A stretch of DNA of 36,858 nt from an uncultured Clostridia bacterium (GTDB lineage: Bacteria > Bacillota > Clostridia > Peptostreptococcales > Anaerovoracaceae). The notes beneath the pieces were generated by a model. The model was not told where the DNA came from, did no database searches, and saw only the letters and a list, made by a program, of their open reading frames with translations. Shown one piece after another: positions 1 through 36,858 of the stretch. The position numbers and the translations under genes are program-made. The stretch's first letter is position 1. Each line of letters opens with the position of its first letter. The stretch spans positions 1 through 36,858 of the forward strand of contig CALZFA010000003.1 in assembly GCA_945644815.1 (NCBI GenBank). The letters run 5' to 3'.

Positions 1-4
1 CGTC

Positions 5-2452
5 TTGATTATCTGCTACATGCCAATTATGGCGTTCGCAGAGGGATCCGGGACACCCGGCGGCACAGATATTTATGTATCTGCCGGCGGAAATGATGCA
101 GCTGAAGGTACTAAGGCGGATCCTTATGCCTCGCTTGCAAAAGCGGCAGAGGTTGTAAATGCCGGGTCGGAAGAAAACTATACAATCCATGTGCTGAGTG
201 ATTTGATATCGACGGAGTGCGCAAGGTTCTATAATAAAAACGTGACGATAGTCGGAGAAGGCGCAACTGTTCCGGTTGTAAGCCGCGGAGACATTTTTGC
301 TACTCAAAGCGACACTGCACGGAGTTGGTATAATCCGGCAATGATAGAGGTAGGAGGAACCAAAACCGATGGAAGCGAAGATCTCGGCAAAGCGACACTT
401 AGACTTAAGAACATTATTTTAGATGATGCCGGAAAACATATGGGAACAAAATTTGCTTTTGCCAGCACAAGTAATACGACAGGCAATCTTGAGTGTGTGC
501 AGGATGCCATTATTGCTTCTTATAATGGAACCGGAACTATTATTCTTGATGAAGGAGCCACTTTAAAGAATTTTGGTGGAATGACAGCTGTCTATGTTAC
601 CGGTTCGGGCAAGCTGATAATGAAAAACGGAAGCACCATTTGTGATGATGAGAATTTTGCCGCAAGCAACAATAGAAATGGAAAACATGCTGTTTACCTT
701 ATTGGAGCAACCCTTGAAATGGATGAGGGCTCTTCTGTTCAGAACATAAAAAATGCACTGGCAATCAACTCCGAAGGAGCAAAAGTCGTTGTTAACGGAT
801 CAATAAAAGGAATAGATGGAAAGAGCAACCCTGTTGTCCGCGTAGTTAAAAATTCGGAATTCACACTTGGAAGGACGGGTGTTATTGAGAATAATACAAC
901 AGATAATATTGCAACGGCTTATATTCAGTCCGGATCTGTTGCACATATTTATGGAAAAATAATTGGCAACAAGGCTCCTGCGGGCGCTCTGTATATTGTG
1001 ACTAATGGTGGAAGTTCATACGGATATCTATATGATGGTGCTGAGATAATCAACAATGAGAGCACAGGCAAGTACGGCGTGATTGAGGTCCAGCAGGGAG
1101 ATTGCACGTTTACAATGAACGGAGGAACTGTCTCAGTGAATAAGGCTAAGGCCGGTGCCATTCAGGTGAGAAAGGACAATGCAAAGTTCATCATGAACGG
1201 TGGTGTTGTTGATAATAATGAACTTTTACCGGGTGGAACCGGCGATGCAGGGGTCTATGCTACCGGAAGTAGCAATTTGACGATTGAACTGAAAAAAGGT
1301 ACATTGCAAAGTGTTTCTATTGATACAGATTTATTGGGTAAAAAATCAAATGGGCATGTTTATATAGCTGAAGGATTCAACCTTAAAACTGGCTACCTTA
1401 CCACTCGACAGGACGGAAACAAGAGCATAGCTCCATCGGCTGAAAGCTTAGACATTAAACTCAGTAATGCAAGTCCGGACAGCGTTTCAGCTTTAAAAAC
1501 AGACGCGGCAGCAAAAGGTTGGTCAGAGCCATTAGCCACTTTCTGGATGCAGCGCAGCGAAGCGGCAACACTTACCGTTGGCGGATTAAATGATAAAATT
1601 AACAGTAATCTTCCTGTATACGCTATGGCATTACCTGTTGGTGAAGACGGAAAGCCTGAAACAGATGCAGATGTAAAGGTGTATGTATCGCAAATAACTG
1701 GTGAAGGTATTAAACTGACCATTCCTGAAGGGAATACAAACGGATATGCAGTTGCACTTGTGCAGCCGACAGAAGACTTTGGCAATGTTGTAATTACAAC
1801 TGATAAATCAAAAATTGATAAAAACAATGACAAGACTGCAGACGGAAACTATGAGATTCCATATACTGCAACATATAACATGTCTGAAAATCTGAAGAAC
1901 ATTATTGACGGCTCAATAGATTTTATCAAAGATGAAAATTGTGAGTTTACTTTTACCGTTGAGCTGGATAAGCGATTGACTGCTAAATCAGGCGCAGGAG
2001 ACTACAAGTTTACAAGTCCGATTTTTGACCTGGATAAAGTTACCGTAGCTGAGGATGGCAGTACTGTTACTGCAGAGTGCAAGCTGAAGAAGGATTGGGC
2101 TGATCATATCGGTGAGCTGTTAAAGACCCCGATGGTTCTTACAGGAACAGGCGTTTTAGGAGCAGAAGACTTTACCGTAGGTGATACTATTAATACAACC
2201 GGACATATTGAGGTTACAATCAGTGTCGGAAATCTCACCAGCATATATGTTCCTGGCAATGTGTGTCAGACTCTGATGGAAGAAGAAATTATACCGGGAC
2301 CTGGTGACTCGCAAGAGCCGGGCAATACGGATGAAGGTGCACCAAAGACAGGAGATGCAACATCGATGGAACTTCTCATTGGTCTTTTCATGCTGGCTGT
2401 CGCAGCATTAGCAGGAAGCATCTTTTTGAAGAAAAGCTCAACTAAGAAATAA
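5..2452 (+). CDS. Cell-surface protein with right-handed beta-helix/pectin-lyase-like region and C-terminal sortase sorting signal (5' truncated by window edge)
   Basis: 815-aa open frame. The start looks like the end of a signal peptide (LIICYMPIMAFA-EG), so the true start is upstream. Repeated Gly/Asn-rich 'GG..NN' beta-helix-like segments (e.g. TMNGGTVSVNKAKAGAIQV, IMNGGVVDNNE). C-terminus is APKTGD + hydrophobic segment + KKSSTKK. Confidence 0.75.
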   Translation: MIICYMPIMAFAEGSGTPGGTDIYVSAGGNDAAEGTKADPYASLAKAAEVVNAGSEENYTIHVLSDLISTECARFYNKNVTIVGEGATVPVVSRGDIFATQSDTARSWYNPAMIEVGGTKTDGSEDLGKATLRLKNIILDDAGKHMGTKFAFASTSNTTGNLECVQDAIIASYNGTGTIILDEGATLKNFGGMTAVYVTGSGKLIMKNGSTICDDENFAASNNRNGKHAVYLIGATLEMDEGSSVQNIKNALAINSEGAKVVVNGSIKGIDGKSNPVVRVVKNSEFTLGRTGVIENNTTDNIATAYIQSGSVAHIYGKIIGNKAPAGALYIVTNGGSSYGYLYDGAEIINNESTGKYGVIEVQQGDCTFTMNGGTVSVNKAKAGAIQVRKDNAKFIMNGGVVDNNELLPGGTGDAGVYATGSSNLTIELKKGTLQSVSIDTDLLGKKSNGHVYIAEGFNLKTGYLTTRQDGNKSIAPSAESLDIKLSNASPDSVSALKTDAAAKGWSEPLATFWMQRSEAATLTVGGLNDKINSNLPVYAMALPVGEDGKPETDADVKVYVSQITGEGIKLTIPEGNTNGYAVALVQPTEDFGNVVITTDKSKIDKNNDKTADGNYEIPYTATYNMSENLKNIIDGSIDFIKDENCEFTFTVELDKRLTAKSGAGDYKFTSPIFDLDKVTVAEDGSTVTAECKLKKDWADHIGELLKTPMVLTGTGVLGAEDFTVGDTINTTGHIEVTISVGNLTSIYVPGNVCQTLMEEEIIPGPGDSQEPGNTDEGAPKTGDATSMELLIGLFMLAVAALAGSIFLKKSSTKK

Positions 2453-2522
2453 GGCTTAAAGAATTTTTTGCAAAATATACTTCATAAAACTACAGAAAAG
2501 CATGTTATAACAATATGTATGA

Positions 2523-2559
2523 AAGAACCCGTCTTGCGAAAAGGCATGCGGGTTCTTTT
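2523..2559 (+). terminator. Rho-independent terminator after surface protein
   Basis: Inverted repeat aagaacccg (2523-2531) / cgggttctt (2549-2557) followed by T-rich sequence. Confidence 0.7.
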
Positions 2560-2721
2560 GTATTCAAAGTTAATCGTGGCAATCGGAGTTTTGGGTTGCC
2601 TGTTGCAATACTGTGCCTTTATCCCATGGCGTAAATACGACAGTTAATTGATAGCGGAACCGGATTCAAGTGTTTTTGATTGTGGAAATTAAATAAAGGA
2701 GAGAAAACTGTAAAAAAATGC

Positions 2722-2750
2722 TTGTAATAATTTTACATTAATTATATAAT
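2722..2750 (+). promoter_or_regulatory. Sigma-A-type promoter for the ParA/MinD-like gene
   Basis: TTGTAA (2722-2727), 17-bp spacer, TATAAT (2745-2750), about 30 bp upstream of the ATG at 2780. Confidence 0.65.
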
Positions 2751-2779
2751 AGTGAAAAGAACCTGCTTGGGAGGAAATT

Positions 2780-3520
2780 ATGGAGAGGTTGTTTTTTCGC
2801 GGAAGCATAAAGCCGGACTGTGAAACTTCGGCAGCAGGAGTTATGCTGGACAGACAGAAGTATGTTATAGGTGTTACAGGCATAGGAGCAGGTGCGGGAG
2901 CCACTTTCACAGCCATGGGAATGGCATTCATAATGGGAAAGATGACTTCGGGAGTGACATACCTGGAGGGGCAGCCTCACAGGAAGGACTGTGTTTCACC
3001 ATACAGACTGCTGGCGGTGGACAGAACTTTCAGGCACATAGCAGAAAAAGACAGGAGGCCTGCAGCAAGACTGACTTTATATAAAAAAGTAAACTGGCAG
3101 ATTTACAAGCCCTGGGAGCAGGAAGACGGGAGCTGTTTTCAGGACTACAGGCAGGCAGTGGGAAAAATAATAATAGTGGACAATCCTTACTGCTTTGATG
3201 ACCTTGACCTTGTGGTTGCCGTTGTAGATCCTTTCCCGCCCGCGGTTTCAGCAGGCCTTGAAACCTTCGGAATGCTCAGGCGGTTTCATGATAAGGAGAG
3301 TGCTGCGCGCAGGAAAGTTATCTGGCTTCTAAATAAATCCGACGGAAGCGTGGCCCGTCGTGAAACAGAGAAATACCTGAAGATTAAATTTGATTTTGAG
3401 CAGAGGTTAATTCCGCAGGAGATTTTTTACAGATCGGCTTACAGCTGTACACAGCCCTTTTTTATGTATGAAGCAGAGGGTCTGAGCAGCATGGCACTTA
3501 GTATCCTTGAGGAGATATAG
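2780..3520 (+). CDS. MinD/ParA (TadZ-like) P-loop family protein with degenerate Walker A
   Basis: RBS gggagg upstream. N-terminal beta-strand + loop 'VIGVTGIGAGAGATFTAMGMAF', Walker-B-like 'KIIIVDNP', then 'DLVVAVVDPFPPAV' and 'VIWLLNKSD', consistent with a SIMIBI/MinD fold. Confidence 0.55.
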   Translation: MERLFFRGSIKPDCETSAAGVMLDRQKYVIGVTGIGAGAGATFTAMGMAFIMGKMTSGVTYLEGQPHRKDCVSPYRLLAVDRTFRHIAEKDRRPAARLTLYKKVNWQIYKPWEQEDGSCFQDYRQAVGKIIIVDNPYCFDDLDLVVAVVDPFPPAVSAGLETFGMLRRFHDKESAARRKVIWLLNKSDGSVARRETEKYLKIKFDFEQRLIPQEIFYRSAYSCTQPFFMYEAEGLSSMALSILEEI

Positions 3521-3624
3521 ATCACACCCATATTTTACTATTTAATTTTTTGTCGAAATGTAGTATAATACTCATATATGTATGATAATTTGTCAAAATG
3601 TGGATATACAACCGGGGGAAAACA

Positions 3625-4320
3625 ATGATTACTTTTGATCACGTTACTAAAAAATACCGTACCAATATCGGCTTGGACGATGTCAGTGTACATATAAATA
3701 AAGGGGACTTTGTCTTTCTGGTAGGTCCCAGCGGAGCAGGCAAATCCACCTTTATCAAGCTGATCTTAAAGGAGATAAATGCCGACCGTGGAACCATAAA
3801 GGTTGGAGACTTTAAAGTGACCAATCTTTCCAACAGGGAGATACCTATGTTTCGGCGTAAGGTGGGGACAGTATTTCAGGATTTCAGGCTGCTGCCAAAG
3901 AAGACAGTCTTTGAAAATGTGGCTTTTGCCATGGAGGTTCTCCATAAGCCTCAAAGACAGATAAGAAAGCAGGTGCCTCAGATTCTCAGTCTGGTGGGAA
4001 TAAGTGACAAGGCTCACAAATATCCTGACGAGCTTTCTGCAGGAGAGCAGCAGAGGGTAGCTATCGCCAGAGCAATTATAAACAATCCGGCAGTGCTTAT
4101 TGCCGATGAGCCTACAGGAAATCTTGATCCTAACACTGCGTGGGAAATTATGGATCTCCTTGACCAGATCAACATGAGAGGAACTACCATTGTAATGGTA
4201 ACTCATGCCAAGGATATAGTGGATAAGATGAAAAAGCGTGTAATTGCAATAGAACGGGGCCGCATTGTCAGAGACGAGCAGGGTCAGTATGGATATAGGG
4301 GGGAGCAAAGGTTTGAATAG
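3625..4320 (+). CDS. ftsE: Cell division ATP-binding protein FtsE
   Basis: ABC ATPase: Walker A GPSGAGKST, signature LSAGEQQR, Walker B VLIADEPTG, FtsE-like 'FRRKVGTVFQDFRLLP'. Start ATG at 3625 behind gggggaa RBS (ORF track begins at 3598). Confidence 0.93.
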   Translation: MITFDHVTKKYRTNIGLDDVSVHINKGDFVFLVGPSGAGKSTFIKLILKEINADRGTIKVGDFKVTNLSNREIPMFRRKVGTVFQDFRLLPKKTVFENVAFAMEVLHKPQRQIRKQVPQILSLVGISDKAHKYPDELSAGEQQRVAIARAIINNPAVLIADEPTGNLDPNTAWEIMDLLDQINMRGTTIVMVTHAKDIVDKMKKRVIAIERGRIVRDEQGQYGYRGEQRFE

Positions 4321-5203
4321 TTTATTTTATAATATAAAGCAGGGCTTTGTTCAGATTTTCCGTAATCGGGGGATGAGCCTGGCATCCATATTTTCTATAG
4401 TTGCCATGCTGCTGATACTTGGCCTTTTCTTCGTAATTACGGTGAATATCAATCTTTTTACAGAGGTTGTAAAGCAGGACTACGACCAGGTGGAGGTTTT
4501 CCTTCTTGATGAAACCACCGAGGCCGATGCCCGGCAGCTTATTGCTGAAATAGAAAAACAGAAAGGTGTAAGCGGAGCAGAGTACAGGAGCAAGGATGAG
4601 GCTCTTGAAATTCTTAAACAGCGCTGGGGAGAAAGCGGATATCTGCTGGACTCTCTGGGAAACAATCCGCTGCCGGCTTCCATACTTATAAGTGTGGATT
4701 CCCTTGACAATGCCGGTGCTGTGGCCAGATTCGCGGGAAATCTTGATGGAGTGGACGATATTCAGTACTATCAGGAGACTGTGGACAAGCTGACTAAGAT
4801 TACCAGATTCCTTCAGATAGGGGCGCTTGTTATAATGATTTTCCTTGTGGTGGTCTCCGTTGTGGTGGTCTCCAACACCGTAAAGCTTACCGTATTTGCC
4901 CGTGCAAAGGAGATACGGATTATGAAGTATGTGGGTGCTACCAACTGGTTTATAAGGGGGCCTTTCCTGGCGGAAGGAATTATTATCGGAGTACTGGCAG
5001 CCCTGATTTCTACAGGTCTGATTGCCCTTATTTACTCTAAAATAATTGAGAGCATAGGTACGCAGGTTATGGCTATTGTATCAAGTCCGCTGATTTCTGC
5101 GTCGTATATGACTGTTAATATGGTTATAATCTTTGTCGCACTGGGGGCAAGCATCGGCGCCTGGGGCAGCATTATTTCCATGAGAAGATTCCTGGACACA
5201 TAG
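4313..5203 (+). CDS. ftsX: Cell division protein FtsX (permease-like)
   Basis: Immediately follows ftsE; 4-TM FtsX-like architecture ('IKQGFVQIFRNRGMSLASIFSI', 'RAKEIRIMKYVGATNWFIRGPFLAEG'). TTG at 4313 behind gggggagcaaagg is the likely start; the ORF track's 4265 start lies inside ftsE. Confidence 0.9.
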   Translation: MNSLFYNIKQGFVQIFRNRGMSLASIFSIVAMLLILGLFFVITVNINLFTEVVKQDYDQVEVFLLDETTEADARQLIAEIEKQKGVSGAEYRSKDEALEILKQRWGESGYLLDSLGNNPLPASILISVDSLDNAGAVARFAGNLDGVDDIQYYQETVDKLTKITRFLQIGALVIMIFLVVVSVVVVSNTVKLTVFARAKEIRIMKYVGATNWFIRGPFLAEGIIIGVLAALISTGLIALIYSKIIESIGTQVMAIVSSPLISASYMTVNMVIIFVALGASIGAWGSIISMRRFLDT

Positions 5204-5223
5204 AATTATTAAAGGGGGTTGAA

Positions 5224-6273
5224 ATGATGAAGAAAAAAAGCCTGATATTGATGCTTATAGCCATGCTGACCTTCACCGTGTGCGGGGCGGGTCTTGCATT
5301 TGCAGCCACTGAGGGCGAACTGAGAAATGAGCTTGATGGAGTGGAGACAGCGCAGGACGAGCTGAGCAAAAAAATGGCTCAGTTGGAAAAAGACATTAAA
5401 GAGCTGCAGAAAAAAGTTGACAACCTTAACTACCTGATAAATCAGACTGCTGAAGAGATAAGCAGCACAGAGCAGAGGATTCAGAAAAAAGAAAAGGAAA
5501 TGACGGAGCGGGAGGACACCCTTAATGAGAGACTTAAGGTAATGTATAAGAACGGCTCTGTGGGCTTTGTGGATATTCTGCTGGGTTCAAGCAGCATTTC
5601 CGAATTTGTTTCCAATGTAGAGATAATCCAGAAAATATATAAGAATGATATGGATGTTCTGGACACTCTGAAAAAAGAACATGAGGAGCTTACGGAGATA
5701 AAGGCTTCTCTGGAAGAAAAAAAAGCTACGCTGGCCGCCCGGAAGACTGACCTTGCAGCAGAAAAGACATCATTGGATGCCAAAAAGAAGGAGTTTGAAG
5801 CCGAGGAGGACAAGCTTAAGGCAGAGGCAGACAGACTTACGGCAGAGATAATTAATCTCATGGATAAGGACAGCCCTTATGTAGGCGGTGAGTTTACATG
5901 GCCTTGTCCTGCCAGCAGATATATTTCCTCTTCCTTTGGGAACAGACTTCATCCTACTCTCAATGTGTGGAAATTCCATACGGGTATTGATATAGGATGT
6001 TCTGCGGGCAAGAACATTGTGGCTGCCGCATCGGGCAAGGTAATAATGTCTCAGTGGTACGGCGGTTACGGAAACTGCGTAATGATCGACCACGGCGGCG
6101 GGATAGTTACTCTTTACGGACATGCTTCCAAGCTTTTGGTGAGCAAGGGACAGGTAGTAAAACAGGGGCAGGTTATTGCACTGGTAGGATCAACAGGCCG
6201 CTCCACGGGACCTCATCTGCACTTTGAAGTTCGTAAAAACGGTCAATACATAGATCCTATGAGTTACTTTTAA
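5224..6273 (+). CDS. Murein hydrolase activator / M23 peptidase with N-terminal coiled coil (EnvC/PcsB-like position next to FtsEX)
   Basis: Signal peptide, long coiled coil, C-terminal LytM/M23 domain with HTGIDIG...GYGNCVMIDHGGGIVTLYGHAS...GSTGRSTGPHLHFEVRKNG. Confidence 0.9.
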   Translation: MMKKKSLILMLIAMLTFTVCGAGLAFAATEGELRNELDGVETAQDELSKKMAQLEKDIKELQKKVDNLNYLINQTAEEISSTEQRIQKKEKEMTEREDTLNERLKVMYKNGSVGFVDILLGSSSISEFVSNVEIIQKIYKNDMDVLDTLKKEHEELTEIKASLEEKKATLAARKTDLAAEKTSLDAKKKEFEAEEDKLKAEADRLTAEIINLMDKDSPYVGGEFTWPCPASRYISSSFGNRLHPTLNVWKFHTGIDIGCSAGKNIVAAASGKVIMSQWYGGYGNCVMIDHGGGIVTLYGHASKLLVSKGQVVKQGQVIALVGSTGRSTGPHLHFEVRKNGQYIDPMSYF

Positions 6274-6281
6274 GGCAAGCC

Positions 6282-7937
6282 ATGAAATTAAATCCGATTA
6301 TTATAAAACTACTGAATAACAGAGGTATTGTAAGAGAAGAGGAAATAAAGGAATTTCTTTCGGATAAGCCTCAGAAAACATATGACCCATCCCTGCTGAA
6401 GGACATTTCGGCGGGGGTGGATTTAATATTGTCTGAAATTAAAAAAGGAACTCGAATCTGCATTTATGGCGACTACGATGCAGACGGTATAACTTCCACG
6501 TCTCTTATGCTCAGCGTGCTGAGTCATCTCATGCCCAAGGGGAAGCTTGACTACTACATACCATCCAGATTTGAAGAAGGCTATGGCCTTAATATGGATG
6601 CCGTAGAGAACATTGCTCATAAAGGTGCAGGGCTGATCATAACAGTTGACTGCGGAAGTGTTTCTGCCGAAGAAGTAGGGTATGCGCAGGATTTGGGGAT
6701 GAAGGTGGTGGTGACGGATCATCACAACATTACGGATAAAATGGCGGACTGCCTGCTTATCAACCCTAAAAGGCCGGGAAACTCATATCCTTTCTGCGGC
6801 CTTTCAGGCTGCGGCGTTGCCTTTAAGACAGCTCAGATGATACAGCAGAAAGCAGGACTTCCCAAATGGGTTCTTACAGAGGTTCTGGATCTGGTGGCAA
6901 TCGGGACTATAGGCGATATCATGCCTCTGGTGGACGAAAACAGAACCATGGTCAAGTTTGGGCTTAAGATGATAAACACGGGCAAAAGGCCCGGTCTGAG
7001 GAAGCTTATAGAAGGGGCCGGACTCAGGGTAGGAACCATTACTTCAGAAAATGTGGGATATGTTATCGTGCCCCACCTCAATGCCAGCGGCAGGATTGAG
7101 GACGCATCCAGGGCTGTACGGCTTCTGACTGCGGAGGAAGGCGACGAAGATATAGATACCATCGTGGAAGATCTGTTATATAAAAACCGGGAAAGAAAGA
7201 GACTTCAGGCAGAGGCATACAAATCCTGCACTGCAGATCTTGACCCATCCGATCTCAAGGACTTTCTGCTCATCGAGTCAAAAGACACTCATGAGGGAAT
7301 TGCGGGAATAGCCTGTGGACGGATTAAAGATACATATTACCGGCCTGCAGCGATTCTCACGCCCACGGGGAGCGGCGGAGAACTTCTTAAGGGGACCGGC
7401 AGAAGCATTGAAGGAGTTAATCTATATGAACTTTTGAAAAAGTACGAAAGGCTTTTTGAAAAATTCGGAGGTCATGGGGCAGCCTGCGGCTTTACAATGA
7501 GAAAGGAAAACCTGAAACTTTTGCGAGACGGTCTACTTGAAGATATGGCAAAGCTTTCTTCTGAAAATCCGGAGCTTTTTATAAAAAAATATCCTGTGGA
7601 TATGGAGCTCAAAATAGAGGATATGGATATTGCATTTGCGCAGCAGCTTGATCTTATGGCACCTTTTGGGAGCGGAAACCCAAAACCTTCTTTTGAACTT
7701 GCCGACGTTATTATAAACGATGTGAGATTTATGGGGAATGAAAATCAGCATGTGAAATTTACGGCTTACGACCGACAGGGAAAAAATATTCAATGTGTAC
7801 TTTTTAATCATGCGGCGGAGTATGGCATGCTCTGCTATACAAAAAGACCTTGCAGCCTCATCGGACACCTTGAATGTCAGCAGTGGCAGGGGGCGAAGCG
7901 ACTCCAGTTTATGGTTGATAAAATTAAGTTTGACTAA
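6282..7937 (+). CDS. recJ: Single-stranded-DNA-specific exonuclease RecJ (short form)
   Basis: DHH motifs: IYGDYDADGITST, VTDHH, LNASGRIEDASRAV, KFGGHGAACGFTM; C-terminal OB-like region. Confidence 0.9.
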   Translation: MKLNPIIIKLLNNRGIVREEEIKEFLSDKPQKTYDPSLLKDISAGVDLILSEIKKGTRICIYGDYDADGITSTSLMLSVLSHLMPKGKLDYYIPSRFEEGYGLNMDAVENIAHKGAGLIITVDCGSVSAEEVGYAQDLGMKVVVTDHHNITDKMADCLLINPKRPGNSYPFCGLSGCGVAFKTAQMIQQKAGLPKWVLTEVLDLVAIGTIGDIMPLVDENRTMVKFGLKMINTGKRPGLRKLIEGAGLRVGTITSENVGYVIVPHLNASGRIEDASRAVRLLTAEEGDEDIDTIVEDLLYKNRERKRLQAEAYKSCTADLDPSDLKDFLLIESKDTHEGIAGIACGRIKDTYYRPAAILTPTGSGGELLKGTGRSIEGVNLYELLKKYERLFEKFGGHGAACGFTMRKENLKLLRDGLLEDMAKLSSENPELFIKKYPVDMELKIEDMDIAFAQQLDLMAPFGSGNPKPSFELADVIINDVRFMGNENQHVKFTAYDRQGKNIQCVLFNHAAEYGMLCYTKRPCSLIGHLECQQWQGAKRLQFMVDKIKFD

Positions 7938-7958
7938 ATTTGGCAGCGATGATATAAT
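7930..7958 (+). promoter_or_regulatory. Sigma-A-type promoter for YerC/TrpR-like gene
   Basis: TTGACT (7930-7935), 17-bp spacer, TATAAT (7953-7958); the -35 overlaps the last codons and stop of recJ. Confidence 0.75.
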
Positions 7959-7983
7959 TAAGCTAAGTTCAGGAGGAAAAGCT

Positions 7984-8283
7984 ATGGCATACGAATCAAA
8001 GTTTAAAAGAGATGACATTGATGAATTATTTGATGCAGTGCTGACACTGGAGGACCGCGAGGACTGCTACAGGTTTTTTGAGGATATCTGCACTATCAAT
8101 GAAATACATGCGATTGCGCAGAGACTGCAGGTGGCCAAGCTGCTTTCAGAAAAAAAGACTTACAGCGAAATTGAATCCATTACTAAGGCTTCAACGGCGA
8201 CAATCAGCAGAATCAATAAGTGTCTGGTATATGGCGCCGACGGATACAAGAAAGTTTTGGAGAGACTTAAAAATAAGAAATAA
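7984..8283 (+). CDS. YerC/YecD family TrpR-related protein
   Basis: MAYESKFKRDDIDELFDAVLTLEDREDCYRFFEDICTINEIHAIAQRLQVAKLLSEKKTYSEIESITKASTATISRINKCL, typical of the YerC/TrpR family; RBS aggagg upstream of ATG 7984. Confidence 0.9.
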   Translation: MAYESKFKRDDIDELFDAVLTLEDREDCYRFFEDICTINEIHAIAQRLQVAKLLSEKKTYSEIESITKASTATISRINKCLVYGADGYKKVLERLKNKK

Positions 8284-8298
8284 AAGATTGAACCTGGA

Positions 8299-8326
8299 GA
8301 ACGCCGCCGGCGTTCTTTGCTTTTTT
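8299..8326 (+). terminator. Rho-independent terminator after YerC-like gene
   Basis: gaacgcc-gcc-ggcgttc stem (8299-8315) followed by tttgctttttt. Confidence 0.75.
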
Positions 8327-8355
8327 GCGGATAAAAGCAGGTGGAGAGGAAAAGA

Positions 8356-8934
8356 ATGAAATATAAGGTTTTTGTCTGTGATCTTGACGGCAGTAAATGT
8401 GACCCCAAGGCAGTGAGCAGGCAGCTTTGTGCCGCTGCGGTAAATGCTTACTGCCGTATGGAGGGTATTGAAATTCCGTTAAAGAAGGAGGTCGAAGGTT
8501 TCGTTCCGGAAGACTTTCTTGAGGGAGAAAAAGGTAAGCCATATTTAAAAGGTCATCCGGTGCATTTTAATGTGAGCCATTCAGAATTATTGTGGCTGTG
8601 TATGGTGGGAGAATCTCCTTGTGGAATAGATATACAGCAGGAAAAAGATTGCGGCTATGAAAGGATAGCTGAGCGTCATTTTAATGAGGCAGAGCAGTTA
8701 TATGTCAAGCGAGAGGGTATTTCCGGCTTTTTTAAGCTGTGGACTGTCAAGGAGGCCTACGGAAAATACACCGGACAGGGCTTTTACGGTGAGATGCCAT
8801 CCTTTGTCACTGAAAACGGCAGCATTGTGACCCAAGCAGGTGACGCTTTTATACGCGAAATAGAAATTGGCCCCGGGATTTACTGTGCCTGCTGTACGGA
8901 GGGAAAAGATGATGAAATCCAGTTTATCGGATAA
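8356..8934 (+). CDS. 4'-phosphopantetheinyl transferase superfamily protein (Sfp-type)
   Basis: Motifs 'HPVHFNVSHSE', 'PCGIDIQQ', 'FFKLWTVKEAYGKYTGQGF'. Confidence 0.88.
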   Translation: MKYKVFVCDLDGSKCDPKAVSRQLCAAAVNAYCRMEGIEIPLKKEVEGFVPEDFLEGEKGKPYLKGHPVHFNVSHSELLWLCMVGESPCGIDIQQEKDCGYERIAERHFNEAEQLYVKREGISGFFKLWTVKEAYGKYTGQGFYGEMPSFVTENGSIVTQAGDAFIREIEIGPGIYCACCTEGKDDEIQFIG

Positions 8935-9451
8935 TAATAAAGACAGGAATCAAATTGTGGATCAGGCACGGCAGGCAGCACTTCGAAAGCTTTCAGCAGG
9001 TGAGAGGACAGAAAAGGAGGTTTTGGATTTTTTGTGCGGCAAAGGCTGCACGGCTGAGGAAGCAGCCCAAATTACCCATGAATTCAGTGAGTGGGGCTAT
9101 ATAGATGACAAAAAATACTGCCGCAGATACTTTGAGTATGGCAGAAGCAAAGGAAAAGCCACAGCCAGAATAATCAGAGAACTTGCTCAGAAGGGTATTT
9201 CATCTGATAAAGCCCGGGAGGTGCTTTCGGATATGAAAAATAATGACCATGAAAGCAGCCTGACAGATGACAGAGACACTGCACTGACTGTGGGAATGAA
9301 GATGGCTGCCAATCAGGCGGACATGGGGAAACTCATCGACGACAAGTTTCTGGCCCGCGTGGGAAGGAGACTTGCAGGCCTGGGATATGACAGCAGCACC
9401 TGCTACTACGTTATAGGCAGGGTAAGAGCAGCGGCAGATAAAGACGATTGA
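8909..9451 (+). CDS. recX: RecX family regulatory protein
   Basis: RecX-like repeats: 'ALRKLSAGERTEKEVLDFLCGKGCTAEEAAQITHEFSEWGYIDDKKYCRRYFEYGRSKGKATARIIRELAQKGIS'. ATG at 8909 behind gggaaaag; overlaps PPTase 3' end. Confidence 0.8.
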   Translation: MMKSSLSDNNKDRNQIVDQARQAALRKLSAGERTEKEVLDFLCGKGCTAEEAAQITHEFSEWGYIDDKKYCRRYFEYGRSKGKATARIIRELAQKGISSDKAREVLSDMKNNDHESSLTDDRDTALTVGMKMAANQADMGKLIDDKFLARVGRRLAGLGYDSSTCYYVIGRVRAAADKDD

Positions 9452-9468
9452 AAAGTGAGAAATACAGA

Positions 9469-10173
9469 ATGAACGATCAGTTTGAAAGAACCAGGATGCT
9501 TATCGGGCAGGACAATTTAGACAGATTAAAAGAGGCTAAAGTACTTGTTTTCGGTGTGGGAGGCGTAGGCGGGTACGTCTGCGAGGGTCTTTGCCGTGCA
9601 GGAATAGGCAGGATTGATATTGTGGATAAGGACTCGGTGGATATTACAAATATAAACCGTCAGATAATAGCTACTTATCAGACTTTGGGAAGGCCAAAGG
9701 TTGAGGTATGCCGTGAGAGAATGCTTTCAATAAATCCTGATATCAGGGTGGATGCAAGGCAGTGTTTCTATCTTCCGGAAAAGTCAGAAGAATTTGACTT
9801 CGGAGCCTATGACTATGTGGTTGACGCAGTGGATAATGTAACTGCAAAGCTTGACATTATATGCAATGCAAAAGCCGCCGGCGTGCCCGTGATTTCGTCC
9901 ATGGGAACGGGAAACAAGCTGAATCCTTTTATGTTTAAAATTGCTGATATAGAGAAAACCAGAGTGTGCCCTCTGGCAAAGGTGATACGAAAAGAGCTGA
10001 GAAAGAGGGGAATTACAGGCGTGAAGGTGCTTTACTCGGAAGAAGAACCTATAAAACCTGCAGAAAGCAGGAAAGATACTGCAAAAATAACGCCTGCAAG
10101 CATAAGTTTTGTACCGTCTTGTGCGGGACTTATGATTGCAGGGCGTATAGTCTTAGATATTCTTAAGATGTGA
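9469..10173 (+). CDS. tcdA: tRNA threonylcarbamoyladenosine dehydratase (ThiF/E1-like, TcdA)
   Basis: 'MNDQFERTRMLIGQDNLDRLKEAKVLVFGVGGVGGYVCEGLCRAGIGRIDIVDKDSVDITNINRQI', typical of the TcdA/CsdL family. Confidence 0.9.
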   Translation: MNDQFERTRMLIGQDNLDRLKEAKVLVFGVGGVGGYVCEGLCRAGIGRIDIVDKDSVDITNINRQIIATYQTLGRPKVEVCRERMLSINPDIRVDARQCFYLPEKSEEFDFGAYDYVVDAVDNVTAKLDIICNAKAAGVPVISSMGTGNKLNPFMFKIADIEKTRVCPLAKVIRKELRKRGITGVKVLYSEEEPIKPAESRKDTAKITPASISFVPSCAGLMIAGRIVLDILKM

Positions 10174-10728
10174 CAGGTCAGGGGGGCTTTTTAGCTCCCT
10201 TTCTAAATAATCAAGCATTTTATCTGCATCAGAGAAGGCCCCGAATATATCAAGGCATGAGCTCTTCATAAAACCCTTTGTCACCATATCATCAAGGAGA
10301 TTCAGAAGCAGATCGTAATAGCTGCTGACATTAAAAACTGCAATAGGCTTGTTCAGTTGCCCCAGTTGTTTAAGGGTAAGGATTTCAAAGAATTCCTCAT
10401 AGGTACCGATTCCGCCGGGAGCCATGATAAAGGCGTCGGAACGGTTTTCCATAAGCTGTTTGCGCTCTCTCATGGTATCTGTAAAAATAAATTCATCGCA
10501 GTCTTTCATGAGTATTCCCGGTTTATCAAAAAAAGCGGGAGCTATACCTACCGCCCGGCCGCCGCCCGCGGCGATGCCGCGTGCGATGGCGCCCATAAGT
10601 CCCTGAGCGCCGCCACCGAACACCAGCCCGTGACCACGGGCTGCCATGCGGCGGCCTAAATGCTCCGCTGCATCATAATATATCCTTTCAAGGTCCGTGC
10701 TGCTGGCACCGTACATACAAATATTCAT
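10153..10728 (-). CDS. LOG family protein (TIGR00730-type; cytokinin riboside 5'-monophosphate phosphoribohydrolase-like)
   Basis: 'GLVFGGGAQGLMGAIARG' and 'MAPGGIGTYEEFFEILTLKQLGQLNKPI' (PGGxGTxxE motif). Confidence 0.92.
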   Translation of the reverse strand: MNICMYGASSTDLERIYYDAAEHLGRRMAARGHGLVFGGGAQGLMGAIARGIAAGGGRAVGIAPAFFDKPGILMKDCDEFIFTDTMRERKQLMENRSDAFIMAPGGIGTYEEFFEILTLKQLGQLNKPIAVFNVSSYYDLLLNLLDDMVTKGFMKSSCLDIFGAFSDADKMLDYLERELKSPPDLSHLKNI

Positions 10729-10783
10729 AAGATAACCCTCCGTTTATTATTCATAATTATACAAAGCAGTCACAGGAGTGTCA

Positions 10784-11665
10784 ATGAAGAAAAAAACACC
10801 ATTAAAAAAGAAAATAGCATGGGTAATTGCCGTTGCGCTGATATTTTTTATAATTTCACCATTATCACGTTACGCTCTCAGTCTGGGGGTGATGTCCGTA
10901 TACAGCGGCATTCATGAACGTCAAAGCATAATGGCCGAAAAAGGGATTGAACTATATATACCGGGAGGCAGGCAGACAGAAGAGCCCGACTGGTATCCTT
11001 TCGTTATGACCTTTAATGCGGGTCCGGGGTTCGGCAGAGCCGCAGGTGATGACAGCCTGGAGCTTACAATACTGTATAATTTCGGTGTCTTCGACCTTTC
11101 CGAGGGCTGCAGCAGGCTTTACGACAGAAGTTCACCGTATTACAGCAGCTTTTACGGAGCATATCTGGTAACTCGCACTGAAAATACAGCATCAGGTAAT
11201 AAGAAGGAAGACGAAACACCTTTCGGATTTAATTATGAGGGTATGATAGATGCCGACGAGACGGCTTCAGTGCCACGGTATGATTTTATGAAACTGGTAT
11301 TGGGGGATTTAGGGGTCAGCCCATCGGAACAGGTATTTGAGTGGACGGCAGAGGAAGTCACTGATAATGTGGAATATCTGGGTTATAAAGGCTGGAGCAG
11401 AGTGGATGCATCCCTTTTGGTAAACGGGGCTGCTCATATCAGGAGAGATTTCAGACAATCATATCTTCAGTACGGTGCGCCGGGATATGATGTGGCCGCC
11501 CATGAAGAATTTCTTCCCATAACTATGAGAGGCAGGATTTACGGAAGATATTTTGAAGAAACAGACACAAGTATATTCTTTTACATCCTGACTCCGGAGC
11601 AGGACACTTTAGAAAAGTGCGACAGAGATATCTTGTCAAAATCTCAATTATCCGTTGCAAAATAA
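10784..11665 (+). CDS. Hypothetical membrane-anchored extracellular protein
   Basis: Short basic N-terminus MKKKTPLKKK, one N-terminal TM helix, then a Tyr/Asp-rich extracytoplasmic region; RBS aggag before ATG 10784. Confidence 0.65.
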   Translation: MKKKTPLKKKIAWVIAVALIFFIISPLSRYALSLGVMSVYSGIHERQSIMAEKGIELYIPGGRQTEEPDWYPFVMTFNAGPGFGRAAGDDSLELTILYNFGVFDLSEGCSRLYDRSSPYYSSFYGAYLVTRTENTASGNKKEDETPFGFNYEGMIDADETASVPRYDFMKLVLGDLGVSPSEQVFEWTAEEVTDNVEYLGYKGWSRVDASLLVNGAAHIRRDFRQSYLQYGAPGYDVAAHEEFLPITMRGRIYGRYFEETDTSIFFYILTPEQDTLEKCDRDILSKSQLSVAK

Positions 11666-11674
11666 GAATAGAGC

Positions 11675-11715
11675 AAAAAACAGCGGATGGGACAACCATT
11701 ACTCCGCTGTTTTTT
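11675..11715. terminator. Bidirectional terminator between convergent genes
   Basis: aaaaaacagcgga (11675-11687) / tccgctgtttttt (11703-11715), with A-tract on one side and T-tract on the other. Confidence 0.8.
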
Positions 11716-11723
11716 TATCTGTT

Positions 11724-12557
11724 TTAAAACCACTTTTTCTTCTTGAACCACAGTACCATGACCGTGCATATAAGTATGCTGAAACCGATGACACAAGCGT
11801 AGCCGTACTTCCATGTCAGTTCAGGCATGTTGGTGAAATTCATACCGTACCATCCTACCAGGAGAGTGAGGGGGAGAAAGAGAGCAGTAATCACAGTGAA
11901 GAATTTCATCAGCTGGTTCTGCTCTATGTCCACCTGCGCCTGACAGGCCTCACGCATCTGAGTGACATAATCCCGAAGTGTCAAAACATTGCTGCACAGC
12001 TTTTCTGCACGATTCTGGAGAATAGCGAAATGTCTTTTTGCATCGTGGGAAAGCACCTTTTCATCATCGATTTTCAGATTTTCAAAGATATCGCTCAGCT
12101 GTTCGTAGTAACGCTTTCTTCTGATAAGCTCCTTTCTGAAGCGCACGATATTGTCCAGATAACTTCTGGTATCATTTCCGGATATGGCCAAATCCTCCGC
12201 ATCCGTGATTTCTGCTTCAAGTCTGTCAAGGTCGTCGATGTCTTCTCTTAGAAGGGTAAAGAAAAATCTGTGGAGAACTTCATTTCCTGTCTGCTCGGAA
12301 GGCAGAGCTCTGTTTACCATATTCAGCGCTCTTTCATCCTCGCAAAAGAAGAAGACGTTTTCGGAGTCGCAGTAGGCCGTCAGCTTTGAAAGGTCGTTAT
12401 TGTCGGTAAGTACATCGTACCAGTCGAAAGCAAAGAGATAATAGCCTTCAAACTCTTCGAAGGTTTCAGTCTTACCCTGTTTCAGATAGTCGATAACATG
12501 TGAATCCATGTAGGGCGCGACTTCGTTGATTTTTTCTGTGATGAGCGCTTTAATCAT
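11724..12557 (-). CDS. CorA family divalent cation transporter-like protein
   Basis: C-terminal two-TM region with the CorA 'YGMNF' motif; start at 12557 preceded by ggagcaaaagac (ORF track start 12623 is too far upstream). Confidence 0.88.
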   Translation of the reverse strand: MIKALITEKINEVAPYMDSHVIDYLKQGKTETFEEFEGYYLFAFDWYDVLTDNNDLSKLTAYCDSENVFFFCEDERALNMVNRALPSEQTGNEVLHRFFFTLLREDIDDLDRLEAEITDAEDLAISGNDTRSYLDNIVRFRKELIRRKRYYEQLSDIFENLKIDDEKVLSHDAKRHFAILQNRAEKLCSNVLTLRDYVTQMREACQAQVDIEQNQLMKFFTVITALFLPLTLLVGWYGMNFTNMPELTWKYGYACVIGFSILICTVMVLWFKKKKWF

Positions 12558-13467
12558 GTCTTTTGCTCCTTTCTTCCATGAGTGCAAGAGCATGGTCAAT
12601 AATTTTGCCGTAGCGGTATTCATCGGTCAAAAAGCTGATGCCGTGGTCTGCACCAGGGAAGGTTTCAAATATGATATCACCATCAGGGTTAGATGCCTTA
12701 AATGCCTCATATATTTTCTTACTCATGGAGCACGGTACGAACTTGTCATCTTCTCCGTGAATTATGAGAACGGGAATTTTGGCGTGGCAGACTGCTTCTG
12801 CAGCATCGGCAGCTTCAAGGTCAAAATGGCCGTAAAGTTTTGCTCCGAGCTTTATGAAAGGATATAAAAGCTTTATGGGAAGCTTCATGTCATGGCCCAC
12901 TTTCAAGATTATATCTTTCGGAGACGAATAAGGACAGTCGGCAATAATCCCTATAACATTTTCGGGCAAGTCAAGCTCTGCTGACATCAGCACGGTGGTG
13001 GCTCCCATAGAGACGCCCGAAATTATAATGGGAGTATCATTTCCGAAACGACGGCAGATATATCTGACCCAGCTCAGGCAGTCAAATCTTTCATTGATAC
13101 CCATTGAGATAGTGTTTCCTTCGCTGTTTCCGTGTGCACGCTGGTCTACAAGCAGAGTATTTGCGCCCTTTTCTCTGGCAAGCTTGTTGCCCCCGCAGAA
13201 ATCACGGCAAGCATAGCCCCTGTATCCGTGAAACTCAATGTGCACAGGTGCTCCGTCTTTTACATGATAGTATCTTCCTGTCAGCTTTAAACCGTCATGG
13301 GATGTAATGTATACCTGCTCAAAGGGTATGGCGCTCAGTTCGTCCATGAGTGCAAGCATCTCATCGCTTCTGCTTTCATATTGTTCTCCGACAGGCAGTT
13401 TAACAGGGCTGCCTTTCTTTTCGGGCGCCGCATAAAAAATACGGCGATAACAGTAGTATGCCAGCAT
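12550..13467 (-). CDS. Alpha/beta hydrolase
   Basis: 'HGYRGYACRDF', nucleophile elbow 'ISGVSMGATTVL', 'PVLIIHGEDDKFVP', 'FPGADHGISF'. Confidence 0.9.
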   Translation of the reverse strand: MLAYYCYRRIFYAAPEKKGSPVKLPVGEQYESRSDEMLALMDELSAIPFEQVYITSHDGLKLTGRYYHVKDGAPVHIEFHGYRGYACRDFCGGNKLAREKGANTLLVDQRAHGNSEGNTISMGINERFDCLSWVRYICRRFGNDTPIIISGVSMGATTVLMSAELDLPENVIGIIADCPYSSPKDIILKVGHDMKLPIKLLYPFIKLGAKLYGHFDLEAADAAEAVCHAKIPVLIIHGEDDKFVPCSMSKKIYEAFKASNPDGDIIFETFPGADHGISFLTDEYRYGKIIDHALALMEERSKRHD

Positions 13468-13534
13468 AGACTCGGGTCACTCCTTCATTTAAATTATAAG
13501 AGAGATTATACCACAGTCAGCAGTTATTTTCAAA

Positions 13535-14269
13535 TTACACGATTCTTCCGTCCGTAGAGACGGTTACCACCTGATGCGGTATAAGCTTTCCGCTCTGCTG
13601 AAGGGCTTTTTTTGCCGCAAATTCGATGCCGCCGCAGCATGGAACCTCCATTCTCACTACCGTAACACTCTCAATGTCGTTATTTTCCATAATGGCTGTG
13701 AGCTTTTCGGAGTAGTCGCCCTCATCCAGCTTGGGACAGCCGATAAGCACCACTTTATTTTTGATAAAGTCGTTGTGGAAGTTTCCGTAGGCATAAGCTG
13801 TACAGTCTGCGGCAATAAGCAGGTGGGCGCCGTTGAAATAAGGAGCCTTTACGGGAGAAAGCTTGATCTGCACCGGCCACTGTGAAAGGCGGCTCGGTAC
13901 ACTCTGAGAGGCTGCCGCTTCCGTGGTGCAGCAGGAAATATCGGACTCGTTTCCCGGATGTCTTATGGCTCTTGCCTGAGAACCCGGACAACCACATGGC
14001 ATACCGCCGCCAAGTTCACGCGTCAGCTTTTTTTCCAGCTGGGCTTTCTTTACTGCAGCCTCATCATAGGCAGGGGCTTCACGCATTTCAAAAGTAATGG
14101 CTCCTGTAGGACAGGCAGGAAGACAGTCTCCCAGACCGTCGCAGTAATCTTCTCTTGTCAGTTTTGCCACGCCGTCAATCATGGCGATGGCACCTTCGTG
14201 ACATGCTGCGGCACATGCGCCGCAGCCGTTGCATTTTGATTCGTCTATTTTAATTATTTTTCTTAACAT
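13535..14269 (-). CDS. 4Fe-4S ferredoxin-domain protein
   Basis: Two clusters: CNGCGACAAACHEGAI and CDGLGDCLPACPTGAI, plus a Cys-rich C-terminal part. ATG 14269 behind ggagg. Confidence 0.88.
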   Translation of the reverse strand: MLRKIIKIDESKCNGCGACAAACHEGAIAMIDGVAKLTREDYCDGLGDCLPACPTGAITFEMREAPAYDEAAVKKAQLEKKLTRELGGGMPCGCPGSQARAIRHPGNESDISCCTTEAAASQSVPSRLSQWPVQIKLSPVKAPYFNGAHLLIAADCTAYAYGNFHNDFIKNKVVLIGCPKLDEGDYSEKLTAIMENNDIESVTVVRMEVPCCGGIEFAAKKALQQSGKLIPHQVVTVSTDGRIV

Positions 14270-14326
14270 TTTTTTATCCTCCATTGAATCTTTTCCTGCA
14301 GTATAATACAATTATTGCGTAAAGTA

Positions 14327-14342
14327 TGTTGTAAATCCAACA
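14327..14342. promoter_or_regulatory. Candidate Crp/Fnr-type operator
   Basis: TGTTG-TAAATC-CAACA, a perfect 5-bp dyad with 6-bp spacer (same geometry as Crp TGTGA-N6-TCACA), between the 4Fe-4S gene and the Crp/Fnr gene. Confidence 0.45.
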
Positions 14343-14356
14343 AAACGGAGGAAAAT

Positions 14357-15025
14357 ATGAAAAAATATATACAAGTAATTGAAAAATGCAGTCTGTTTTC
14401 GGGAATAAGCCGTGAGGAGATACTTGAGATGTCCGGGTGTCTGAAGATAACGGTAGTAAAAGTGGCAAAGAATCAAACAATAATAGCGGAAGGCGATCCT
14501 GTAAAATATATGGGTGTGGTTCTTAGCGGCAGCGTCAGAGTGATCAGAGAGGATTATTACGGGAACAGAACCATCGTCGCGGAGATGGGACCTGCTGAGC
14601 TCTTTGCAGAAACAGCAGCTGCTGCGGGAGCTGTCAAAATGCCCGTAAGCGTAACGGCTTCGCAGGACAGTGAAATAATGCTGATGGATTGCCGCAAAGC
14701 AATTTATTCCTGCTGCAACGGCTGTATTTTCCATAACAGACTCATAGCTAATCTCCTGCAGGCCGTAGCCGAAAAAAACATGCTTCTCAATCAGAAGATG
14801 GAGATAATATCCAAGAGAACGACGAGAGAAAAGCTGATGGCATATCTTCTTTATGAGGCAAAGAAAAAAAACTCCGGTGAATTCGTGATTCCATACAGCA
14901 GGCAGGAGCTTGCCGACTATCTCGGAGTTGACAGAAGCGCCATGAGCGCGGAAATTGCCAGAATGCGAAAGGACGGCTTAATTGAGAGCAAAAAAAGCCG
15001 GTTTAAACTTTTGGAACATCTTTAA
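14357..15025 (+). CDS. Crp/Fnr family transcriptional regulator
   Basis: Cyclic-nucleotide-binding-like N-terminus ('CSLFSGISREEILEM', 'IIAEGDPVKYMGVVLSGSVRV') and C-terminal HTH 'SRQELADYLGVDRSAMSAEIARMRKDGLI'. ATG 14357 behind ggagg. Confidence 0.92.
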   Translation: MKKYIQVIEKCSLFSGISREEILEMSGCLKITVVKVAKNQTIIAEGDPVKYMGVVLSGSVRVIREDYYGNRTIVAEMGPAELFAETAAAAGAVKMPVSVTASQDSEIMLMDCRKAIYSCCNGCIFHNRLIANLLQAVAEKNMLLNQKMEIISKRTTREKLMAYLLYEAKKKNSGEFVIPYSRQELADYLGVDRSAMSAEIARMRKDGLIESKKSRFKLLEHL

Positions 15026-15070
15026 GGTGTGTGGGCAGTATGGGTTTTTTGTGAAGAAAGGCGGCATTTC

Positions 15071-15099
15071 TTGACTTGAAAAGGTTTTACAAGTATAAT
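15071..15099 (+). promoter_or_regulatory. Sigma-A-type promoter for DUF308 gene
   Basis: TTGACT (15071-15076), 17-bp spacer, TATAAT (15094-15099). Confidence 0.8.
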
Positions 15100-15126
15100 A
15101 ATAAGGATGATAAGGAGGAATTACCA

Positions 15127-15861
15127 GTGAGAATATTGACTATGCTTACAGGAATCCTGTTCATAGGAGCAGGCATTTTCCTGGTTGCCAACGAAGGGGT
15201 TACTTTTTTATCAGTTGCTTTCATTGTAGGACTAATGTTTGTGATTGCAGGTGTTGTAGAATGTCTTTCGTACAACAGTTATAGAGGGGATAACGTAGAA
15301 AGATCATGGATTTTAAATGACGGAGCAACTACTCTTGTACTCGGAGGGCTGATCCTGCTTAACAGAATTGCTGCAGATGCAGTAGTGCCTATGATTCTGG
15401 GATTGTGGGTGCTTATAACAGGTATCCGTAATTTTGTAAATGCCTGGGAGCATATAGAAGAGAAAGGAAATGATTTCTATGACCATTTAATTATAGGAAT
15501 TATTAATATAGTCTTCGGATTATATGTTTTCTTTGACGGAGAGATATTTAATCTTGCATCAATTACCATGATAGGTCTTTGCATAATCGTGCAGGGTATC
15601 AATATCATTCATGTGGGATCTACTATCAGAATTATAAAACCGACATTTATCAAGACAAAAGAAGAGATGCTGGAAGCGGCTGCGGCTAAAGCCGAAGAGG
15701 CTCATGCCACCGCTAAGGAGGCTATTAAAGCTGCAAAGGCTGCCAAGGAAGAGCTTAAGTCTGTAGAAGAGACTCCGGCGGAAATCCTTGATCCTACTCT
15801 GGCGCCGAAACCGGGTACCCAGACTGATGACGAAGGACAGGCTCCGGCAGACGAGGAATAG
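15127..15861 (+). CDS. DUF308/HdeD-like membrane protein with Ala/Lys/Glu-rich C-terminal tail
   Basis: Paired TM helices with DUF308-like pattern; C-terminal 'AAAAKAEEAHATAKEAIKAAKAAKEEL'. GTG start 15127 behind aaggagg; the ORF-track start 15076 lies inside the promoter. Confidence 0.82.
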   Translation: MRILTMLTGILFIGAGIFLVANEGVTFLSVAFIVGLMFVIAGVVECLSYNSYRGDNVERSWILNDGATTLVLGGLILLNRIAADAVVPMILGLWVLITGIRNFVNAWEHIEEKGNDFYDHLIIGIINIVFGLYVFFDGEIFNLASITMIGLCIIVQGINIIHVGSTIRIIKPTFIKTKEEMLEAAAAKAEEAHATAKEAIKAAKAAKEELKSVEETPAEILDPTLAPKPGTQTDDEGQAPADEE

Positions 15862-15865
15862 AAAA

Positions 15866-17065
15866 ATGAAAAAAAGCTATGATATTGCTGTAATAGGCGG
15901 AGGAGCCTCCGGGCTTGCGGCGGCCATTACTGCCGCCAGGAGAGCAAAGGGTGTATCCGTGGCTGTTTTTGAGAAAAAAGACAGAACAGGAAAAAAACTC
16001 AGTGCTACAGGAAACGGAAGATGCAATATTTCCAATACCGGATGCGAAGATCTGGAGCAGGTCATAGACTTTTTTGGCAGCGTTGGAATCGCTCTGCGCA
16101 GTGAGGAGGAGGGAAGACTTTATCCCTACAGTGAGGAGGCAGGGGAGGTTACATCTATCCTCACTGCCTGCGCTCTTAGCGAAGGCGTTGAAATCAATTT
16201 AAATAGCGAGATTACTGGAATGGAAGCAGAGCCATCAGGCGGCTTCCTTCTTTTCGTTGGTGAAAAAAGCTTTTTTGCACGAAATGTGCTTCTTGCATCA
16301 GGAGGCAAATCCTATGCAGCTCTGGGAACTACCGGTGACGGCTATAGATTTGCAAAAAAATTAGGACACAGTGTGAGGCAGCTTATTCCGGCTCTTACAG
16401 CAGTGGAGGTGGTTGAGGACTTGACGTCCCTTAAAGGATTGAGGACAAAGGCGAAGGTTTCCCTCTACAAAAACGGACAAATGATCTTTAGCGAAAAAGG
16501 CGAGGTTCAGTTCAGAGACGACAGTATTTCCGGTATATGTGTTATGAATATGTCGAGGTATATCAGAAAGGATAGTTGCTGTGAGATAAGAATTAACACG
16601 GTGGCTGATTTCCGAGAAGAAGAGATTTCAGCAATGCTTGAGGGCAGATTTGCCATCAGGGGACTTACTGCAGAAGAAGCATTAAAGACTTTGGTTAAAA
16701 AACCGCTGGCTAAGTATGCACTGAGGACGGCCGGCATAGATGCCGAAAAAAAAGCGGCCATCTTTCTCGACAAGGAGGAAGGGATTCAAAAGCTTTCCTG
16801 CCTGAAACGCAGTCTCTCCGATATGCGCTTTAAAGTAAAAGGGCTGAAAGGCTGGAATGAGGCACAGGTCACGTCCGGCGGTGTTCTGTTGTCGGAGGTG
16901 GACGGTATGACCATGGAGTCGAAACTTAACCCGGGGCTGTTTTTTAGCGGAGAAGTGCTGGATTATGACGGTCCCTGCGGAGGATATAATCTCCATCATG
17001 CGTGGCTCACAGGCATCCGCGCAGGAAAGGCAATGGCAGAAAAATGTACAGAATCCATCAGATAA
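15866..17065 (+). CDS. NAD(P)/FAD-dependent oxidoreductase (HI0933/BaiN-like flavoprotein)
   Basis: 'YDIAVIGGGASGLAAAITAAR', 'GKKLSATGNGRCNISN', 'LASGGKSYAALGTTGDGYRFAKKLGH', 'LFFSGEVLDYDGPCGGYNLHHAWLTG'. Confidence 0.92.
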   Translation: MKKSYDIAVIGGGASGLAAAITAARRAKGVSVAVFEKKDRTGKKLSATGNGRCNISNTGCEDLEQVIDFFGSVGIALRSEEEGRLYPYSEEAGEVTSILTACALSEGVEINLNSEITGMEAEPSGGFLLFVGEKSFFARNVLLASGGKSYAALGTTGDGYRFAKKLGHSVRQLIPALTAVEVVEDLTSLKGLRTKAKVSLYKNGQMIFSEKGEVQFRDDSISGICVMNMSRYIRKDSCCEIRINTVADFREEEISAMLEGRFAIRGLTAEEALKTLVKKPLAKYALRTAGIDAEKKAAIFLDKEEGIQKLSCLKRSLSDMRFKVKGLKGWNEAQVTSGGVLLSEVDGMTMESKLNPGLFFSGEVLDYDGPCGGYNLHHAWLTGIRAGKAMAEKCTESIR

Positions 17066-18738
17066 TACTGAAACCGGGAGAGTCTGCAGATTGCCTGCCG
17101 GAAAAAATACTAAAGAAGCTGGGGCCTTCTGGCAGGGGGCTTGTGATAAGCCAGTGGAAAATAGTAAAAGAGTCTATCGATGCCCGTGACAAGACAGATA
17201 TAAAACTTGTGTACTCGGTGGATTTTACGGTGGCTTCTGCAGCAAATCCGAAAAAAAAGGCCACTCTTAAACTCAAGAACAGACAGGGCCTCGAAATTGC
17301 TCCGGATATGAATTATAAGCAGGCGGTGACTATGACCGATGCTCCCCGTATGACACAGAGACCTGTAATTGTAGGCTTTGGACCTGCCGGCATGTTTGCA
17401 GGCCTTATCCTGGCTCGTGCGGGCTACAGGCCTTTGATTCTGGAAAGAGGGCAGGATGTGGACGCGCGTACTGCTTCCGTGGAAAGATTCTGGAAGACAG
17501 GCTTGCTGGATACCGAATCCAATGTTCAGTTCGGTGAGGGCGGTGCCGGAACATTCAGTGACGGTAAGCTGACGACGGGAATTAAAGACCCACGCATCAG
17601 AAAAGTGCTGAATGAGCTGGTTAGTGCAGGGGGTCCGGAAGACATTCTGTACAAACAGAAGCCGCACATCGGAACTGATATTCTAAGGACGGTGGTAAAG
17701 TCTATAAGAGAGGAAATCAAGTCCCTTGGAGGCGAAATAAGGTTCGGATGCCGGGTGGAGGATATTGTGATAGAAGAGGATGTCACCGAACATGGCAGTC
17801 AGGGCCGTGAAGGTGGCAGTCAGAGCCGTGAATGTGGCAGTGAAGTCCGCAAATGCCCCATAAGCCGCATAACAGGAGTCATCATTAAGAGCGGCGACCG
17901 GTCGGAAGATGAGCATATACCATGCGAGGCAGTGGTTTTTGCTATCGGACACAGCGCCAGAGATACTTTCAGATGGCTGCACGAAAAAGGCATTGATATG
18001 GCACAGAAGCCTTTTTCCATAGGGGTAAGAATAGAACATCCCCAGGAAATGGTGGACATAGCTCAGTATGGAGCGTCTGCTGAAGAACTTGGACTTCCGC
18101 CGGCAGATTACAAGCTCAGCTACCGCTGTAAAAATGGCCGCGGAGTTTATACATTTTGTATGTGCCCAGGAGGAGAGGTGGTGGTTGCTTCATCTCAGGA
18201 GGCAGGTGTGGTGACCAACGGTATGAGCTATCATGACCGTGGAAGCGGAACAGCCAACAGCGCTCTGCTTTGCGATGTTAGAGTAAGTGATTTCGGCTCG
18301 GATCATGTACTGGCGGGAGTTGAGTTTCAGGAAAAGTACGAAAGGCTTGCATACGAAAACGGCGGAAGAAGCTACAGAGCGCCTCGATGTACATGGGGAC
18401 AGTTTCGAAGTGCCGAGGCTGCCGCAGTGGAAAATTCTCTGCCGGAGTTTGCTGCTCAGGCAATACGAGAAGCCATGCCATACTTTGGTAAAAAACTGAA
18501 GGGCTTTGACAGAGATGATGCCGTCATGACTGCTGTTGAGTCAAGAAGTTCATCACCTGTAAGATTCGCGAGGGATGAATCTATGACGGGAAGCCTTGGA
18601 GGTTGCGTTCTTGAAGGTTTTTACCCATGCGGCGAGGGCGCCGGTTATGCCGGAGGGATCATGTCGGCTGCAGTAGATGGAATAAAGGCTGCGGAGGCCA
18701 TAATAAAGAAGTGGAAGCCTTCTTCAGACAATTGTTGA
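17044..18738 (+). CDS. FAD-dependent dehydrogenase (COG2509-type)
   Basis: 'RPVIVGFGPAGMFAGLILARAGYRPLILERGQDVDAR', 'ESNVQFGEGGAGTFSDGKLTTGIKD', 'CMCPGGEVVVASSQEAGVVTNGMSYHDR'. ATG 17044 overlaps the upstream gene's end. Confidence 0.9.
   Translation: MYRIHQIILKPGESADCLPEKILKKLGPSGRGLVISQWKIVKESIDARDKTDIKLVYSVDFTVASAANPKKKATLKLKNRQGLEIAPDMNYKQAVTMTDAPRMTQRPVIVGFGPAGMFAGLILARAGYRPLILERGQDVDARTASVERFWKTGLLDTESNVQFGEGGAGTFSDGKLTTGIKDPRIRKVLNELVSAGGPEDILYKQKPHIGTDILRTVVKSIREEIKSLGGEIRFGCRVEDIVIEEDVTEHGSQGREGGSQSRECGSEVRKCPISRITGVIIKSGDRSEDEHIPCEAVVFAIGHSARDTFRWLHEKGIDMAQKPFSIGVRIEHPQEMVDIAQYGASAEELGLPPADYKLSYRCKNGRGVYTFCMCPGGEVVVASSQEAGVVTNGMSYHDRGSGTANSALLCDVRVSDFGSDHVLAGVEFQEKYERLAYENGGRSYRAPRCTWGQFRSAEAAAVENSLPEFAAQAIREAMPYFGKKLKGFDRDDAVMTAVESRSSSPVRFARDESMTGSLGGCVLEGFYPCGEGAGYAGGIMSAAVDGIKAAEAIIKKWKPSSDNC
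17794..17856 (+). repeat. Three imperfect 21-bp tandem repeats inside the COG2509-type gene
   Basis: Units 17794-17814, 17815-17835 and 17836-17856 encode GSQGREG / GSQSREC / GSEVRKC. Confidence 0.85.
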
Positions 18739-18773
18739 TAGAGAGCACCGGATTTCGGAGCTCATTTCCCACA

Positions 18774-18810
18774 AAAAAACACCCAAAAGACGATTTACTG
18801 GGTGTTTTTT
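18774..18810. terminator. Bidirectional terminator between convergent genes
   Basis: aaaaaacaccca (18774-18785) / tgggtgtttttt (18799-18810), 12-bp stem. Confidence 0.8.
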
Positions 18811-18919
18811 GGAATTAAATGTAAAAAATGGGGCTTATTCCGATAAAAAAACCGCTTTTTTCATAAAATTTCCCCAGTAAATCCGATTTTCTGTTCGAAA
18901 TTATGGGAAAATCAGACGC

Positions 18920-20512
18920 TTATTTCTTAATGAGACACTCTCCGGTCATCTCAGGAGGCACAGGAAGCCCCATCAAATGAAGCAATGTGGGCGCAATGTC
19001 TGCCAGCTTTCCTGATCCGGCATTGGCATATTCCGTAAAGGTGTGCGGTTCCTTTGAAATGTGAATAAGAGGAACAGGATTGGTAGAATGAGCAGTAATC
19101 GGATTTCCTTCCGGGTCAATCATGTTGTCGGCGTTACCGTGATCAGCCGTGAGCAAAATCTGGCCTCCGGCAGCAAGAACTTTTTCGACAATCTGCGCCA
19201 CGCAGCCGTCGAGTGTTTCAATGGCTTTGACTGCTGCTTCAAAGACACCTGTGTGTCCAACCATATCAGCGTTTGCAAAGTTAAGAATTATTACATCGTA
19301 TTTTGACGAACCGATTTCTTTCAATACCTGCACGGTAACCTCCGGCGCGCTCATTTCCGGTTTAAGGTCGTAGGTGGAAACTTTCGGAGAAGGTATCAGG
19401 AGCCGATCTTCCAGAGTATTGGGCTCCTCTATTCCTCCATTGAAGAAAAAAGTTACATGTGCATATTTTTCTGTCTCTGCAATTCGCAACTGGTGCAGAC
19501 CGAGAGAGGAAAGGTACTCTCCCAGAGTATTCTTTATGGTCTGCGGCGGAAAGGCAACCTGGACGTCCGGCATTTCGGCATCATACTGGGTCATACATAT
19601 GTATTTGATTTCTTTGGGCCTTACTCTGCGGAGGAAAGCATAGCCGTCAAAGGTTTCATCGACAAAGGCTCTTGTAATCTCCCTTGCCCGGTCGGGACGG
19701 AAGTTGGCACAAATGATGGCGTCCCGGTCCTTGACCGCAGCGGTGCGGCAGCATATGGTGGGAACTATGAATTCATCGGTTTCGCCGGCAGCGTAGGCGG
19801 ACTTCACAGCTTTGCACCCCGGGGCTGTCAGAATGTCAGAATCTGTCTGACCGTCAGAATCCAATGTCAAACGCCCCTCTCCTAAAGTAAGAGCATCGTA
19901 GGCTTTTTGAACCCTTTCCCAGCGCTTGTCACGATCCATGGCATAGTATCTTCCCGAAACTGTGCCGACTTTGCCCACACCTTCTCTTTTCATAAACTCT
20001 TCTATTTCATTCATATAATTTATGCCGGAGGTAGGCGGCACATCTCTCCCGTCCATAAAACAGTGAAGATACACTTCTTCAACTCCGCGCTTTTTGGCCA
20101 TCAAAAGAAGTGCCTTTATATGATCAATGTGACTGTGAACTCCACCGTCAGATAATAGGCCAAATATGTGGAGGGATGATTTATTTGTGAGCACATGATC
20201 CATGGCGGCATTAAGAGCCGAATTGCCGAAAAAAATTCCGTCTTCTATTGCTTTTGTAATTCTGGTAAGTTCCTGATATACGATGCGGCCGGCACCTATA
20301 TTCAGGTGCCCCACCTCAGAATTGCCCATCTGCCCTTCCGGCAGACCTACAGCCAGACCGGAGGCATTGAGTTTTACTCCGGGATATTCTTTAAATATGC
20401 GGTCAAGAGCCGGAGTTCGTGCAGCTTTTACAGCATTGCCCCGGTCTGACGGATTAAGTCCGAATCCGTCAAGAATCATCAGCATTGTAGGACGCTTTTT
20501 TATTTGAGTCAT
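18920..20512 (-). CDS. gpmI: 2,3-bisphosphoglycerate-independent phosphoglycerate mutase
   Basis: 'MLMILDGFGLNPSDRGNAV', 'GQMGNSEVGHLNIGAGRIVYQ', 'SDGGVHSHIDHI', 'FMDGRDVPPTSG', 'ADHGNADNM', 'AHSTNPVP'. ATG 20512. Confidence 0.96.
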   Translation of the reverse strand: MTQIKKRPTMLMILDGFGLNPSDRGNAVKAARTPALDRIFKEYPGVKLNASGLAVGLPEGQMGNSEVGHLNIGAGRIVYQELTRITKAIEDGIFFGNSALNAAMDHVLTNKSSLHIFGLLSDGGVHSHIDHIKALLLMAKKRGVEEVYLHCFMDGRDVPPTSGINYMNEIEEFMKREGVGKVGTVSGRYYAMDRDKRWERVQKAYDALTLGEGRLTLDSDGQTDSDILTAPGCKAVKSAYAAGETDEFIVPTICCRTAAVKDRDAIICANFRPDRAREITRAFVDETFDGYAFLRRVRPKEIKYICMTQYDAEMPDVQVAFPPQTIKNTLGEYLSSLGLHQLRIAETEKYAHVTFFFNGGIEEPNTLEDRLLIPSPKVSTYDLKPEMSAPEVTVQVLKEIGSSKYDVIILNFANADMVGHTGVFEAAVKAIETLDGCVAQIVEKVLAAGGQILLTADHGNADNMIDPEGNPITAHSTNPVPLIHISKEPHTFTEYANAGSGKLADIAPTLLHLMGLPVPPEMTGECLIKK

Positions 20513-20546
20513 TATAAATACCTCGTTCAGTTTCAAAATCTCATTA

Positions 20547-20576
20547 ATTATACTCCACGGTAAGAGGGTATGTCAA
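20547..20576 (-). promoter_or_regulatory. Sigma-A-type promoter for gpmI
   Basis: On minus strand TTGACA (plus 20571-20576), 18-bp spacer, TATAAT (plus 20547-20552). Confidence 0.75.
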
Positions 20577-20657
20577 ACGTCAAACAGCTGAAATAAATGT
20601 CGGCACCAAGGCGTGCACTCAAGGCACATGATACAGCAACGGCATCATAAAAAAATG

Positions 20658-20696
20658 TTGCATAATTACATAAAATGTATATAATGTAATTATAAT
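20658..20696 (+). promoter_or_regulatory. Candidate comF promoter region with embedded palindrome
   Basis: TTGCAT (20658-20663), 16 bp, TATAAT (20680-20685); second TATAAT at 20691-20696; dyad ATAATTACAT (20662-20671) / ATGTAATTAT (20684-20693). Confidence 0.5.
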
Positions 20697-20733
20697 ACAA
20701 TTTAAAACGCCGAAAGAAAGAGGGTGAGGTTTT

Positions 20734-21609
20734 GTGGAATATTTTCCGGGAAAGCAGGGATTGATGCGGAAAGGGGCAGAGCTTATACTGCAGTGGACTT
20801 TCCCGTTGTCAACCTATTGCCTGTGCTGTGGCAAAGCCGTAGATGATACCAGAAGCTACAGCATCTGCGACCATTGTATTCGCCATATCAAATGGGGCAA
20901 TATACATATTGATCTTAAATCCGAAAGCCGTCATCTGGGCCGCCCACCTCACCTTGATTCTGCCCTGGCCTGTGTCAAATACGGCCTTTACGAACGCAGG
21001 CTTATTTTTGACCTGAAATACGACGGCAGAACCTATGTGGCCCGCGCCATCGGTCAAATAATGGCCGACAGGCTGGCCGCCGAGGGCTATGCAGAGATCG
21101 CGGGTCAGGGAGCGCCGCTGCCGTCCGACGACCCGAACTATTCATACCATCGGTCTGCCTACAGCTGCTGCTCCGGCAATCAGCAATCCTACAACGGAGA
21201 ATCTTGCCACCACGACAGCGGTTTCGATTATATAGTTCCGGTGCCGGTGCATAGGGACAGAGAAAAGGCTCGCGGCTTTAACCAAGCAGAAAAGATAGCT
21301 CGTCATCTTTCCGGGCGGGTTGGAGTGCCGGTGCTGCCTCGTGCCATCGTCAGGGATCGGAGAACGGCGGCACAGCGCAGTCTGTCCTCAGAAGACAGAT
21401 ATTTTAATATGGAAGGAGCCTTTTCCATGAATTCCGCCGACGCAGAGCGCATAAAGGGACGCCGCATATTGCTTCTGGATGATGTATACACCACAGGGGC
21501 CACTGCGCATCACTGCGGGGAGGTACTTAAGAATGCCGGCGCCGGGAGAGTGGATTTCATCGCTTTTGCCACAGGAAACGATTTTGCTTACGGCTTTTTC
21601 TCTAACTGA
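20734..21609 (+). CDS. comF: ComF family phosphoribosyltransferase-like protein
   Basis: N-terminal Cys pairs (CLCC...CDHC), 'YDGRTYVARAIGQIMADRL', PRPP motif 'RRILLLDDVYTTGATAHHCGEVLKNAGA'. GTG start at 20734. Confidence 0.88.
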   Translation: MEYFPGKQGLMRKGAELILQWTFPLSTYCLCCGKAVDDTRSYSICDHCIRHIKWGNIHIDLKSESRHLGRPPHLDSALACVKYGLYERRLIFDLKYDGRTYVARAIGQIMADRLAAEGYAEIAGQGAPLPSDDPNYSYHRSAYSCCSGNQQSYNGESCHHDSGFDYIVPVPVHRDREKARGFNQAEKIARHLSGRVGVPVLPRAIVRDRRTAAQRSLSSEDRYFNMEGAFSMNSADAERIKGRRILLLDDVYTTGATAHHCGEVLKNAGAGRVDFIAFATGNDFAYGFFSN

Positions 21610-21661
21610 GAGCATTTTTTTTATAAAATAAACCTGAAAACATTCTGACCGAAAAAACAAC

Positions 21662-21690
21662 TTGTCAACCGTACTTAAACCATTTAAAAT
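21662..21690 (+). promoter_or_regulatory. Promoter of raiA-type ncRNA
   Basis: TTGTCA (21662-21667), 17-bp spacer, TAAAAT (21685-21690); places the transcription start at about 21697, the first base of the closing helix. Confidence 0.65.
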
Positions 21691-21696
21691 ATAATT

Positions 21697-21879
21697 GCTG
21701 TCCGGGTCTGTGGTTGAAAATCCAGGCCAGGTACGGGCAAAAGGATCCACGTAAGCTGCAGAGCAGGAAGCCGCAGCGATCATGGCGTACCTTAGAAGTA
21801 AGTCCTCCGAAAATCGGGTAAAGGCAGGTGTGGGGGCAAAGACCAGGTCAGCCGGACAGCATTAATTCAGCCGGACAGC
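21697..21879 (+). ncRNA. raiA-motif structured ncRNA upstream of HPF/RaiA gene
   Basis: Large intergenic region directly upstream of hpf/raiA. Nested helices: P1 GCTGTCCGG (21697-21705) with CCGGACAGC (21852-21860 or 21871-21879); GTCT (21706-21709)/AGAC (21840-21843); AGGTACG (21729-21735)/CGTACCT (21786-21792); GCTGC (21755-21759)/GCAGC (21773-21777); CCGA (21807-21810)/TCGG (21814-21817). Confidence 0.78.
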
Positions 21880-21956
21880 ATGGATTTGCCAATATACGGC
21901 AGCATACACTTTTATGTGGTTTTTATTAAAAAACCATAGGAATTTCACACAACATA

Positions 21957-21965
21957 TGGTATAAT
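21957..21965 (+). promoter_or_regulatory. Extended -10 promoter for hpf/raiA
   Basis: TGGTATAAT, matching extended -10 TGnTATAAT. Confidence 0.55.
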
Positions 21966-22046
21966 GATTTCAATAAACCAAGAAAGTCTGCATCCTGATT
22001 AATCACAGGAAGATTAAAGAGAGGGCAGACGAGAGGAGGTCATCAT

Positions 22047-22571
22047 ATGAAGATTATTGTAACAGGCAAAAATATTGCTATCAGTGACAAAATTCAGGAC
22101 TCAATCGATAAGAAGTTCGAAAAACTGGGAAAGTATTTTGCGGATGACATTCAGGCTAAAGTTTTAATTCATCCTGAAAAGGCCAAGGTTAAGGTAGAAG
22201 CGACTATCGCCACAAAGGGTACTATTTTCAGAGCAGAGGAAGTTGCTCAGGATGTGTTTGACTGCATTGACACTGTTGCAGATAAGCTGCTCACTCAGAT
22301 GTCCAAGTATAAGGGAAAACTGATGAAAAAGCATAAAGGCAAGGAATCCATAAAGTTTGAGATGATTCCGGAAGCGCCTGCTCAGGAAGAAACGAGGGTG
22401 GTAAAGACCAAGAAATTCCAGCTTATGCCTATGACTGTGGATGATGCCGTTCTTCAGATGGAAATGCTTCAGCATACTTTCTTCGTTTTCCTTAACACAG
22501 AAACGGACAGCGTAAATGTAGTGTATAAGAGAAACGATAGCGATTACGGTTTATTGGAAACCGAACAATAA
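22047..22571 (+). CDS. hpf: Ribosome hibernation promoting factor, long form (HPF/RaiA)
   Basis: 'MKIIVTGKNIAISDKIQDSIDKKFEKLGKYF' N-terminal domain and C-terminal dimerisation domain 'VVKTKKFQLMPMTVDDAVLQMEMLQHTFFVFLNTETDSVNVVYKRNDSDYGLLE'. Confidence 0.96.
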   Translation: MKIIVTGKNIAISDKIQDSIDKKFEKLGKYFADDIQAKVLIHPEKAKVKVEATIATKGTIFRAEEVAQDVFDCIDTVADKLLTQMSKYKGKLMKKHKGKESIKFEMIPEAPAQEETRVVKTKKFQLMPMTVDDAVLQMEMLQHTFFVFLNTETDSVNVVYKRNDSDYGLLETEQ

Positions 22572-22638
22572 TCGACCATATAGAAAATCTTAAACTGTAT
22601 GTACATGTGAATGTATGATTTCAAAATCTACAATTGTG

Positions 22639-22663
22639 CGGCCTCGCATTGAGGCCGTTTTTT
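22639..22663 (+). terminator. Rho-independent terminator after hpf
   Basis: cggcctc (22639-22645)-gcatt-gaggccg (22651-22657) followed by TTTTTT. Confidence 0.88.
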
Positions 22664-22769
22664 GATGTTTTTTCTTTTCATGCTTCCAAGACCAAAACGC
22701 AAAGATTTTGTCTTATAGCGTAAAACTGAAACAGCAGGTTTATTTCACTCGTTGTTGAAAAAGGATAAC

Positions 22770-22788
22770 TTATAGTAGAAGACTATAA
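22770..22788. promoter_or_regulatory. Candidate operator over the XRE gene promoter
   Basis: TTATAGT-agaag-ACTATAA perfect 7-bp dyad overlapping TATAAT (22784-22789), just upstream of the XRE gene. Confidence 0.45.
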
Positions 22789-22809
22789 TGCAAGGGAGAG
22801 TAATACAAA

Positions 22810-23175
22810 ATGAGTGAAAATTTGAGACGGCTTGATTATCATGAAATGGGCAGCAGGATAAGAGAAAGAAGAGAGAGTCTCAATATGAACCGTGAAACAT
22901 TGTCGGAAAAACTTGAAGTTTCCCCTCAGTTTATTGCTGACATCGAATACGGCAATAAGGGGATGTCTATCAAAAAGTTATACATGCTATGTCAGATATT
23001 AAACGTTTCTGCAGATTATATTCTGGCAGGGGAGCGTCAGAATGAAGAAGATGATGCAGATCTTTCCAGGGCACGTGAGAAAGTCATGGATATTCTGTGC
23101 AAGTGTGACGCCCAACAGCTTAAAGGCATTGAAAAAATTGCGGCCATATATGCTGACGGTGTAAAAATGAAATAA
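22810..23175 (+). CDS. XRE family helix-turn-helix transcriptional regulator
   Basis: 'MGSRIRERRESLNMNRETLSEKLEVSPQFIADIEYGNKGMSIKKLYMLCQILNVSADYIL', HTH_3-type DNA-binding domain. Confidence 0.92.
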   Translation: MSENLRRLDYHEMGSRIRERRESLNMNRETLSEKLEVSPQFIADIEYGNKGMSIKKLYMLCQILNVSADYILAGERQNEEDDADLSRAREKVMDILCKCDAQQLKGIEKIAAIYADGVKMK

Positions 23176-23187
23176 TGAATAAAACAG

Positions 23188-23207
23188 CTCCGCCCCATTA
23201 AGGGGCG
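23188..23207. terminator. Shared terminator hairpin between convergent XRE gene and sigK
   Basis: tccgccccattaaggggcgga stem-loop in the roughly 35-bp convergent gap. Confidence 0.6.
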
Positions 23208-23210
23208 GAA

Positions 23211-23840
23211 TCACTTTTCTTCAAGAAAATCTTTGAGCTTTTCTAAGGCCCTCTTCTCTATACGCGATACATATGAACGGCTTATGCCCAAAAACTCTGC
23301 TATTTCCCGCTGAGGAAGCGGATCACCGCCCTCAAGACCGTAGCGGCAGATGATCACGGTTTTTTCACGTGGGGTCAGAGCCGTGTTTATGGCATCGTGA
23401 AGTTTGCCTACCTGGATTTTTAAACTGATCGAATCTACAATTTCGTCGGCATCAGTACCGAGTATATCTATAAAACTTATTTCATTGCCGTCTTTGTCGG
23501 TGCCGATAGGAAGGCTGAGGGAAACTTCCTGTTTTATCCGTTTGGAGGCTCGTATGCTCATCAGTATTTCGTTTTCAATGCATTTAGCAGCATAGGTGGC
23601 CAGTCTGGCGGATTTTTTGCTTGTATATGTATTGACGGCTTTTATAAGGCCGATGGTTCCGATAGAGATAAGGTCGTCCTGAGTTACCATGGGACCGACA
23701 TATTTTTTCGATATATGGGCAACCAGCCTGAGGTTGCGTTCTATAAGTATGAGTCGTGCATCCGGGTCGTTTTCTTCAAGACGTTTTACATAGTATCTTT
23801 CTTCTTCTTCTGTAAGCGGATTGGGAAAGGAACTGCTCAT
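23211..23840 (-). CDS. sigK: RNA polymerase sporulation sigma factor SigK
   Basis: 'ERNLRLVAHISKKYVGPMVTQDDLISIGTIGLIKAVNTY', 'ARLATYAAKCIENEILM', 'DKDGNEISFIDILGTDADEIVD', 'REIAEFLGISRSYVSRIEKRALEKL', SigK-like throughout. Confidence 0.88.
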   Translation of the reverse strand: MSSSFPNPLTEEEERYYVKRLEENDPDARLILIERNLRLVAHISKKYVGPMVTQDDLISIGTIGLIKAVNTYTSKKSARLATYAAKCIENEILMSIRASKRIKQEVSLSLPIGTDKDGNEISFIDILGTDADEIVDSISLKIQVGKLHDAINTALTPREKTVIICRYGLEGGDPLPQREIAEFLGISRSYVSRIEKRALEKLKDFLEEK

Positions 23841-23925
23841 GAAAAGTAAAAACCCCCTCTTTTGTTCTTTACTATATGCAAAAGAAGGGGCTTCAGTGCT
23901 TGGCTGCCGATAAAAGTGCCAGTAC

Positions 23926-24090
23926 CTATTTTACCTCAAAAGATAAGCAGTCTGTGCACTGCTCCTGAGTAGGATTTGCCTCATGGGTTCCTACTGTAAT
24001 GGCATCCAGAGAACAGAGATTTTTTGAATTTTCATGGTATCTGCACTGGTTTACCGTACATCTGATTGTCTGATTTGATCCACCGCTCAT
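23926..24090 (-). CDS. DUF1540 domain-containing small Cys-rich protein (54 aa; absent from ORF track)
   Basis: Manual translation: MSGGSNQTIRCTVNQCRYHENSKNLCSLDAITVGTHEANPTQEQCTDCLSFEVK; RBS ggagg before the ATG on the minus strand; C-x4-C-Y-x(n)-C-x-L-x-A-I-x-V pattern of DUF1540. Confidence 0.85.
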   Translation of the reverse strand: MSGGSNQTIRCTVNQCRYHENSKNLCSLDAITVGTHEANPTQEQCTDCLSFEVK

Positions 24091-24195
24091 TTTTTTATCC
24101 TCCTGCTGCTGAAAAACTTTTGCGCAAAGATATTTTTTCTCCGCGTTTCCTCAGTATTATGACCGAAACTTCACAAAATAATACATGCTTTCATC

Positions 24196-24224
24196 TTGTG
24201 CTTAAGATAAAAAAATGTTATAAT
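24196..24224 (+). promoter_or_regulatory. Promoter of radC-mreBCD cluster
   Basis: TTGTGC (24196-24201), 17-bp spacer, TGtTATAAT (extended -10, TATAAT 24219-24224). Confidence 0.7.
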
Positions 24225-24308
24225 CTCTTGATAGATTTTTAGTCTGATAAGATGGGAAGGGATTTGAATTTCGATTTGCTTTCGCCGGTTTTCCGATAGA
24301 AACACTAA

Positions 24309-25019
24309 ATGGAAAAAGAGAAAGCGAGGGAAATTTTTATGAAAATCAAAGCTTTGCCACGTAATGAGAGACCTGTAGAAAAAACCGTCAGCAAGGGTGT
24401 ATCTGCTTTATCAAATTCAGAGCTTCTGGCCATTCTGCTGGGCTCGGGGACACGGGAAAAATCGGCAATAGGACTTGCCGAGGATGTTATCTCAAAGGAT
24501 ATAGAGGGTATAAGCTATCTGGCAGAAAGTTCCGTTCAGGAGCTTATGTCCATAAATGGCATAGGACAGTCAAAGGCTGCCAGAATTATGGCCGCAGTAG
24601 AGTTGGGAAAGCGTATTGCCACTGCCCCCAGAACTAAGCGAATGGGAGTTGAGAGCTCGGAGAATATTGCCCGGATGTTCATTGAGGATATGAGGTACGA
24701 GAAAAGAGAGCTGTTCAAGGCCTTGCTGCTTAATCCCAGAGGTGAGATAATTTCGGTGGAGACAATTTCTGTAGGCGAGCTTACCAGCACGCTGGTTCAC
24801 CCCAGAGAGGTTTTTAACCAAGCAGTAAAAAAGAGTGCTGCCGGGATTGTTTTTGTACATAATCATCCAAGCGGCAATCCGGAGCCCAGCGGAGAAGATA
24901 TAAAAACCACCGAAAGACTTTCGGCATGCGGAAAACTCCTGGGAATTGTGGTTATAGACCATATCATCATAGGCGACGGGCAGTACTGCAGCATGCAGAG
25001 CCTGGGACTCATGGGCTGA
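24309..25019 (+). CDS. radC: RadC family (JAB/MPN-domain) protein
   Basis: 'RNERPVEKTVSKGVSALSNSELLAILLGSGT', JAMM motif 'IVFVHNHPSGNPEPSGEDIKTTERL'. Confidence 0.93.
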   Translation: MEKEKAREIFMKIKALPRNERPVEKTVSKGVSALSNSELLAILLGSGTREKSAIGLAEDVISKDIEGISYLAESSVQELMSINGIGQSKAARIMAAVELGKRIATAPRTKRMGVESSENIARMFIEDMRYEKRELFKALLLNPRGEIISVETISVGELTSTLVHPREVFNQAVKKSAAGIVFVHNHPSGNPEPSGEDIKTTERLSACGKLLGIVVIDHIIIGDGQYCSMQSLGLMG

Positions 25020-25100
25020 CCGGAAGGTCAGGGAGGCTGACAAAGCGGAGCAGAAGAACAATAAAAAATGATACGTAATTCAAAATGCGGAGGTATTAAA

Positions 25101-26144
25101 ATGTGCAGTTTTTTTAAAGCTAAGGATATGGGAATTGATCTTGGTACAGCCAATACACTGATTTATGTAAAGGATGGAGGAATTATTCTGGAGGAGCCGT
25201 CCATTATTGCAGTTGAAAGCCATGGTGAAAAGACTCTGGCTGTGGGCTCAGAAGCCAAGGAAATGCTTGGAAAGGCGCCTCAGAACATTTCCGTGATAAG
25301 GCCTCTTCGGGACGGGGTAATTTCCGACTTTGACAGGACGGCGGACATGCTTCGGAGCTTTCTCGAAAAAGCACTCAAAGCCAGAAAAATCAGAAATTTC
25401 AGAGTGGTTGTGGGTGTCCCAAGCGGCGTTACCGAGGTGGAGAAAAGAGCTGTAAGCGAGGTTGTCAGACAACTGGGTGCGACCGAGGTATTTATTTTGG
25501 AGGAACCTATGGCTGCTGCCATCGGAGCAGGAATGGATGTTGACGGTACCACCGGCTGCATGATAGCCGATATAGGAGGAGGTACCACGGACATAGCTAT
25601 TATAGCCCTTGGAGGCATTGTCTGCAGCACTTCCATAAGACATGCCGGTGATAAAATAAACGATGCAATTATACAGTACATGCGAAAGAGACATGCTTTG
25701 CTTATCGGAGAGCGTACTGCCGAGATTCTTAAGATCAACATCGGATGTGCCTGTATGGATGAAGACGAACAGGGCAATGAAATCATAAAGACTATGAACG
25801 CAAGAGGCAGGGACATCATTTCCGGACTCCCTAAGACTTTGGAAGTAACAAATAAGGATATGATGATCGCCCTTCAGGAATCAATGGATATAATAATTGA
25901 CGGGATTAAGGGAACTATAGAAAAAGCTCCGCCTGAAATTGCGGCTGATATCGCTGACAAGGGAATGGTTCTTTCCGGCGGCGGCGGAATGATCTGCAAT
26001 CTTGACAAGCTTATCAACAAGAGAACAGGAATGAATGTTACCATTGCCGAAAATGCCTTTGAGGCAGTCGCCCTGGGAGCAGGAAAGAGCTTGGAAGACA
26101 TAGAAAAGCTTAAATTATATGCTCAGAACGGCAGAAAGAGATAG
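25101..26144 (+). CDS. mreB: Rod shape-determining protein MreB
   Basis: 'DMGIDLGTANTLIYVKDGGIILEEPSIIAV', 'MIADIGGGTTDIAIIALGGIV', 'MVLSGGGGMICNLDKLI'. ATG 25101 behind cggagg. Confidence 0.95.
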   Translation: MCSFFKAKDMGIDLGTANTLIYVKDGGIILEEPSIIAVESHGEKTLAVGSEAKEMLGKAPQNISVIRPLRDGVISDFDRTADMLRSFLEKALKARKIRNFRVVVGVPSGVTEVEKRAVSEVVRQLGATEVFILEEPMAAAIGAGMDVDGTTGCMIADIGGGTTDIAIIALGGIVCSTSIRHAGDKINDAIIQYMRKRHALLIGERTAEILKINIGCACMDEDEQGNEIIKTMNARGRDIISGLPKTLEVTNKDMMIALQESMDIIIDGIKGTIEKAPPEIAADIADKGMVLSGGGGMICNLDKLINKRTGMNVTIAENAFEAVALGAGKSLEDIEKLKLYAQNGRKR

Positions 26145-26155
26145 GAGTTTGATTT

Positions 26156-26974
26156 ATGCGCTGGATCAGAGAGCACAAGTTAATATCTGTTTTGCTCATG
26201 GCACTTGTGGTATTGTCGGTTATATTCGGGGTTTCCGTTATAAGCGGTGGTGAAGGCAATGGTTTTACGGGTGTTATAAATAAAGGTGTTTCTGCCGTCT
26301 CCGGAGGACTGTCATCGGCAGCAAAGGCCATAAGAGACAATGTGACCGGTATTTTTTCCTATAAATCGCTGCAGGAGGAAATCGACCGCCTTGAGGAAGA
26401 AAATCAGCAGCTGAAGAAAGAACTTGCCGAAGTAAGCCTTGACAGACAGGACCTGGAGCAACTGGAGAATCTCAGCAAAGCACTTGATTTTGAATACACC
26501 GATAAGGAATTCAAGCTGGCAGCGGCAGACATTACTTCTTTGGACGGTTCAAACTGGACTAATGTGTTTACAATTGACAGAGGGACGGAATCTGGAATTG
26601 AGAAGGGAGACGCCGTAGTAAACGGAATGGGCCTTGTGGGAAGAATACAGGAAACCGGCAAGGGCTGGTCTAAAGTGGTGTCACTCATAGATGAAAACTG
26701 TGACGTAAGTTTTAAGCTGGTTCGGGACAGAAAACAGCTGGGAATAGTGTCCGGCAGTGAAGGTGGAGGCATAAGCGGTTATATGATGGATGCCGAATCA
26801 ACGGTATCGGAGGGAGACATTATAATTACATCCGGTCTGGGCATTTACCCTGAAGGACTGTATATTGGGAATGTGAAGAACGTTACCTATAACAGCAATA
26901 CTCTTATGAAGGAAATAACAGTGGAACCGGCTGTGAATTTTAAAGGCCTCGAAAAGGTTGCGGTGATAATATGA
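26156..26974 (+). CDS. mreC: Rod shape-determining protein MreC
   Basis: N-terminal TM, coiled coil, 'NWTNVFTIDRGTESGIEKGDAVVNGMGLVGRI', 'IITSGLGIYPEGLYIGNVKNV'. Confidence 0.94.
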   Translation: MRWIREHKLISVLLMALVVLSVIFGVSVISGGEGNGFTGVINKGVSAVSGGLSSAAKAIRDNVTGIFSYKSLQEEIDRLEEENQQLKKELAEVSLDRQDLEQLENLSKALDFEYTDKEFKLAAADITSLDGSNWTNVFTIDRGTESGIEKGDAVVNGMGLVGRIQETGKGWSKVVSLIDENCDVSFKLVRDRKQLGIVSGSEGGGISGYMMDAESTVSEGDIIITSGLGIYPEGLYIGNVKNVTYNSNTLMKEITVEPAVNFKGLEKVAVII

Positions 26975-27471
26975 AATACTGGAAAGCGGCAGTAGCCTTT
27001 ACGGTGGCATTTCTCTTGCAGACATCGCTGCTGAATGTAATAAGTATAGCAGGATACACGCCTAATCTGCTGCTGTGTCTTGTGATAGTGTTTTCGTTTC
27101 TTTATGAGAACGGCCTGTACGGAATTGTATTCGGCGCGGCGTTCGGTCTTATATACGACATCTGCTTCAGCAGTGTGCTGGGTCCTACTCCGCTGGCTCT
27201 GCTGGTTTGTGCGGCAGTGATTTTAGTCGTGCGCGAATATGCAAATATAGAAAATATAGTAAATCTGTGGGTTGTTTCTGTGGTATCACTGGTAATTTTC
27301 TATTTTATAAGCTGGGGGCTGTTCCGACTGGGAGGAAATCCGGAAAGCTTTGTTTACGTACTTAAAAGACTTCCGTGGACAGGACTGTATTCACTGATTG
27401 TAATAACCGGGATATATCTTGTTCTGATAAGGAAAATAACAAAACATCGAAAAGACAGGTATTACAGATGA
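26971..27471 (+). CDS. mreD: Rod shape-determining protein MreD
   Basis: Small multi-TM protein between mreC and PBP2; 'GLYGIVFGAAFGLIYDICFSSVLGPTPLALLVCA'. Confidence 0.9.
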   Translation: MKYWKAAVAFTVAFLLQTSLLNVISIAGYTPNLLLCLVIVFSFLYENGLYGIVFGAAFGLIYDICFSSVLGPTPLALLVCAAVILVVREYANIENIVNLWVVSVVSLVIFYFISWGLFRLGGNPESFVYVLKRLPWTGLYSLIVITGIYLVLIRKITKHRKDRYYR

Positions 27472-30245
27472 GTAAAAAAATTCTTCAGTCCAGGTACTAT
27501 CAGCTCGTATTGATCATCATCATCCTTATGCTGGCATTATGCATAAGGCTTTTTGTGCTGACCGTAATTCAAGAAGACAAATGGGCTGAAGCTGCCGTAA
27601 ACCAGAACACAAAAGAAATGGTCATATCTGCACCCAGGGGAGAGATACTTGACAGATACGGAAAAGTACTTGCAACCAACAAACAGGTTTTCACAGTTAC
27701 TTTCAACGTAAGCGGAATGGGGACCAATGACATAAACCGGTCAGCATACTCACTGGTGAAGCTTCTGGAAAAAAACGGTGACGAATATGTGGACAACTTC
27801 CCTATTGTATTTAGTGAAAATGGGGAGTTTAAATATACTTATGACGAAAACAGGACAAAGTGGCTGACGAGCATCGGCCTTTCGGCTGATGCAACCTGTG
27901 AGGATGCTTTTAATAAGTTAAGGCAGGATTACGAAATCGATCCCGACCTTGACAGGTATGATGCCCTGGAAGTCATGCAGGAGACGCACGGTGTGTGGCC
28001 TCCTGTTAATATCAGAAGCATGACCTTTACCTATGATTCCAGAAAAAAGGCTTTTCTGGAGAAGTACGGTCTTGATACAGATCTGACCGCAGAGGAGGCG
28101 TTTAATCAGCTTAGAAAGAAGTATAGTCTTGACGAGCCTCTTTACGAGGGTGAAGATGTGCTCTCGGACGGAGAGGTCAGAAAGATTTTCACCGTAAGGG
28201 AAGAAATAAAGAATATAGGGTATAACAAGTACCGTTCAAGCACCATAGCCGGCGATGTCAGCGATGAAACGGTTGCATATGTTGAAGAAATGGGAGATAC
28301 GCTAAGAGGCGTCGAGATTGCTTCGGAGACCGTAAGAGTTTACCCTGAAGGAACCCTTCTTTCCCATGCACTTGGATATATGGGAAGTATTTCCGACAGC
28401 CAGTATGATGAATATGTAAATGAAAAAGGTTATAATGCTGATGACCTTATCGGAAAGGACGGACTCGAGGCATCTCTGGAGTCTGTGCTTCATGGCACAG
28501 ACGGCATAAAGACTGTTTTGGTAAACAGTAACGGCGACTATATCGAGACTCTTGGTGAAACGGAGCCGGTAGCAGGTAAAAACGTATATCTGACCATTGA
28601 TTCAGACCTGCAGAAGGTGGCAGAGGAAGCACTCGAAAAAGCCATTAAAGCAACTGCATCAGGTGGTGTTTTCGAGAGCAAGTACGGCAATATGAAGCTG
28701 AGAAAATACGAAAACTGCGGTTCAGGCGCTGCGGTTGCAATAGATGTGGAAACAGGAGATGTTCTGGCAATGGCCAGTTATCCTGATTATGACCCAAACA
28801 TATTTGCAGAGGGAATTTCCAATTCTGCATGGGCTTCAGTACAGAGCACCAATCCGCGTGACTCACTGGCACCTACACCTCTGTATAACAATGCGACGAG
28901 AACTTCTGTGCAGCCTGGTTCTACATTCAAGCCAATTACGGCGGTTGCTGCTCTGCAGGCAGGACTGAATCCCAACAGAAGAATTTATGATAAAGGCTAT
29001 ATCAAACTGGGAGGAAGAACCTTCGGATGCAGCTTGTGGAACAACTACAGGGGAAGTCACGGTTATGAAACTCTGGTTACCGGAATACAGAATTCCTGCA
29101 ACTTCTACTTCTACTGTATAGCTACAGGTACGGACTGGAACAATATGTCCTCTCTGGGATATAAAGAAGAAATGTCAGTAGAAAAGATAATGAAGGTGGC
29201 TTCAGAATTCGGTCTGGGAGAAAAGACGGGAATAGAGCTTTATGAAACAGTAACGCCTCTGGCCTCCGCAGAACGAAAAATGAAGGGTATGAAGCAGTCC
29301 CTGTGGAGTCATCTTTACTACAACAGCGAAAAGTATTGGCCGGAATCCACCATCAGCGATGATGCGAAACTCAGAGAAGAAATCAGCACCATCACCGGAT
29401 GGACCGAAGAAAATCCTTCCAGAGGAACTATAATAAACAGGATAAAGGAACAGACTACAGTTTTGGAATCTAAGGTGGAGACTATTACCGATGTCTGCAA
29501 ATATTCGTACTTCAATCAGGCAGCCTGGACTACCGGTGATGAATTTAATATTTCTATCGGACAGGGCGATAATGCTTATACGCCTTTGCAGATGGCCAAT
29601 TACGTGGCAACCCTGGGAAATGACGGCAAAAGAAATCAGGTGAGCATCATAAAGGGAATTGAAGGTGAGGGTCTTAATGAAAAAAATGAGGCCTACCAGA
29701 TAGATGTTGAGGAGAACGACCTGGATAAGGTGTTAGAGGGTATGAGACTGGTTGCCAAGAAAGGTACCCTGGCAAGCTGTTTCTCCAGATTTCCTGTGGA
29801 GGTTGCAGGAAAGACCGGTACTGCAGAAAGATCGGGTTACATCAATCCTAAGGATGAGGTGACATATGTGAAGAAACATCTTTCGTCTATTGCACCGGGA
29901 GTTTCATGGAAAGAAGTTCAGCAAACCATGACAAAGATGATGAAAGAGGACCCTAAGAAGTATCCTACAGAAAATGACACTGTGGATGATGCTCTCATTG
30001 CCGCCAGTGACAAGAAAGTAACTTATGCGGACATTAATAAATATAAGGATACCTATGACCACTTTGCCTGGACAATTGCCCTGGCTCCGGCGGACAACCC
30101 CAAGATAGCTGTTGCAGTGCTGCTGATTCAGGGCGGTGTTTCATCCAATGCCGCTCCTGTGTCCAGAGAAATAATTGGAGAATATCTTGATGTGAAGAAG
30201 ACAACCGAATCCGGAGTACTGGACTTTTCAACCAAAATGAATTAG
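27468..30245 (+). CDS. mrdA: Penicillin-binding protein 2 (class B transpeptidase of the elongasome)
   Basis: 'SAPRGEILDRYGKVLATNK', active-site 'PGSTFKPITAVAAL' (STFK), SxN 'NSCNFYF', 'VAGKTGTAERSG'. ATG 27468. Confidence 0.93.
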   Translation: MSKKILQSRYYQLVLIIIILMLALCIRLFVLTVIQEDKWAEAAVNQNTKEMVISAPRGEILDRYGKVLATNKQVFTVTFNVSGMGTNDINRSAYSLVKLLEKNGDEYVDNFPIVFSENGEFKYTYDENRTKWLTSIGLSADATCEDAFNKLRQDYEIDPDLDRYDALEVMQETHGVWPPVNIRSMTFTYDSRKKAFLEKYGLDTDLTAEEAFNQLRKKYSLDEPLYEGEDVLSDGEVRKIFTVREEIKNIGYNKYRSSTIAGDVSDETVAYVEEMGDTLRGVEIASETVRVYPEGTLLSHALGYMGSISDSQYDEYVNEKGYNADDLIGKDGLEASLESVLHGTDGIKTVLVNSNGDYIETLGETEPVAGKNVYLTIDSDLQKVAEEALEKAIKATASGGVFESKYGNMKLRKYENCGSGAAVAIDVETGDVLAMASYPDYDPNIFAEGISNSAWASVQSTNPRDSLAPTPLYNNATRTSVQPGSTFKPITAVAALQAGLNPNRRIYDKGYIKLGGRTFGCSLWNNYRGSHGYETLVTGIQNSCNFYFYCIATGTDWNNMSSLGYKEEMSVEKIMKVASEFGLGEKTGIELYETVTPLASAERKMKGMKQSLWSHLYYNSEKYWPESTISDDAKLREEISTITGWTEENPSRGTIINRIKEQTTVLESKVETITDVCKYSYFNQAAWTTGDEFNISIGQGDNAYTPLQMANYVATLGNDGKRNQVSIIKGIEGEGLNEKNEAYQIDVEENDLDKVLEGMRLVAKKGTLASCFSRFPVEVAGKTGTAERSGYINPKDEVTYVKKHLSSIAPGVSWKEVQQTMTKMMKEDPKKYPTENDTVDDALIAASDKKVTYADINKYKDTYDHFAWTIALAPADNPKIAVAVLLIQGGVSSNAAPVSREIIGEYLDVKKTTESGVLDFSTKMN

Positions 30246-30275
30246 TAAAAACAGTTAGTGATAAAGGAGACTGCC

Positions 30276-31007
30276 ATGAATACTTCAGGCAAAACTATTA
30301 TAATAGCATCCGGTAAAGGGGGAACCGGCAAAACCATGTTTGCGGCAAATATAGGCGCAGCCATGGTAAAACGAGGCCACAAGACGGTTCTTGTAGATAT
30401 GGATACCGGGCTCAGAAACCTGGACCTTTATCTGGGCCTTGAAAACAATGTGGTATACGATGTGAGTGATGTGCTTAACGGCGTCTGCCGTATTAAACAG
30501 GCGCTGATAAAGGATAAAAGATTTCCCGGACTGTTTTTTATGGCGGCTTCACCGAAACCTGATGACGGTGAAATTACACCTCTCCACGTAAAGGTTCTTT
30601 GCGACAAACTGAAAAAGGTTTTTGAATATGTCATAATTGATGCTCCGGCAGGCCTTGATGACGGATTAACTATTGCCATGGGAGGAGCTGACGAGGTTAT
30701 AATGGTAATTACGCCTGAATATTCATCCATCCGTGACTGCCAGACAGTAACCATGACTTTAAAAGAACTCGGCATACGAAATGTCTATTATATACTGAAC
30801 AAAATAAATACCAAGCTGATGAAGCAGGGGTTTGCTCCTTCGTTAAAGGAATTTCCTAAAAGCATAACGGAGCGTATGATAGGCCTGGTGCAGCGGGATG
30901 AGAATATTCATATTTCCACTAATATGGGCGTGCCTATTGTATTTATGAAGGAATCCTATATAAGCAGAAACTTTGACAACATTGCAGGGAGAATTGAAAA
31001 CCTGTAG
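30276..31007 (+). CDS. minD: MinD-type ATPase (C-terminal membrane-targeting helix apparently absent)
   Basis: Deviant Walker A 'ASGKGGTGKTMFAANIGAAM', 'VDMDTGLRNLDLYLGLEN', 'VIIDAPAGLDDG'; ends at '...NFDNIAGRIENL'. ATG 30276 behind aaaggag. Confidence 0.85.
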   Translation: MNTSGKTIIIASGKGGTGKTMFAANIGAAMVKRGHKTVLVDMDTGLRNLDLYLGLENNVVYDVSDVLNGVCRIKQALIKDKRFPGLFFMAASPKPDDGEITPLHVKVLCDKLKKVFEYVIIDAPAGLDDGLTIAMGGADEVIMVITPEYSSIRDCQTVTMTLKELGIRNVYYILNKINTKLMKQGFAPSLKEFPKSITERMIGLVQRDENIHISTNMGVPIVFMKESYISRNFDNIAGRIENL

Positions 31008-31060
31008 AAACTAAACTGTTGCTTTGGCGCAGCCTTTAAATTACACAAAAAACAATAAAC

Positions 31061-31098
31061 AAAAGAGCTCCTTGCATAATGTGATATGGAGCTCTTTT
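31061..31098. terminator. Bidirectional terminator between minD and rodA
   Basis: aaaagagctcc (31061-31071) / ggagctctttt (31088-31098). Confidence 0.75.
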
Positions 31099-31114
31099 AG
31101 CATATAATCCGGCT

Positions 31115-32221
31115 CTAAAACTTTATGATCTTGCTGTTTATACCCACATTGATAATAACGCCTACTGAAATCATACTGGCGATAACGGAAGTCCCCCCGC
31201 CGGACAGGAAAGGCAGGGTAATACCGGTAACGGGCATCATTCCCATGGTCATTGCGATGTTTTCAAATGCCTGGAACAGGAACATGGCTGTAAAACCTAC
31301 TACTATAAGGGCACCGTACAAGTCTGAAGCTTCTCGTATGATGCTCGTAAAGCGGGTCATCATCAGGCCGTAGATTATGATTACAACGGCGCCGCCGATA
31401 AAACCCAGTTCTTCTACCACTACAGAAAAGATGAAGTCTGACTGCTGAACCGGTATAAAGTCCAGACTCTTCTGGGTACCGTTAAAAAGACCCTTTCCGA
31501 AGAAGCCGCCGGAACCTATGGCAACCTTTGACTGCCACACCTGATAATTTCCCGAAAGACTCAGATTATCGGGGTGGAGAAACGCTTCAATTCTTTCTTT
31601 CTGATAGTCATCCAGAAATTTATATACAACAGGTATTGCCGCCAGTGATATAAGCGCCGACTTGATAAAAAGCTTGTAGTCAATACCTGCAAAAAAGACC
31701 ATGAATATCCACATTACAATGTAAACAAGAGCGCTTCCCAGATCCTCTTTGAGCACTACAAGAATAATAGGAGCGGCTACAAAGAGAGCCTTTATCACAC
31801 CTGCAAGCTTAGTCAGTTCCTCCCTGCGCTCTGACAGGTAGCCCGCCATGATAAGCACGAAAAGTATCTTGACGAATTCCGACGGCTGCAGAGTGGTAAT
31901 TTTTAAATCAATCCATGCTCTGGAACCATACATTTCGTGACCCAGCCCCGGCACATAAACCAGCAGCAGCAGAAACATGGCGGCTATGTACAGATACCTC
32001 TCAAGACCCATGAAAAAACGATAGTCAATGCGCTGAATAACAATTAACAAAACAAAGCCCAAGACATAAGAAACAGCCTGTACAATAACAGGTCTGGCAA
32101 GTACTATACCGTCGTCGTAGACGGTGCTCTCAAGCATTAAAATACTAATGATCCCCAGCATGCCGACAAGCAGCAGTATAATTTTGTCCGCACTTTTCAG
32201 AGGTGCAAAAAATTTGTTCAT
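31115..32221 (-). CDS. rodA: Rod shape-determining protein RodA (SEDS glycosyltransferase)
   Basis: SEDS motifs: 'GSRAWIDLKITTLQPSEFVKILFVLIMAGYLS', 'LKEDLGSALVYIVMWIFMVFFAG', 'QSKVAIGSGGFFGKGLFNGTQKSLDFIPVQQSDFIFSVVVEELGF', 'LPFLSGGGTSVIASMISVG'. Confidence 0.93.
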   Translation of the reverse strand: MNKFFAPLKSADKIILLLVGMLGIISILMLESTVYDDGIVLARPVIVQAVSYVLGFVLLIVIQRIDYRFFMGLERYLYIAAMFLLLLVYVPGLGHEMYGSRAWIDLKITTLQPSEFVKILFVLIMAGYLSERREELTKLAGVIKALFVAAPIILVVLKEDLGSALVYIVMWIFMVFFAGIDYKLFIKSALISLAAIPVVYKFLDDYQKERIEAFLHPDNLSLSGNYQVWQSKVAIGSGGFFGKGLFNGTQKSLDFIPVQQSDFIFSVVVEELGFIGGAVVIIIYGLMMTRFTSIIREASDLYGALIVVGFTAMFLFQAFENIAMTMGMMPVTGITLPFLSGGGTSVIASMISVGVIINVGINSKIIKF

Positions 32222-32240
32222 CTCTTACCCTTCTCTACAC

Positions 32241-32292
32241 TTGACATTTTGCCTATTTAAACATTATAATATACATTGTATGGATATATCAA
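32241..32292. promoter_or_regulatory. Face-to-face rodA(-) / rny(+) promoters with overlapping -10 boxes
   Basis: Plus: TTGACA (32241-32246), 18 bp, TATAAT (32265-32270). Minus: TTGATA (plus 32287-32292), 18 bp, TATAAT (plus 32263-32268). Confidence 0.7.
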
Positions 32293-32359
32293 GATTTAAT
32301 TTGTGTAAAATAGACGAAAGATTAAGTTGGTTAAAAAAGGTAAAAAAGGAGGTGCTTCG

Positions 32360-33895
32360 ATGCTCAAAATAATTATAACAGGAATTATTGCGCTTGTTTT
32401 TGGCGCATTGATCGGATATATATACAGAAAAAATGTAGGCGAAAAAGCTATAGGCAGTGCTGAACAAAAAGCTAAAAACCTGATACTTGACGCCGAAAAC
32501 AGATCCGAAAGCATAAAAAAAGAGGCTTTGCTTGAGGCCAAGGAGGAGGCTCACAGAATCAGAAGCGATGCAGAGCGCGACGCCAGAGAAAGAAGACAGG
32601 AAATTCAGCGTTCAGAGAGAAGAATGATTCAGAAGGAGGAATCCTTAGACAGAAAAATCGAGAATATTGAGAAAAAAGAAGAAAATATTACACAGAAAGA
32701 ACAGTCTTTGATAAACAAACATAAGGAACTGGATGCGGCTATTTCGCGCCAGATGGAAGAACTGGAGAGGATTTCCGGCTACACCGTGGACGAGGCTAAG
32801 GCAATCCTGCTTGCCAACACAGAAAAGGAAGTAAGACATGAAGCTTCCGTGATGATCAAGGAAATTGAGTCCAAAGCTAAAGAAGAAGCGGACAAGAAGG
32901 CAAAATACATCATTACCAATGCCATTCAGAGATGTGCTGCAGACCATGTGGCAGAGAGTACGGTTTCTGTAGTTTCACTTCCTAATGACGAAATGAAGGG
33001 CAGAATCATAGGACGTGAGGGGAGAAATATCAGAGCTATAGAAACTCTCACCGGAGTAGATCTCATAATCGACGATACTCCGGAGGCAGTCATCCTTTCC
33101 GGGTTTGACCCTGTCAGAAGGGAAGTAGCCAGAATTGCCCTTGAAAAACTCATTGTGGACGGTCGTATTCATCCGGCCAGAATCGAGGAGATGGTTGAAA
33201 AGGCCGAGAAAGAAGTCAACGCCATAATCAAGGAAGAAGGCGAACAGGCTACTTTCGAGGTAGGCATTCATAACCTTCATCCTGAGCTTGTGAAGATTCT
33301 GGGAAGACTTAGATACAGAACATCATACGGACAAAATGTGCTTAAACATTCTATAGAGGTTGCCCATCTTGCAGGCCTGATGGCGGGCGAATTGGGCCTG
33401 GATGTCAAGCTGGCTAAGAGAGCCGGCCTTCTGCATGATATAGGCAAGGCTCTTGACCATGAATTTGAAGGAACCCACGTGGATATCGGTATTGATATAC
33501 TGAGAAGATATAAGGAATCCGAAGCAGTTATTAACGGTATGGCTGCTCATCACGGAGATTATGAACCTAAGAGCATGGAGGCGGTGCTTATAGCAGCGGC
33601 CGACGCTCTCAGTGCAGCAAGACCGGGAGCAAGAAGAGAAACTCTTGATGCATATATCAAGAGACTTGAGAAGCTTGAAGAAATAGCGAACACCACTCCG
33701 GGTGTTGAAAAGTCATTTGCCATACAGGCAGGCAGGGAGATAAGAATAATCGCTAAGCCTGAGGATGTAAACGACGAGGAAATCGTATTTCTGGCAAGAG
33801 AGATTTCGAAGAAGATTGAGTCTGAGCTTGAATATCCGGGCCAGATCAAGGTAAATGTTGTGAGAGAAACGAGAGCAATCGATTACGCCAAGTAG
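32360..33895 (+). CDS. rny: Ribonuclease Y
   Basis: N-terminal TM + long coiled coil, KH '[31 protein letters not shown]', HD '[25 protein letters not shown]'. ATG 32360 behind aggaggt. Confidence 0.96.
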
Positions 33896-33924
33896 TAACG
33901 GTTGTCAACCGGTAAAACATACCA

Positions 33925-33957
33925 GGGGGTAGAAACATCTGCCCCCGTTTATTTTGT
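33925..33957 (+). terminator. Rho-independent terminator after rny
   Basis: gggggtaga-aaca-tctgccccc (33925-33946) followed by gtttatttt. Confidence 0.7.
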
Positions 33958-33992
33958 ACTCATACTTTTGTTAGCTATTGGGGGGAGAAAAG

Positions 33993-35351
33993 GTGGAAAG
34001 AGATAACTTTTACCACAGGCTTATTGTAACAAGCATTCCTATGATAATACAACAGATTATTTCGGTAACTCTTAATCTGGCCGATACCATCATGGTGGGG
34101 AAAGTGTCGGAAAACGCCCTTGCGGCAGTAGGAGCTGCCAATCAGGTATACTTTATTTTCAGTGTGGTGCTTTTCGGAATATTCAGCGGAGCGGCAGTTC
34201 ATGCGGTCCAGTACTGGGGCATAGGGGACATTGACAGTCTGCGGAAAATTGTGGGAATAGATTATACCATGTGCATAGTGCTGTCAGTGCCTGTGATAAT
34301 AGCAGTATATTTTGCCGCGCCCTTTTTTATAGAACTTTTTTCTCATAACGCAGAAGTCATTGTAATGGGAACGCAATATATGAAAATAGCCTGCTTCTCC
34401 TATTTTTTTTCTGGCATGACATTTGTCATATCATATAATTCAAGATCCGTTCAGGACCTGAAATATCCCACAATCATAAATGCCTGTGCTATTTTGCTGA
34501 ACATAATCTTAAACTATTTACTCATATTCGGGCACTTCGGATTTCCGGAGATGGGAGTAAAAGGAGCAGCAGTTGCAACTCTTGCAGCCAGAATACTGGA
34601 GTGCATTGCGATGCACCTCAGCATATATTTGAGAAAAAAACATCCTCTGAAAGCGACTTTTGGCCAGCTTTTCTCATATTCAGGCAGCATGTTTATCAAT
34701 ATAATGAAAACAGCAATCCCTGTAATAATAACCGAAGGACTGTGGGCGTTTTCGGTATCTTCAATCTTTGCGGCCTATGGAAAGATAAGCGCTGCGGCTC
34801 TTGCAGTATCACAAATTGCAGTCACAGTTACAGACTTTTTTCAGACGGTATATTTTGGTATGGGGAACGCTGCAGCAGTACTCATTGGGAAAGTGCTGGG
34901 GCGTGGTTTAAAGGAGAGAGCGTTTCAGTACAGTCAAAAGGTGCTCAATGTGACATGGATTTTGAATGTGGCAATGACTGTATTGATTATTTTGATCAGA
35001 AGACCTATTGCGCTTATTTATAACTTCGGTCCGGAGACTACGGATATGCTCATGAAGGCACTGCTGGTGTACGCTGTTGCAATGGCACCTAAAATGCTTG
35101 CGTATATGACTATATGTGCCATTCTCAGGGCGGGCGGTGATACGATGTTTTGCATGTATGTAGATGTATCTTTCAATGTGGGGCTTCAGATTCCTCTGGC
35201 ATATATCGGCGTGCTTGTATTGAAGTGGTCTCTGCCGTGGGTTATGGCACTGGTGGCGGTGGCGGACTTCATAAAGGTTTTTTTCTGCTACCATAGGTAT
35301 TACAGCAAAAAATGGATGAATATATTTACGGGCAGAGAAGAAATATGTTGA
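33993..35351 (+). CDS. MATE family efflux transporter
   Basis: 12-TM-type protein: 'SIPMIIQQIISVTLNLADTIMVGKVSENALAAVGAANQVYF', 'NAAAVLIGKVLGRGLKERAFQYSQ'. GTG 33993 behind ggggggag. Confidence 0.92.
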   Translation: MERDNFYHRLIVTSIPMIIQQIISVTLNLADTIMVGKVSENALAAVGAANQVYFIFSVVLFGIFSGAAVHAVQYWGIGDIDSLRKIVGIDYTMCIVLSVPVIIAVYFAAPFFIELFSHNAEVIVMGTQYMKIACFSYFFSGMTFVISYNSRSVQDLKYPTIINACAILLNIILNYLLIFGHFGFPEMGVKGAAVATLAARILECIAMHLSIYLRKKHPLKATFGQLFSYSGSMFINIMKTAIPVIITEGLWAFSVSSIFAAYGKISAAALAVSQIAVTVTDFFQTVYFGMGNAAAVLIGKVLGRGLKERAFQYSQKVLNVTWILNVAMTVLIILIRRPIALIYNFGPETTDMLMKALLVYAVAMAPKMLAYMTICAILRAGGDTMFCMYVDVSFNVGLQIPLAYIGVLVLKWSLPWVMALVAVADFIKVFFCYHRYYSKKWMNIFTGREEIC

Positions 35352-35376
35352 TATTGTGAAAAAAACTTTGCGCCTC

Positions 35377-35405
35377 TTGACTTTCCGAACCAGGGGGCGT
35401 ATATT
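35377..35405 (+). promoter_or_regulatory. Sigma-A-type promoter for htpG
   Basis: TTGACT (35377-35382), 17-bp spacer, TATATT (35400-35405). Confidence 0.75.
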
Positions 35406-35417
35406 TATAAACAGGAG

Positions 35418-35444
35418 TTAGCACTCTTAGAGAAAGAGTGCTAA
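35418..35444. promoter_or_regulatory. CIRCE operator (HrcA binding site)
   Basis: TTAGCACTC-N9-GAGTGCTAA exactly, immediately downstream of the htpG promoter. Confidence 0.96.
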
Positions 35445-35488
35445 TAACTTAAAATGATATAAAAGTAAGAGGGGATGAAATAAATATT

Positions 35489-36858
35489 ATGAAGAAGAAA
35501 CAATTTAAAGCAGAGTCTAAAAAACTGTTGGACATGATGATCAATTCAATCTACACACACAAGGAAATTTTTATGAGGGAGCTGATTTCCAACGCAAGCG
35601 ATGCCATCGACAAGCTGTACTACAAGCAGCTTGAAGAGAACATTGCCGGACTTTCCAGAAGCGATTACTTTATAAAGGTATCTGCCGATAAAGAAGCAAG
35701 AACACTGGTTATTGAAGATAACGGCATAGGTATGACACGGGAGGAGCTGGAAAACAATCTGGGAACTATTGCCAGAAGCGGCTCTCTTGATTTCAAGCAG
35801 AACAATGAGGCCAAGGAGGACATCGACATAATAGGGCAGTTCGGTGTGGGCTTTTATTCGGCTTTCATGGTCAGCGACAAGGTGGAGGTAAAGACAAGAG
35901 CCTATGGTTCAGAGGAGGCGTTCTGCTGGACATCCGAAGGAGCTGACGGATATACGGTTGAGTCCTGCGAAAAGGAAGGAAACGGAACGGTTATCACCTT
36001 GCATATTAAAGACAACACTGAAGAAGAGGATTACGATAAGTTCCTTGAAAGCTATCACATTAAGCATCTTATAAAAAAGTATTCCGACTATATCTCATAT
36101 CCAATCAAGATGGAGGAGCAGGTGAGAAAAGAGCTTCCGAAGGCAGAAAACGCACCTGGTGATGCAGAACCTGAATTTGTATATGAAAATGAAGAGCATG
36201 TGATAAACAGCATGGTGCCTATCTGGAAAAAGAATAAAACGGAGTTGACAGAGGAAGACTATAACAGCTACTATTACGAAAAGTTCTATGATTTTAACCA
36301 ACCGGCCAGAGTAATTCATACCAGTGCAGACGGTGTAGTTTCTTATACCGCCCTGATGTTCATACCGAAGAAACCTTCCTATGATTATTATACCAAGGAT
36401 TTTGAAAAGGGGCTCGCTCTCTACTCCAATGGTGTCATGATTATGGAAAAATGTCCTGACCTTCTTCCGGACTATTTCAGCTTTGTAAAGGGGCTGGTAG
36501 ACAGCGCAGATCTGTCACTGAATATCTCCAGAGAAATACTTCAGCATGACCGCCAGCTCAAACTTATAGCCAAGAACATAGAAAGAAATATCAAGAACGA
36601 GCTTGCAAAGATGCTTTCCGAGGACAGAGAAGGGTATAAGGCGTTCTTTAAAGAATTCGGCGTACAGCTTAAATACGGGATTTATAACGAATATGGACTG
36701 CATAAGGATGTTCTGCAGGATCTGCTGATTTACTATTCATCCTGTGAAGAGGACATGGTGACTCTCAGAGAGTATGTAGAGCGCATGAAGGAAGGACAGG
36801 AAAAGATCTATTATGCCTGCGGCGAAACTATCGATAAGATAAAAATGCTGCCTCAGAC
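35489..36858 (+). CDS. htpG: Chaperone HtpG (Hsp90), 3' truncated by window end; absent from ORF track
   Basis: Manual translation: [48 protein letters not shown]...; downstream text encodes Hsp90-like '[18 protein letters not shown]'. Frame stays open to the window end. Confidence 0.94.

What the first reader, a model, noticed from the sequence alone, without database searches (positions are those of the whole stretch)
30246..31114. Lone MinD in the elongasome locus: no adjacent minC or minE and no evident C-terminal membrane-targeting helix
The order mreB-mreC-mreD-PBP2-minD is visible. In many Clostridia this locus reads mreBCD-(pbp2)-minC-minD-minE-rodA. Here only about 30 bp separate the PBP2 stop (30245) and minD ATG (30276), so minC is absent. 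A terminator directly follows minD, so minE is absent, and rodA is inverted. The MinD keeps KGGTGKT and IIDAPAG but stops at '...SRNFDNIAGRIENL', where E. coli and B. subtilis MinD continue into an amphipathic membrane-targeting helix. The bases after the stop do not look like a frameshifted continuation. A soluble, partnerless MinD co-transcribed with PBP2 would have to work differently from the canonical Min system, perhaps as an elongasome regulator.
Basis: partly seen in the sequence, partly recalled or inferred. Interest (0 to 1): 0.66.

Follow-up and report, generated by a model that had tools for sequence, protein, structure and literature searches.

The report
MinD that outlived its Min partners
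In a whole family of gut and oral anaerobic bacteria the cell-division switch protein MinD has lost both partner proteins and its membrane anchor, yet evolution keeps it even where the wall-elongation genes beside it have vanished, so it must do a job that the textbook Min system does not explain.

Summary
Window 30276-31007 (+) encodes a 243-aa MinD (TIGR01968, 242 bits; cut-off 213) between PBP2 and an inverted rodA, without MinC, MinE or membrane-targeting helix (MTS). It is not a quirk of this MAG. In the window's GTDB family (Anaerovoracaceae, judged from named relatives) MinC_C, MinC_N and MinE are above cut-off in 0 of 119 genomes, while a clear MinD is in 113. In the rest of the order, MinC is in 151 of 180 genomes and all 29 MinC-neighbouring MinDs inspected end in an MTS. 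A sister family (3 genomes) has the same locus and an MTS-less MinD. The ATPase core is conserved; the face that binds MinC and MinE is eroded. The 'elongasome regulator' idea fails: mreBCD-pbp2-rodA were lost from the locus in at least 5 lineages, leaving radC-minD-rny, and MinD stays under purifying selection there. Best reading: a reduced, probably cytosolic MinD switch, most likely still positioning division or another cargo through an unidentified partner, working like MipZ or PomZ. That function is inferred. Lone MinDs recur across Clostridia (28 of 148 genomes sampled lack both partners), so this is the extreme case of a recurrent trend: a new variant of a known kind.

The parts
30276..31007 (+). 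lone MinD, 243 aa, no MTS
   Evidence: orthologues
30263..30269 (+). AAAGGAG ribosome-binding site of minD
   Evidence: sequence
30309..30335 (+). deviant Walker A SGKGGTGKT (residues 12-20); signature Lys K14 = E. coli K11, K19 = K16
   Evidence: K11 97% and K16 98% conserved in 105 family MinDs
30720..30767 (+). helix 7 (residues 149-164), the face that binds MinC and MinE in E. coli; S148, D154, I159 equivalents are S150, Q156, T161 here and eroded across the family
   Evidence: contact residues from PMC6803595
30957..30998 (+). last core helix (residues 228-241), followed by the stop where canonical MinD continues into linker and MTS
31061..31097 (+). intrinsic-terminator-like hairpin between convergent minD and rodA
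   Evidence: z -3.5
24309..25019 (+). radC, upstream flank; abuts minD in relatives that lost the elongasome
25068..26144 (+). mreB
26156..26974 (+). mreC
   Evidence: position and synteny
26971..27471 (+). mreD
   Evidence: position and synteny
27459..30245 (+). PBP2 (mrdA); start near 27459 or at GTG 27375
   Evidence: TIGR03423
31115..32221 (-). rodA/ftsW-family gene, inverted, convergent with minD
32366..33895 (+). rny (ribonuclease Y), downstream flank

Best explanation
This is a true MinD orthologue in its ancestral slot of the mre-min cluster, reduced in the ancestor of this family and a sister family by loss of MinC, MinE and the MTS (shown by comparison). It keeps the ATP-driven monomer-dimer switch (core residues conserved and under purifying selection: shown; the activity itself: inferred). 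It is therefore expected to be a cytosolic, ATP-gated dimer that no longer recruits MinC or answers to MinE or the membrane, and that contacts a different partner. Most likely it still helps position cell division or another cellular cargo, working like the soluble MinD relatives MipZ and PomZ (inferred). It is not a dedicated elongasome regulator, because it outlives the elongasome (shown).
For: MinD identity and fold. MinC_C, MinC_N and MinE above cut-off in 0 of 119 family genomes against MinC in 151 of 180 other genomes of the order. Tail after E. coli position 245: canonical 28-30 residues, family median 4, sister family 11. Sister family: same locus order with inverted rodA and an MTS-less MinD. 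Family plus sister MinDs form one clade, support 98. ATPase residues K11 97%, K16 98%, D38 99%, D120 100%; MinC/MinE contacts eroded: S148 100 to 40%, D154 100 to 69%, position 159 to polar residues, M193 to 9% (contacts S148, D154, I159 from PMC6803595). Retention after at least 5 elongasome losses; dN/dS 0.02-0.10 in MreB-less pairs. DivIVA in 103 of 119.
Against: No partner was identified; genes after minD differ between relatives. No direct evidence that it acts on FtsZ or on division. No strong general shift to a basic, DNA-binding surface: core pI median 5.7, although higher than the canonical 4.9. Some family members lost or greatly changed MinD, so it is not indispensable. D40, needed for hydrolysis, is Asn in 37 of 105, so ATP cycling may differ between lineages. 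The last core helix is itself amphipathic, and 26 of 105 C-termini pass a crude amphipathic-and-basic test, so weak membrane contact is not excluded.
Confidence: 0.55

Rival explanations
1. Elongasome regulator: a soluble MinD co-transcribed with PBP2 controls MreBCD/PBP2/RodA.
For: Gene order and a 30 bp gap to PBP2 in the window; the same order in most relatives with an elongasome.
Against: The elongasome genes were lost from the locus at least 5 times while MinD was kept under purifying selection; 32 of 34 MreB-less family genomes have MinD; the slot is ancestral and shared with canonical MinCD. MinD is however more divergent in several MreB-less clades.
Confidence: 0.07
2. Positioning of a non-division cargo or chromosome segregation: MinD recruited to a ParA-like role, as with archaeal MinD2 and MinD4 in motility and shape.
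For: ParA/MinD ATPases commonly position cargo (PMC10241942, abstract); archaeal MinD2 acts on shape and motility and localises diffusely (PMC11588486); core pI shifted upward relative to canonical.
Against: No cargo gene lies next to it; it stays in the mre-min slot.
Confidence: 0.25
3. Ordinary Min system seen through an incomplete MAG: minC/minE missed, or an assembly frameshift cut off the MTS.
For: The MAG is 85.8% complete with 136 contigs.
Against: 0 of 119 family genomes, 67 of them at least 90% complete, have MinC or MinE above cut-off; 105 orthologues lack the canonical MTS; no MTS in other frames.
Confidence: 0.02
4. Decaying relic: MinD lost its function with MinC and MinE and is drifting away.
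For: Longer branches than canonical MinD; losses in some genomes; D40 changed in about a third of members.
Against: dN/dS 0.02-0.10 and amino-acid identity higher than RadC and MATE in most MreB-less pairs, intact Walker motifs, retention across the family.
Confidence: 0.1

Closest known systems
Canonical MinD of MinCD/MinCDE systems (TIGR01968; E. coli, B. subtilis, other families of the same order)
   Same: Profile, fold, Walker A with signature lysine, genomic slot after PBP2
   Different: No MTS, no MinC, no MinE; MinC/MinE-binding face eroded
MinC-less, MTS-bearing MinDs of other Clostridia families (e.g. L169, L175, L186)
   Same: MinD after PBP2 without MinC or MinE
   Different: Those mostly keep an MTS-like or basic tail and are often followed by a gene that looks like mgsA; here the tail is gone family-wide
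MipZ (Caulobacter)
   Same: Soluble MinD-superfamily ATPase acting on FtsZ without MinC (PMC4429545, PMC3910319)
   Different: MinD is the far better profile match here; FtsZ or ParB interaction not tested
PomZ (Myxococcus)
   Same: ParA/MinD ATPase that positions division on the nucleoid without MinC (PMC7993993, abstract)
   Different: No PomX or PomY sought; DNA binding not tested
Archaeal MinD2/MinD4 (Haloferax)
   Same: MinD used outside a MinCDE system; MinD2 localises diffusely (PMC11588486)
   Different: Archaeal lineage, roles in shape and motility

Membership tests
MinD (bacterial, TIGR01968) | Sequence profile above curated cut-off | tested here: met
   242.4 bits against 212.9
MinD (bacterial, TIGR01968) | Deviant Walker A with signature lysine, switch I, Walker B | tested here: met
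   K11, K16, D38, D40, D120 equivalents present in the window; family conservation 97, 98, 99, 63, 100%
MinD (bacterial, TIGR01968) | MinD fold | tested here: met
   AF2 model; Foldseek top hits are MinD, TM about 0.88
MinD (bacterial, TIGR01968) | Orthologous genomic slot (after PBP2 in the mre-min cluster) | tested here: met
   Same slot as minC-minD in relatives, minus minC
Canonical MinCD(E) system | C-terminal membrane-targeting helix | tested here: not met
Canonical MinCD(E) system | MinC partner | tested here: not met
   MinC_C and MinC_N 0 of 119 above cut-off
Canonical MinCD(E) system | Topological factor MinE or MinJ-DivIVA | tested here: inconclusive
   MinE 0 of 119 above cut-off; DivIVA present in 103 of 119; MinJ not sought
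Canonical MinCD(E) system | ATP-dependent dimerisation and membrane cycling | not testable with these tools
   needs biochemistry
MipZ | Best match to the MipZ profile | tested here: not met
   PF09140 32 bits against MinD 242 bits
MipZ | Direct FtsZ inhibition and ParB binding | not testable with these tools
   works-like hypothesis only
PomZ | PomX and PomY partners, nucleoid binding | not tested
   works-like hypothesis only

The most novel reading that the evidence does not exclude
A clade-wide cytosolic class of MinD that has swapped MinC, MinE and the membrane for a new, unknown partner and cargo, with some members (D40N) possibly locked as non-hydrolysing dimers.
Probability: 0.4. Interest if true: 0.75.

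Novelty: new variant of a known kind. Interest (0 to 1): 0.52.

Why it matters
MinD is usually explained as a membrane shuttle for MinC. A family that discarded MinC, MinE and the membrane anchor but kept the ATPase, even after losing the rod-shape machinery, suggests that MinD has a selectable function of its own, and offers many natural variants in which to find it. No description of this state was found in the open papers searched, which is not proof that none exists.

Tried and rejected
Frameshifted MTS after the stop: none in three frames. Hidden MinC or MinE elsewhere: only sub-threshold fragments. A conserved partner gene downstream of minD: the gap carries different genes in different relatives. 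A MinC remnant between PBP2 and MinD in lone MinDs of other families: where PBP2 lies upstream, only its end was found there. Window ORF 2780-3520, which shows a GAGAGAT P-loop-like motif, as a second MinD-like protein: no Pfam, NCBIfam, PDB or MinD-profile match, and an unusable single-sequence model, pLDDT 32.

Full report
What is there. The window lies in a 1.47 Mb MAG, 85.8% complete, 136 contigs. Between PBP2 (ends 30245) and an inverted rodA-family gene (31115-32221, minus) is a 243-aa ORF at 30276-31007 with a good ribosome-binding site. It passes the curated MinD cut-off (242.4 against 212.9 bits), its nearest solved relatives are bacterial MinDs, and its AF2 model (pLDDT 85.5) matches MinD structures best (TM about 0.88). 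A hairpin fitting a terminator lies between the convergent genes.

Absence of partners. MinC_C, MinE and MinC_N have no match in the window's genome, and across 119 genomes of its family none is above cut-off; the six weak MinC_C matches are fragments of 33-47 profile positions inside ORFs of 374-552 aa. Named relatives (Emergencia, Eubacterium infirmum, E. minutum, E. brachy) point to Anaerovoracaceae. MinD is clear (E below 1e-25) in 113 of the 119; one more is a contig-edge fragment, and five have only weak ParA-level hits. In a sample of 247 genomes of the order, MinC is above cut-off in 151, none of them in this family; I count 67 family members in that sample, hence 151 of 180 others. 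DivIVA is present in 103 of 119.

Loss of the membrane anchor. All 29 MinC-neighbouring MinDs inspected from the order end in a tail such as GFVSKLRKIFGLAK, 28-30 residues beyond E. coli position 245; the 105 family MinDs have a median of 4, and the few longer tails are mostly acidic. Three genomes of a sister family (f9) carry the same locus, inverted rodA included, and MinDs such as one ending RITGEEIPLFNK, that is, just before the MTS. Family plus f9 MinDs form one clade (support 98). I infer a single ancestral loss.

What is kept and what is eroded. Against E. coli MinD, K11, K16, D38 and D120 are at 97-100% in the family. In E. coli, S148, D154 and I159 of helix 7 contact both MinC and MinE (PMC6803595). 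In the family S148 falls to 40%, D154 to 69%, position 159 becomes polar and scattered, M193 falls to 9%, and position 194 changes from Met to Pro in 81%. The window itself has Q at 154 and T at 159. This is what loss of both partners predicts. In 37 of 105 members D40 is Asn; D40A in B. subtilis gives a mainly dimeric protein that cannot hydrolyse ATP (PMC13246001), so some members may not cycle. The window's protein keeps D40 and D152.

The elongasome idea fails. Most relatives read radC-mreB-mreC-mreD-pbp2-minD-rodA(inverted)-rny. In 34 of 119 family genomes the MreB profile finds nothing or only matches at E 1e-9 to 1e-20, which I read as DnaK-type proteins, and 32 of these have MinD. Their locus is radC-minD-rny with the five elongasome genes gone, in nearly all cases examined. 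On a ribonuclease Y tree these losses need 7 changes, at least 5 forced by well-supported branches; because f9 and the other families have the genes, I read them as losses. MinD dN/dS in the MreB-less pairs is 0.02-0.10, lower than RadC in most pairs where both could be computed. dS is often near saturation, so these ratios are approximate.

How general. In 148 genomes of the class, MinD is above cut-off in 104 and MinC in 71, MinE in 72. By my count 34 have MinD without MinC, 28 without either, in about 12 families. Of 20 such loci inspected most keep a basic or MTS-like tail; three (L181, L182, L184) have lost it. Lone MinD is thus recurrent in Clostridia, and this family is the extreme, fully MTS-less case.

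How it probably works. Shown: orthology, co-loss of MinC, MinE and MTS, conservation of the ATPase core, erosion of the MinC/MinE face, retention without elongasome. Inferred: ATP-gated dimerisation in the cytosol and a new partner. By analogy with MipZ, which inhibits FtsZ directly, and PomZ (PMC4429545), a role in division-site or cargo positioning is the most economical guess. A report that MinD itself binds FtsZ is cited in PMC10482377. No partner was found, and the function remains untested.

Noticed in passing
family MinD alignment; e.g. L083-L087, L125-L126, L128-L130, L132-L138: 37 of 105 family MinDs have Asn at the E. coli D40 position, often with D152 changed too: possible natural hydrolysis-deficient MinDs.
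   Followed up: partly
between minD and rodA/rny in L046, L054, L062, L068, L081-L083, L134, L141, L143, L155, L158, L159: The stretch downstream of minD carries different genes in different relatives, like an insertion hot spot.
   Followed up: partly
L044, L045, L047-L051, L074, L076, L123-L152: mreBCD, pbp2 and rodA lost from the locus at least five times in one family, presumably with loss of rod shape.
   Followed up: partly
L167, L170, L172, L173, L175, L181, L183, L186: In lone-MinD loci of other Clostridia families the gene after minD begins like MNIALIAHDKKKELMVQF and looks like methylglyoxal synthase, where canonical loci have minE.
   Followed up: no
window 23211-23840 (-): SigK-type sporulation sigma factor (302 bits against 252) in a 1.47 Mb MAG.
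   Followed up: no
window 2780-3520 (+): Orphan ORF with a GAGAGAT P-loop-like motif directly upstream of an ABC ATPase and a membrane protein that look like ftsEX; no family, PDB or MinD-profile match.
   Followed up: partly
G255, G293, G299, G308, G301: Family genomes whose best MinD hit is only E 1e-18 to 1e-25: apparent MinD losses, useful as contrasts.
   Followed up: no
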